64,000 nucleotides of DNA from Marvania coccoides (Eukaryota > Chlorophyta > Trebouxiophyceae > Chlorellales > Chlorellaceae), in assembly GCA_963854735.1 (NCBI GenBank), contig OY978107.1:751501-815500 (forward strand). The letters run 5' to 3'. The notes below the pieces were generated by a model. It did not search any database and was not told where the DNA came from. It saw only the letters and a program-made list of their open reading frames with translations. The position numbers and the translations under genes are program-made. How positions within the stretch are numbered: position 1 is the stretch's first letter; each line of letters opens with the position of its first letter. Shown here in pieces: positions 1-64,000 of the stretch.

Positions 1-916
1 GGCGGCTGTATCGCCTTTTCCCGTGGCTGAAAGTGGTTATTATGGTGCGGGAGCCCATCTCGCGCCTGATTTCCTACACCCGCATGCACACCCAGTCTAC
101 GTTCCAGCAGTGGAAGGCCTGCCCCAAGGCCAATTCGCTGTTCATGTGCCTGCGGCCCCACCTGAGTGAGTTGTTTATTCAAATTAATTCACACACGCTT
201 GATTCATTGATAGCAGCATTCTAGCTAAAATCCCGGGATTTTATGCTCATGATTTCGTCTTCAAAACCAGTAAATATTGGACAAAATCAGCGTAATTTCT
301 GGTCGGGGTTTGATCGGTGTTTCCTTTCTTTCTCATTTGTCCCTCCCCTTTTACCTGCAGTGCCCGGCGCGCTCAACAGCAACTACTCCCACCCGCTGCA
401 AGGCTGGCTGCAGACCTTCCCCACCGAGCAGATCCACGTCATTCAGTTCGAAGAGCTGCAAGAAGCGCCCGAGCGCGTGCTGTACGAGCTCAAATCCTTC
501 CTAGGAATGGACGTTGACCTGCCGGAGCGACCCATGTCCAACGTCAACTCTCGCAGGGCGGGCACTGGGTACGTCAGGGACCCTTTTTCCTCAATTTTCT
601 TCATAGACCCCCCCCCCCCCCCCCAAATGGCGTTTATTCCAGATATGTTATTACAACTAGCTACCTGAAAACTGCGTCAATTGAATTGGGAATTAATGCT
701 GGTTTTCTTTGGGTACGTAGGTACAACATGCGGCGGGGGCAGTACATGAAGCTGGTGCGAATGGTGAGGAGCGACGCTGAGCGCACAGCTGACCTTCTAG
801 ACCGGTACGGTCTGGCAGACAAGGCAGCGTGGATGGCTCGCTGGGAGGCGGTGTGGAACGACTTCTTAAACCGATGCCCAGAGGGCGCCACCAACTGCCT
901 CCTGGATTCCAACTGA
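1..916 (+). CDS. PAPS-dependent sulfotransferase, copy 1 (5' truncated by window edge)
   Basis: C-terminal part of a Golgi-type sulfotransferase of the Sulfotransfer_1 fold, which moves sulfate from PAPS to an acceptor, probably a glycan. Exons: before 1-165, 361-568, 721-916 (stop TGA). The frame opens with LFPWLKVVIMVREPISRLIS, the 3'-phosphate-binding region. It continues with the helix around FPTEQIHVIQFEELQ, then GTGYNM and a C-terminal AxWMARWE helix ending in a Cys-containing tail. The 5'-phosphosulfate loop lies upstream, outside the window. Both introns are GT-AG. The 569-720 intron, placed just before the YNM motif, is not present in the other three copies. It is the first of four head-to-tail paralogs. 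The fold is certain; the acceptor cannot be told. Confidence 0.88.
167..625. repeat. Homopolymer C tract inside sulfotransferase intron
   Basis: About 17 consecutive C residues lie at 608-624 within the 569-720 intron of copy 1. Similar C tracts occur at 9702-9724 and, inside a kinase intron, near 31641-31653. They are simple sequence with no visible function and are likely spots for sequencing error. Confidence 0.6.
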
Positions 917-1549
917 TTTTTCATTTCCCCCTCTTTTTAACAATTATTTTTTTCTTCCGATGACGGTGAAACGGCAGGAGTTGCTTCCTTGCACAGCGGC
1001 ACAGTGATACAAAATATAAGCAATAATGTCCAGTTCTAAGATGTTTCATTTTATTTGTTGCTAGCTAGACAATACGGTTCCTCCAAGTCTGCATTTGTTT
1101 TTGCTTTAATTTCGTTTCTATGTGTTGAGCGCATAATCGCATGAGGAGGCAGCTTGGCGTGGGGCCCTGGTAGTAGAGTGCACAGCACATCAAACAGCGA
1201 CAAGAGCAGTGGGAGTAAGAGCAGCGCATGAGGAGGCATATGGTAGTTGGTTGTCGGCAACTGCCGCCGGCTTCTTCCGCTCTCGTGATGCTAGAACTGC
1301 ACCTGTCGAGGTTCGCTGTATGTAGTCCGAGTGCAGTTTGCAAAGCTTCGATGCTTGAACACGTAAAGAAGGCAATTGAGAAGGGCTTGGGGCAAGCGTG
1401 TCAAAAATAAAATAAAAAAATGTACTGTATTAGATTTTTAAACCATTTATTTGTTTTTCTGTCTGAAAACATGACCAAGGGATTTGCATTGATGGAACAT
1501 AGCTAACACGGCGTTAACAGTCAGCATCGGTCGTTTTTTCAAATTCGAA
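917..1549. other. Intergenic, sulfotransferase copies 1-2
   Basis: Contains the 3' end of copy 1 and the upstream region of copy 2. The open frames seen here are short and show no family similarity or codon pattern like the neighbouring exons. I see no RNA gene or mobile element. Confidence 0.5.
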
Positions 1550-3650
1550 ATGCACAAAACTCCATCTAAAACGCCGGGAGTCAAGACTCCGGGCGTGTCC
1601 CGAACGCCCCTCTCCAGAACACCACTTGGGCGGTTCACGCCTGGCCGAACATCGCTGCGCTATGGCGGGAGGTGCGGCTCAATTTTCGACTCGATCTCTC
1701 GCTGAGGACGATATTTCATCAACCGCCGATTGCCTGCAGGAAATGTGACATTGGCACGGTGCTGAGGACGGCAGTGCCGATCTGCCTGGTTGCCTTCCTT
1801 TACTTCGCTAGGTGAGCATCATGTCTTTGAACTGCCGAGCTGCTGGCGTTGCCCTCTCTCTGCTCTCTCTGCCGCGTCCCTCACACTTGCGCTGCCCCTC
1901 AGGCCCCGCGGCAGCGCCCACGATTTTGAGGACCCCGACGACCGCGGCTCTTTCATTAGAAGCGCCGACAGGAACAACGGCGTCGATTTTATTCACACCG
2001 AAGAGACTGCCATTGAAGACCCCTCAAACGAGATTCCCAACGTAGACACAGCTCTACAAAAACTCGCCGCGTGCGCAGACTTCGATTGCATCAAGCAGGT
2101 ACTTTCAAATATCTTATCCGAGGATTTTATACTTTTTTGTTTCTTCAGTTTTTTTGTTTTTTTTTTACGGTTGACTCATTATATTACGCGATTTGACTCA
2201 CGCTATTTTTCGCAAGATTACCTTACCCTGTTATTATCGGTTCCCTCCCGGCATTTCTTTCTTCTGCAGTGCCATGCTGCGCTCGACGGCCGAACCCGAT
2301 TCAACCTGCCTCATTTTTTTTTGATCGGCTGGCAAAAGTGTGCGACAACCAGCGTCAACCTGCACCTCCGGTCACACCCGCAGTAAGAGAATGCTGGAAT
2401 TTGCATTCGAATAAAATTATCAGGAGAATTGGCCACCCGATATTACCTTCAAGCCAATTCCTTTGTCTTTCTGAAGCCGAAAATAGCATAATTATGCTCA
2501 CTATGCTCATCTCATTAAATGTGATCTAGAATCCAACGTTTCAAACAGCTTTTGGTCCTCATAATTGACTATTTACGTATTCTCCTCCGCTCCGCTCTCT
2601 CTTTTTTTTCCCCCAGGTATCTGCCGTCTCCAGTGAAGGAGAGCCACTACTTCACCACCTGCCAAAACTTCTGGAACCACCCCTCCTGCATGGCGCACAA
2701 CACCTCCCATTACATCAAGGAGTTCTTGCGAGTTGAAGACGCCGCTGCCTCCCGCCTGGAGCGCGTCTCAGTTGACGCATCAGTCGACTACGCCTGGAAG
2801 GGCCAAGCCATCGCCCCGGAGCTGCATCGGCTGTTCCCCTGGATCAAGTTGGTTGTGATCATGCGGGAGCCGCTTTCGCGATTGATTTCGTACGTAAGAA
2901 TGTACACCCAGCGGGAGCATGAAGTGAAAGGGTGTATGGGCGGGCGCGCCATGTACGACTGCCTGCAGTACCACCTAGGCAAGTCAGATCATATATTTTA
3001 AACCCTCATCCTACACCTAGCAGCTTGTTCCATCCTGCATCTCAACGCTATTAGTACTAATGAAATTTCCCTGACATTCTCTCGCTCCTTTCATTTACTT
3101 CCTTCTCCAGACCCCAGCGAGTCCAACTCCAACTACTCCGGCCCGCTGGAGGCGTGGTTCAACTACTTCCCGCCCGAGCAGTTCCACATCATTCAGTTTG
3201 AGGAGCTGCAGGAGGACCCCAACCGCGTTGTCCGAACGTTGAAAGTTTTTCTCGGCATGGACCCTGATGAGCCTAAGAAAGAGCTGAAGAACACCAACCT
3301 GCGGAAGTCCGGGGGGTACAACATGACAAGGGAGCAGTACGAGGGGCTGATTGGCCAGGTAATGCAAAATTTATGTATTAATATGGCGATTTTTGTAGAA
3401 GCCAGGCTATTTTAAGCGTTGCATAGCTGCATTATAAGGCTGCTACTTCTATTTGCTCATGTTTGCCCCCTCTTCTTCTCTCTCTTACTTTTAATTGCAG
3501 GTGCGATGGGATGCGGAGAAGCTGAGTTCAATGCTGGCCAAAAGGGGGCTTGCGGATAAGCTGTCGTGGATGAAGCGGTGGGAAGAGGTGTGGCAAGCCA
3601 ACCTGGACACCTGCGACGAGGCTGGAAACTGCCTGGTGAACAGCAATTAA
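1550..3650 (+). CDS. Type II membrane sulfotransferase, copy 2
   Basis: Exons 1550-1671, 1740-1811, 1903-2098, 2270-2382, 2617-2978, 3111-3358, 3501-3650; about 420 aa. A basic, Thr/Pro-rich cytosolic tail (MHKTPSKTPGV...) precedes a signal anchor (TAVPICLVAFLYF, about residues 52-64), then a stem. The catalytic domain follows: PAPS 5'-loop FLIGWQKCATTS, VDYAWKG, the 3'-phosphate motif VVIMREPLSRLIS, and the GGYNM motif. This topology fits a Golgi-lumen carbohydrate sulfotransferase. I chose the ATG at 1550 because the next frame (1790) starts inside an intron and would lose the anchor. The intron 2979-3110 has a GC donor (AG/GCAAGT), and reading through it would break the frame. Three introns are not found at these places in the other copies. 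The acceptor substrate is unknown. Confidence 0.9.
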
Positions 3651-4228
3651 GAGAGAGAGAGCGTGGAAACGCATATACTGATAAGAAAGAGCGTCCACTA
3701 CAATTTCGCCGTAGGCTGCCGTTGGTGTCATTTTATGCGCGTGTGATTAACTGTCACAATTATTTATGAATTCTTTTATCCCGAAATTTCACGCTACTGC
3801 CGTTGAAATTGTGAACAAATCCAAAATTTATCACCGAGGCGGGGAATTAAATTGACAACAAAACCTGCATAGGAGACAATCAAAATGTCCGTACATGACC
3901 AATAATGGATCATTGGTGCATCTATATTTGCTTTACTCATCATAATCTCGCGCATGGTGAGACTGACAAAAAAGATTGAAGAGGAGCTGATTTTGGCGGG
4001 AAGGTGGGCTCAGCATCGGCAAAAAACACGAAAAAGTATTGAAAATTAAGATATAATTGACCTGAGAGTTTCATCAAAACAAACGAGCGTGCGCTTAGTT
4101 GCCCTCCGATTTTTTTTTTTTATTAACTGAATTTCACATTCGATTAGCGTGCTTCGCCAATCTCAATTGTGCAGACGAAGGCTTCATTTATTACCTTTAT
4201 GACCGCGTGATCCCACGTTTCCATTGCC
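3651..4228. other. Intergenic, sulfotransferase copies 2-3
   Basis: AT-rich spacer of about 580 bp. It holds the 3' end of copy 2 and the promoter region of copy 3. I see no further gene. Confidence 0.5.
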
Positions 4229-6231
4229 ATGCGGCTGGGCGGAAAGACTGACAGGTAAGTTTGTTGTTTGCCACCTTGTGATGTCATTATCTTCGTTTGC
4301 TCTCTTCACACTCCAATTTTGCGGTCTGCAGGTCGCGCCACACGGCGGTTGTAGTATTCATCGGCATTGTAACACTCCTGACTGCCCTGTACGTTTCTTT
4401 TCCCTAGTAATGCCTCGTTTTACTGGTTGCCACTCTTCTAGTTGGCTGTCAAATTAACGTTATAATCCTCCATTCCAATGCCCGCAGCCATGCGTTCAGC
4501 ACCAATGAACGGCTAAAGCCTGCGGCAGGGTCCCTCAAGAAACAAAAGGAGTCGTCTGCAGCAAGGGCGGCCAAACTGCTGGAGAAGGAGCAGTTGAAGA
4601 ATGAGAAAGAAGCGCTGCGGCTGGAGAGAGAAGCTGATTTGAAAAGGGAGAAAGAGGAGGAGCTGCCGGGAGAAGAAGATGAAAAGGCAGACGCGGAAGA
4701 GGAGCCTATGGAGCCTGTTTCTCGCCTTCAAAAACAGCCGCAGGAGCAGCGTTCGGCGGGGTTAGTGGGGGCGGCAGGCGTCGGCAACTACACGGAGCCT
4801 GCGGTGCGTGAGGTCTTGCTGAAGCTGCAGAAGTGCAGGGACTTTGACTGCATCAAAGCCGCCCATATCGATTTGGCTGGCAGGACAAGATTCAACTTCC
4901 CCCACTTCTTTTTGGTCGGGTGGCAGAAGGTAATTTCTTAGTGCTTCAAACATATATCAAATTATGGTAGATAGAAATTTGGGTAGTTAATTATTCATAT
5001 TGAGCGAGGGTTGAAAAGTCTTAACGCTCGCGTTTTTTCTTTTTAATTTTAATAGGCAGCGACAACGTCGATCAATGGGCACCTGCGCAGGCACCCGCAG
5101 TATCTGCCTGGCATGCTAAAGGAGCCGCACTGGTTCACGGTTTGCAAGAACTAGTGAGTCCCCCCGCCACTTTGACAAAAAGAACAGCGCAAGAAAATTA
5201 CAAGCTTATTATTTTTCATGAACACAGTCCACCACCTTTTTCTAACACCCGTCATTACTTAATATTGCCCGTATACCTACAGCATTAGCTCAGTTCAATA
5301 ATTAATTGCCTATCTATTTATGGACAACATATCTCCCCGTTTTCTCTCACCCCCTCCCCCACTCGCACTTTTCTCTTCTACTTATCGGCAGCATGAAAAA
5401 TCCCTACTGCCAGCCAAACTCACTGCGCGACTACCTGCGCCGCTTCTTGCGGATCGACTACGCCACCGCGGGGGGCCTGGAGCACGCTACCTCCGACTCC
5501 AGCGTAGACTACGCATGGAAGGGAGAGCCGCTGGCGCAGGAGCTGCACGACCTGTTTCCCTGGCTGAAGATCGTGATGATCATGCGAGAGCCCACGTCCA
5601 GGATGATTTCTTACACCAGGATGTGGACAATGCGGCGGCAGGACAAGGACAAGCCGTTCAGGGACCCGACGAAAGCGTGCGGGCGGCGGGACTCTTCTTT
5701 CGGCTGCCTCTACGATAAATTCGGTGAGGGGGGGCATAACAGACACGTCGGAGAAGAAAACCTGGTTTCAACTGCATTTGTAGTCATTTTATGTAATCGT
5801 TTTATGGAGTTTTTGCTTGTGCAGTGGAAGAGGAAAAGTCGCATTACGACACCGCGCTGGAGGGCTGGCTCAAGGTATTCCCGCCCGAGCAGATCCACGT
5901 CATGCAGTTTGAGCAGCTGCAGGAGGACCCTGCCCTCGTGTTGAGGGGACTGAAAGAATTTTTGGGGATGGACCCACACTTGCCGGTGCTGGAGGAGTTC
6001 CGAAACGTGAACAGCAGGCGGGGGTCGGGGGGGTACCCCATGACGAGAACGCAGTACGATAAGCTGCTGGCAGTGGTGCGACCCAGGGCTGAGCGAGTGG
6101 CGAAAATGCTGGGAGAAAAGGGGCTGGCCAATGAGACGGTGTGGTTGGGGAGGTGGTCGCGGGTGTGGGAGCGGGTGCTGGCAGAGGACTGCAATGCGGA
6201 TGGCCAGTGCGAAGTGAACTCAAACAAATAA
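4229..6231 (+). CDS. Type II membrane sulfotransferase, copy 3, with charged stem
   Basis: Exons 4229-4254, 4332-4388, 4488-4929, 5056-5153, 5392-5723, 5825-6231; about 453 aa. A very short cytosolic tail (MRLGGKTDRSRH) is followed by a signal anchor (TAVVVFIGIVTLLTALL, residues 13-29). A Lys/Glu-rich stem, probably coiled coil (residues about 40-105), comes next and is absent from the sister copies. The catalytic part shows FFLVGWQK joined across an intron to AATTS, then VDYAWKG, KIVMIMREPTSRMIS, QIHVMQFEQLQ and GGYPM. The 5'-phosphosulfate loop therefore reads QKAATTS, where copies 2 and 4 have QKCAT. The Lys and Thr/Ser expected to bind the phosphosulfate are kept. All introns are GT-AG. 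Two anchor-proximal introns match copies 2 and 4, while two others are private to this copy. Confidence 0.9.
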
Positions 6232-7387
6232 ACGTGTTTCTTATTCTTGATAAATTTCGATATTTATGGTATGCTGTTTGTATCCTTAGTTTTGCTTATC
6301 CTAAGGCGCGTTCATTATAGTTATTCCACAGTTGAGGTAATGTTATTGACAGCAGTTGCGATATTGCAGAGGGCCGATAAGAAGAAGCGGCAAACGAATG
6401 CCCCAGGATCTGCTTGTGAAGGTACTGATCAACACGTGCAGCTTATTACTCCTTAAATGCATAAAATCGAAACCCAACGAGTGTGAAGATTTTCCAGCGG
6501 CCACCCGGGCGAGCCAGCTGCTGCCAAAAACAACCAAGCTCCCTTAAGCGCCCGCTCAGGTTCAGGGGCGGATAAAGGAATCTGCTCCTCTGCAGCTGCA
6601 TTGTAGTTTGTCCAGCGGGGGGTGGCTGATGGCCGATGATTTCACATCCAAATTTGAGAACAACAGGCAATACAATTTGACTATTCCCGAGAAGCACCCG
6701 CGGAAATATCATGGGGAACCTACGAGTTGTAACCTAAATCTACTTAAATGGTGGTGTCCGAACAATGGTGGCTCCTTCGACGAGTATCATAAGCAGATCA
6801 ATGAAGATGTCAAATCCTGCTTACCTGCAAGTTCCGCGAAGTTTGTGTTGTTTGCGTTAGTATTAATACAATATGCATCAGGTAATTAATATTTATGCGG
6901 GTGCTCAACGAGTATAGTTAAAAAATATTAATTATTATTAGTTAATTTTAATACAATTGCATTTTCAACCGGGCCAGGGATCCAGAGTTTATGCGCTGTA
7001 AATCCATCTCAACATGCACAGGGAGAGAGGCTATGGAATTGATAGTTATGGAATTTTAGTGAAGTGGTGGCAGTGGACTTGTCAGCTCCCTGCGTTTTGA
7101 AGCAAGCCCTGCTTTCTTACTGCGCGCAGCTGCGTCTGAGTCACAACAAAACAAACTTCGTGTCACACGAGTTACGAGTTACTGGCTGGATACATCAAAT
7201 TATTGTGGCTGTACCACAGAACCGAGTACGCCAATTTTGTTTGTCACTCCTGACTCAAGGCGGTTTGTTGCCACGATCTCATTTGCACAAACTTTAATAT
7301 TACACTCGGCCGCTGCCCGAGTTAAATTCTGTGCAGCAGCAGCGGCGGAGAGCTAAGTAGGAGGCGCAGCGGACGCGGCTAAAACAA
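6232..7387. other. Intergenic, sulfotransferase copies 3-4
   Basis: About 1.15 kb without a convincing gene. A frame at 6608-6889 carries one copy of an 87-bp dispersed repeat, described separately. The rest is AT-rich with short frames only. Confidence 0.5.
6680..6766 (+). repeat. 87-bp dispersed repeat, copy A
   Basis: It runs from ACTATTCCCGAG to GTCCGAACAAT. It matches the reverse complement of 33470-33556 over the same 87 positions, with 7 mismatches and no gaps by eye. The flanks look unrelated. It may be the remnant of a mobile element, but no terminal repeat or transposase is visible. Confidence 0.75.
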
Positions 7388-9300
7388 ATGTTTGCCACTC
7401 CCCCCTCCGCACTGAAGGGTCTGAAGCCTGCAAACAGGCGAAGGTGAGGGAATCTAGATGCAGCTACGCCATTTAGAACTGGATCGCCGTTCCATTGACC
7501 GCGCCAATGCAGTTGCTGTCCCCCTACTATCCCAAAAATGTTCTTGGGACCGATCGGTTGTTCACGCGATTCTTCGCTCTCCTCAATTTTGCAGAAGCTC
7601 TCTGGCAAAGTACAGCACAATCACGGTCAATGTAGCCGCGCTGACAGCCATCTTACTGTGAGTCCACCCTGAGAATTAACAACGCTTCGAGAGGCGTCAA
7701 CGCCACCTCAACCCCTCCTTACTTTGCAAAATTACACGGCCGACCACGCTGGATTACGCCCCAAACGCCGTTATTGCTCACATTGCGTTCTTTTCACACC
7801 GCAGAATGGCCTCTGGCGTTGTTACCCGCTCCTCCTCTGCCCAGGCAGCTGAACAGCCCGCCATCGTGCACGGCAATGGCCGCCGGGAGGCGCTGGCCAC
7901 AGAGCAGAACTTCGAAGACACCCAGAACGCGATGTCAGTCAGCAGCACGGGCGGGGACACTGCCGCCATCGGCACCGCCCGCCACCCCGAAGTTCAAGCC
8001 GCCCTGGACAAACTAGGCAACTGCCAGTCGTTCCAGTGCGTGCAGGAGGTGCACAAGGCCATTGCGGGCCGCACCCGGTTCAACTTCCCGCACTATTTCC
8101 TCGTGGGCTGGCAGAAGTGCGCCACCAGCAGCGTCAACTCTTACCTGAGGTACCACCCGCAGTACCTTCCTGGGGTACTCAAAGAGCCGCACTGGTTCTC
8201 GCAGTGCAAGGCTGACCCGTTCTCCAAGAACTGCCACGCGGACAACGAGACGCAGTACATGCAGGAGTACCTTCGGCTGAAGGACGCTGCCGCCGGCGGT
8301 CTGGAGGGGGTGACTGTGGACGCAAGCGTGGATTACGCGCGCAAGGGAGAGCCCCTGGCGCAGGACCTGCACGACCTGTTCCCCTGGCTGAAGATTGTGT
8401 TTATTATGCGGGAGCCTATCAGCCGAATGATTTCGTATGCCCGCATGTACACAGGTAGGACCGTTCAGGATGGTGGTTATTTTTATCGAGCTTCTACTCA
8501 TTTGGGTGTATAAATTACGAAAGCCGCTGAAATTGCGCTGTGCTGTTTGGGTGTTTTGTGCTATATTCACATTGCGAACGCTGAGTTTTTAGGTTTTTTT
8601 TTGAACTGCAGGTCGTGGCCACGCCCGCAAGGGGTGCCCCGAGGGCGAGCAGCTGTTCAACTGCCTTATGCCGGTGTTTGAAGCTGGGCAGGGCCACTAC
8701 GACTTTGCACTAGAGGGCTGGCTCAAGGTGTTCCCGGCCAAGCAGGTAAAATAATAAATTAGTTTACAACGGCAGTGATTCACAGTACTGTGATGTACCC
8801 ACGCGTTCCATTCTCTGTCATTCCACGTCCTACGATCCCTCGTTGCTACACCCCCCATTGCATTTGCGTTTCCTTTGAGACCTTCGTAAAGCCAAATAAA
8901 AATAAAAATAATACTTGGGTATTTTCCCTTCTCATCTCGCTTCCTCCCCTCCCTCTTCTTCGCGCAGTTGCACGTGATTCAGTTCGAGGACCTGCAGGAG
9001 GACCCCAACCGCGTGATGAAGGAGCTCAAGGTGTTCCTGGGAATGGACCCGCAGCTCCCTGAGATCGTGCTCAAAAACGTCAACAACCAAAACAAGGCGG
9101 GAGGGTACCCCATGACGCGAAAGCAGTACGAAGACATGCTTTCGGTGGTGCGCCCCCGCGCAGAGAACGCCGCCAAGCTGCTGGGAGACAACGGGCTCGC
9201 CGACGAGAAGACGTGGATCGGGAAATGGTCGACTGTGTGGGACAGGGTGCTGTCGCAAGCGTGCGACGACAAGGGACAGTGCCTCGTGAACAGCAATTAA
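7388..9300 (+). CDS. Type II membrane sulfotransferase, copy 4
   Basis: Exons 7388-7443, 7595-7657, 7805-8454, 8612-8745, 8968-9300; about 411 aa. The N-terminus MFATPPSALKGLKPANRRR gives a basic cytosolic tail. A signal anchor (STITVNVAALTAILLMASGVV, about residues 25-45) and a Ser/Ala/Gln stem follow. The catalytic domain carries FLVGWQKCATSS, VDYARKG, KIVFIMREPISRMIS, QLHVIQFEDLQ and GGYPM, so PAPS-binding elements are complete. The long third exon covers sequence that is split by introns in copies 2 and 3. Conversely, the introns at 8455-8611 and 8746-8967 are private to this copy. All are GT-AG. The first two intron positions flank the anchor and are shared by copies 2-4. Likely role: Golgi sulfation of a cell-wall or secreted glycan. 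Confidence 0.9.
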
Positions 9301-10125
9301 TAAATAGCGTAGTGAGGAGTAGGACAGTAAAAAAGGTTTTAGTGTTAGCAGTAGTGGTTCATACGGAATTCGAACGGAGTGCTAGGCAGTGCTGACAAAG
9401 AAAGAAAGGGAAACCCAAATCCGTGGATTTATACGCACCCCTTTGAAATGATCATTACTTTATTCTTCACTGTTTGGACGAAATAGGGCGAGCGGTGGGA
9501 TTGTGTTGCTCCCCCGTCGGTTGCGATTGTGAGCGCGGTGGCCTTTTTAATGTCCACACAATAACGAAACATGTCTTTTGCGGCCGCTGCGTTGTTTTGT
9601 GTTTGTTTGTTTTCGATTCTTGCTTTTATTTGCCCATTAAAAAATAAACAGGTTTTTTCTTTTTTCATTTCTTTTCATAAATTTCAACTTTTCACTTGAG
9701 ACCCCCCCCCTCCCCCCCCCCCCCATTCTTAGAATTTCACATTATTACTATTGGTAGTGCGCAAATGCGCCTGAGGTTAGCTCTCAACAGTGAGGCACAG
9801 CTGACTTGTAAAGGTAGTATAGTTCTATAATGACCATCAGTATAGTTCTATAAAGACCATCAGTCGAATACCGACACGAAGAGCTCCCTCTGGCGCGATT
9901 TATTGGACGCCTGTGAGGAGTAGCTGCGACTCGTCAATCTATCGCGGCTGGAGAATGACGGCAGCTGAAGCCCGCCCTACCTCTCTTGCGATGAGTTAAA
10001 TTTAACGCCTTACAAAGAAAAAACGGGTCTCAATTTATTAAGGATTTCTTTATTTATGTTGGTTAACCATGGGAATGACGAAAAACAAAACATTAATGTC
10101 GTCAAGGGCTCGTATTTCGTTCATC
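9301..10125. other. Intergenic with C tract and a 23-bp tandem duplication
   Basis: Holds the 3' end of sulfotransferase copy 4, a long C tract (9702-9724, one T) and a 23-bp direct tandem duplication at 9816-9838 and 9839-9861 (unit beginning AGTATAGTTCTATAA) with one mismatch. I see no coding frame with support. Confidence 0.5.
9816..9861. repeat. 23-bp tandem duplication
   Basis: Two adjacent copies of a 23-bp unit differ at one position. It is probably slippage in non-coding DNA. Confidence 0.7.
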
Positions 10126-10539
10126 TCATTTCAATTTTGGGGTCAGCGGCAGCGTGACTTCCTTCTTCTCCTCCGCTGCCCGCCGAGCGTCTCTCTCTTC
10201 CTCTTCGGTCAACCGCGCCAGGAATCCAGTCATGTAGCCGACCTCGGTGGTAAGCAGCTCCTTGGTGTCCCTCATTTCCTGTAGGTAGGTCGTCCACTGC
10301 TGCAAAATCGCTGCCGCCGCCTCCGCCGCCTCCATATCGCCCGTCAGCTGCAGCGCCGCGGTGGTAGCTGCATACGTCTTCTCGCACTCTTGGTAAGCTC
10401 TGGTGTGCAGGTCCAGGCAGCGCAGGATCTCGAGGTCTCTCCGAATTATTTTTTTTGTCAATCCCTTGACAGTGGCTTTGTACTTATGGCTCCGTCTGGC
10501 GACGCAGCCGTCGGCCTTGTTGTCAAAAGACTTGACCAT
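10126..10539 (-). CDS. Small helical/coiled-coil protein, unassigned
   Basis: Single-exon frame of 137 aa starting MVKSFDNKADGCVARRSHKY. The N-terminal third is strongly basic (KATVKGLTKKIIRRD). The middle and C-terminal parts are helical and Ala/Glu/Gln-rich, ending in an acidic stretch (LTEEEERDARRAAEEKKE), as expected for a coiled coil. I recognise no family. The length, exon-like GC content and AT-rich flanks support a real gene. It lies 162 bp from the next weak minus-strand gene and converges with nothing obvious on its 3' side. Confidence 0.6.
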   Translation of the reverse strand: MVKSFDNKADGCVARRSHKYKATVKGLTKKIIRRDLEILRCLDLHTRAYQECEKTYAATTAALQLTGDMEAAEAAAAILQQWTTYLQEMRDTKELLTTEVGYMTGFLARLTEEEERDARRAAEEKKEVTLPLTPKLK

Positions 10540-10701
10540 TTTTATATAAGCGTATTTATGTGAAAAAGAATAAAAACACGTCTGTTTTTGCCCCTTTTTG
10601 ACTCGGGACGCGGGCCTCTACGATTTGAGCGCCAAAAACTTTCTCTTTACGTCGTCACGGAAGAGGCAGGCTAGAGGCCATGTCTATCAGCCCATTTTGG
10701 G

Positions 10702-11087
10702 CTATTCAACTACTTTGAAGTTACAAAAACAGTGTAAATCGTCATATTTTGCCTCCCTACCTGCCCCAGCCCCCGCCTCATTTTTTTCAGTTTTGCTGTG
10801 GGCAGCCAGACTTGCCGCTTGCAACGCTTGCAGCTGCATGTGGGCAGCTGCCCTCGCCTGTAGACTCGCCATCATAAACTGCTGCTGCTGCTGGAACGCC
10901 TGCAAAGCTGCTGCTTGTCCCACTGGAGCAGCGCCAACACCCACAGCGAACTGCAGCGCCGGCGAAAACAGCGGGAAGCCCCCAGGGTAGAGCCAGAAAA
11001 CAGCAACCTTTGCTGCGTAGGGTCCTTCTCGACCTCTTTCCGTGCGGTCTTGCCGCTGGCAGTTTTGAATTTGCCAGCTCCAACCAT
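10702..11087 (-). CDS. Gln/Ala-rich protein, unassigned; frame possibly interrupted
   Basis: From the ATG at 11087 the frame starts MVGAGKFKTASGKTARKEVE. After about 35 codons it drifts into Cys/Arg/Ser-rich sequence that looks like a shadow frame. An overlapping frame instead gives a coherent Pro/Phe then Gln/Ala-rich sequence (QAFQQQQQFMMASLQAR) to about 10760, where GCAG/GTAGGG could be a splice donor. A one-base slip in the GGGGG run near 10985 would connect the two parts. I cannot tell whether this is a sequencing error, an unseen intron or a pseudogene. The 3' end is uncertain and no family is recognised. Confidence 0.35.
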
Positions 11088-11400
11088 GATTCTTTACAAT
11101 AAAGGGGCTTAACCACGTCCTGAAATGCAATAATCCATCGTCGTTTCAGTCTTAAAATTGCAGCACACCGCTCTATGCTGCGGTGAGGATTAAGCGGTGG
11201 CACCTCACCAGCAACACCTGGTTTTGTTACCTTTCTGCAACCAAAGCTGAGTGCATGTAAGGTATTTGGAAAACGGCTGCCTCCATTGGAATGGCATGCC
11301 TTTCCTTTGCAGAAGTAGCTTCTGTGCAGCTTCAAGGAATCGACTTTCGAACCAAGAATTTTAATGTCGGGGGCGTTCTAAAAATAACAATAATAGTAAA

Positions 11401-12541
11401 ATGGACTCTCCTTTCCGGCAGGACCTGCTGGCTGGGCAGGTTGCGCTTGTCACAGGAGGCGGCAGCGGAATTGGCCTCGAAATCACCCGTCAGCTGGGTC
11501 TCCACGGCGCCAAGGTGGTGATCAGCGGGAGGCGAGAAAAAGTTCTGAGCGGCGCATGCGAAGCTCTGGCCAGCGAAGGCATCACCGCGGTCGCAGCGCA
11601 GGTATGAAAATCTCAAAGATCACATTTTTCGTGTTTTTTTCTTTCGGCGTATTCACTCACACCTCGACCAACATTTCACCCAGGGTGACGTCCGTTCATA
11701 CGAGGACTGCGAGCGCATGGTGCAGCAGGCTGTATCCCGTTTTGGCTCCCTTTCAATCCTCGTCAACTGCGCCGCCGGCAACTTCCTCTCGGCCGCTGAA
11801 TTGCTCACCTCCAATGGCTTCCGCACTGTCATGGAGATTGACACTCTGGGCACCTTCAACGCCTCCCGTGCAGCGTTCTCTGCGCTCCGTGCTGCCCCCG
11901 CCGCCTCGATTGTTAACATCTCAGGCAAGTTGATTTATAGCTGGGGCCTTCCCCCCTCTTCTCTACGTATCCATTCACCCCCAAAGCCTTCAAAAATGCA
12001 ACCTTATTGATTGAAACTTTTGTAATTCACTCAATAATCTTATTTTTACGCCTGCATTTCCATCGTCCCCTTCCCCACAGCCACCCTTCACTACGGCGCC
12101 ACATGGTATCAGACCCACGCCTCCGCCGCCAAGGCCGCCGTCGACAGCCTCACCCGCTCTTTGGCATTAGAATGGGGGTCGTACGGGATCAGGGTCAATG
12201 GTATTGCCCCTGGGCCCATAGAAGGCACTGCAGGGCTGACCAAGCTGGCGCCGGGCCAGGCGCAGGCGCTGCAGGCGCTGTGGGCGGAGCGCATCCCGGT
12301 GGGGCGGCTGGGACGAAAGAGCGACATAGCGCTGGCGGTTGCGTTTCTGGTGAGCGCAAAGGCGGCTGGGTACGTTAATGGGCACACGCTGGTGGTGGAT
12401 GGCGGGGAGTGGATGTGGCGGCCGCAGATTATCCCTCGGGACCAGGTGCTGAAGGCGTCAAAGGCAGTCGAAGCGAAAAGCAGAGCCGTTGGCACAGCTG
12501 GCGATGAAAAAGGAGGCGGAAATGCTCGCAGCAAGCTGTAA
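11401..12541 (+). CDS. DECR2: Peroxisomal 2,4-dienoyl-CoA reductase (SDR family)
   Basis: Exons 11401-11601, 11684-11924, 12081-12541; 300 aa. This short-chain dehydrogenase reduces 2,4-dienoyl-CoA with NADPH, allowing peroxisomal beta-oxidation of fatty acids with even-numbered double bonds. Visible features are the N-terminus MDSPFRQDLLAGQVALVTGG shared with plant homologs, the nucleotide motif TGGGSGIG (about residues 18-25), NCAAGNF, NISATLHY and the conserved AAKAAVD lysine. As in this subfamily, there is no classical YxxxK dyad; APGPIEGT follows. The C-terminus is SKL, a peroxisomal targeting signal type 1. The second intron (11925-12080) has a GC donor (TCAG/GCAAGT). Use of this donor restores the family sequence S-A-T. 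AATAAA occurs about 70 bp after the stop. The gene converges with alpha-SNAP. Confidence 0.93.
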
Positions 12542-12788
12542 AGTTCCAAAGGTGTTGGTTGAAAGCAAACATTTGACTTAGAATAAGCATTATGCGTACG
12601 TATGTATGAGAAATAAAAAGTAATTTGCCTTGTATACGATGGTCGGTGCACCTCCTCTTTTTGCACATTAGGGATTTGTTTTGTTGCTAAAACAGTTTGA
12701 ATAAAATGACATGCGTGGAAAGAAGGAGACTAAGACAGAGAACAATGATGCAGTAGGGTAAGACGCTTTGTAGGATTCCATTCTCATT

Positions 12789-14392
12789 CTACGTGAGGTC
12801 CTCTTCCTCCGCCTGCGGTGCCTCTATCAGCTTCCTCTTCGCCCGCAGCTGCACATAAAAAGGCAACACCGAATATACACAGGTTAGAACTAAAAAATCG
12901 CTCCCTGTCATGATAGAATCAACTCTTTTTTTTCCCCGTTCGTTTTTTTCTTCAATTTAACTAACCAGGATCTCAGTCTTGAAGGCATCCAGCCGCGTGA
13001 GGCTATCAAACTCGAACACCGCGGCCGTGAAGGCCTCCGGATCTGCCGCTTCCGTCGAGTCTATCAGCGCCGCAATCAAGTTTGACTCTCGCGACCCGTC
13101 CAAATTGACGTCGATGTCTTTATAGCGTTCCATGCGGGTGCGGGTGGCGTCAGGGCCAGCGTAGACCAGCGAGCACAGCGCGGCGTGCAGGAGGTGGCCC
13201 TTGGTTGAGAATCTGAGGAGGTTGTTTTCAGCAGAGGCACGAGCGACCTGCACAGCAATTGAAATTTTACATTTCGTTAGAAAACGAGTGTCCGAATGTG
13301 GGGTGAGCGAGGGGTGGGTGGTTTGAGATGGAAACCAATGGACTGTATTACGAATGGCACAAATCAACACGAAACTGAATCGAATGACAGGGAGATAACC
13401 AGCGCCTCAAAAACTCAGATTTCTCAAAGCGGGGAAAATGAAGGGGGGGGATTCCGGTTGCACGTCTCGTGAAAGCGCAGTGCGCAGTGTACGAGACACG
13501 CGCACAAAGGGTTGCCCCTCCCTCCTCATTGTTTCTTCTCCACTCCTTTTCCCCTCACCTGTTCATAAATATCAATCGCTTTAGGGTAGTCGCCCCTCTC
13601 CGCCGAGAACTGCGCCACCTTCAGCAGGCATTTGTTGGACTCCGAGGAGGAGTTATCGGCGGCAAACAGGTCCGCCGCCTGCTCGTAAAACAGCGAACTT
13701 TCTTCCCTTGCATCCTCTTTCTCCAGAATCTCCGCCACCTCGCGGAGATTCCGAGCAGCCATGCCCAGCTTGCCCATTTCGGTGTAGAGAGAGACCGCCT
13801 GCTGCAGACAAGACACCGCCTCTGCAGGCAGGGAAGACAAAAGGGGGAAATTGTGGTTTGTAAGGCGAGAAAAAATACAAAAAAATAAAAAAGGACTAAA
13901 ATCCGCGTCTTTAAAGAGATGTCTGAGGAGATTTGGGGAATAGAGCGCAACAGTGGTGATCATAACAAAGTGCAAAAAACTCACTCTTGTGCTCGCATTT
14001 CTGGTAGGCCTTGGCAGCCTCGACAAATGCGGAGGCGCTGTCGTACTTGCTTTCCAGCTTCATGTTGCACTCCGCCAGCTTGATGTAGGTGTCCCCAGCC
14101 TCCTTCCCTACAAGATGGCAAAGGCAAATGACAAGAGAAGACGTGAAAACCTGGGAGGTAGTCAATCTGACGCCACCCTACAAAATAATAAACCGCAATA
14201 TATCGTGTTCCCTCCCGCCGCCCGCGCGTCCCTGCTACTTTTCTCACATGCTTTGGCCAGTTTGAACTGGTTGGCGCCCTTCTCGAAGAGGTCCGCTGCC
14301 TCCTCGTACTTGTTGCTAAACCAACCAAGAGACAAAAGCTTGCGGTCGCCCTGGGCGACGAAGCCCTTGGCCCGCGATAAGTACTCGGCCAT
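12789..14392 (-). CDS. Alpha-SNAP (soluble NSF attachment protein)
   Basis: Exons on the minus strand: 14392-14248, 14107-13985, 13821-13559, 13247-12966, 12848-12789; 290 aa, the usual length. The all-helical TPR-like protein binds assembled SNARE bundles and recruits NSF, so it drives SNARE disassembly in every secretory step. Conserved elements include AEYLSRAKGF, YEEAADLFEKGANQFKLAK, the Trp spanning exon 1/2 (AWKEAGDTY), YTEMGKLGMAARNLREVAE and the C-terminal EFDSLTRLDAFKTEIL. The tail is acidic (EEEDLT) and ends in TAG. All introns are GT-AG. Its start codon is 489 bp from that of the divergent syntaxin gene, its functional substrate. Confidence 0.95.
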
Positions 14393-14881
14393 GCGTAAGG
14401 CTGCTCGTGTTCGGGGCAGGAGCGAGGCTTCAAAACGCGGCGGAACAAGGGTGCTATTTGCTGGTTTGATTGCAAAAAAGTGAGCTAGGGCGTGAGTGAC
14501 AGTGCGCGGGCTCTTGGCGGTCAGCACAAGATTCTATTTCTACACAATAAATTAAACAAACACAGAGCGGGCTTGCAGAATTAACAAGAAAAAAGAAATG
14601 TCGCTTTTGAAAACCCCGAGCAAGTTGAAATTTAGCACCTTGGAGCGCTGATCACCTGCATTTTTCGATTTGGTACTGCTCCTAAAAGTCATCGGCCGCC
14701 ACGGCTTTGGGGAAGGGTAGTCTTTTAGTTTGGCAGACAACAACGCGGGGACGCCTGCAAAACCTTCTCGACAACCCCCGCTGCTGACTTTGATTGCTGC
14801 ACACCGCCATTAGCCACCGTTTCACACACCGCGGCCCCGCCCGCTGCCCTCGATTCGGCCGATCACGTCGCTCCTTGAAAG
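14393..14881. promoter_or_regulatory. Shared divergent promoter region, alpha-SNAP / syntaxin
   Basis: The 489 bp between two divergent start codons must hold both promoters and both 5' UTRs. I see no overlapping gene. Co-regulation is an inference from layout. No defined core promoter motif was recognised. Confidence 0.45.
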
Positions 14882-17582
14882 ATGAATGATCTCCTGGGTT
14901 TGGTAAAGGTAAACTCCACATTCCCATCCCCCGACCGCACGCTATACCCTCGATACCACCCCAATCTACACTCTGCCCCCCTTTCCACCCCCTCAACCCT
15001 CCCATTTTCTCACCGTCTTCGATTTTCCCTCCTCCCAGAGCGACGCACAGCCGCACCGCTCCCTCCGCACCATCCACTCCCCCAGCAACGGCGGCGGCAC
15101 CCACGATGTGGAGGCCCCGCCCCCTGACCCCGCAGATGCCCGCTCCCCTGACCCAGAGATGGATAAATTCTTCGCTCAGGTGGCGGAGATCAAGGTAGGT
15201 GGTTGTTTCCCTTCTTTTTTCACACCTATAACGAGTTTTTTCTCTCTCTCTTTTTCTTTTTTCTAGGAGAAAGCGATTCCCTGTATTTTTTTCTTGATCT
15301 CCTCGAGCTTCTTGCCTTGATTTGATTTTTTTCCTCTTGGTAATAATTCCGACAGGCGCTGCTGCTGGAGGTACGGACCCACCACAAGACCCTGGAGGAG
15401 GCGCACGAGCGCAGCAAGACGGTGACGCGCAGCGCCGACATGCACGTGCTGCGACAACAGATGCAGGAGGAGGCCAACACCATCTCGCGAGCAGCGGACA
15501 AAATCAAACGCTTGCTGCAGGTACGAAACTGTGGGGAAATTTTTTACTACAAGTTTACAGGTTTATAGCGGCAACCATCCTGCGCGTTGGGAGTCTTTCC
15601 AGTCTTGGCATGGATAGTTAATGAATTGGGGTTTGAGGGATTTTTTCCACCGGAAAAAAACAAATATTCCAATTGTGACTGACTGCGAGGGCATATTAAT
15701 CCCCACCAACCCGTGTAGGAGCTCGACCGCACAAATGAGCAGTCGTTGAAGCGCAAGAACTCGGGGCCAGGCACTGCCACCGAGCGAACGCGCTCTGCGG
15801 TCACCGCCGCCCTTAAAAAGAAGCTCAAGGAGCTCATGGGCGAATTCCAGAGCCTTCGCACCCGCGTGCAAAAGGTACGAAACCCAAACCACAATCTCCC
15901 CCCTTCAGCCCCCTTTATTTGGTTGTTTTTTTCTCTAAACTCACCGTTGTACTCAACCGGCAATATCTCAAAGAATATACACCCAAATCACACGAAATTT
16001 ACACCCGAATTCATCATTTTCCACTCCTCTTTCTCACACATGCACTGTTTGCCTCATTTTCTATCGACCAGGAGTACCGCGAGGTGGTGCAGCGGCGGGT
16101 GTTCACAGTGACGGGGCAGCATGCCAGCGAGGAGGAAATCGACCGAATGATCGATAACGGGGAGGCGGAGAGCGTGTTTCAGCGCGCCATACTGGAGCAG
16201 GGCCGTGGCTACGTGCTGGACACCCTGGAGGAGATCAGGGAGCGTCGTGATGCGGTGGTGGAGCTGGAGGCGAGCCTGATGGAGCTGCACCAGATCTTCC
16301 TGGACATGGCGGTGCTGGTGGAGGCGCAGGGGCAGATGATCGACAACATCGAGGCGCAGGTGCGTGCTTTGAGGGCTGTATTAGACATAAACAACACATG
16401 TTTGGTTTTTTGTTATTATGTTGACGAGCAATCAATTTGAAGTGGATTGTATCCTGTTTTTTCGTTCCGCGTTTCTTTCACACGCCTTCTTTTGGTGGGA
16501 ATACGTCCATACTAACAGCCCACAAAACTTGCATTGCTGCGGTGTTGCTTTTACGCCCAAACACACTTTCTAATAATCCTCTCCCCTGCCGCTCACCTGT
16601 CCAATTTTTTGCTTACTTTCTTCCCCCCTCCCACCGCCATGCCCCTTGCCCAATGGTACCTGCAGGTCGCTCGCAGCGCAGAGTACGTGCAGTCAGGGGT
16701 GACGCACCTGCAATCGGCAAAACAAGCTCAGCGCAAGTCAAGGCGGTGGATGTGCTGCGCGATCGTCATGGGGCTCATCATCCTCATCGCGGTCATCATC
16801 GCATCAGTGGGCATCGTCAAGGGCTTCTAACTGATGGGTTTCTTCCCCTTTTCCTCCGCCTGCCCTCTTGTTGCTCCGCGAGGAAAAGGTTCACCTCTTA
16901 TTTGGTATTCGCCGCCTTTCACTCGCTTCCTGTCTTCGTCCCTGAACTTGACTATCTCCTTCGGTCAGCCATCGCACCCCTCTCAACAGAGGAGCTTCTT
17001 GTCTTCTTTCTCTTTGCGTTTAATTCTGGCTCTCTCACTTTTTCCTGCTTTTTTATTCGCTATGGCTATGACGTATTTTGGACCCACCTTCTCACAATGC
17101 TTACTTGTGCTTTGCATTAGACTGATTCAAAATTATTTATGCTGTCCACATCTCACTCTACTCGTGCAAAATCTTAATCTCCGACAGTACCGCCCAGAAT
17201 CTAACAGCTTACCCATGCCGGGCGAAGCCCAGGCCATCACCGCATTGCCTGCAACCTGCATGGGGATCCCACCCCCCACGCCACCGCCTTTCCTTCCCAA
17301 ACACTTCAGCGCAATATTTGTTTTGGCGCTGTTTCAAGCGCTCTTCGGTGTTTTTTTCTCCACATACCCAGTGTTTTAATCCGCATCCTTTCCTCTTTCC
17401 TATAAACACGGTATCCGCAGATTTCTCGGTCCGTGGCCTATGTGGAGGTGGGAACGAGCCACCTGGTGCAGGCAAAAATGTACCGAAAGAGATCCATGCG
17501 GTGGCTCTTCTGCAGCCTCTTTGCGCTCATCATCGTCATCGCCATAGTCGCCGCTGTGGTGGCAGTAACGGCCACAAAGTAG
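14882..17582 (+). CDS. Qa-SNARE syntaxin (SYP1-like) with two tandem alternative last exons
   Basis: Common exons 14882-14908, 15039-15194, 15356-15520, 15719-15874, 16072-16359, then last exon A (16666-16830, TAA) or B (17421-17582, TAG). With A the product is 318 aa. It has an N-terminal Habc helical bundle and a SNARE motif whose central Gln lies in [16 protein letters not shown]. Exons A and B both begin in phase 0 after a good acceptor (CTGCAG/ and CCGCAG/). Each encodes the same module: the end of the SNARE helix (VARSAEYV / ISRSVAYV), a basic linker (RKSRRW / KRSMRW), a transmembrane helix and a stop. They are diverged copies, about 13 of the first 31 residues being identical by eye. 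A second gene fragment cannot be excluded, but B has no upstream exons of its own. This would be a plasma-membrane-type fusion receptor with alternative anchors. Confidence 0.93.
17421..17582 (+). other. Alternative terminal exon B of the syntaxin gene
   Basis: An open 53-codon exon starts after GTATCCGCAG and ends in TAG. It encodes Arg-Ser-x-x-Tyr-Val, Gly-x-x-His-Leu, Ala-Lys, Ser-x-Arg-Trp and a hydrophobic anchor, position by position parallel to exon A 590 bp upstream. The membrane helix is richer in Ala/Val and ends TATK instead of VKGF. Confidence 0.8.
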
Positions 17583-17951
17583 TGGAATTGTGTTGCCTGA
17601 ACCACACAACAATGACTCAGCTCTGTTTGAAAGTTTGAACGAGCGTTTGAAAGTTTGACCGATAAATCGACAGCTAGGGAAGCCTCCCTGTATTGTTCGA
17701 GAGGCGCCTCGCAGCCGGCTTTACACCTTTTTGTCTCTATTATCCGCTTATAATTTCATTTATTCACCCAGAATGAAGCTCCCAAGTTAAATCAGAGTTT
17801 TTTTCTTTTTTTAATATTGTGACCGGAGGATCCCAAGGACGAGGCGCCCGTCCTATCCTTCCGACCTCAACCCCAGATTATCCCTCGCTTCAGTAGCTTG
17901 TCTATCATCAGATTACCCCATCAAAGGGGATCCACCGACCGCCAGATAGCC
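17583..17951. other. Intergenic, syntaxin to kinase
   Basis: Holds the 3' end of syntaxin exon B and the kinase promoter. No other gene is seen. Confidence 0.5.
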
Positions 17952-19246
17952 ATGGATCGATATAAATTTGATGGCATGTTGGGCACCGGTGCCTACGGCT
18001 GCGTCTTCAAAGCCATCCACCGCGACACCGGGATGGATGTGGCTGTGAAGCGCATGCGACAAAAGTACCCCACCTGGCAGGAGTGTCTGGACCTGGACGA
18101 AGTGAAGGCGCTGTGTTCGCTGCGCCACCCCTCCATCGTGCAGCTGCTCCAGGTGGTGCGCGAAGAGGAGCGTCTGTACCTTATCTTCGAGTTCGTGGGC
18201 CCCAACATCTACCAGTTTATCAAGGACCGCACGCAGCCGCTCCCCGAGCCCAAAATCCGCGCCTGGCTGCACCAGGCGCTGCAGGGGCTGGCACACTTGC
18301 ACGCCTCAGGGCTGGTGCACCGCGACATTAAGCCTGAAAACTTGCTGCTGCGTGGGGCTACCCTTAAAATTGCGGATCTAGGGCTGGTGCGGCCGACCTC
18401 TGACCCTGAAGGCAGGCCTTGGACGACTTATGTCAGCACCCGCTGGTACCGTAAGTTTCACCGTATTCCTGCCTTGTATTGCCATTTTTAGTGGGCGCGA
18501 TTTCCGGTTTGGACGTGGGGTGGTGATTTGCTTTCCATGGCGAGTTTATTTACTGAATATATGCCTTAAAATGCTTTATGCTGGTGGGTGCAGGCGCGCC
18601 GGAGGTGCTGCTGCAGAGCCCAGCCTATGGCCCTGCGGTTGATATTTATGCGCTGGGAGCAGTGGCAGCGGAGCTCTACTCTCTGCAGCCGCTGTTTCCA
18701 GGCTCCTCCGAGGCCGACCAGCTCGCCTGCATCTGCTCCGTGCTGGGGTCTCCCACCGAAGAAAGTTTCCCCCAGGGGGTGCGCTTGGCAGAGCGCCTGG
18801 GCGTGCAGTTCCCTGCCACTCCTCCCGCCAACCTGGCTGAAGTGCTGCCTACCGCGAGCACGGACGCGGTGGGGCTCATAAAGGCCATGGTGGCTTGGGA
18901 TCCAGCTAACCGGCCAACGGCGAAAGAAGCGCTGCAGCACCCTTACTTTGCCTCCAGGCCGCGGCCTGCGCTTGAACCTGCCACCGCAGCGGCGTTGCAC
19001 AAGCGGTTGTCGGGCGCAGCGACCCGGATGGGGGAGGAGGTGCGGCGGCCGGAGCCGCCGTTGAAGCGGCTGGCAAAGCGGGCGGGGCGGCGGCAGCGGG
19101 CGGCGGTGCGGGAGCAGAAGGCGGCTACAGCGAAGGGAGGGAGGGCGGGCGGGCATCGGGAGCACAGACAAGCGCGTGGAGGCGATCCCAAGTTTTTTCC
19201 TTTTTCGGTTGACCGCAGCACAATTGAAGAAGCGTACGCTAGCTAG
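17952..19246 (+). CDS. MAK/ICK/MOK-like (RCK family) protein kinase
   Basis: Exons 17952-18450 and 18594-19246; 383 aa. A Ser/Thr kinase of the CMGC group close to MAK, ICK and MOK; algal members such as Chlamydomonas LF4 set flagellar length. Motifs: glycine loop GTGAYGCVFK, VAVKRM lysine, HRDIKPENLLL, the metal-binding segment as ADLGL (DLG instead of the usual DFG), activation loop TTYVSTRWYRAPE and the CMGC region. The T-x-Y dual phosphorylation motif of RCK kinases is present as TTY. The C-terminal tail (about residues 300-383) is very basic, then ends FSVDRSTIEEAYAS. The single GT-AG intron splits the Arg of WYRAPE. A role in a cilium is inference from family and depends on the alga being flagellate. 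Confidence 0.9.
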
Positions 19247-19680
19247 CTAACTGGGCCCTCTGCCACAAATTTTCCATGCTGTGTGCTGTTAATAATATGG
19301 CAACACCTTTTTATTTATTTCTTTCTGTATTCTTGACCGGCAAAACGTGTGGAAACAAGGACACCTTTCCAAAATAACCAACCTCAAAAAAATTCCACTC
19401 CTCAGTGACTGCCTTAATTTTTATTTTTTCTTCCTCTTTTACATTTTTTGAAGGATAATAATTTGACCAACATTAAGAGGATGCCCAACAGAGCAGACAG
19501 CCCTTTTTTATCCACCGGGTCCGAAACAGCAAAAATAGTAAAGCCCCACAATTGTCTTGCAAGAGTTGTGGGCAAGGCAAAGCGTCTGAGGGCATGTTTA
19601 TATTCAAGAATCGTCATTTATATTTCCTTGAATACTATTAGACTGAAGAGAATGCGAGCAGCAGTTGTGAAAGGGTGAAA
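19247..19680. other. Intergenic between convergent kinase and propeller genes
   Basis: The 3' regions of both genes. A 16-bp match to the PP2A methylesterase 3' end (CCGGGTCCGAAACAGC) occurs at 19517-19532 and again at 26557-26572. Nothing else is seen. Confidence 0.5.
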
Positions 19681-22600
19681 TCAAGGCGTGGCAACGGCGA
19701 TGCCACACGTGTGGCTGTCCCCGGTTGCCAGGGATAAAAATTTGTAAACAGATGGAGATTGCGAAACGGAATTGGCACCATCTCCGGGGTTGACGAGTGA
19801 TCCAATGCCCAATTGGCCGTCAGTGTTAAGCCCTGCAAGGACAAGTACAAAAAAAGGGGAAGGGAGGGAGATTGGTGCATGTAAACCAGTGCTCTTAAGA
19901 AGCACCAGGACGCAATTCGTTATCGCGCGTCAGAAGGAAACAGCCGAAAACGCAAACCAAACAAGTAGTAGCTCGATAAATTCAAATAAAATCTCACCCC
20001 AGCACAGTCCACGGTTAGTGTTGTCCACCACGCACGCATGATATGCAATGGATGAGAGGGTAGTGGCCTGTATGTTGGTGGTGACGCTGCTCACGACCTT
20101 GACGGGGAGGTTTGAAGAGGCCACGGCAGCGTCGCCGATGCCAAGCGAGTCATTAGCATTGCGGCCCCAGCAATAGGGGTTTCCGGTGCCGAGCTCCACG
20201 GCACAGGCGTACGCGTTGGTCCCAAGAATATTGGCGGCGCTGATGGCAGAGAACTTTTTGGTGCCAGCCATCTTGTTGACTTTATAAAGGACAGCAGTTG
20301 CACCCCCCAGTCCGAGCTGCCCATACGTGTTGGCCCCCCAACCTGCATAACAACGGGATATGCATGTGTGTATGCGTTTTGAGCAGCAAACAGACAATGA
20401 CTGGGGCATTCATCAACTAGGGCGAAAACCCAGTGCATCTCAAGATTGAAAAATGGGAAAGAATCACGTCTGCGGCTCTCTCCTGCCGATGAAATGTATG
20501 AATATGAATGCTCCCCTCATCCGCCCACAACAATCCCGATACACTAATCTTACAGTAGCCAATGCCGGAGTCGTCCAGTGCGCACGAGTCCTGCCCGCCA
20601 GCCGATACCGTTGCAAACGTAATGGGGCCAGCAAGTGAGGGGTCCAGAATCACTTGCGTAGGATAAACAGTGTCTCCAGCATTCGTCCCAAGGCCTGTTC
20701 TGCCGTTGGAATTATCCCCAAAGCACCAGATGCTGCCATCCGTTTTCCCAGCGCACGTGTGGGTGAACCCGGCTGTAAACGTAAGCCAACACATTTAAAG
20801 AAAAAACGACGAAAAGTGCGAGGTGTTGCCGATGTTCAGTTTCTCTCACCGCTTACAAACGCCCAGGTTGTCGAATATGAGGGGGTCGCATCATCCTGTA
20901 CTTTTGTGGGAGTGGCTGTATTCGCAACGTTGCCATTGCCAAGTTTATATTGACCCCCACTCCCTGATCACGATTGAAAAAGAAGATAAGTTTTCTCTCT
21001 ATGAACCATCATGGTGTAGCATTATTAGCAACATACCCCAGCAGTAGAGCTCGTTTGAGGTAGTCACACCGCAGGCATGGACTCTTCCAGTGGATATCTG
21101 CTTGAATGCAATGCCGGCGATGGCCAGGCGGGGCTGAGTTTGACTTACGAAGTTGCCGCCGCCGCATTGACCAGCTGCATTGACCCCCCTGAATCAGGGA
21201 GATGGCTAGATATTGAGCATTGAAGGGAAGATATCTCTCCTAACAATATATCTTCGCACAAAACGCTCACCAACAGTACACTTCTCGCGTCCCAGAGCGA
21301 ATTGCGCAGGAAAAAGATGCGCCAGCGCCGACCTCCACCCAGGTTGTGCCGATGGGATCCAAAACGGGGACGGGCGTCGAGTATGACGTTGTGTTCCCGA
21401 TGCCCAAACGCCCGTTGGCGCCGTTGCCAAAGCAGTAGAGGGCGCCAGGGGGGTAAGTGACGACGTTTGCCGTTGTCGAACACACGGGGTACTGGGTTTC
21501 GGCGCCATCGGGGAAGGAAACGATGTAGCAATTGTACGCCGAGGACGGCGACAGACCCGTCAGCACTGCGGTGGTGGCGGTGATGGAGGCGGAGTTGATG
21601 CCGGCGGTGAGGGTGGGATCGCACACGCCGCCGCTGTCTGACGTCAGGCGGCACTGTTGCACGTAATAGGCGGGCGGATCCGGCAAGGTGGACGTCCAGG
21701 ATGCCTCCCACGAGGTATCGGTGATGGCGACCGTGGTCACGTCAGTTGCCGCCTACATAGGAGAAGTATTACTAGATATAATAGCAGCAGGTGCCGAAAT
21801 ATTTCAACAGCAATGAGAAAAACACAGTAGAGCGACGGGTAAGTACCCCTTCCATACCGTGACACAAGGGGTGGCGCCCAGCACCTTCTGGTACTCCCCA
21901 GCAGGGCAGAAGAACTCCTGAGGCACGTACACCGTGGCAATTGCAGGCGTGGTGAGCGATGCCATGGTGGAGGAGCTGATAAACGACTCGATGAAGGGAT
22001 GCGTGAGTTTGCTGGTCAGGTCAGTGGTCGCTGCCTGCGCGACTGCCAGTTGACCGGCGTTAAGGACGTTGTACTTGAGCACGGTAATTACCTCGATACT
22101 GGTGCCGGTGCAGAAGGTGTACGCAAAGCACTCGAAGCCAGGGGGCGTGAGGTAGGGCGTGGGATTCATGCTAGCCGCCGTCTTCACGGCGGCGCACGCC
22201 TGAGCCTCCAGCTGCTCGCGCGGCGTGGTGGCTGGCCCCAACAGGCGGCGCTTCACAAAAGGGTACGTCATCGAGTCATCCAGCACCAGCTGGCGGCTCA
22301 GCTCCAGCGAGCTGAGCAGGGAGCGGCTGCGGCGGCGAGTGCCGGCACTACACATTGCTGAGTAGGTGGGCTCGGGATCAAAGTAGAAGGTGGTGACGGC
22401 CTGTTGGGGAGAACAAAAGAAACGGGGTTGGTTTTTCGTAATTGCAATTGAATAAAACAAATTTACTAGAATTGCTCACAAACGGTGAGGTAATGGGGGC
22501 GGTACAGTCACACGGCTGGCAAGTAGTCCCGCTCAGGTAGAAACCAGAGAGGCAGGAAGTGCACGTGTTGGTATTGTCGGGACAGGTGGCGCACCCCGCG

Positions 22601-23452
22601 CCGGCACAGCGCCTGCGAAGTTTTAGAAAATCAGTGTTCATAAATATAATGCTCCCAAGCGTTGACCACTAGTAAGTCAACATCACGCATCCAGTATGGC
22701 TATTAGACTCACTCGCAGGTGTTGGCATTGGTGAGGCGGTAGGCCGTGACGCACTTGGTGCAGGTGCCGATGGAGCACTCCCGGCAGCCCACCGTTGAGC
22801 CGCACGTAAGGGTGCACACGCCGTTGGAAAACGCGTAACCTGCTATGCACTTGGTGCAGTAGCCGATGTCGGTGTCGCACCGGTTGCAGTTGGGATCAGT
22901 GCATTGCTGTAATATTTGAAGGAGATGGATATTGGTGTGAAATAATTGCCAGCGTCATATCGCTTTTAGGGCAGTACTCGATAAAGCATGACGTACCACG
23001 CAGTCTATGGTGTTGTTTCCGCTGTAGTTGGGGACCAGGCCATAGTTTTGGCGGCACTGCGAGGGCGTTTGATGATGTTGAGATTTTGAATCGACAGATG
23101 GGCGGCAAGAATCGCGCTGAAAAAACAAATCAGACTCGCCAGGGTGCAGGCGCTGAGGTCATACGAGGGGCATTCTTTGCAATTGTAATCGTTGCTGGTG
23201 ATGCAGGTGCACTCATCCTGCGCAGTGGCGACGGGGGCCGACGCCATGGCAGCTATGCCCAAGACGAAGAGCATCAGACCCCGTGGGCGCCCTCGGCGGT
23301 TTTGCTCAGCGCCCACCTGCGATTATAGATGTATCAAACGATGTGAGGGACTGGTGTAAAGGCGTCGCGAGATGGTGGTGGTATTTCGGCGGGGCTCCCC
23401 ACACGAAAAACGGCCGCCGTCGCTAGTTATCCCCTCTCACCGCGGGACCCAT
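19681..23452 (-). CDS. Secreted Cys-rich protein with seven-repeat RCC1/CW-type beta-propeller
   Basis: Twelve exons, minus strand: 23452-23441, 23316-23140, 23056-22997, 22906-22713, 22612-22480, 22400-21858, 21752-21271, 21188-21037, 20963-20850, 20772-20554, 20342-19998, 19832-19681; 860 aa. Order of parts: signal peptide (hydrophobic LMLFVLGIAAMASAPVATA, about residues 18-37), growth-factor-receptor/TNFR-like Cys clusters (residues about 40-205, CxxC-rich), a central segment, and a fibronectin-III-like stretch (about 380-450). Seven CW/FG-x-N-x-x-G-x-L/T/C-G repeats then run to the C-terminus, one propeller's worth. No membrane anchor or kinase is visible, so it is probably secreted. The combination recalls the ectodomain of plant CRINKLY4 receptors, with the order reversed. 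The 12-nt first exon and the GC donor of intron 2 (23139-23057, CTG/GCGAGT) are the least certain parts. Confidence 0.85.
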
Positions 23453-24774
23453 CGTGGCAGGGCTGGGATGGCTCTAGCAGAGTCTAGATGAGGATATCAA
23501 CCTGCGGCCATGAGAGAGCGGGAACTGACACTTTTGTGTGAATATGGATTGTTCGATTATTTCGATTGAAAAAGCTGGGCCCGTTGGCATGCCAACCAGC
23601 AATCCCCCCGTCGAACGGTGGGTATCACAGCCGCTTGGCAGGGGAAAACTGCGAAGTGTATCGTTCGTCTTGAATTTACAAAAAGAAGCTGAAAGCGTCA
23701 TTGCCCAAAACGAGCATGAAAAGCTGTGATCGCACCTCGATTGCTTTTGCTTGCAACAAGGTGGATGTGCACACGCCCAGTACTTTTTATATGCAACGCC
23801 CACGAGATGGGCGCTCTGCTAGTTGCATCTTTGGTGAAGAAGTTCCTCCCGAAGCTCGCCATGTGTCTGCCAAGAAGCCGTACCGTACCTCTCGCTCGTA
23901 TCGGCAGCTGTGTTTCGAAAAGTAGTGTACCTCCGTCGTATCGTAGATATCTGGAATTGTATTTATTTATTTGGTAAAGGAGGGCAGTAGGAATTCAGTT
24001 TTTGGGAAGGCCAAATGCGAGTCTTTGGGAGGGCCAAATGCCGGGAATGTGAAGTACTTTTCGGCAAGCACGGTTTTCACGGTGTATCGTTCCGAATTTT
24101 GAACCATTTTAAACAACTAAATGCTTTTTATATAGCTATCTTCGTCCTATATTTTTAATAAATTGAAAAACCTGCGAAAGACTCGCGAACATTGTGCGGG
24201 CTGTTGAGATGTGGACGAAAAAATAATATCCTTTTCCCTTCGCTGTACCATGATTCTAAGCGCATTCCAGGCACCATAATTATGTTTGACCACGTTAGAT
24301 TCATGTGGGAGGGTTGGTTTAATTTCATATTAAATTTAATATTCAGCGGTAGACAAGAGTGTCAAAGGACGCGAGCAAACTACTATCTATCTGAAATTTG
24401 GATGGACAGGGTGGTATATTTTAAATTTGTAAATGGGGTATATCATGGGGAAATAAACAATAACCGATTTGGCAATGAATCAGGCCGGCAATAGCAGCAC
24501 CCATCATTGTAGCAATAGAATTCTCGTGAGCTCCCCTAGCTTCTGCCTCGGGTTCTTAACGGGAATGGTTAAATAGAATTATAATACACACATATGAAAA
24601 GGGGTGAATCGGAAGCTATTATAAAATAATAGAAGGTATACGAATAAGAGGGATATACATATAAGAGGGAAATTGATTAATATAAAAACACTTTTCAAAC
24701 TTAGTAAACTTATTTTATTCTTCTGCCCCGTCCAGGCCACTCATAACTTCATCCTCAGCCTCCTTCATCAGCAA
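23453..24774. other. Intergenic, 1.3 kb
   Basis: Several frames up to 109 codons occur at 23474-23977, but they overlap on both strands and none resembles a known family. The segment 24000-24730 is AT-rich (poly-AT near 24590-24700). I see no RNA gene or transposase. Confidence 0.45.
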
Positions 24775-25701
24775 TCAAATCGCCAGCAGCCAGCAAATCC
24801 AGCCCATTTGTGCCTTGTTGTTCTCCGACATCTCTTTCGCCCACTTCTTCACCAACTGGTTCACGGTGAGTTTGTTGTCAACCCTCTCTCTCTCCAGCTT
24901 ATCTCCTGCAGCAAAACCAGTTACCCCAACAGCAACCCCACCGCATGCTGCTGCCTGCTGCATCAAGCTCTTCGTCTCACCCAGCTTGGTCATCAGCGCC
25001 CTCACCTCGTGCATTCGCTGGGCATCCAGCTTGGTGTTCTGGGCATCTAGCTTGGCATCTATCTTGGTGTCCAGGTTGGCCAGCGTCTGGCGCAGCTCCC
25101 TGGCGTTGCCAGCCAGCTTGGCGTCCAGGTTGGCCAGCGTCCGCCGCTGCACAATAATTGGCCACAGTATGCGAGCGCTTGAGGGCCAGGATCGTCCTGA
25201 GTACGGCGGTTCTAACGCCATTGATAAGGACTCGCATCCGACGGCCGGCTTCGGCAGCGAAATGCTGGAGCAGCGCCGGACTCTGTTCAATCTGAACGCC
25301 AAGCTAGACACCACGCTGTTCAACCTGGACGCCAAGAAGGCTGACAACGCCAGGGAGCTGGTTTCCAGGTTGGCCAGCGTCTGGCGCAGTTCCCTGGCGT
25401 TCTCAGCAAGCTTGGCGTCTAGCTTGGCGTCCAGATTGAACAGCGTGGTGTCTAGCTTGGCCTCGAGATTGAACAGAGTCCGGCGCTGCTCCAGCATTTC
25501 GCTGCCGAAGCCGGCCGTCGGATGCGAGTCCTGATCAATGGCGTCAGAACCGCCGTACTCAGGACGATCCTGGCCCTCAAGCGCTCGCATACTGTGGCCA
25601 CGAGGCCACTTCCCTGCACCGCGAGGATTTGGGGAGCACAGTAGGCCCGGGCGACACCTCGTTGTTGCAAAGTGGGAGGATGCCACCGCCAAGGCAGCCA
25701 T
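24775..25701 (-). CDS. Coiled-coil protein, unassigned, carrying an internal inverted duplication
   Basis: Open frame from the ATG at 25701, 308 aa; the frame extends further upstream without another likely start. The N-terminus (MAALAVASSHFATTRCRPGL...) is Ala/Arg/Ser-rich and may be an organelle-targeting peptide. Next come repeated helical units of the type LFNLDAKLDAKLAENARELR and TLANLDTKIDAKLDAQNTKL, clear coiled-coil repeats. A weakly hydrophobic segment (AAACGGVAVGVTGFAAG) precedes the charged C-terminus. The middle of the frame is the reverse complement of its own 5' part, so about 70 residues there read as antisense Leu/Ser-rich sequence. The uninterrupted ancestral protein was probably shorter. 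Function unknown; it may be a recently damaged gene. Confidence 0.5.
   Translation of the reverse strand: MAALAVASSHFATTRCRPGLLCSPNPRGAGKWPRGHSMRALEGQDRPEYGGSDAIDQDSHPTAGFGSEMLEQRRTLFNLEAKLDTTLFNLDAKLDAKLAENARELRQTLANLETSSLALSAFLASRLNSVVSSLAFRLNRVRRCSSISLPKPAVGCESLSMALEPPYSGRSWPSSARILWPIIVQRRTLANLDAKLAGNARELRQTLANLDTKIDAKLDAQNTKLDAQRMHEVRALMTKLGETKSLMQQAAACGGVAVGVTGFAAGDKLERERVDNKLTVNQLVKKWAKEMSENNKAQMGWICWLLAI
25160..25599. repeat. Large near-perfect inverted repeat (about 200-bp arms, 26-bp loop)
   Basis: The left arm 25160-25360 begins GGCCACAGTATGCGAGCG. The right arm 25387-25599 ends in its reverse complement. Arms match at almost all positions, with a short deletion of about 12 bp in the left arm near 25338 and a few substitutions. 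The spacer is about 26 bp. It lies inside an open reading frame. The high identity suggests a recent event. Confidence 0.85.
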
Positions 25702-26549
25702 TGTGTTATTATTTAGATAACCGAAGGTCCAACACGCTGTTGAAACGTCTTGCAGATGGCGACTCCAGAAATCGGAATGAAGATGAAATGAATAGACGCA
25801 AACATATGAACAAACAAACAAAAAATAAACAAACAAACAAGCAGCAGCGCGGTGCCTAGAGAAGCGGCGCAAAGAACGTCAATTTTTTTTTCACACGGGA
25901 AAGGGGGTGACATTTTTTTTGCGACACTCGAGAACGAGTGTTTCATAAAGAAGGTGGGCATTTCAATATTTGTGGAAATGAGGCATACGTCACGTTATAC
26001 GGGAGCAACATCGCACAGAAGGGCCGTTTGCCACCCAACGCACCGGCCGCCATTCCCCAACAAAGTACCGATACAAACCGAGGCCCAGCGCCCCTGTGGC
26101 AGCGTACCAGCTGGGGCCCACAGGAATACCGAGAAGCAAATGTGTGGGGATGTGTGTAGAAGCAAAATTGCAAACACTCGCTACCCTGTAATGTATGTAT
26201 GTATGTATGTACGAGACCCCTGCTTCGTTATTTCGAATTCGCCGCACGCTGCTGTCAAAATGCCGCTGATCGCCGCTTGGTCGGCTGTTGACGGAGCCGC
26301 TGGTGGGCTGTTGGAGGGGAGAAGGGGTGGAAGATGGCCGGAGAAGGGATCGGCGAGATGAGGAGGGATATCCAGGTCCACCGCAACTGTGGTGGCAGTG
26401 GCAGTGGCCTGGTCGGGGTGTCGCTGACGGGCCTAGTCTCGCTGACACCTAACTGAGATACTGGTGCTGATTGTGGACTGGCAAAGGCCTTGGGCAAGCC
26501 GCTGGGCGTCTCTATGGGGGATGCATAGAGAGCAGAAATAAACCCATTT
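25702..26549. other. Intergenic, 0.85 kb
   Basis: Contains an (ATGT)n microsatellite at about 26191-26211 and T/A tracts. Frames here overlap on both strands and have no recognised similarity. Confidence 0.45.
26191..26211. repeat. (ATGT)n microsatellite
   Basis: Five tandem tetranucleotide units. No function inferred. Confidence 0.7.
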
Positions 26550-28177
26550 TTACCGGGTCCGAAACAGCGAAGTGTTGCCCACTCCAGTGGGCACTCCTGG
26601 AGCACATTTGTCTGCCTGTCCTATCCGGAACCTGCGAACAAACCCTGCTACCGCCACCTCCACCGCCTCAGCGTCGTCTTCATGTATGCTGTGCCCCGCG
26701 CGCGGCAGCAGCACCAGCTGAAATTTGCCCTGCATCTGCCCTATTGTGAGCTCTCGGTCAAGTCGGTCGGTGCCAGCCAAAATCAACACTTTAGGCACCC
26801 GCAGAGAGAGAAAAGTGGTGGAGAGGCCACGGTACCACCCCTCCCAGTGCACAGCGCTCTTTGCGAGGTCCGTACGCCACACCCAGCTGCCCTCAGTGCC
26901 GCCACCACCGCTGATGTTGTCTTCTTCGCTTTCGTCTCTAAAGGCCGACGATTGCGCTGGAAGCTGCTCAGGGCGTCGCATGGGCGGCCTTGGGGGTAGT
27001 GAAGCTGGCGGCGTCGGTGCCGCGCCCTCGCTGATGCGGCCTAATGGCTGCTGAGCAGTCGCCGGCCCAGCTGGCTGCCGACTGCTGCTGCCGTTTACAT
27101 CGCCGATGTTTTTACGATCTTCGTTTAGACGAAGTGTGAGCATGGCAGGGACAGACACCTCTGCGGCTTCTCGGCACCGGCTAAATCCTGTGGAGACGGC
27201 CCAAGCCACGGCAGCTTGTGGAGATTCAAAAGAAGCGGGACGGCGCTGCAGTACAGACTGCATGTACTGCAGGGATGCCAGCGCAGTGCCCTCCACCACC
27301 TGCGAATAAAACCCCATAACATGACATGTGCGGGAGGGGGTAGAGTAATAAACTAAAAAAACCGGTACCGCTGTAATTTGAACTATTCTGCTGGATAATA
27401 GGAATTAAGCACCAGCAGATAATTGCACTTTCTTACATCGATGACTACGATGCCTTCCAGAGTAGGGATGGCTGGCTGCAGCTTGGCGTTCCCCCCACTG
27501 CCGGCGCTTTCTTCTTGGCTGTCGTGGTGTGTGTTGTCGCCAGCTGGCAGCATCAGCGACGCTGCATGCACCGCAATGGCCCCGCCCATGGAATGCCCCA
27601 CCAGCAGTGTGGGAGGGGGTTGGGATTCAGCGGCGAAGAGCTGCGCCCACAGGGCAGCCACGTCAGCAGCAAGCGTGGCTGCATTGATCAAATTTATGCT
27701 CAAAAACGCATAATTAGAAGAGGGAAACGAATACTACGCTTAAAAATAAGCAACTTGAAACATTTATAATTGGCTGACGCCAAGCAACCGCGTTGCGTTG
27801 GTTTGAGCACAACATATTTTAGGCCAGAGAAAAGTTGGAAGCAAGGAACGTGGTTAGGGGTGGAGGGGGGGGGTGCAAGAAGGAAAAATTTCTCATTTTT
27901 TACCTGCAGAGAGGTCGGCATCGTTCGTAGACACAGTCAGGCCGTGTCCCCGCAGGTCTGGAGCAAACACCCTGCAGCAGGATTTCAGGTTGGCCGCCAG
28001 CAGTGCCCACGTGAGGCCCGAGTAGCCGCCGCCGTGCAGGAGCAGCGCAACGGGGCCAGAGTCGCCGGCGGAGTAGACGTTGAACGTGATTTCGCGGGAG
28101 GCGCAGGGCACGGTGCGGCAGGAGTCGAAGAAGGGGTGCCAAGCCGGCGGCGATGGTTCAGCGGAAATGGCAGCCAT
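26550..28177 (-). CDS. PPME1: Protein phosphatase methylesterase 1
   Basis: Exons 28177-27904, 27678-27437, 27299-26550; 421 aa. An alpha/beta-hydrolase that removes the methyl ester from the C-terminal leucine of the PP2A catalytic subunit and so controls holoenzyme assembly. Visible: oxyanion segment LLLHGGGYSGLTWA, DLRGHG, the exon 1/2 junction ADLSAATLAADV, the nucleophile elbow GHSMGGAIAVH with the catalytic Ser, IDVVEGTA, GWYRGLSTTFLS, LAGTDRLDRELTIGQMQGKF and the catalytic His in AGHSIHED. An insert of about 80 residues rich in Pro/Ser/Gly lies between VVEGTA and the VWR motif; the family has a variable loop there. The C-terminal tail (GVGNTSLFRTR) is not typical and shares a short repeat with 19517-19532. 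Introns are GT-AG. Confidence 0.93.
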
Positions 28178-29341
28178 GGTGTGTTTGACTGGGGTTTGAT
28201 ACTGGGCCAGTGAAATAGGTGAAGCTTTCAAAAATACTGAAAAGCGACAGGTTGGTTTGGGAAAATAAATAGCGAAAAAAAAATTTATTCGAACGACAAG
28301 GGAAAAATATGACAACTGGTGCGTGTCGGGCGCAGCCAGCTGCTCGACGCCTTGTTTTCCAAGGAAAAATTTGGAATTGAAAATGAATAGCGCAATCCTG
28401 TTTTACTCGGCTCCCACTACCGTAGATTATAATTCCCGAGTTTTGGGTTTTAAGCAGCAGCGCTAAAAATGCATGGCACTTTTCATTCGCGCTGAAAATG
28501 CAGAGCAAAGGCAGCTCTAAACAGGTGCGCTTATGAGCGCTCCCGGCACTAACGCTGAAAAGCACATTTCAACACTTGCGCAAGCTGCTGCCGCCGTTGC
28601 CTGGGCGCTTGCACGCAGGTACGCTGCAAAGTGCTATTACGCGGCTGTGCAATTTTGGACCGTTACAAAAGTGCGTTAATTTATGCTCATCTGCAGATTT
28701 CACCCCGCCCGCTAATTGCAGCTAGCGGAGCGCCTCGCCCTGGCCCTCCGCAGGGTGCTCTCCTCCTCGCCTTCTCCCCCCTCCGCCTCACTCCATGGGC
28801 TGCGACCCCACCTCAACCTCCCACAGCGGCAGGATTATGGAGTTCTTGGGGTTGAGACAGCGCTTGCACTGAAAGCGAACAATAACACTGCGCTTATTAA
28901 TATTTTATTGCACCAGCACCCAGCAGCGGCGCCTACAATACTGAGACTGGTAGATTTCTTTGCGGTTTGGCCACAAAGTTCAAATTTTTTGCGTTATGTT
29001 CAATTTTAATATATTTGTAGTTCAATTTTTTGGCGTTTGGGAATTGTGGGATGGCGGAACCCATGCAAATAGCTTCCCCCTCCCCCCCCCCTTCTCTCAG
29101 CTTCAGCTGAGAAGGTCCTGCTGCGATAGCGAGGCGGTGCTTCATTCTGTCAATCTATGCTTTACACGCTTAATAAAAAGGAATAAACTCGAGTACCAAT
29201 AGGCGGGAAAAAATGTTATTCTCGTCGAGATAAAGTTTATAATTCCATAATTCAATAAACACGTAAGTAAATATAATAAATAATTAATAGGTCACATACA
29301 TCACGAGAAGCAATTCAATTTTCAAGACATTATTGCGTTTG
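28178..29341. other. Intergenic with a weak coding-like stretch at 28531-29008
   Basis: A GC-rich patch on the plus strand (28531-28619 ATG frame MSAPGTNAEKHISTLAQAAA ending in a good AG/GTACG donor; second patch 28722-28930 after TTGCAG) looks coding. I could not join the pieces without meeting a stop, so no gene is called. The rest is AT-rich. Confidence 0.35.
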
Positions 29342-30244
29342 TCAGCTTCTTGCAAACAACCCAATACCCAGCACCGCCAAAGACGCCCCCGCCAGCTTTA
29401 TCGGCGTGTAGGGCTCTTTCAGCAGCGTCCAGCTGATAACAAACACGAGAATGGTCTTGGCGTGGCCCAGCACCTGGAACGACAGCGCCGAGAACTTGCC
29501 CAGGCACTGGTACTGCGTGAGGTTCACCGCCACTGCCAGCATCGACGAAAAAGCGAGGCCTAACATTACAGCAGTACTCCACGGAAAATCGCTGACCCAA
29601 GCGTTCGCAAAGAACCGATCCAACGTGGGTCCAATGAGTACGAGGGCCACCGTCTGAGCGGGAGCCACGCAGCCCAGCAGATCCGCTGCTGCTGCCCCGG
29701 TGTCTTGTAAATACTTTCGCACGGTGATCTGCTGCAGGCTGGAAGAAACCACCGAGGTGCCTGCTGCCATGAGCCCAATCAATGACATTTCCATTTTCAG
29801 GTCGTCTACAACCACGGCTGCCACGCCGGCCAGAATCAGCATCATGATGGCGATGCGCCGGGGACCAACTCGCGTGCTCAAAATAATTCGTTCGAGAATG
29901 GCGGTGCAAGGGGCGATCAACAGTTTCGCGACTTGGTAAAATGTGACGGTGTTCAACATCAAAGACAGGTTGAGACTGATGATGGAAAGGCAGCCTATGA
30001 ACACCAGAATGACCAGGCGCTTCATGCCCAGCATGCTGAGGCCGCTCTCTTTGGAGGAGGGGCGCAGCACGAGGGCGCTGGCACCGAAATGAAGGGCGGT
30101 CATGCACGTGACAAATCGAAATTTGTACCGTTGCATCACAAACTTGTTTGCAAAAACAATGGCGACGCTGAAGAAAACGTTTGCAGCCCACAGGGCCGAG
30201 TGGTAGGCGCTCATTTTATTAGTTTGGAAGAGATTGCTGTCCAT
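29342..30244 (-). CDS. Nucleotide-sugar / triose-phosphate translocator family transporter
   Basis: Intronless frame of 300 aa from the ATG at 30244; an alternative Met 10 codons later would also keep all helices. It belongs to the TPT/NST (drug/metabolite transporter) superfamily, which exchanges nucleotide sugars for NMP across the Golgi/ER membrane or phosphorylated sugars across plastid envelopes. About ten hydrophobic segments are visible. They include HSALWAANVFFSVAIVFANK at the start, a family-typical SLNLSLMLNTVTFYQVAKL, and FSALSFQVLGHAKTILVFVI near the end. No plastid transit peptide is apparent, so a Golgi nucleotide-sugar transporter is more likely; the sugar cannot be told. The absence of introns is unusual among its neighbours. 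Confidence 0.88.
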   Translation of the reverse strand: MDSNLFQTNKMSAYHSALWAANVFFSVAIVFANKFVMQRYKFRFVTCMTALHFGASALVLRPSSKESGLSMLGMKRLVILVFIGCLSIISLNLSLMLNTVTFYQVAKLLIAPCTAILERIILSTRVGPRRIAIMMLILAGVAAVVVDDLKMEMSLIGLMAAGTSVVSSSLQQITVRKYLQDTGAAAADLLGCVAPAQTVALVLIGPTLDRFFANAWVSDFPWSTAVMLGLAFSSMLAVAVNLTQYQCLGKFSALSFQVLGHAKTILVFVISWTLLKEPYTPIKLAGASLAVLGIGLFARS

Positions 30245-31010
30245 GGAATAGTCAGCAGCGCGGGAATGGCGCTAAATTGCCAAAAACAAACTTGGGCCGA
30301 TCAGAAGATTGTATTTGGGACGGGATGGAACCTCACTTTGTTCCGGAGCCCGAAGAAACGCGGGGCAACGGCCCCTATGAACGTGAATAAAAAAAGCTAA
30401 AGGGGGGAATACGGCAGCACCAACAAGCCGCTTTCAATAATCACTATATGTCGATGTCAAGCTTCGCCAAAGAAAAACCGCGACAAGAGCTGCTGCAGCA
30501 AGCGTATTCAGCGGCTAAGAACGAGATAGACGCACGTGTAAATGAAACAAGCTGGCGATTCCATAAAAGGCTGGGTCTTTCGAATTTGTCGCTCAAATTC
30601 AATTCAAAGGGGGAAGAAGGCTGTCATTCTTTCATGAACGGCCTCCTGCAAAAATATCTGCTGAGAATAGCGCCGTCTTCATGGCGATGTCTTGGCTGGC
30701 CTTGCCATACGCGGCTGCCCATTCTTCTCACTCAACCATCCAGTTCGCCGCCCGTTCATTACAAAAAGCGATAGACGCTTAATCATTGCAGGCTCTCTCA
30801 CACACGTGACTGGCCACACGCATAACTGCAAACTACACCAACGTGCGGTCCCATCAGTCATCTATTCAAAGAAAACCGTCAAAGCTCTCTGTCGTCATGA
30901 TCAATTCATAGTCAGAACCAGCCGACCTAAATTTTTGCCTCTTCTTGACCGCCACAAAAGCAATAACAGTAAAAATAATTTTGAAATGTATGGGTCATTA
31001 TGCATATTTT
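30245..31010. other. Intergenic; weak plus-strand frame at 30448-30774
   Basis: One plus-strand frame of 108 codons (MSMSSFAKEKPRQELLQQAY...) has a charged helical start, but the later half looks non-coding. It could be the first exon of a small unrecognised gene. Nothing else is seen. Confidence 0.3.
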
Positions 31011-32692
<1,682 letters not shown>

Positions 32693-34072
32693 GGCGTAGC
32701 TGCATTACAGAGAGGGGGAAAAGTTGGGATGCGATCAAACTAGGTTGGGATATTTGAGGGAATTGATGAATCCAGCGACGCAAACTGACCTTTGAGAATG
32801 CTGATCAATAAAGGGGGGATGGCGGTTTGCTATTGTGGGGTTGCGAACGTTGAAAAAATATATGTATATATATGAAAATCCTAAAATATTCTGTGAAACC
32901 GTGTTCGGCAGACTCCTTCCGCGGTGATATTATATAAAAGAAGAAAACTCGTTACAAAAAACAATTATAAGAATGGATTGCGTGTGAAAGGGTTTGAAAG
33001 AAAAAAGTCCCACATTATGTTCACTTTGTAGGTAGCCAAAGTCCCACCTATGATGAGACCCTTCGCCTGCGCGCCATGCATGACACCGATGCCCTGATTT
33101 CATGCCCAGGGCGTCCATGCCGGGCTAAGCTTTTATTTTCGAAATGGGGGCGGCCGCTCCGTAGTTGGCGGGGCCACCAACAGAATTCCTATGCCCGAAG
33201 AAACAGTATAATATGCAGCGTAGCAGAAAGAACATATGGAGTGAGTGGTTGCTTCTGCAGTCTTCTCCTGAGCCACCGCACCTTTGTGAACATGCAAATT
33301 CATCGGTTGTTGCGGCGGAGGTGAATCAATAGCAGAACCTCTGCATCTGTGTCCAGGGTACCCTGTAGCCGAAGCTGCCATGGCGAGATGCTGTACGAGT
33401 TTCTCTCTGGCGCCACTCATTCGAACAGTTGTATAGCAGTGCCTCAGAATCAGCAAAAAGAAATACACAATTGTTCGGACACAACCATTTACGTAGATTT
33501 AGGTGGCAACTCGTGGGTTCCCCAGGATTTTTCCGCGGGTGCTTCTCGGGAATAGTAAAAAAGAAATCCCAGGCCTGAGGGCTCCGGAGGATCCCCACCG
33601 TGACACCGGGGGCCCACGTGCGTATTTCAGATTTCGGAGCAATAATTTTAATTTATAGTGTCGGCCCCGTAAAAAAAATGTCCATATGATATTACATTGA
33701 TCTTAGTATCCGCGGACAGAGGTGCCGAGCATAGATTAATCATCAAGCTGACAGTTGTGACGACAAACCTCGACTAAACGGCTGGAAACAGACAGAATTG
33801 GTGCGGAATAGAGTTAGACTGAAATTTGGTGGACGTTTATCAAGGTGCGGTGCTATTTTGCTGGTTTTTGAAATTTGAACTGCCAGTGCCTAACCCCCCC
33901 TCCCCTCCCCGTGCTTTCGAAAGCAGCCATCATCGCTGAACATTAGCGTCCCTACAACCGAGCTCTCCAACACACCCGTAAGTACTTTTTATTTTGGCAG
34001 GCAGTGGTGGGGCCCTTGCCGTTTGTTATCATATCGTTGCAAGCACGCAGACCCTCCCAAAAACGAAATAAA
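32693..34072. other. Intergenic, 1.4 kb
   Basis: Contains copy B of the 87-bp dispersed repeat (33470-33556) and AT-rich sequence with a TATATA run near 32855-32875. No gene is supported. Confidence 0.5.
33470..33556 (-). repeat. 87-bp dispersed repeat, copy B
   Basis: Reverse-complement match to 6680-6766: 80 of 87 positions by eye, no gaps. Both copies start at ACTATTCCCGAG and end at GTCCGAACAAT when read in the same sense. Confidence 0.75.
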
Positions 34073-34997
34073 ATGTCCCTGTATTCTTCTGTGGCGCGCG
34101 CAATACAGCACCGGCACGCTGCTTTGTCTCCAACTGACAGGAACAAGGTTTTGTTTGAAATCAAGTACTTTTTGTTTGGGATTCTGTTGCTTTTTTTAGT
34201 GCAGATGTCGTTTATAAAACACCCGTGGCACGCGTTTGAAAGACTGCAGCGGTTTGCGGCAGTGCTGGTCACTTTCCCCCTCGCTCTTGTCCCATCTCTC
34301 TTCCCTGCATTTTATCTCCGCCGTCGAGACTTCTACCTTTGTTGTTTCAAGCTTGCCGCCGTCGCCATGCCCGTTTATCAGAAGCTCGAAGGTATGCAGC
34401 GGGTCCTGGAAGCCCCAGCGACTCCGGGAGCTCTAGGCTTCCTGTATGACTTCTTACTGCGAATGCCGTTGGGTGAGCACAATCAACATTAAAATGCGGG
34501 TTGTTTACGGTTGACTACGCTTGAAACACTCAAATTTCACCTGTTTTATTCACAATTACGCTGAACTTCTTATTGCAGGGAGTAGGCTCTTGATTAGTCT
34601 TACGTTAGGGCTTGGCATGCCATCGCTGCGGCAGCTGTGGATTCAATTTGGCCTGCAGCTCTACTCCACCCTCGTATTAAGCAGAAATACCACGATGTGC
34701 GCCACCCCGCTCATGACAGACCCCCTCACTGTGGATCGCCTGCGAAATGTGGGCAGCGTGGTTGCCGACGCAATTTTGCCCTTTGCGCTCGGGCGGCTGG
34801 TGACGCCGGGAAAAGAGTGTTCCTTTGTGCTGAGGCTGATGCAGCTCGTGCTTGGGGTGGCAGTGCCAACGCTGCCCCTCGTGTTGAGGGGTCCAAAGGT
34901 GGACCCGCTGGCCAAAGATGAGCAGCGGGAGCTGCTGATTGCCTGTTGGCTGGGGCTGTCTTTGAGCGTGGTGATGGCATTATTGGTAGCGGACTAA
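34073..34997 (+). CDS. Multi-spanning membrane protein, unassigned (A)
   Basis: Exons 34073-34472 and 34579-34997; 272 aa. The start MSLYSSVARAIQHRHAALSP is followed by a hydrophobic segment (FEIKYFLFGILLLFLVQM). About four to five more hydrophobic stretches follow (AAVLVTFPLALVPSLFPAF, LLISLTLGLGM, LVLGVAVPTLPLVL, LLIACWLGLSLSVVMALLV). I recognise no known family. The segment MPSLRQLWIQF...MCATP and the LVLGVAVPTLPLV helix resemble corresponding parts of the membrane protein at 43235-44598, so the two may be distant relatives. The intron is GT-AG. Confidence 0.75.
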
Positions 34998-35205
34998 TTT
35001 TTAATACAGATCAGTTGATTCGACATAATTGTTGTATTGCTTGATACTCTAAATGAAGCCATGTCACTGCCGACATTTTTTTGTTTTTATAATGTTTATT
35101 TGTCTATTTTTTCCCCGTCTGAGTCTAGTGTTCATGTCTCTCTACGCATTGTTTTTTCTTTGTTCACATATTTGCTTTCCTATTTTTTTCCTATACGACG
35201 AAGAC

Positions 35206-35320
35206 CCTGCTAGAACTGGCGGCGGCAGACCTCACCAAGGTGGCCCTGGTGCGGGTGCACTCGGAGGGCGTGCAGGCGGCGAACAAGGCGGGCACAATGA
35301 GAGAGCGAGAGTCAAGTTAA
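35206..35320 (+). other. Orphan exon-like stretch
   Basis: After a T-rich tract and an AG, the frame reads TLLELAAADLTKVALVRVHS and continues with the composition of a real helical exon to a TAA at about 35320. No upstream exon with a matching phase is evident. It may be the last exon of an unrecognised gene, an alternative exon of the upstream membrane-protein gene, or a relic. Confidence 0.3.
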
Positions 35321-35469
35321 TGAAATGCAGAAATTAACGAGATAAATATGGTGGTTTAATTTAATTTATTATGCTTGCACATGCGGTGGTTCACGCTCCC
35401 TACTAGTTAGCTCATAGTAGCTGCCAGTGCGTAAACTTTGGTTGTTTACTGCACTGCGACGTCGGATGC

Positions 35470-35880
35470 ATCACTCCCCCACAGTATCGTAGTCTCATCA
35501 GACGGGTACACAGGGCGGGTACCACATATCTCTGAGTACACCAGGGTTATCCATTTTAGCCAGGGGTTAATTGACCGATGTAGATGGGAGGGGTGCTGGG
35601 CGGGCCAGCATTGCCCAAGCACGAACCCCAAACCGGACCGGCCATTTGCCGTCCGGAGAGTCCTGCTTTCCCCCCATTGTTCTTTTTTTTTATGCATGTC
35701 GGTCTAGCCGTCGTGGGACTCAGGAAGGCAGGGTCCAGAGCCTTACATTGTGGGCGACGGTGCGGTATCGGCGTAATGCTGTATCCGTGCGCCCCCAGTA
35801 CCTGAGGTTGGTCCCACGGATGGAAGGGGTACACCGCCTTACTGTGGCGGGGTGAGTGGCACGTCGACTTGCGGATCTCT
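35470..35880. ncRNA. Possible structured RNA segment, unidentified
   Basis: GC-rich island without a credible frame. CGTGGGACTCAG (about 35712-35723) can pair with CTGAG...GTCCCACG about 80-100 bases downstream. Nested inside, GGGCGACGG can pair with CCGTGCGCCC. I compared it from memory with snRNAs, SRP RNA, RNase P/MRP and telomerase RNA and found no convincing match. The strand is not certain. Confidence 0.25.
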
Positions 35881-36423
35881 TAAATGGCACCCTCAGTAGT
35901 AGACGTTACAACCATATGTAAAACCTTGTAATCGTTGCCCTTGAAACCTCGTTACCCGGATGGAGTTTTACCATTTTACATTGGGTGTAACTTTCCTTTT
36001 TTTTAAATCGGCGACAATCATATCGTTGGTTTTGAGCAATGCCTTGTTCATTTTAAAGATTGCTTCGGTTTTTTTCATTTGGATATTCAAATTTGAGCGG
36101 CGCTTTCTTCTCCTGGTCAACGCTGACTCCTTGTGCTTTGTCCATTCCTGGTACGCGTATAAACATGACGGTGATTGAATCCTCTTCTGTTTCAACCAAG
36201 AATTCATCTTTTCAGGCCTCTGGTCGCTGCTGTAAACTTGTTCAGAGAAGCTTACAAGGCACGAAAGGTCGGCGACTCTTCAAATATGATTCCTGCCTCA
36301 CAGAAACCAGCTCTCAAAATTTCCACTGTATAGTTGTTGCATCACGATCTGCGCGCACACTGATTTGATGCAGATAGTAGATACCAGCTCAAAATTTTCA
36401 CCGCTCCAGCTCCGCTTGCAGCA

Positions 36424-37302
36424 ATGACCAAGCTGGGGCTCCTCCTCCTGGCGCTGGTGCTGCTTGAAGGCACCAACAGAGTAGCCGCCGCTCAACCCAA
36501 TGGTGGCGCCCGCCGCGAGGGCGGCGACGGGGTAATGCCCAGCGGCAGTGACAATCGCCAATGCTCCGAAAACAACTCCAAGGCTTGCGGTTGCGCTCCC
36601 CAAGACGCATCCAAGCCCGCTGCCACCAATATTCTTGACAAAATTCGGTCTTTGAAGGAGCAGCAGGAGCCGCAGCGCGATCAGAGCCCGAAGCCCAACT
36701 CTGACAGCAATTGCGACGAAATGGGAGAAGAAGGCGAGGGTTTCTTCTGTAAAATTGCGAACGAGCGCGATGGAGACCGCCGTAGCGAAAACCCCAAGCT
36801 CCTGGCATGCCGCTCTGTTGTGGAAGGAGGAAAGAACGGTCAGCGGGGCGAACCAGCCTACCTCTGCCGCACCTCTGAGGCTGCTAGGGGCTACGGGGGT
36901 AACAGCGTCGCAGAAAAAAATCTCAACCGACGGAGCTTGCTCGGTGACGATAGCGACGACGACGACGATGAAAAGCGCGGCTGCAGCGCTGGATGTGACT
37001 GCCGCCAGTGTGAGTGCCGCTGCTTCGACCGCGAGCGAAATGACAAGGGGCAGGGCAAGGTTGCAAGCCGCGAGGATAACTGCCGCTGCCAGTGCCGCCA
37101 ATGCGACTGCGGGTGCAGCTCTGAGCGTAACAATGGCCGCGAGCGTGATTTTGACAGTAATGAATGGCACGACAACAATAGGGAGTTTGATTTCAGCTCT
37201 CCCCGGGGTGGTGGGTATCAGCCGCCTCGCAATGACAACGGCGGCGCCGGCATTCGGAGGGATCTGCTGGACGGCGGAGACAACCCGTTCCTCCGAAACT
37301 AA
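36424..37302 (+). CDS. Secreted Cys-rich acidic protein with CxC arrays, unassigned
   Basis: Single-exon frame, 292 aa. The N-terminus MTKLGLLLLALVLLEGTNRV ending near VAAA-Q is a clear signal peptide. The mature part is hydrophilic, rich in Asn/Asp/Arg/Glu/Gly. It has scattered Cys, an acidic run (DDSDDDDDE), and two similar Cys arrays near residues 194-208 (CDCRQCECRC) and 220-232 (CRCQCRQCDCGC). Such alternating Cys arrays suit metal binding, as in metallothioneins, or dense disulfides; that is inference. The exact antisense codon frame (36298-37170) is also open and hydrophobic. The plus frame has the better start, signal peptide and GC-rich third positions, so I prefer it. No family is recognised. 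Confidence 0.65.
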   Translation: MTKLGLLLLALVLLEGTNRVAAAQPNGGARREGGDGVMPSGSDNRQCSENNSKACGCAPQDASKPAATNILDKIRSLKEQQEPQRDQSPKPNSDSNCDEMGEEGEGFFCKIANERDGDRRSENPKLLACRSVVEGGKNGQRGEPAYLCRTSEAARGYGGNSVAEKNLNRRSLLGDDSDDDDDEKRGCSAGCDCRQCECRCFDRERNDKGQGKVASREDNCRCQCRQCDCGCSSERNNGRERDFDSNEWHDNNREFDFSSPRGGGYQPPRNDNGGAGIRRDLLDGGDNPFLRN

Positions 37303-37493
37303 CTAGGTGGTCAGTCCAGTATTTCCTGCTCCTTTTCAAGCTCGAGTGAAAATAGCTGTTTGCCAATGCTAGTACTGGATTAAAATATATTAAATCACGC
37401 TTCATTATATTCATTTGAACAAGATCAAAATGTAATGTTAATTCCCAACGGCGCCCTGCCATGCACAACATGCACCGATAAATAAGCAGCAAT

Positions 37494-38987
37494 TCATTTC
37501 CCACGCCACCGCAGCTTCGCTCCCACCGCCAGGTGGTCTGAGGGCCATGCTGCATTCGGAATGGGCGGAAAGCGCGCCAGCATCTCCTCTTCATCCACAC
37601 TTCCCTCTTCATTCCACCGCATCGGCATTTCTAGAGCCTCTGTCACCTCAAAACTGCCTGGCGTGAACATTACGTAATCCAAACACCCCGTAAAGCCGGG
37701 AGTGCGGTTCGTAAAAGGCGGCTCAACGCCCCACGCCGCTGCCGACGCGGACGCAAGCTGCAGCCCGGCAGCGCCCAGCTGAAGCCCTCTCAGCGCAGCT
37801 GATCGGGAAGGGTTTTGCCAGGTTGATGGGTGGTGCGGGTGGGAGGCGGCAATCGCCCCCTGAGTCAAAATTTCGTAAGCTCCGCTGATAAAATCCCGAT
37901 TTGGAGCGCATGCGTTTTCGCTTTCTTCTTCTTCGGATGGCATGCTGTTGAGATCGGCACCCAGAATGAAGGGCGTGTGAATCTTGCGGTGGGTGGAGTC
38001 GAGAAACTCGCGCGCTGCGGCGCACAACAGTGTTGCCTGCGCAGATTTGATGTCGGCATGCCGGGGGTCCCAAAAGAGGTGAGAGCTGACCGCTAACAGC
38101 TCTTTATTCGCCTGCGTTATAATTTTGCAAACAGAAACCGAGCAATTCAGAAAATAAACCCCGTTTGTCTTGACGAAATTAAACCCATTATTTCATTCCG
38201 GATATATATATTCATAACGGTTTCTTCCTCCCATTTTTCGCACCTGGCAATCTCTCAGCAGCGCCATGGCCGCTCCATCTTCCCTATCAGCCAAAAACTC
38301 CAAAAAGGGGGACTCCGAGACTCCCTTCTTTAGCCTTTTCCCCCTTTCCACAAAGGAAAGACTCGATTCAATGTAGTCTGAAAATTTCACAGTGGCGCTG
38401 GCCACTTTTTCAAGCCTGGCGGCGTTGTAAGACAAGCACACGCCCTCCTCCGGGCCGCACACTGGGTCGGAGGCCTTGCGCATGCGACCGAAGTACAGCC
38501 ACTGCAAAGAAAGAAACAAAACACTTATTTAGGTAAGCGGCAAGTGCAAGCGTTGAGCATCAAATAAAAACGTGAGATGGTAAGAATAATAAATTGCCGT
38601 GTTGTATTTTCAATACAGTTACTTTGAGCTATTTAAGCGCGTATTTAAGGTGCATAATGATGGTAAATAAACAGCTTAAAATATATCTATAATCACCTCA
38701 TGGCCGAGGCTCTTTAAAGTGGGGCCCAAGGTATTCTCCATGTAGGGGCGCTCCACCTCCTGCAGCATGAGAATGTCGGCCTTGTAGGAGAGAAGTTCTT
38801 CCATCAGGCGGGGCCCTCTGCTGCTCCATTCCAAATGCTCCGCAGGGCAGTAGTCGTGCCGCCCGCCCATTGCATATTTGTCAGCCAGCAGGTTGTAAGT
38901 AACGACTGTGAGGTTTTCAATGGTTGATACAGCCGCTGGCACCCCGCCGGGGCGAATAACTTCCTTGAACGTGCGAGAAGCGGCCAT
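37494..38987 (-). CDS. CCR4-type endonuclease/exonuclease/phosphatase family nuclease
   Basis: Exons 38987-38697, 38501-38244, 38111-37494; 388 aa. An EEP-fold nuclease related to CCR4/nocturnin/angel proteins, which shorten poly(A) tails or act on other phosphodiester substrates. Visible catalytic motifs: VVTYNLLADKY (Asn), LMLQEVE (metal-binding Glu), SSHLFWDP (His), ILGADLNSMP (Asp/Asn) and the C-terminal SDHLAV (Asp/His). The leucine-rich repeat region of yeast CCR4 is absent, as in plant and algal short forms. The N-terminus MAASRTFKEVIRP shows no strong targeting signal. Introns are GT-AG. It is divergently arranged with the MEA1-like gene, 247 bp apart. Confidence 0.9.
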
Positions 38988-39234
38988 GTGATCGAATGAT
39001 ATCGTCGAGAAAAACTAGTTGAATTTCAAAGGGAGTCGGAGCTTCAGCGTTCGCACAATCAGTTTTTATATTTTAGACATTTTTATTTTATCAAAATAAT
39101 CAAGCAATTTGGGAGAAGTCTTTTTAAAAATGCTCTAAAAATCCAAATGAATGTTTATGAACCAAGGAGAAGAGAGCTCTCTATTGTATTTTGAAGAAAA
39201 AAACGAAAAAACAAGGCATTTTCATATTACAGCC

Positions 39235-39893
39235 ATGACTGAGGACGATAGCCCTCAAAGCGAAGGTGAGCATTGTGAATCTTAATGATTTCACTGCCAC
39301 ATCCTTTCTCAATGGAATTGATCATTCTTATCGCAGGCTATCTTCGCCTGGATGACGATGCTGCAAGCGAAACGCGGAGCGTTAGCCCCGCCAGCGTTAA
39401 CGAGGTTGCATGGGCAATGTTGTCTCTTCCTTCCTCAGACAACTCAGATTCGGAACCTGAAGAAAATGAAGCAGACGAAGGAGAGGGCAATGCCGAGGGG
39501 TGGGTGGCGCTGGCCGAGGAGCACGAGCCTGCAGTGCGGCAGCGCCCTGGAGAAGCAGACGCAATGGCGGAATTTTCAGAAAATTCTAGGACTTTTTTTG
39601 GTAATGGAGGGGAGAGGGATACCCTGGGGGCATCAACATACGCACCGCCATCACAAGAAGAAGGGAACCCGCACATCTTCGGTCCCTGCTTTTCTAATTT
39701 CATGCATGAAGGCTGGGGGCAAGGAGCAATTGAGGATTTTCCGATGAGCAGCGACGCGGTGGAGAGCGTGAGGCAGCGCATGGCCAGCGTGTCTATAGCA
39801 TACGCCCCTCCTTGGGCTGGCGTGGTTGAGGAAGAGCAGTGGCTTGGGGTGCTGAAGCAGCGGCTAAGGCAGCATCCTTCGTCAGTGGTTTAG
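39235..39893 (+). CDS. MEA1-like (male-enhanced antigen 1 family) protein
   Basis: Exons 39235-39265 and 39337-39893; 195 aa. The N-terminus is acidic (MTEDDSPQSEGYLRLDDDAA), the middle is low-complexity and Glu-rich, and the C-terminus is conserved-looking. The C-terminal block SSDAVESVRQRMASVSIAYA followed by PPWAG...EEEQWLGVLKQRL resembles the end of animal MEA1, with the same Met-Ala-x-Val-Ser and W-x-x-V/L spacing as I recall it. The early GY motif also fits. The molecular function of this family is not established. The intron is GT-AG. The assignment rests on memory of a short motif and should be seen as probable. Confidence 0.7.
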
Positions 39894-40744
39894 ATCGACA
39901 AAAATGTGGCTGGTTTTCTTCAATGTAATATAGGCGATAGTAATTTTATAAATGGCCAAAAAAAGAGAGAGGGAGGGTTTTAATGGCACTTGGGATGGCA
40001 ACGAAGATTTTCAACGAAATGAATATGAACACGCAAATAACAAGCACGGGGGGTCGTTTATTTAACGTCAGCGCCAGAATTTTCATTTTCAAGCCCTCCT
40101 CAAGGGTAGGCACCCGCGGCGCAGGCACAGCAGTGCCGCATACTTGCAGCGGCTCCTCCAGCCTCGCGATAAACTTCCGCAGCTCTTTGTGACATGCTGA
40201 GCGCCGCCAAACCTAACGCAAGGCTTGCCTGTATAGTTATTTTAACCGCCTAATTCAGCACCTATGCACGCCAGAAACAAAGTTGAGACCACGCTCCCGC
40301 AGCGACCATGCGCCGGCCAACCGTTCTGGCGGTGTTGGCGAAAAACGGCTGGATGATGGTGACTATACGTCCATGCGCTGCTTCATCGCGTTTGACGCGC
40401 TCTCCTGGGGTGAAAACCGAGCTAAATAGGCGCTGGTCTGATAGCCAGAGAAGCAGTGCCTTTCCACCCCACATCGCCCCTGCCAAAACGTGTGATAGCG
40501 TGATTTAAGCTTGCGAAAAAAGAATCTGCATAGTGCCAACCCTATAAACACCCCGATCACAGGGATTGGCGGGGATTCGCGACCGAGCTTGCGACTCGAT
40601 CAATTAATTTGTACCTCGTTGGAACCTGTACCTCGGGGGCGTTGGGTTTCGGCCTGTCCCGGCCATCAGGCACCTGTTTTACGTTTTATTAATCGGCCAC
40701 CACCTGGTGACGCGCCATTTTTTGCCGACTTGACCTCGCCCAAG
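39894..40744. other. Intergenic with a possible two-exon minus-strand gene
   Basis: On the minus strand a frame at 40474-40262 (from Met within AMWGGKALLLWLSDQRLFSS) ends near an AG/GT or C/GT donor. A second open stretch, 40220-39946, contains a hydrophobic helix (VLVICVFIFISLKIFVAIP). The intron would be only about 50-57 bp and the join is ambiguous, so I record it without calling a gene. Confidence 0.3.
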
Positions 40745-42440
40745 ATGGATGATCACTATGCCGGTCACCCAGCTGTCCCAGCTGAAGAAGGTGTCGTGGG
40801 GGCCCTCCCGTTCACCCATGATGACCACGGTATCTCCCCAGAGCCTTCTTCAGCTGGAGGCACTGCTGGAGGCCCTCTGACTGGTGCTCGCTATGGCAGT
40901 GGCGGCGACGACCCCTTGAGCGCTGGCAAATCAGCCCGTCAAAGTGAGTTCTTTTGCCCTTATTCCACACCCTTGATTTGTCGTATTTTTCTGTATTTTC
41001 CCGTATTTTTCTCTTTGTTTCCACCCTGAAATTTCATTAACTTCAGCATTACATACGCCTTTTCAAAGCGTTTTCTTCTTCTTTTGTTTGTTCACTCCTC
41101 TCGCGCTCTCTCTTGCACCCATCAGCAGGTGGCCTGCTGATATGCCAGGTGGAGAACTGCTGCGCGCCTCTGGACGGCCTGAAAGAGTACCACCAGCGCT
41201 ACAAGGTATGCGAGCGCCACCTCAAGCTGAACTACATTGAGCGGGGCGTCCAGAAGCTGCGGTTCTGCCAGCAATGCGGCAGATTTCAGCCGCTGGACGA
41301 GTTCGACGACTCCAAGCGCTCCTGTAGGGTGCGCCTGCAGCGCCACAACGCACGCAGGCGGAAGCGCCCGCGCGAGGCCGGCGGAGGAGCCTCCAGCGGC
41401 GGCGGTGGGATGGCGGTGGGAGCGGGGAGCCATGGGGAGGGTGCTGGTGGCAACGGGGTGTCGATCGATGACGTGGAGGTGATGCAGGAGGCGCTGCATT
41501 TTGCTTCAGCCACGTTGATGCAGACCACAGCGCAGAACAACAGGTGAGCTGAATAGTTTATGTAGCTTAGCTCTTCATCTTCTATCTATCCAATATAGCA
41601 CATTTACTGCCAAATTTACGTCATATATAAATATTATTGAATATAGCAGCATCCCAAAATTTGCCGGCCCCACCCCCCCCCCCCGTTTTCCTCCTCGCCT
41701 TATTCGTTTTTACTCGCGTCTTCATTTTCTCCTTCTTTCGCAGACTCGTCAGCACGCCAGGCCACGGCGGCGCCCCGCACACCGACGGCGAGGAAGACGC
41801 CGTGCTGTCCGCCGCCGCAGGCATAGCAGGCCTTCCTTTTGGCGCCCAGCTGTCTTCGATGCCCTTCGTCCCCTCCCCAGCAGTCATGATACTGCTGCTC
41901 AAGGGGTACGCAGGCATGTTCCACTACTCCATCGAGAAGTTGCACCTGAAGCCGCGAGCGGAGCCATCCTCTCTGCAGGCACTGTCAGGTCCAATGGACG
42001 CGGCGGCGGCGGCGGCAGCGGCGATGGCGGTTAACGGACCGCTAGCGGGGGGAATGGGCGCGGGGGTGGGCGCCATGGAAGGTGCCGCAGCGGCTGCGGG
42101 GGTGACGGATGCGGAGGGTGCAGCGGCGGCGCAGCAAATCATGGCGGCTTTTCAAGCGAACTCGCACGAGTATAGCGCTGCGGCGGCTGCCGCGGTGGCT
42201 GCTGCGACTGGCGGGCTGGGGGTGTTTGCGGGGGGCGCGGGACCGGGGGATGTATTTGGCGGAGCAGTGGCGTATGGCGATGGTGCAGCTCCCCCAGATG
42301 CCGCTGCGGTGGAGGCGGCGGCGGCGGTGGTGGCGGTGGGACAACAGCAGATGCAGCAGCATCAACAACATCAGCAAGAACAGGTGCAGAAAGAGCTGGC
42401 AAAGCTGGCGAAGGAAGAGGAAGAGGAGATGTCGGATTGA
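40745..42440 (+). CDS. SBP-box transcription factor
   Basis: Exons 40745-40943, 41126 (or 41129)-41543, 41744-42440; about 437 aa. The SBP domain (about residues 72-147) has two zinc sites: CQVENC...CERH and CQQCGRF...C, followed by the basic nuclear-localisation stretch SCRVRLQRHNARRRKR. This DNA-binding family is confined to the green lineage; algal CRR1, the copper-response regulator, belongs to it. Exon 1 is Gly/Pro/Ala-rich. The C-terminal third is Ala-rich with a Gln/His stretch (QQQMQQHQQHQQEQ) and an acidic end (EEEEEMSD), plausible activation sequence. A hydrophobic segment (VMILLLKGYAGMFHYSIEKL) sits in exon 3. The second exon has a CAGCAG tandem acceptor that would add or omit one residue. 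The DNA targets are unknown. Confidence 0.93.
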
Positions 42441-43234
42441 AAAGAAAACTAAAGAAAACTTGCTGTATATTTTTAGAAGAACCACGTACGACAACAGCCG
42501 TTTTGGGTCGCTCCAAGGCAGCTTCAACATTCATTTTTTTCTCTTTTTTCCCTTCCCTAGTTATTTTATACAGTACTCCCTTCCCTTTTTTTCTCATCAC
42601 GGGAAGACAGCAAATATTTTGGTTGCTTTAGGGTTCTGCTTTAGGGTTTCCTTCTGCTTTTTTTTTTCCCGACTCTTTCTTCCCTGAATTCCCTACTGCC
42701 TCTTTTGTGTGCGAGTGTGTATGCATCGATTACGACAAGCTACTGGTCAAAATATTGTTCACATGTAAAAAGCAGAAAAGTTGGGTTGGAGGGGGGGAAA
42801 AGAGGCAATACCGGAGGGAAAATGACAGAAGAATGAAGGATAGCCGAGGGGTTGAGGAAGAAAAGAAATGCAGTTGTATACCGCAAAGAAAAAATAAACC
42901 GGTACTGAAAAAATCATCGTCAGTGAGTTGAGTTGGAATTCAAAATCAAAATTATCGACAGGACAGTCCTTAATGAACGTGGGGTGAAAATGGAAAGAAA
43001 AAAAAGAGAAAGGAGAATAAATAAAAGGAGAAGATTCAGAGCTCTCTACAGGTCTAGGTTGTTTCATTTTCAAGACAAAAATATCTTAGGAACGGGCGCA
43101 TACATAGACGACACGTCATACTAGAAGAGCTGGTTTTATTGAACGATGGGTTATCTACCACCGCGTTTAGTTGCTCCACTGCGTGGTTGCCTTATCTGTG
43201 CGTAGTTTGGCATGCTTTCCTATTTTTGACGGTC
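42441..43234. other. Intergenic, convergent 3' regions
   Basis: About 0.8 kb between the SBP gene and the convergent membrane-protein gene. It is T-rich then A-rich. No gene is seen. Confidence 0.5.
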
Positions 43235-44598
43235 TCACACTGGAACATTGCGAGCGACGTACAAATAAAGCGCTGCCACCGCCGGCGCAGCGAACGCCCA
43301 GTACTGTAGCAGCGAGGGTGGGGGGTTGAGCGCCACGGCGTCGACGCCGGGCACCCGCCTGGCCCGGTTGCCAGCAAACTGAAGGCGGGAGTGCATTTCG
43401 CGCCAAAAGAGGTACAGCGTGGGGGCAATGAGGCCCAAGGTGAGGAGAATCTGCGGACAGGATACAATATTTGAATGGAAACATATTAGAGAGCGAAAAT
43501 CGGGGTTTGGAGCTGGCAAAGTTTGGCGTGACTGCAGCGGAAGGGTGTTAAAACATCAGAGAACGGAAGAAAGGCAGTACGTACCACGGTCTGAGATGAC
43601 GTGCATGCAGCGTAAGCGTACTCCGCGTCTGCCTTCGACCCCGGAACCATCCCCGCCGGCTGCTCCAGCAGCTGTGACAGCGTCGCCGTCGCCCCCCGCG
43701 GCAGCAGTCTCCCCGCTGCTCTTAGCAGCGCCGCCCGCGCGCGCATGTGGCCCAGCTGCAGCGAGAAGGAGCGCGCGCACATCTTGGGGCTGGCCAACAT
43801 CATCACGATGGTCAGCGCCGCCTGCTGCGGCAGCGCAAAGCGGAAGATGAGACTGCCCAGCAGGCCGCTCATGTTGAGCCATGCTATGCCTGAACCCGTG
43901 GCCAGCACGCCCACAGCACGCCAGGGGGTGGCGGTGCGCCAGGAAGAGGCGGCTTCTGGGTAGATGTTTCCATGGGTGAAGCAGCCCAACACGACCTAGA
44001 AATCCGGAATCGTAATAGAATAGAATGAAAACAATCACCTCCATGTAAAAATACAATTTGCGCATTATTTTCAGTTGCTGGGTCCAGATATTGAGATAAA
44101 AAAGGGGAGGGTTGTAGGGAACAAATTGAACTGTACTGTACTCACCTGTAGAATGTTGTCTAGCAGGACCACGGCAGGGCGACACTTCACGTACGAGCGT
44201 TTGTCTGGCCAGTGCATCTGAGCAAAGGCAGGGAGCAAGGTGGTGACGGCGCCAATGAGCACGATAAGTGCGGGCCACGTGGGGATGTGCTGGGAGGCGG
44301 AGCTGTCCTTGAGCATGCGCAGGCCCACTGCCGCCCAGGCCAGGGAGCGGGCATAGTGGAACTGGATGTCGAGCTTTTTCTGCGCGCACCAGCATGGATA
44401 CAATTTAAATGAATGCATGGAGAGATTGTGGCTTGGTGGTTGTGCAAGAAACGAGCGATTTTAATCATGAATATTGCGAAAACATAATAAGATTCGTACT
44501 TGAGCTTCCGTGTGCTGCTTTCTGTACTCGTATTCAAGGTCAGGATCAGCAAACACGAGGTCGGACGAGATGTCCACCGCCAGGCGGTGGCGAGGCAT
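43235..44598 (-). CDS. Multi-spanning membrane protein, unassigned (B)
   Basis: Exons 44598-44500, 44379-44146, 43995-43585, 43450-43235; 319 aa. The N-terminal 40 residues are charged (MPRHRLAVDISSDLVFADPD). Hydrophobic stretches follow: ALIVLIGAVTTLLPAF, VVLGCFTHGN, GVLATGSGIAWLNMSGLLGS, LTIVMMLASP, ILLTLGLIAPTLYLFW and YWAFAAPAVAALYLYV. I recognise no known family. Parts resemble the membrane protein at 34073-34997 (MCA motif after a long helix, and a G-x-x-x-P-T-L helix near the end). All introns are GT-AG with continuous phase, which supports the model. Function unknown. Confidence 0.78.
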
Positions 44599-46137
44599 TT
44601 TCTGCTTGGCAAGATTGATTTAAGAACGTTCAAAAAACAGTCTTTAGGCCTCGCTTGCGTTGTGGAGCGAGGCCTGCCAATGCCAGCGCATGTGCAGCAT
44701 TTATGAATTTAAAAACAGTTTCGGTTTACTTCTTTTTTTTTGGCGTGTTTTAAAGAAAGAATAGTTTTGATTGGAATACGACAGATCGCTTGGTTGTGAA
44801 ATGACTGCACTCTCAGGGCAGGCCCAATCGTGTGTTCCAGGCACTTGGCAAAGCTCACCGAGGCAGTTGAGGGTAGAAAGGATTCGACCTGGTTTTTACC
44901 GCAGAAGCCGCCAAACCAAATTTAACTCGTATCCCTGCTTTCTGGCACTGTTCAGGAGGACGAAACTGATGTTTCCATCTCACTGGGGTTTAATGCAGCC
45001 CTTTGTAAAGTCTAGTTCAAAAATATGGGGACGTCAACCACGTCACCCTCCCTCCACTCGAGTCATCAGAATCAGAGTCGGCACATCGCAACGCTGCATT
45101 TCTTCAGCTCTGGCCAAGCACCTCGCACCTGGGCTTCAACTTTTTCAGCACTTGAGCATTCAACGCCGCCCAAGAATTCAAACGCCACTCTTTCTCTTGT
45201 GAATCATTCCAAAGATGTGAAGCATTTTGCTCCTGCGGCAGATTAACATAAATTCGTTCCGGCAGCGTATCGTTTAGGCATACCGACGTGAGTCCCGTTG
45301 TACAACTGAGCGCCTTTGCCAGTTTTTTCAAGGAGACGCGACGTAAAGGGCGCTATCTATTTGGACAGAGACAAAGCTGCCATCCTCTCTTTCTCTTCTT
45401 TTCGCCTCCCCATGCGCTGGCACCCTAGTTCGAGTCTCTCGAGTAAAGGCAAATTCCGCTGCAAATAGGTAATCAAATAAGGGGACATCATCTGGCAAAG
45501 CTGAAAGCGCCACAACCTTTAAATTTCTCACGCAAATGGGCGTGAGAACTCCATTGCCATTCTCTCGTATATTACACAGTACACCTGTCGTTTCCATTAT
45601 GGATGAGTGTCAGGTGGGTGACGTGGGGCAACAGGCCGGACATTTCGGGAGAAACAATAGGGTCCACACGCTGAACAACAAGCCTGAGCTATTCAACACT
45701 TGCATTAGCAGCGTGACATAAAAGCTTGGCGGTGAGCCTCAGAGTGGGAATGTCTTTTCCGGCTAACTTTGGCAATGACTAGGGTCAGGGCAGGAGAGCC
45801 CAGTTGAGGGGAAGCGGTCGGTCCATTTGAAATCGAAATTCGTTGAAGATGTTGGTGATGTGGGTGGAAACAGTTGGGAGCGAAACAAGAACCAAACTAA
45901 AATTTGGATTTGAAAATAATATACTGAAACTATTTCGAGGAGCACGGCTTGCAGACAATGAAGATATACACCGCGACACGAACGAAGCCAAAATTAATCA
46001 AAATTAATGCAATTGCATAAAAATGGATATTTCCGTATGCGTGGTTTGTCGTCTCGTGGACAAGAAATCATTCCTTTATTGAATAAATTGATAGCGCCCA
46101 TTTACCCTCGTCTGCTTAATGCGTTAGAGTCGCCCGC
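44599..46137. other. Intergenic, 1.5 kb, with weak minus-strand frames
   Basis: Two minus-strand frames, 45597-45328 (METTGVLCNIRENGNGVLTP...) and 45331-45104 (MKKLAKALSCTTGLTSVCLN...), have reasonable composition and could be exons of an unrecognised gene. No family match or clean splice join was found. The rest holds nothing recognised. Confidence 0.3.
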
Positions 46138-49065
46138 ATGTTGAGCAGCCAGCATCCCGCAAAATCATTTTTTTCATCTGATCACCCCGATAAACTCCTC
46201 AAGCCGATTGTCAAATCAGTCGGAAAAGGCCGCGTTCTCAACCTTCACCTTCACCACCCCCTCGGCTGCATAGCCCTGGCGATGGGCGATCTCCACATCC
46301 GGTCACCTCGTCGCCGCGCTGCTGCCTTGGCCGCTGTGCCCCCGTCAGGCGTAGACCCGCCACCCTCGCCCTCCCCCAGCAACGACCCCACAATGTATGA
46401 TGTCGATGAAGAGCGCGCCTCCCTGCTGCCCCTCAACGTAGAGAGCGGCGGCGGCGGCGGCGCTGCAGCGTCTCACACTGAGCCCATTGACTGGTCCATG
46501 ACTGCGCTACTGTTCGTCTTCCCCGCCCTAGGCGGCCTGCTCTTCGGGTGTGCCCTCTTTCCACCATCAAAAACCCACATTTCACCTCAAAATTCCACCA
46601 CTGAACGGCAAAATTTGTTTCAAGATAAAACCCGTGTTTTCCACAGTTTAATAACGCAACGCGCTATTTTCATTTTCCATGGGTGTGCAGATACGACATC
46701 GGGGCGTCTTCCGGCGCGCTGCTGTCCATCACTTCTCCCGAGTTCAGCGGCACCGACTGGTACTCGCTCTCGGCGTTTCAGTCGGGGCTGGTGGTCAGTC
46801 TGTCGTTGGCAGGCGCGCTGGCGGGGTCGGCGGCGGCGCTGGTGTGGGGAGAACAGCTCGGGCGCAGGAAAGAGCTGCTTATGGCCAGCGGTTTGTACGG
46901 TAAGCCAATGCAAACAAGCGAGCGGGAAATTGTTTTTTTACGATTGCCAGTTTTTGAAATTTAGAAAAATTCCCTGCTTTTGCCTAGATAATTATAAATT
47001 CGAATAGTAAAATAGCATGCGTTTAGCGAACAGCGTGAATTCCTTTAATTGAAAACAGCTCACATCGTATCTGCTTTATTTTATTATAAACAAATCTTTT
47101 GCATCGCAGCTGGCGGTGCTCTGGCGGTGGCTGTTGCCCCCACCCTGCCCACTCTCCTGGCAGGGCGGCTGATCTACGGCGTCGGCATAGGCTTCGCCAT
47201 GCACGCAGCGCCTGCCTACATCGCCGAGACCTCCCCTGCGCGAGTGAGGGGCGTGCTCATTTCACTAAAAGAGGTGTTCATCGTGAGCGGCATCTTATTT
47301 GGCTACTTGATAGGCTACCTGGCGGTGGAGGAGGTGGGAGGGTGGAGGTGGATGTATGGAGCGGCGGCACCGCTGGCGGTGGTGTTGGGTGCAGGCATGG
47401 TGCGACCTTTTTTTAAATTTACTTTCTTCTCCGCTGTTCCTTTACTCTCAGCTCCGATGATGATAAAAAATGGGTCTCCTAGCGAGTACACTTTTAGCCA
47501 CGCATGTTTGCGTTATTTATTTTCCATTTCCATTTTCATTCCCCCGCCTTCAAAAACATACCTTTTTGGGATTCAAAAAATTGTTTATTTTTAGCGTAAC
47601 TGAACATTATGTGTGTATACTGTTGTGCTGCAGGCGTGGCTTCCTGAGTCCCCCCGCTGGCTGCTGCTGTCTGGCGGCGGAGCCCCTGCTGCCGTGGCGG
47701 CGCTTCGCCGTGCCAAGGGCTCAGTGGCTGACGCCGCGGGGGTCGAGGCTGAGATCGATGAAATCGAGACTACCATCATGAACAGCCCCACCGTGCTGGC
47801 AAAACCAGCGTCAGATCCATTTCCCCTCGGTGAGAAAAATATTTTGAATAATATTCTTTTTGGCAACATTTACTTGAAGTCGTTTATCTCGTTCAACGTA
47901 AATTTAAAATGCAGCACTGCGTTATTCCGTTCAATAACCCTTCTATTTCATTCATCATTATTATGTATTAATACTACTTTCACTTATGTCCTCACTGCTT
48001 TTCTCCCAACCTTCAATTTTTGCAGCTGCCCAGCTCACCGAGGTGCTTCGCCCGCGCTACCGTCGCCCTCTCATGGTGGGCGTGTCTCTGATGCTGTTCC
48101 AGCAGATCACCGGACAGCCCTCTGTGTTGTATTACGCTGGTAAAATCTTCCAGGATGCCGGGTTTGCCAGCGCCGGCGAGGCCACCGCCATCTCGGTGGT
48201 GCTGGGGGCGTTCAAGCTGCTGATGACGGGCGTGGCAGTGGCCACGGTGGACTCGTGGGGGCGGCGGCCCCTGCTGTTAACGGGGGTGACAGGTGCGTGA
48301 AAAAACAACAAAAAAACCCTCTGCCAACTTATCGAATTTATACTAGTATGGCATAATAAAATTAAAGTGTAACATTTACACCTACACTTGCATTCGCACG
48401 CACTGGAGCTCCTCCTTATCTTTTTTTTTCTCAGTCTTCCACAAAAAAATACGTTGTTTGTATTTTTCTTCTTGACTTTTTAATTTCCATTTCTTTCCTA
48501 CAGGCGTTATTTTTGCCCTGGTGTTGCTGGGCTGCGTGCAGTCTGAGTCTCTGCCCATCCCCGAGGGCTTTGCCTCCTGGGCCAGTGTGGCCGCCCTGCT
48601 CATCTACGTGGGCGCCTACCAAATGGTGAGATCATACACACCTTTTTTTACTGCAATAACCACCGAATATTCATTGATAATTTATCCAGGCACCAATAAG
48701 GTTCATTTCCTACTTTTTTCAACATGAAAATTCACCCCCCCTCCCCCCTAATAATTTTGCAGAGTTTCGGCCCCATCAGCTGGCTGATTGTGGGCGAGGT
48801 GTTCCCTCTGAGGGTCCGCGGCCAAGCCATCGCTCTCGCCACCCTGACTAATTTTGCCTCGAACTTTCTTGTGTCCCTGGTACTGCCGTCGCTGCAAGAA
48901 ACGTACGGCCCCGCCTCCATGGACTTTGTATTTGCGGTATTGGCGGTAGTTGCGTTAGTCACGATTTATAGGATTGTACCGGAAACCAAGGGGCGCAGCC
49001 TGGAAGAAATTGAGAAAATGTGGGGAGATGCCCCGAAGGTGGTGGAACTCAGCCACAAAGAGTAG
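46138..49065 (+). CDS. MFS sugar:proton symporter (VGT/XylE-like)
   Basis: Exons 46138-46547, 46691-46899, 47110-47399, 47634-47829, 48026-48292, 48504-48625, 48763-49065; 598 aa (about 550 if translation starts at the second Met, 46282). It is a 12-helix sugar porter of the major facilitator superfamily, close to plant vacuolar glucose/xylose-type transporters. Signatures: LLFGYDIGASSGA in helix 1, LGRRKELL, LAGRLIYGVGIGFAMHAAP, PAYIAETSPARVRG, WLPESPRWLL after helix 6, LMLFQQITGQPSVLYYAG in helix 7, DSWGRRPLLL, GPISWLIVGEVFPLRVRG and the terminal PETKGRSLEE. The long N-terminal extension has no helix and includes a Gly run. It could direct the protein to a tonoplast or plastid membrane, but this cannot be settled. 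All introns are GT-AG. Confidence 0.93.
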
Positions 49066-49378
49066 ATAAAATTTTCTGTCTTTTACTATTTGGGATGTAT
49101 AATTTTTATTATATTGAACTGCGTAGTCCAATAATTAATTTCTAATTTCCACGAATAGAAGTAAAAGATTCAGTAGTGAGCGTACACTGCAGCTCTGGCG
49201 ATTGCTGCTTCCTAGGGCGAGGAAAACATGGCGACCGTAGTATTCTTAGTACTCTAGTGGATCCGTCTGCGTTTGATTTCTGTCGACCCCACATCCCCAG
49301 TTGACAGCTCAGATGCATTTCGAAACAATATCTCGCAGAAATTTGGGCGAAACTGCTTGCTCAAAAGTGCAAATTTAA
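49066..49378. other. Intergenic, MFS transporter to PARN
   Basis: A short AT-rich spacer holding a 3' UTR and a promoter. No other feature is seen. Confidence 0.5.
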
Positions 49379-52300
49379 ATGCGGCTTTGTGCGTCCTTGT
49401 CTAGGGCCTGCGTTCCACAGCTCGCCCCCTCAGTACGCAACCGCCTCGCAAGTTTTGATCACATCAACTTTCCTGCAAGGCGGCAACACTCTGTTTCGGG
49501 GAATCATCATCAGGGACCTCAAATCAACAAACCCATTTGGACAGCGCACATATCTAGCGCGCCTGCCGCCAGCCATCGCAAGCCAGCTGCTTCTGAAAAG
49601 GTCGACATGGAGGTGCGGCACACTTTTCACCTCACCCTTTATCTATTACCCCATTTCTCATACCCTAATATTCGTTTTAGACCTAACCCCAACCCAAATT
49701 TTGACCCAAACAGGTCACACGCCACAATTTTGAGCAGACAATGCCGGCGGTTCGCCAGGCCCTTGAGGAGTGCCAGTTCTTTGCTATCGACTGCGAAATG
49801 ACGGGGTTGTTTGTAAACGGCCGTGGCAATGGGCGTACAGAGGGTAAGGCGCCCGTCTTTCTGGATGACATTGAGGACCGCTATGAAGAGGTGGGTGGGG
49901 CGGTTAACGCATTTATTATTTAATTTAATTACTTTTTACAGAAGAAAAAACAATTTTTTTAGATCTTTTTTAATATCCCAGCAATCTGTTTTTGTTTCTG
50001 CATTCTCTCCAGCCAATTTTTATTTTTATTTTTTTGAAGTTCAAACAAGGAAACTAGCATGAGAGTGCCTCTTATTATATAGATCTTTTTTTAAAATAAT
50101 TTTTGTTCTAATAAGAATTATTCACCTTTTCCTACCTCAACAGATGCTGGAGAGCTCCCGCGCTTTCTCCATTAACCAGTTTGGGCTGTCTGCCTTCGTG
50201 TGGGACGCTGCGGAGCAGGCGTGGTGCCCTCGCACCTTTAACTTTTACACCTTTCCTCGCGCTTTTGAGGAGTGGCAGCCTCGGTTCCTGTGCCAGGCCG
50301 ACTCCCTGGAGTTTCTTTCTTCCTGCCACTTTGACTTCAACAAGTGGATCAACGAGGGCATTTCCTGCATGCCATGTGAGTTGCTCCCCTCATTTTTTCC
50401 ATCGAATAAAAATCAAAATTGCAACCTCACGCGCGCGCAAACCACCTGCGAACAACAATTAAAAAGCGCCGCAGATTTTTAAGACAATTTATTCTTCATT
50501 GAAACAATTCCTTGAGGTAACATTTGAACTCATTTGCTTCTCCCCCCCTTATTTATCCATTTTTTGGTACAGTGTCCCTGCGCAACGCGAAGCTGAACTC
50601 GCTGGAGCGCGCGAAGTCCCGCCGCGACATCCTCCCCACCAAAGAAGAGGACATTGCTGTAGTGGACGCCACCGCGGCTGCCGTTGCCGCCTGGCTGGCG
50701 CCTGGCGATGCTGCAGCAGCGGAGCAGCTCCTACTGCCGGTGGTGAACTCCTACCACCGCGCCCTGCAGTACCAGACCCTCAGAAACCGCGATTTTGGGG
50801 CGGCAGACCCTCCGGGTTTCCTCACCGAGGCAAGCGCTATAATTCATTTTTTTTCCTCCGAATTTTCCCCGTTTTTTAAGACATACTTGTGTTAAGCTTT
50901 TTTATCTCGGTTTGCTGCACGGAGGGGAACCCATTTTTTTAAAGGCGCCCTTTTATTAGTCATTCATTCCCCGCCTAATTTTTCTACCCGTTTTTTTCAC
51001 TCACACAAAACCTCAAATGTATTTTCTAACACTGTTTTTTCCTCTCTCTCCCTCTCACCTCCCATGAACAGAGGATCAAGGGCGAGGACGGCCGCGCGCA
51101 GCTGCGCCTCTCCCGCGCCTCCTCCGCAGAGGTCGCCGAATTCAACGCCGAGGAGCAGCGCCGCCGCGTGGACGCCATCAAGGCCGCCGCCGCGTTCTCC
51201 CAGGTCATAGAAGCCATGCGCGAGTGCGAGAAGCCGGTGGTTGGCCACAATTGCGCGCTAGATCTTGCGTACACCCTGAATCAATTCGCTCGCCCGCTGC
51301 CGCCGACCTGGGGCGAGTACAAAGACGCCGTGCGGCGCTACTTCCCTGGCGGTGTGTTCGACACCAAGCACATCGCCCGCCAGTTCCCCTCAAGCCTGCC
51401 TGCGACGGGGCTCGGCGAGCTTTTCGAGGGGCTGGTGACCCGCCCCGGCGCTGCAGGCGATGCTGCTGAGCCGATGTCGGTGATCGTGGGAGACGGGAAC
51501 GCCGCAGCGGGGGAGAGCGGGCAGCCAGAGGTGATGGCAGCTAAAACCGGCGTTGTTTCCTCCAGCAGCGGAGATGAAGGGGAGGACGAGGAGGTGGAAG
51601 TGGTGGAGGATGGAAAGGGCGATGTAGCGCCTGAAGCCGCTGCTGTAGCGGCCGTTGCGGCCAGCGAGGTGGCGTTTGCGGCGGCGGGCGCTCCTCCGGT
51701 GCGGCATGCTGCTGGATTTGAGCGTTATTTAGGCGCAGAGACCTCAGAATTTGCGCACGAGGCTGGCTATGACGCGTTCATGACTGGCGCAGTGTTTACC
51801 CGCCTGGGGTGGGCGCTGGATCAGCACAAGGCGAAACAATCAGAGACCATTGCTGCTGCTGCTGTTTCACCTCCAGAGGTGGTGGAGGAGGCCATTCCCC
51901 AGACGCAGAAGCTGCCGGAGCAAGGGGGAGCGGAAGATGAGGAGGTGGAGATCATGCTGGCCGTGGAGGAGGAAGCTGCTGAGAAGCCGGAAGCGATGCA
52001 GATTGACACGCCCCTTGACGCCATTTTGGACGTTCCTGCTGAAGGGGGAACCCCCTTCGTCGCCCCCACCCAAGTGATGGATACAACCGCGGCGCTGACG
52101 TTGGCTGCTGCCGACACAGATGCTGCGGAGCGCGCGACTCCACTGTCTGCCGCAGTGAAAACCCCAGAAGAGCTGCTGGCGCCCGCTGCTGGGGCTGCGC
52201 CGTACTTTGATGCGCTGGATGTGTACTGCTGGCGCATCAATCTGTCCAGGACGGATCTGCCGTACGCCGCATTGTACGGGGACGACCCGGTGAGAAAGGA

Positions 52301-52843
52301 AGCAATTTGCCTTGCGGCTGTTTTTCTTACTATCGACCACCGTTTTCTTCCAACATATGTTTGTATTAACTATAGTTTGGGCCATTTTAGCGCATGGAAT
52401 ATAAATTCACCACACAACTAGTACATATTCTTATATTTGGTCTGCAGATTCCTGCTCGCGCAAACTTCCTGTACGTCAAGAACCTCGCCCCCGACCAGTT
52501 CCGCCACTGGAAGGACCTCAGCGCGTGCTTTGAGCCGCACAGCGCCACGCTGGGCGACGTGAGGACCACCCTGCTGGGCTGGGATCAGAGCGCTGCGCTC
52601 GTTGAGCTGCAGAGCGAAGATAGCTTCGAGGCAGCAGCGGCGGTGATGCGGGCGGCCGCTCCCGGCTGCACCGTGGCTGGATTTGCGGAGTTCAGGGCAG
52701 ACAAGGCGCTGCAGAGGGCTGGGATGGAGGAGGAAAGGGCAGCTGGCAGCCCTGCGAAGCGGAAGAGGGCTGAGGGAGGCGGTGGCGGTGGTGCTGGGGG
52801 GGAGAAGGGGTGGAAAGAGAAGCTGGGCTGCTCTGTGATGTGA
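49379..52843 (+). CDS. PARN: Poly(A)-specific ribonuclease (PARN), organellar-type N-terminus
   Basis: Exons 49379-49612, 49714-49890, 50144-50375, 50573-50829, 51072-52289, 52448-52843; 837 aa. A DEDD-family 3'-5' exonuclease that removes poly(A) tails. Active-site motifs: FAIDCEMTGL (Asp/Glu), VVGHNCALDLAYT (Asp) and HEAGYDAFMTG (His/Asp). A family-typical VTRHNFEQ precedes the first motif. The first 70 residues (MRLCASLSRACVPQLAPSVR...) are Arg/Ser/Ala-rich and lack acidic residues until late, like a mitochondrial presequence; the plant homolog AHG2 is mitochondrial. A Glu/Ala-rich insert of about 120 residues splits the catalytic region, and a second one precedes the C-terminal RNA-binding-like exon. 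Intron 4 (50830-51071) has a GC donor (GAG/GCAAGC). The terminal KRKRAE could be a nuclear signal. Confidence 0.92.
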
Positions 52844-53162
52844 TTTTTCGGTGGTAATTTTGCTGTCGACACGGTGGTTTTATTGTCCCTCTTTTTATTT
52901 TGAATGTTCCGAGTTCTCGAGTAATGATTGCGTGCAATTTTTTTTCCCGCTTGCTCCTTTCTTTTCTCTTCAAAAAAGTATGTCTGTCTACAGCTGATGA
53001 CAAATTGGAAATAAAACGCGTATCTAAACTTTGATTTTCTTCCCAAAAGCTTTCTTACAGCCATAAACTATAAACTGCGCGTATTCATTTGTAAATCTGC
53101 CAAAAAATAAATTCCGCATAACTAAGAGAATGGTAATCCATCAATTAAGTAAACGAAAGATA
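52844..53162. other. Intergenic, convergent PARN and ABC ATPase 3' ends
   Basis: An AT-rich 3' region shared by two convergent genes. Nothing else is seen. Confidence 0.5.
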
Positions 53163-54458
53163 TCACCGAAGGCGGCGGAGGACCTGCCTCGCTTCTGCTG
53201 CGCTCCCACTGAACACCACCCTGCCTCCATGCATCACGCTCACCCCATCTGCGTACTCCAGCTCCTCCAGCCGATGCGTCACCCACACCGCCGTCACGGG
53301 ATTATCCAATTCGCCTTCTTCAACACCACCACCGCTGCTTTCGTCACCATTTTTCGCAGCTCTTCCGCCGGCTTGCTGCGCCTCTTCGCGCGGTTTAAAC
53401 CAAGATACAAACGGAAACCCGCCACTCCCACTGCTGCTGCTGCTAATACCTTTACCATTTGAAGTAGTCACCAATTCAGCTGGCTGAGCGCTTGCTGCAG
53501 CCTCCTTTCCTGCCGTCCCTGACCGCGTCCTTGAGTCGTCGACCACTTTGCGCACGCACTCCAGCACGCTGCGCTGCGCTGAACCGTCCAGAAACGTCGT
53601 GAGCTCGTCCAATAGCAGCAATCTCGGATTCTCTGCCAAAGCCCCTGCGATCGCTACGCGCTGCTTCTGGCCGCCACTGAGGGAGGCGGTGGGGCGGTTG
53701 GCGCAAGCGGCGAGCCCCACCCGCGCCAGGGCGTGGCCCACTGAGGCTGAAACCTCATCCTGCGATAAATTGTATCGCCCTAGGCCGAAGGCCACGTCAG
53801 CAGCAACTGTGGGCAGTACAACCTGCAAGTGGTAATGAAAATAAATTAGAAATGCATAATTTATAATGAGGGAAAAGGGCTAGTAGTGATAAATACGCGG
53901 TGCATAGCTTTTTCGATTTTGAGAGAGCCTGGCAGGCTCCTTTTTCAGAACTTATTTTCTCTGCTTATTAATTCATTTTCCAAAAAAAATCCCCAGCTGT
54001 ACATTATTCCAATTACCTGGTGGTCTGGGTTTTGGAACACGAAGCCCTGGGGGCCGTCCACGTGCACTGAACCGGCATCTGAGTGAGTTAGGCCTGCAAC
54101 GACCCGTAAAAGTGTAGATTTGCCGCAGCCGTTAGCCCCCAACAGCATATGAAAGGTGCCTCGTGGCACGTCAAAGTCTACGCCCGCTAGAACCTGAAAA
54201 AGGGAGGAATTCGGTTGCTGAGAAGGGCGAAAGAGCGGCGGTGGGTGCTGAATGAGTGGGAAAGAATGGATGCACGCGTGCCTGTTTTCTGCTGCCACCG
54301 CCGCCGAAGGAGAGCTGCAGGCCGCGAACGCTGATGGCTGCGTTTTGGTTGAGGGGCGATCCGGCCAGCGCCGCTGCTCGTGGAGTGATTGAACTGCAAG
54401 GACTCAACAATTGAGGGGACCAGGCCCCGGTTCCTAGCACAACCGCCCCTGGCAACAT
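53163..54458 (-). CDS. ABC transporter ATPase, ABCI10-like (plastid ECF-type)
   Basis: Exons 54458-54276, 54193-54017, 53822-53163; 339 aa. One nucleotide-binding domain without membrane helices: Walker [14 protein letters not shown]-loop FQNPDHQ, signature [16 protein letters not shown], Walker [13 protein letters not shown] and H-loop WVTHRLEE. The run [20 protein letters not shown] is the hallmark of plant ABCI10, a chloroplast protein related to the ATPase of bacterial ECF/Cbi metal or vitamin importers. The first 45 residues are Ser/Ala/Gly-rich with few acidic residues and can serve as a transit peptide. An insert of about 75 residues (Ser/Gly/Lys-rich) separates Walker B from the H-loop, longer than in the plant protein. 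The end of exon 1 was placed at CGC/GTGCAT; CAG/GCACGC is possible but less likely. It is divergent from SMP-30, 238 bp apart. Confidence 0.92.
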
Positions 54459-54696
54459 TATGAATAAATAAAATAAAAAATATTTATCTGGGCGTTGAGG
54501 AGTCGCATGCCGACGATCGAGCGTTCAAAAAAAATCCTCGGCAATCGTTCCGCTTTCTCACCTCGAGTTGCCACATACAACCATAATTGAATTTAACTCA
54601 GCCTTGGAAAGACTAGGTCTTGCTGTGTGCGGGACGACTGGATTCAACGGGCTTCAATTTTTTTTATTTTTTTTTGCATCTTTACAATTCAGCAAG

Positions 54697-55981
54697 ATGG
54701 CAGTAGAGCTGGCTCTGGACGCGCAGTGCGATCTCGGGGAGGGTCCCATCTGGGACGCACGCGAGCAGATCCTCTACTTTGTCGATATCACGCGGAACAC
54801 CATCCATTCCTACAAGCCTCTAGACAACGCTCACTCGTCCCTCGTTCTTGACGAACCAGTGGGCGCTGTCGCCTTAACTTCAGACCCTTCTCGGCTGCTG
54901 GCAGCCACCCGCCGCTCCGTTCTGGTGGTGCGGTTCTGGGGGGAGGGCAGGGGGGTGGAGCGCAGCTTGGCAGAGACGCCTGAAGAGGATGGGGTGGGCG
55001 ATGATATTCGCTTCAACGACTGCAAGGTCACGCCCAAGGGGACGCTGCTGTGCGGAAGGATGCATGCTGGGTGGAGGAAGGGCCACCGAGGGAGGGTGTA
55101 CGCGCTGGAGCCGCGGGCAACCACGCTTCGCCATATCATGGGTCCTGAGGAGGCAAGTAAAATATAAACGTATTCATTGCGTTTTTCGTGTGGAATTTAC
55201 CTTTAAAATTATTATTTATTTTTCGGGGATTATTCATTAAAAACTGTTGGGGATCTATTTTCTGGGAGATTTATTATTTTTTTTTTTCTTTCTTTTTTTT
55301 CTTTCGAATTCACGAGGGGGGTTTGAACTCTGGATGCAACTGCAGGTGGGCCTCCCTAACGGCATGGCTTGGTCAGCCGATAGCTCTGTTTTCTACTTCG
55401 TGGACAGCGCAGAGGAGACGGTCACAGCTCACGCCACTGAGGAGGGCACCGCTGCCCCGAAGCTGCCTCTCGCGCCCAGAACAGTGCTGCACAACCCGAC
55501 GGGACATAAGCACGTGCCGGACGGAATGACCATCGACTCGGACGGCAACCTGTGGGTGGCGCTGGGTGCGTTATTTATTTTTGTTTTTTTTAATATTTTT
55601 AATTGCAACAGCGCAAGAAAAATTTGAGGTTCAGAAGGACCTTTAAAATTTAAGGACCTTGTAGTTTCAGCTGCAGTTTTCCGATTTCATTTTTTTTCTT
55701 CTTTTGATATCCTTCATCGTTTATCTCCTGCTTTTTTAATTTCAGGTGAAAGTGGCAGCATCGTGTGCTACAGCGCTGCCACCGGGGAGGAGCTGAAGCG
55801 GGTGGCGCTGCCTGTGGCGCGCCCCACGTCGTGCGGGTTCGGTGGTCCTGGGCTGGAGCACCTGTATGTGACCACGAGGGTTGAGAGCGGAGAAGGAGCC
55901 TCAGCCCACCACGGGGGGCTGTTCAGGGTGGCCATTCCTGGGGTTAAGGGCGCTGCGCCTGACGCGGTGTACCCTCTGTGA
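54697..55981 (+). CDS. SMP-30/gluconolactonase/regucalcin-like protein
   Basis: Exons 54697-55152, 55346-55565, 55746-55981; 303 aa. A six-bladed beta-propeller of the SMP-30/gluconolactonase family, which hydrolyses sugar lactones using one divalent metal. Metal and active-site elements: CDLGEGPIWD (Glu), the RFNDCKVTPKG strand (Asn/Asp), VGLPNGMAWS (Asn) and HVPDGMTIDSDGNLWVA (Asp). The C-terminal blade has RPTSCGFGGPGLEHLYVTT. There is no signal peptide, so it is probably cytosolic. Intron 1 (55153-55345) has a GC donor (GAG/GCAAGT) and intron 2 is GT-AG. The last codons and 3' UTR (from 55952) are duplicated at 58193-58349, beyond the ZIP gene. Confidence 0.93.
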
Positions 55982-56133
55982 AGATGGTGTAGAGAGAGCA
56001 TTGCAATTTGAGGGCAAGTACGGTTTTTTGTACTTGTATTTTTTTTAGGTTTATTTTTAAAGAAGAAGAATTCTTAGAAACTACATTTGCATTTGTGCTG
56101 CTGTTGGAACATTTTTTGTGTGTCGAAAAATGC
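55952..56133 (+). repeat. SMP-30 3' end / UTR duplication, copy A
   Basis: From GCTGCGCCTGACGCGGTGT in the last codons through TAGAGAGAGCATTGCAATTT and TGCTGCTGTTGGAACA. It is repeated in the same order and orientation at 58193-58349 with substitutions and small indels. Confidence 0.8.
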
Positions 56134-56708
56134 ATTAGGCATAGTAGAGAGAGTTAATATAATAAAAATAATTGGAAAATTAGAGGATATAATCTTACAT
56201 AAAAGGTTTTGTATTGTTGTTAAACGAAGTACCCAACACCAACACGGCCACAGTGCGCACAGTGCTCAACATCTTGTACGCTCGTTTGGGAAGCGAAAAA
56301 TCACTCCATGGACCACGATTTCAGAAGAATTGACTTCCGAACGGGTCGCGCCAAATTCTCTTTGACCATTGAAAAAAAACAGCGGTTTTTTTGTCGTTGA
56401 AGCTCAATTTGAGAGGCGCAATCTCATCAGCTCCAATATTAATGCCTGCCCATTCCATTAGATATAAAACGAATGGACTTGCTCTTCCCTAAAGATCGCT
56501 CGGATTTCTGGGCTCACAGGTGACGCAACAAAATGGCACGCGCCGAAGTCTGCCTTTATATATTTTCACATTTTTTCGGGTTTTGCAGTTGCTCTTTCAA
56601 TTTCAAACACATTCGCAGAACGTGGGCGAGCGGGACCGCAAAACCTGAACTGGATATCTTATTCTTATTCGAATGACCAGTGTACCGCGAGCGTAATTAA
56701 GCTCTAAA
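55982..56708. other. Intergenic, SMP-30 to ZIP
   Basis: Contains the 3' UTR copy A, then about 500 bp of AT-rich sequence with no supported gene before the ZIP start. Confidence 0.5.
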
Positions 56709-58099
56709 ATGGTCGCTGAGGGTAATGTGGGCCTTGCATTTGGCCTAGTTACCTTAGCTGGGTGTACCAGCATGATTGGTGCCGCCTCCCTCTTCTTTGC
56801 CTCTCAAACCAACCCCAAGCTGCTGGCAGCCTCCCTGGGCTTCGCTGCAGGGCTGATGGTGTTCGTCAGCTTGAGCGAGATTCTCGCTGTGGGGTCAATA
56901 GGCAACTTCGAGAGCGCAGGCTGGTCTGAGGGAGCAGCCATCCGGGCCAGCATAGCGCTCTTCATGGCAGGCTGCGCTTTGATTTTTTTGACAGATAAGG
57001 TCAGCAGTGAAAATATGCAGCACTTTCAATTCAATGTTTGCACGCCCTGAATTGCATTTACCCCGAATCTCAACTAAATTTGCCATCCTTTTCTCATTTT
57101 TGTCGGCAGCTGGTACACTTCGTAAGTCCTTATAAATCGATGCCCATGCTGGTGGCGCGCAAGAGCTGGGCCCGCATCCGCTCCTTCCCTGCAATGCGCG
57201 CAAAAAGCCTCACAGAAATAAAGGGAAGCATCGCAGATGGGGAGGAAGCTGTAACAGCGCTTGATGACAATGACCTGGAGTCTGGAGATGCGTCAGGGGC
57301 CAGCACGCCGCCGACAGAACTCGACGAAGATCCCAAGATAGCGGTGGCACCTTCCATAGAGCTGGAGCTGGTGGCTTCAGACGCCTCCAAGCAGTCCAAG
57401 CAGCTGCCACAGAACCGACGCGTAGCAGGAGGAGAACCTCAAGCTGGAGCGGCAGCGAACCTATTTTTCCTTCAAACCACTTCAAGATTGAAACGGATGA
57501 GTGAGTGAATTGAATTGGCGCCTGTTGATTTTCTTGTGCCTGCCTGACTCTCGTCTGTTTCTGTCCGACCCCATGGAAAAACAACAACGGCATTTTCTCC
57601 TCTTTTTTAGTTTTCTAAATCATTAGTACCGACGTTACATGCCTTCGTTCTTTTGTATTTAGGCGTTCTCGTGGCAATTTCCCTCGCCGTCCACAATTTT
57701 CCTGAAGGCATTGCTGTTTTCATTGGTGCCCTGCGGGACAGCACCTTCGGGGCATCGATTGCCATCGCCATTGCGATGCACAACATACCAGAGGGCCTCT
57801 GCATCTGCCTCCCAGTGTATTACGCTACCGGGTCCAAGCGGAAAGCCTTCTTTTGGACCCTCATTCCCAGCTTAGCAGAGCCGCTAGGAGGCCTGTTTGC
57901 TTACCTTGTGATAGACAACCCTAGCGATGCCGCGTTTGGAGTTGCGTTTGGCGTGATTGCTGGAATGATGGTGTGGGTTGCGGTCATGGAGCTCCTGCCA
58001 ATGGCGTTTAGGTACGACCCCAAGAACAAAGTGGTGACTGGAAGCTGCATGGTGGGGATGGCGGCGATGGGGGTGTCCCTCATCTTGCTCACGCTGTGA
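56709..58099 (+). CDS. ZIP family divalent metal transporter (ZupT-like)
   Basis: Exons 56709-56999, 57110-57500, 57663-58099; 372 aa. An eight-helix importer of Zn/Fe/Mn-type cations into the cytosol. Helices 1-3 are in exon 1 (GLVTLAGCTSMIGAASLFFA, LGFAAGLMVFVSLSEIL, ASIALFMAGCALIFL). A hydrophilic acidic loop of about 130 residues is encoded by exon 2. The metal-site motifs AVHNFPEG (helix 4) and AMHNIPEG (helix 5) lie in exon 3, and helices 6-8 follow. The loop lacks the usual His cluster. The sequence is nearer bacterial ZupT and the ZIP11/GufA side than plant IRT transporters. Introns are GT-AG. It converges with phytochelatin synthase, 292 bp apart. Confidence 0.93.
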
Positions 58100-58104
58100 G
58101 AGAA

Positions 58105-58105
<1 letters not shown>

Positions 58106-58164
<59 letters not shown>
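58106..58164. repeat. (TG)n microsatellite
   Basis: About 29 uninterrupted TG units begin 6 bp after the ZIP stop codon, so they would lie in the 3' UTR. This site is likely to vary in length between strains. Confidence 0.95.
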
Positions 58165-58165
<1 letters not shown>

Positions 58166-58192
58166 GTAACGGGAAATTTGTTCACTGCTTCA

Positions 58193-58349
58193 GCTGCGCC
58201 TGACGCGGTGTGAACGTGTGATATGGTAGAGAGAGCATTGCAATTTGTGGGTACATACGGTTTTGTGACTTGTATTTCTTCTTGAAAAGAAAGAACTGCA
58301 TTTGCATTTGCTGCTGCTGTTGGAACAATTTTTCGAGTGAAAAAACGTG
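58193..58349 (+). repeat. SMP-30 3' end / UTR duplication, copy B
   Basis: Direct repeat of 55952-56133, lying between the ZIP and phytochelatin synthase genes. It includes a relic of the last SMP-30 codons (GCGCCTGACGCGGTGTG) but no SMP-30 coding sequence upstream. Confidence 0.8.
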
Positions 58350-58391
58350 AAAATTGAAGAGGAGAAATAAAATTATAAAATGTGTCAAACA

Positions 58392-60845
58392 TCAAGCCGT
58401 CATTCGGACGCTTCCGTCAGCAGTGCCATCTTTCTCTCTGCGGCCTCGCTGGACAGCCTGCAGGTCGCAGTGCATGATATCCGTTTGCATGGCGCGCCGC
58501 ACCGCCGGGAGCTCCCTGTACTGGTCAGTCTGAACACCAAAGAACAGAAGAATAAACAGTTGTAAATAAAAACGATGAGCTGCTCTACCCCAAAATTAAC
58601 TAACATACCACCCCAAAATGGCAGAATTGAGTAACATTTTATGCACTGAATACATTATACATTGCAAGGAGAATATATATATAACTCACTAGGTACTCAA
58701 CCTCGGACGCCACAATTTTGTGCGACCCTTTGACGTCCACCAAAGCCTCCATCTCTCGCCTCAGCCCCTCATCGGCGATGTCGCCCCACACGTCTGGCCC
58801 TGCCAGCAGCAGCAGCGTGGTCAGCCGCTCCGGCAGCAGCGGACCAGCCACAGCAGGCTCAGCAGAGGACACCGCCTCGGCGTTGGAAGAAAGAATCTTA
58901 TCATCTTCGGCGAAGACAACTCTTGAATCTGCTGCTGCTGCTGACGTAGAGCCTCCTCCATCTATTGCGCCATCCACTGCTGCCGTCATGCCTATACTGC
59001 TTTCTTCTTCCTCTGCAGCGTCGCCCCCCACCGCGCCCTGAATCATTTGAAACAGCGGCAGGCTGCGGAGCTCGTGCATGAAAGCTTCGATGGCCGCGGT
59101 TTGGGTGCACACCCCGCCATTGCAGCTGCTACCAGCCATGCGAACGGCGATAAACTTTCGCACTGCTGTCTCCGGTGCCGCCGCCGCCACCGCCGCCGCC
59201 ACGCTGGCTGCGGTGGCCCCGACGGCCGCAGCTGCCGCCTTTGCAACGGCTGCAGCGAGGCCGCGGTCTGCGTACTCGAAGGCTCTGCCCCAGGCAGGGT
59301 GGCGCACGTCCAGAGTGAAAAGAACGGAATCTAGGCGCGGCTGCAGTTCCAGCTGCATGAATCCCCTCGGCATGCCGGTTACCTGTGAAAAAATTCACTT
59401 TAAATATTTATTTGGCGGAAAAATATGTGACCCCCCCGGTGATTATAGATCATATATGCAGTACCTGATCCAATGCTGCCATTGCGCCAAACAGCTCCTC
59501 GAGGCGCACCCAGTGTGGTGGGTACTTGAAACGGGCTGTGTCCAGGATCAGCACCATGTCACGCCCAGGGGAGTACCTGCGATCGGAAAAGGAAAAAATG
59601 TTTATCCATTGATCATGAATCGACGAGAAGAAGAAAACCCACAGCGATGGTTGCTTTAAGCATAAACACACATCAACAGGGGGCGCAACCCCTGTTGGAA
59701 GAAAACGTCGTCGTGGCTAAAGAATAAAATTGTTTATTATATTATTTCAAGGAAGAAAGAAAAAATAATGATTCAGAAATCTTACCCTCCTATGGGTGAA
59801 AAATGGCCGTCCCCAGTCTGCAAGAAAGCTCGCCTGGTGTACGACACGATGATGTGGCGGTCCCCAGCCGCCGCCGCCTCCCGCACCATCTCCCTGAATG
59901 ATTCCAGAGAGACAGTGCCGTGGGGGTGCAGGTCAACTTTAGCACCGTTGCATCGGGCCAAGCAAGCTGCCTGTTCGAGCGTGATTCCCTCGTCGCGCAC
60001 CTTCTCTAGAGGGTGGCAGCAGTCGAGCATCTGCATATAGCACAAATGTATTGAAGAAAACGATTAAAAAGTACTACATCAAATATACGACAGCGTAAGA
60101 ATGATACAAAAATCGAGAATAGAAGGGAAAAAACAGTAGAAAAGTGCTGCAAACAAGGACGACAGCGGAAAAAATCGATGACTGAATAAATAAATTGAAT
60201 GCTTGCCTGCTCGTGGAAAAAGCGCCAGGGGCCTTTCCAGGCGCGCCTGGGGTCGATTGCCAGCGTGTTGAGCACCATGGCCACCGAAGCGAGCCCGCAG
60301 TAGGCCGGCTCATCTTGAGTTCGAAACTGCTCAATGAGCCGGAAGAAGCCCTGCATGGTGCCAGCAGCCAGCGCCTCTCGAAAGATTTCTTGGCCCTCAT
60401 CGCTGGAGAACGCGACGGCGGGGGGGCAGGGCAGCTCCCGCTTGTAGAAAGTGCGGGAGAGGCCAGGCGGTGCCAGAGGCGACGGCGCCATGGTGGTGGC
60501 GTTGGTTGCTTCTGTTGGTGCTGCCAGAGGGCTGTGGGCGTGGTTATGGGGGGGGCTGGAGTCTGGGTGACGGTGCCGGGTGCCCTGGCAGCAGGCGTCT
60601 GTGGTTGGGGGGTGAACCGCAGTGTTGGTTGTCGCTGCTGGATGGCGATCAGAGTTTCCCAAGCAACAGCGCGCCGCGGTGCCCCTGGCGAGCGTAGAGT
60701 CGAGAGTGGCGGTTGTGAGACTAAGCAAAGCAGCAGCGGGCGGGGCAGCAGTGCGTTTCAAAAGGCCTGCCGCAGAGCGCATCTGATGAAATTCGACAAA
60801 GTTGCATGACCTAAAAGCACTGGTGCTCCATGTACGGGTGCGCAT
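58392..60845 (-). CDS. PCS: Phytochelatin synthase (glutathione gamma-glutamylcysteinyltransferase)
   Basis: Exons 60845-60207, 60030-59786, 59576-59465, 59382-58690, 58529-58392; 608 aa. The enzyme makes phytochelatins from glutathione when heavy metals bind. The papain-like domain shows the catalytic Cys in [17 protein letters not shown], then [19 protein letters not shown], the His in DGHFSPIGG and the Asp in [15 protein letters not shown]. The C-terminal half has an Ala-rich stretch and a Cys pair ([11 protein letters not shown]), a poorly conserved metal-sensing region. About 120 residues precede the usual start. An internal Met (60491, [20 protein letters not shown]) matches the typical N-terminus, so the extension may be a targeting peptide or untranslated. 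Intron 1 (60206-60031) has a GC donor (CAG/GCAAGC). Confidence 0.95.
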
Positions 60846-61958
60846 GTGTTTCTGATTTATGTTAAAATATTAATTACTCTCGGCGCTGCGAGAACGCGTG
60901 CCAAAATTTCAAAAAAAAATGGTGGAAAAAACTAAACTCTGCTGCGATTTAACGCTTTGTTTTGACACAATTTCAATATTTGCAACTGCATTATTGTTAT
61001 TCACAAAGGGTTGCAAGTAGAAAAGTTATTGATTTTGTTTAAATATTTAAACATCTAACTTGATTTCATCTTTTGTGCTCTGATTTTATCGCGGAGGGCG
61101 GCAAAGAGGGGGCAGAGGAAGGAGGCGGCAGTGGAGACATTTTGAGCTGACGTCACACAGCTCGTCGATGCGCTGGAGTGCCTGACGAGGATGCAGCTGA
61201 AGCGGGTGGCTCGGAATTCGGGACTGGGGGACGTCGACGCTGAGGAGGAGGTGCTGATTGCGCACATTTAGGCGGGGAAGGAGGCGGAGGGAGAGCAGCT
61301 GGAGGGTGGCGGCAGCGGCGCTACTAGCTTTTAGTAATGAGAGCGACGCATAAGAGAAGCGCGCCACCGACGAGGAAGACAGCGCGGAAGAAAGTGAAGG
61401 TGCCGATGAGGAAGAAAGTGGGGTCGAGTCGGAGAACGAGGGGTGGTGCCGTGCTGAGCTGGAGTGCTTGACGAGGATGCAGCTGAAGCGGGCGACGCGT
61501 GACAAGGGGGTTGAGGGGCTGGACGTGCAGAAGGAGGAGCTGGTGGAGCTCATTCTGGCAGCCCAGCGCGACGAGTAGTGCTCAACAGGCACGGCCTGCA
61601 TGGAGCGTGAGAAGGACGATAATAATTGAAGCGTTTACTAGTAATTCTCAAAATATGATCTCTTGCTCATTTCCCTCTTATCTATAAATTTAACTACACA
61701 TCGAATAATTTTGCCGCCCTTCGCATGCCGCCTTCAACAACGTCGCTATTGTTCTGTTTCAATTTTTTTCCGTCGGGTTTTTGCCCCGGAACTTCTCAAA
61801 AAGTCAATCTAAAGACGAAAACACCAGCAAATGGTACTCAGCGTTGTATCCATGCAAAATGCAAAAAGTGCAAAATGCTCCACAACTTTTGGGAGCATAG
61901 CGCCCATGTTATTTTGCCACCTCATTCACGGCAAGTCTAGCGGTACCACAGCGCGAAA
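60846..61958. other. Intergenic with duplicated SAP-like fragments
   Basis: AT-rich near the phytochelatin synthase promoter. It then holds the two related coding-like fragments listed separately, and short frames at 61620-61950 without support. Confidence 0.45.
61173..61578 (+). pseudogene. Tandem relics of a SAP-like coding segment
   Basis: Two plus-strand stretches, 61173-61271 and 61459-61578, start with the same peptide (LECLTRMQLKR) from nearly identical DNA, then diverge and stop (TAG in both). The second continues TRDKGVEGLDVQKEELVELI, like the helix-turn-helix of a SAP DNA-binding motif. It is preceded by an acidic Glu/Asp/Ser run open from 61354. No start codon or full gene is visible, so these are probably fragments of a duplicated gene. 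Confidence 0.4.
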
Positions 61959-63955
61959 TCAAGCTGCAAATGCGTCTAAGAGAATGCGCGTGCGCAGATC
62001 CCGCTCCACCACAGGCAAGCAGCGGTGCAGGCTGAAAGCAGCAGTGCGAATTTTCTCACGAACGCTCGGTTCCAGCCTGGGAAACAGCGCATTCAGGTCG
62101 TCAGGGGTACGGCGCCAGACAGACAGCATCGTGCGCTCTAGCCAAGGGCAGTTGTTTGGAATCAGGGGCCATTAGCGGAAGCCAGCAGTCAGCAGCGTTG
62201 CACAGGCTTCTGCCACGTTCACGTTGTCGTGCGCAGTCCACCTGAAATCGTCATAAAACCTCGCTGCCGCCTCAATTAAGCACTCTGCAGTAGCCACGTG
62301 GCCATTAGCGGCAGCGAAATACAGCGGAGGCTTAAATTGGTCGTTTTTGCTGTTCACATCGGTCCCAGTCTTTTGATAAGAGACGTCACAACAGCTGTCG
62401 CTCCAGCTCCAGCGGCGGGGTGCAGCGGGCAATTGCCCCGGGCGCTCCGTGCCTTCACATTGGCGCCCTTTTCCAGCAGAAATTCCACTGCTTCCACTCT
62501 TGGCAGCTGCATGCAGAGGCAGCTTCCCTTTCCGGTCTCGGGAGCCAAGCTCTGCTCCTTTCTGTATGAGTACAGCAATCGCCTCCGCAGCTCCCGCCCT
62601 AGCAGCGTGGTAGAGAGGCGTTCTCTGCCGTTTATCTCTCGCCTCAACGTTTGCTTTCCCTTGCTCAACCAGCAGCCGAATTGCGGGGACGTGGCCCCTG
62701 GCAGCAGCCATGTGGAGTGCAGTGCGCATTGCATCGGTCGTCATAGCATTGGCATCGACCCCTGCTCTCAAAAGGATCTCCACCAACTCCATGTTGATCA
62801 GATTTCCTTCCGCTTTGTCGACAGCCAAATGCAGGACGGTGCGTTCATTTTCTGCCGCAATGGTGGCGTCCGCGCCCGCTTGCAGCAGTGCACGAACAGC
62901 CCCCACGTGCCCCTCCTCCACAGCGTATTGCAGTGCCGTAAACTCCTTCCTTCCGTCCTGGCCTGGTCAAGAACAGGGTTGGCCCGCAAAAGGCGCTCCA
63001 GGACCGCCTGATTTCCAGCTTCGGCAGCGCAATGTAGCGCGGTGTACTCCAAGAGCTCCACCCCTGCGTATTTCGGCACGTAGAGCGTCTCAGTGGCAGC
63101 TCCAGCCTCCAGGAGGCGGTCCAACACCGCAAAGTCGCCCACGTGAACAGCGAGGTACAACGCAGTGCTCTCTCCAGCGCATTTGACATCCAAATTAGCA
63201 CCACCTTTGATGAGGAGGTCCACAGCCTGGGCATGGCCGTTGAAGGCTGCCAAATGAAGCGGCATCCACGCGGTTGCATCTACGTCTTCTTTGCCTTTGA
63301 TGTTCACATCCGCACCTCCTTCCAGCAGCGCTCCAATCGCGTGGCAGTGTCCCTGGAGCGCGGCGCAGGCCAGCGGGGCCAGTTCTGCGTCGTCGTCCCT
63401 GCCCATTGCGTTGACGTCAGCACCAGCAAAAATTAATGCCTGCACAGCCGCAAAGTGACAGCGAAGCGCTGCCAGGTGCAGGGCCGTATACTCCGTACCA
63501 CCCAGCCGTGCGTTCTTGTCCGCCCCGGCAGTGAGGAGGGCGGCGATGACTGCGGCGTTTCCGTTGATTGCAGCGAAGTGCAAAGGCTTTCCAAAGAGTC
63601 CCGCTTCCTTGTCTGCACACGCGGAAATCAGCGCATCAACTACACCAAAGTGGCCGTTGATGCACGCATAGTGAAGAGGGCGCATGCCCCGGATGTCCTC
63701 CGCTTCCTTGTCAGCATTGGCGTTGAGAAGCAGCTGCACAGCTGGATTGCCCAAATCGCAGGCTATGTGGAGGGCAGTGAGGCCATTGCTCTTCGTTTTT
63801 GCCTCGGTGTCATGGCCACCAGCCAGCAGCTGGGCCGTCAGATCCAACTCTCCAGATTTAACAGCAATGAGCAAGGCGGTGCAATCTTGTTCTGGAAGAA
63901 ATGCAATTTCAGACTGCACGGGGTGCGATATATCAGCAATTTCGATGCCGTCCAT
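61959..63955 (-). pseudogene. Ankyrin-repeat protein gene, broken by frameshifts and a stop
   Basis: From the ATG at 63955 (MDGIEIADISHPVQSEIAFL) a continuous run of ankyrin repeats extends for about 330 codons (typical units TALHLAAL-, GADVNA-, PLHYACINGHFGVVDAL). Near 62950-62965 the ankyrin pattern jumps to another frame, and 62921-62172 continues it. Inside that part the pattern jumps again near 62505 and back near 62375. A TAA at 62174-62172 stops the frame. In the same frame the next 70 codons still look coding (PWLERTMLSVWRRTPDDLNA...), ending with TGA at 61961-61959. The intact protein would have had some 17 or more repeats and a C-terminal helical domain. Sequencing errors could explain some of the shifts. 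No introns are seen. Confidence 0.75.
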
Positions 63956-64000
63956 GAGAAGGTCCCAAATTTTTCACACATTTTGTTTTTTTTGCTTGTT

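Follow-up and report, generated by a model that had tools for sequence, protein, structure and literature searches.

In the green alga Marvania coccoides, a single SYP1-type Qa-SNARE gene probably gives rise to two proteins by means of mutually exclusive last exons. The five exons that both proteins would share are followed by two homologous terminal exons, A and B, which lie in phase behind a single splice donor and each of which completes the SNARE motif and adds a membrane anchor.

Structure of the gene and identity of its predicted products

The window, i.e. the whole stretch of 64,000 nucleotides that was analysed, comes from contig 11 in a genome of 22.46 Mb and 15 contigs. A search for in-frame GT/AG splice sites placed five shared exons on the + strand between positions 14882 and 16359, with lengths that are all multiples of three and junctions that are all in phase 0. 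Exon 1 (14882..14908, +) encodes MNDLLGLVK, a syntaxin start, and several database relatives of the syntaxin, among the best 120 of 999 matches, also begin with MNDLL. The Habc domain begins in exon 2 (15039..15194, +) and extends through exon 3 (15356..15520, +) and exon 4 (15719..15874, +), as judged from a match to Pfam PF00804. Exon 5 (16072..16359, +) encodes the end of Habc, a linker and the SNARE motif's first half, in which alignment with syntaxin-1A locates the central Gln (layer 0). For exons 1 to 4 several options are open as to the splice sites, and we chose those that give the fullest protein in agreement with relatives; this choice leaves exons 5, A and B untouched.

Exon 5 ends in phase 0 at base 16359, where the residues EAQ are followed by the donor gtgcgt, so that the preliminary description had rightly placed this junction after the half of the SNARE motif that holds the central Gln. 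The predicted intron from exon 5 to exon A is 306 nt long (16360..16665, +) and the putative intron from exon 5 to exon B, if A is skipped, 1,061 nt long (16360..17420, +). Exon A (16666..16830, +) is preceded by ...cctgcag, begins in phase 0 and encodes 54 amino acids before a TAA stop, and exon B (17421..17582, +), preceded by ...tccgcag and likewise beginning in phase 0, encodes 53 amino acids before a TAG stop. Both supply layers +3 to +8, a basic linker, a juxtamembrane WMCC (A) or WLFC (B), a transmembrane (TM) helix and the stop. When translated, the two full-length joins are free of internal stops and yield predicted proteins of 318 (isoform A) and 317 (isoform B) amino acids, which bears out the earlier claim that each exon is in phase and provides the same complete module. 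Pyrimidines make up 64% of positions −25 to −4 at the acceptor of A and 59% at that of B, compared with 64-86% at the gene's other acceptors.

TGTAA is the usual polyadenylation signal of green algae. Neither TGTAA nor AATAAA nor ATTAAA occurs on the + strand between 14800 and 18000; separate poly(A) sites for A and B are therefore putative, and the syntaxin gene may not use the TGTAA signal. A protein kinase gene (PF00069; 17952-19246, +) appears to start about 370 nt past the stop codon of B, so the 3′ UTR of B is probably short or overlaps the kinase gene. Upstream, pieces of an alpha-SNAP gene (PF14938; 13529-14533, − strand) form a head-to-head pair with the syntaxin gene (14882, +), with apparent start codons about 0.5 kb apart, and a common promoter region may serve both the SNARE and its disassembly adaptor.

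The N-terminal peptide, the Habc domain and the first half of the SNARE motif, which are common to both isoforms, are predicted to be those of a Qa-SNARE of the SYP1/syntaxin-1 type. Against Pfam Syntaxin (PF00804), the full-length predicted proteins scored 162.8 (A) and 160.7 bits (B) over residues 47-208 (cut-off 26.7), and against Pfam SNARE (PF05739) the terminal exons, joined to the shared exons, scored 54.6 (A) and 38.0 bits (B) (cut-off 26.8). Taken alone in a genome profile scan, exon A reached 42.3 bits and exon B 26.1 bits against PF05739, the latter slightly below the 26.8 cut-off. The solved structures nearest to isoform A are syntaxin-1A chains, followed by others that include Sso1/Sso2, and the alignment with syntaxin-1A runs through the central Gln. 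The sequence features of a Qa-SNARE are present, namely Habc, a SNARE motif that has the central Gln and the hydrophobic layers, and a C-terminal TM anchor, a layout that resembles that of plant and green-algal SYP1 (SYP13-type) Qa-SNAREs; present too are the two homologous in-phase terminal exons behind a single donor. The gene product can thus be classed, by its sequence, as a plasma-membrane-type, syntaxin-1/Sso1-like SYP1 Qa-SNARE. At E≤1, SNARE profiles matched at least 10 places in the genome, two of which are A and B; the others we read as one SYP2-, one SYP3-, one SYP4- and one SYP8-like Qa-SNARE and four Qc-like proteins. The gene described here appears to be the only one of SYP1 type in the genome, though a diverged copy could be missed.

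Likeness and divergence of the two terminal exons

Alignment marks exons A and B as homologous. They are identical at 20 of 53 aligned residues and their alignment score of 101 lies above those of all 2,000 segment-preserving shuffles (mean 17.2, sd 8.1, maximum 58; 0/2,000 reach 101), which upholds the residue-by-residue likeness reported at the outset. A tail profile was built from 88 green-algal and plant tails; P0035 and P0102 were left out of it, as were six read-through proteins and any rows rejected by the motif or hydrophobic-run filters. It gave 78.5-80.8 bits for A and 54.8-55.2 bits for B. Among the 1,906 six-frame ORFs of at least 20 amino acids in the window, A was found with E 2.3e-23 and B with E 6.1e-16, and none of the others passed the inclusion threshold (next E 0.21). 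A third tail exon, considered as a candidate, was rejected, as the profile shows none above threshold in the window.

The preliminary description had the two exons differing in their SNARE layers, and here it was wrong. With the layer register of syntaxin-1A, which agrees with the present alignment to that protein, the layers after the central Gln read V, S, V, G, L, A in exon A and I, S, V, G, L, A in exon B. Five of the six layer positions are therefore identical, as against 3 of 12 non-layer positions of the helix: layers +4 to +8 agree throughout, and only layer +3 differs, with Val in A and Ile in B. On this table the idea of divergent layers was rejected, and with the layers nearly identical the suggestion that they would confer different partners is unsupported. 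At layer +3 all 88 relatives carry Val, B alone having Ile. Because the layers are almost the same, an identical complex core and a different helix surface are expected of the two isoforms.

The linkers of A and B are equally basic. Exon A has two juxtamembrane cysteines, as do 71 of the 88 relatives, and exon B has one, as do 16 of the 88. The hydrophobic spans, chosen by eye, comprise about 23 residues in A and about 24 in B, with a mean Kyte-Doolittle value of 2.98 and 2.80, respectively; in the luminal half of the anchor the mean residue volume is 132 in A and 117 in B, the residues of B being smaller. Of the anchor differences claimed earlier, that in composition accordingly holds, and that in length, at about 23 versus 24 residues counted by eye, is marginal. 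Anchor physics was also tried as a predictor of compartment and rejected, the genome's four other compared Qa anchors being too few for a membrane to be assigned. Between A and B, dN/dS (NG86) is 0.66 (0.70/1.06), only mildly below 1; this value indicates no strong purifying selection and is a weak point for B.

Tails of related syntaxins

A search of the protein database, in which 8,000 candidates were scored, returned 999 matches at E≤0.001, the best 120 of which were used in the later comparisons. Among these 120, the best named matches come from Parachlorella, Micractinium, Chlorella and Auxenochlorella, all Chlorella-group green algae, and include the 'Putative syntaxin-131' of Auxenochlorella. 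Right past the EAQ junction, 26 of the 120 proteins become non-homologous, each continuing with V; it looks as though the relatives, too, carry an intron after EAQ and the gene caller read into its GT. The MMETSP transcript protein P0086 is likewise non-homologous past this junction, which suggests a retained intron in the RNA of that alga.

Several relatives suggest that the two-tail arrangement may extend beyond M. coccoides. The EukProt gene model P0035 contains a shortened A-like tail followed by a second complete tail, which would point to two tail exons in the DNA and not to their use, the model being otherwise faulty. Two Coccomyxa proteins, P0021 from C. subellipsoidea and P0025 from Coccomyxa sp. 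Obi, show 98% identity over the last 200 residues that they share and 55% in the tail, with the divergence beginning one residue beyond the EAQ junction; the tail of C. viridis P0020 is of the Obi (P0025) type. The 10 pairs with bodies at least 95% alike had a mean tail identity of 90 and a minimum of 55. In a table of body and tail identities covering 90 of the 120 listed proteins, less similar pairs gave body/tail values of 86/45 (P0087/P0107) and 90/56 (P0042/P0059). Tails evolve fast in general, and the Coccomyxa contrast is the sharpest and not the sole one. In EukProt, P0054 and P0057 from Chrzof1, which we take to be Chromochloris, bear the names UNPLg00212 and UNPLg00216 and differ in their tails, which suggests nearby syntaxin genes and hence a duplication of genes, not of exons.

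Direct searches added no further cases. Tail B, a short and insensitive query, yielded 46 candidates in the protein collection, none at E≤10, and a composite of the second tails of P0021 and P0035, equally short and insensitive, yielded 899 candidates and two matches, both to their source proteins. Viral and prokaryote contig collections gave 24 and 150 pattern matches, respectively, and no DNA of a relative, as expected for a eukaryote.

Trees were computed from hand-picked rows with a preference for named species (31 rows for the body, 33 for the tail), and a FastTree tail tree from 92 tails. In the body tree (quick tree), M. coccoides groups with the transcriptome protein P0013 (97), within a 13-row group (96) that also holds Parachlorella, Chlorella, Micractinium, Auxenochlorella, Prototheca and Helicosporidium. 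In the 33-row tail tree, exon A joins Auxenochlorella, Prototheca, Helicosporidium, P0022 and the first tail of P0035 (91), and exon B falls into an unresolved set with Chlorella, Micractinium, P0013 and P0079 (84); the second tail of P0035 and the tail of C. subellipsoidea are placed elsewhere than B. The FastTree analysis put the second tail of P0035, P0021 and B in one set with Chlorella tails (0.883). None of six AU clade tests on the tails, which offer about 55 columns and have long branches, was significant; A and B may thus be simple sister copies (AU p 0.318), and their separation in the tail trees is a hint.

Proposed choice between two last exons and its meaning

We propose that the single donor of exon 5 serves two competing acceptors. 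Joining of the donor at 16359 to the proximal acceptor at 16666 would produce isoform A, and skipping of A, with the same donor joined to the distal acceptor at 17421, would produce isoform B; the stop codon in A makes the two exclusive. This proposal builds on features read from the DNA, namely the gene model with its phases and stops, the homology of A and B, the preserved layers and the TM helices, and it presumes that both junctions are spliced in vivo and that each isoform has its own 3′ end. With their inward-facing layers preserved, both isoforms would form the same core SNARE complex and would differ in helix surface, in S-acylation potential (CC versus a single C) and in anchor packing. 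They might then reside in different membrane domains or compartments or fuse membranes with different efficiency, as animal anchor variants do. Two Qa-SNAREs with a common Habc domain and different anchors, as first put forward, are the best reading of the anatomy, expression of both being a prediction.

Alternatively, protein A alone might be made, exon B being a silent or fossil copy of the last exon that has stayed intact by chance or lost its use recently; we consider this unlikely. The tail-profile score of B below that of A (55.2 vs 80.8 bits), its Ile at layer +3, a position that is Val in all 88 relatives, the dN/dS of 0.66 and the lack of a recognisable B tail at E≤10 among the 46 candidates all agree with silence; yet the acceptor, phase and stop of B are all intact, its layer positions are selectively preserved, and two tails or an abrupt tail switch occur in other green algae (P0035, Coccomyxa). 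Simulation of neutral decay also speaks against it. Exon A was mutated without selection or indels in 1,000 replicates per distance, with a bar of 54.7 bits. None of the 1,000 replicates run at each of 0.46, 0.70 and 0.92 substitutions per site (0/3,000) reached the bar, and stops were present in 822, 856 and 890 of 1,000, respectively; at 0.20 and 0.30, 39 and 3 of 1,000 were both stop-free and at or above it. Distances of 0.46 and more are fair because A and B lie about 1.06 apart at synonymous sites, a divergence of which B is assumed to carry about half or more. Neutral decay of B is therefore disfavoured, and since exons of the quality of B survive solely at 0.20 and 0.30, only a recent silencing after constraint would fit. 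A tandem duplication that left B as the last remnant of a second syntaxin gene is very improbable. Exons since lost would have had room in the 590 nt separating A from B, but the window holds no further syntaxin-tail-like ORF above threshold; in the genome the exon 5 protein finds, besides its own locus, a single further SNARE locus, on contig 2; and B lacks a separate upstream body and has an acceptor of the same phase as that of A.

Species-specific usage, in which two ancient tail exons were inherited and some algae use A and others B, one of them being minor in M. coccoides, also strikes us as doubtful. The 33-row tail tree agrees with it, in that A sits with Auxenochlorella, Prototheca, Helicosporidium and the first P0035 tail (91) and B in the unresolved set with Chlorella, Micractinium and P0013 (84), and the FastTree tail tree splits similarly. 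Set against this are the mere 55 or so columns, the meeting of long branches and the absence of any significant AU test, the placement of the second P0035 tail and the C. subellipsoidea tail away from B in the 33-row tree, and the tail of P0013, which by raw alignment score is slightly nearer to A (116 vs 107). A broader idea is that the two anchor exons predate the diversification of the Chlorella group and were kept as a switch, with lineages relying on A or B, in convergence on unc-64 and STX3; a unicellular alga that has one SYP1-type Qa-SNARE gene would in this way obtain two syntaxins through splicing. We offer it tentatively, as possible, and rate it no higher because those same two tails do not group with B in the 33-row tree.

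For alternative splicing of the last exons, the preferred reading, animals offer precedents. In C. elegans, the alternative terminal exons 8a/8b of unc-64, a single syntaxin gene, are described as altering the C-terminal hydrophobic anchor, and mouse Stx2 isoforms as differing in their membrane anchor (PMC4946901). The algal gene resembles unc-64 in that alternative end exons of one syntaxin gene change the anchor; unlike in unc-64, the predicted swap extends beyond the anchor to the linker and one half of the SNARE motif, and it concerns a green alga. Vertebrate STX3A and STX3B, the latter mainly retinal, differ in exons 9-10, whereas in the alga one exon is the whole module. We found no report of alternative anchor exons in plant or green-algal SYP1 genes in the open-access literature, and the algal syntaxin is probably a separate instance of alternative anchors of the unc-64/STX3 type. 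It is possible that A and B are directed to different target membranes or microdomains. Animal work indicates that a length difference of one residue between anchors can sort syntaxins into separate domains (PMC4313621) and that the juxtamembrane segment controls palmitoylation of the TM cysteines of STX1A and thereby spontaneous fusion (PMC9183232). By analogy, we infer that such effects of anchor and palmitoylation may carry over to the alga.

Animals diversify their syntaxins also through alternative anchors. In land plants, the diversity of plasma-membrane syntaxins comes from gene duplication. If both exons are spliced, green algae would have evolved anchor switching independently, and in a genome that is small and in which one SYP1-type gene was found. 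The gene would then be a natural experiment in which anchor and helix surface are exchanged and the layers stay the same, making the role of the anchor in SNARE sorting and fusion directly testable, and models of algal syntaxin genes may record only one of two real ends.
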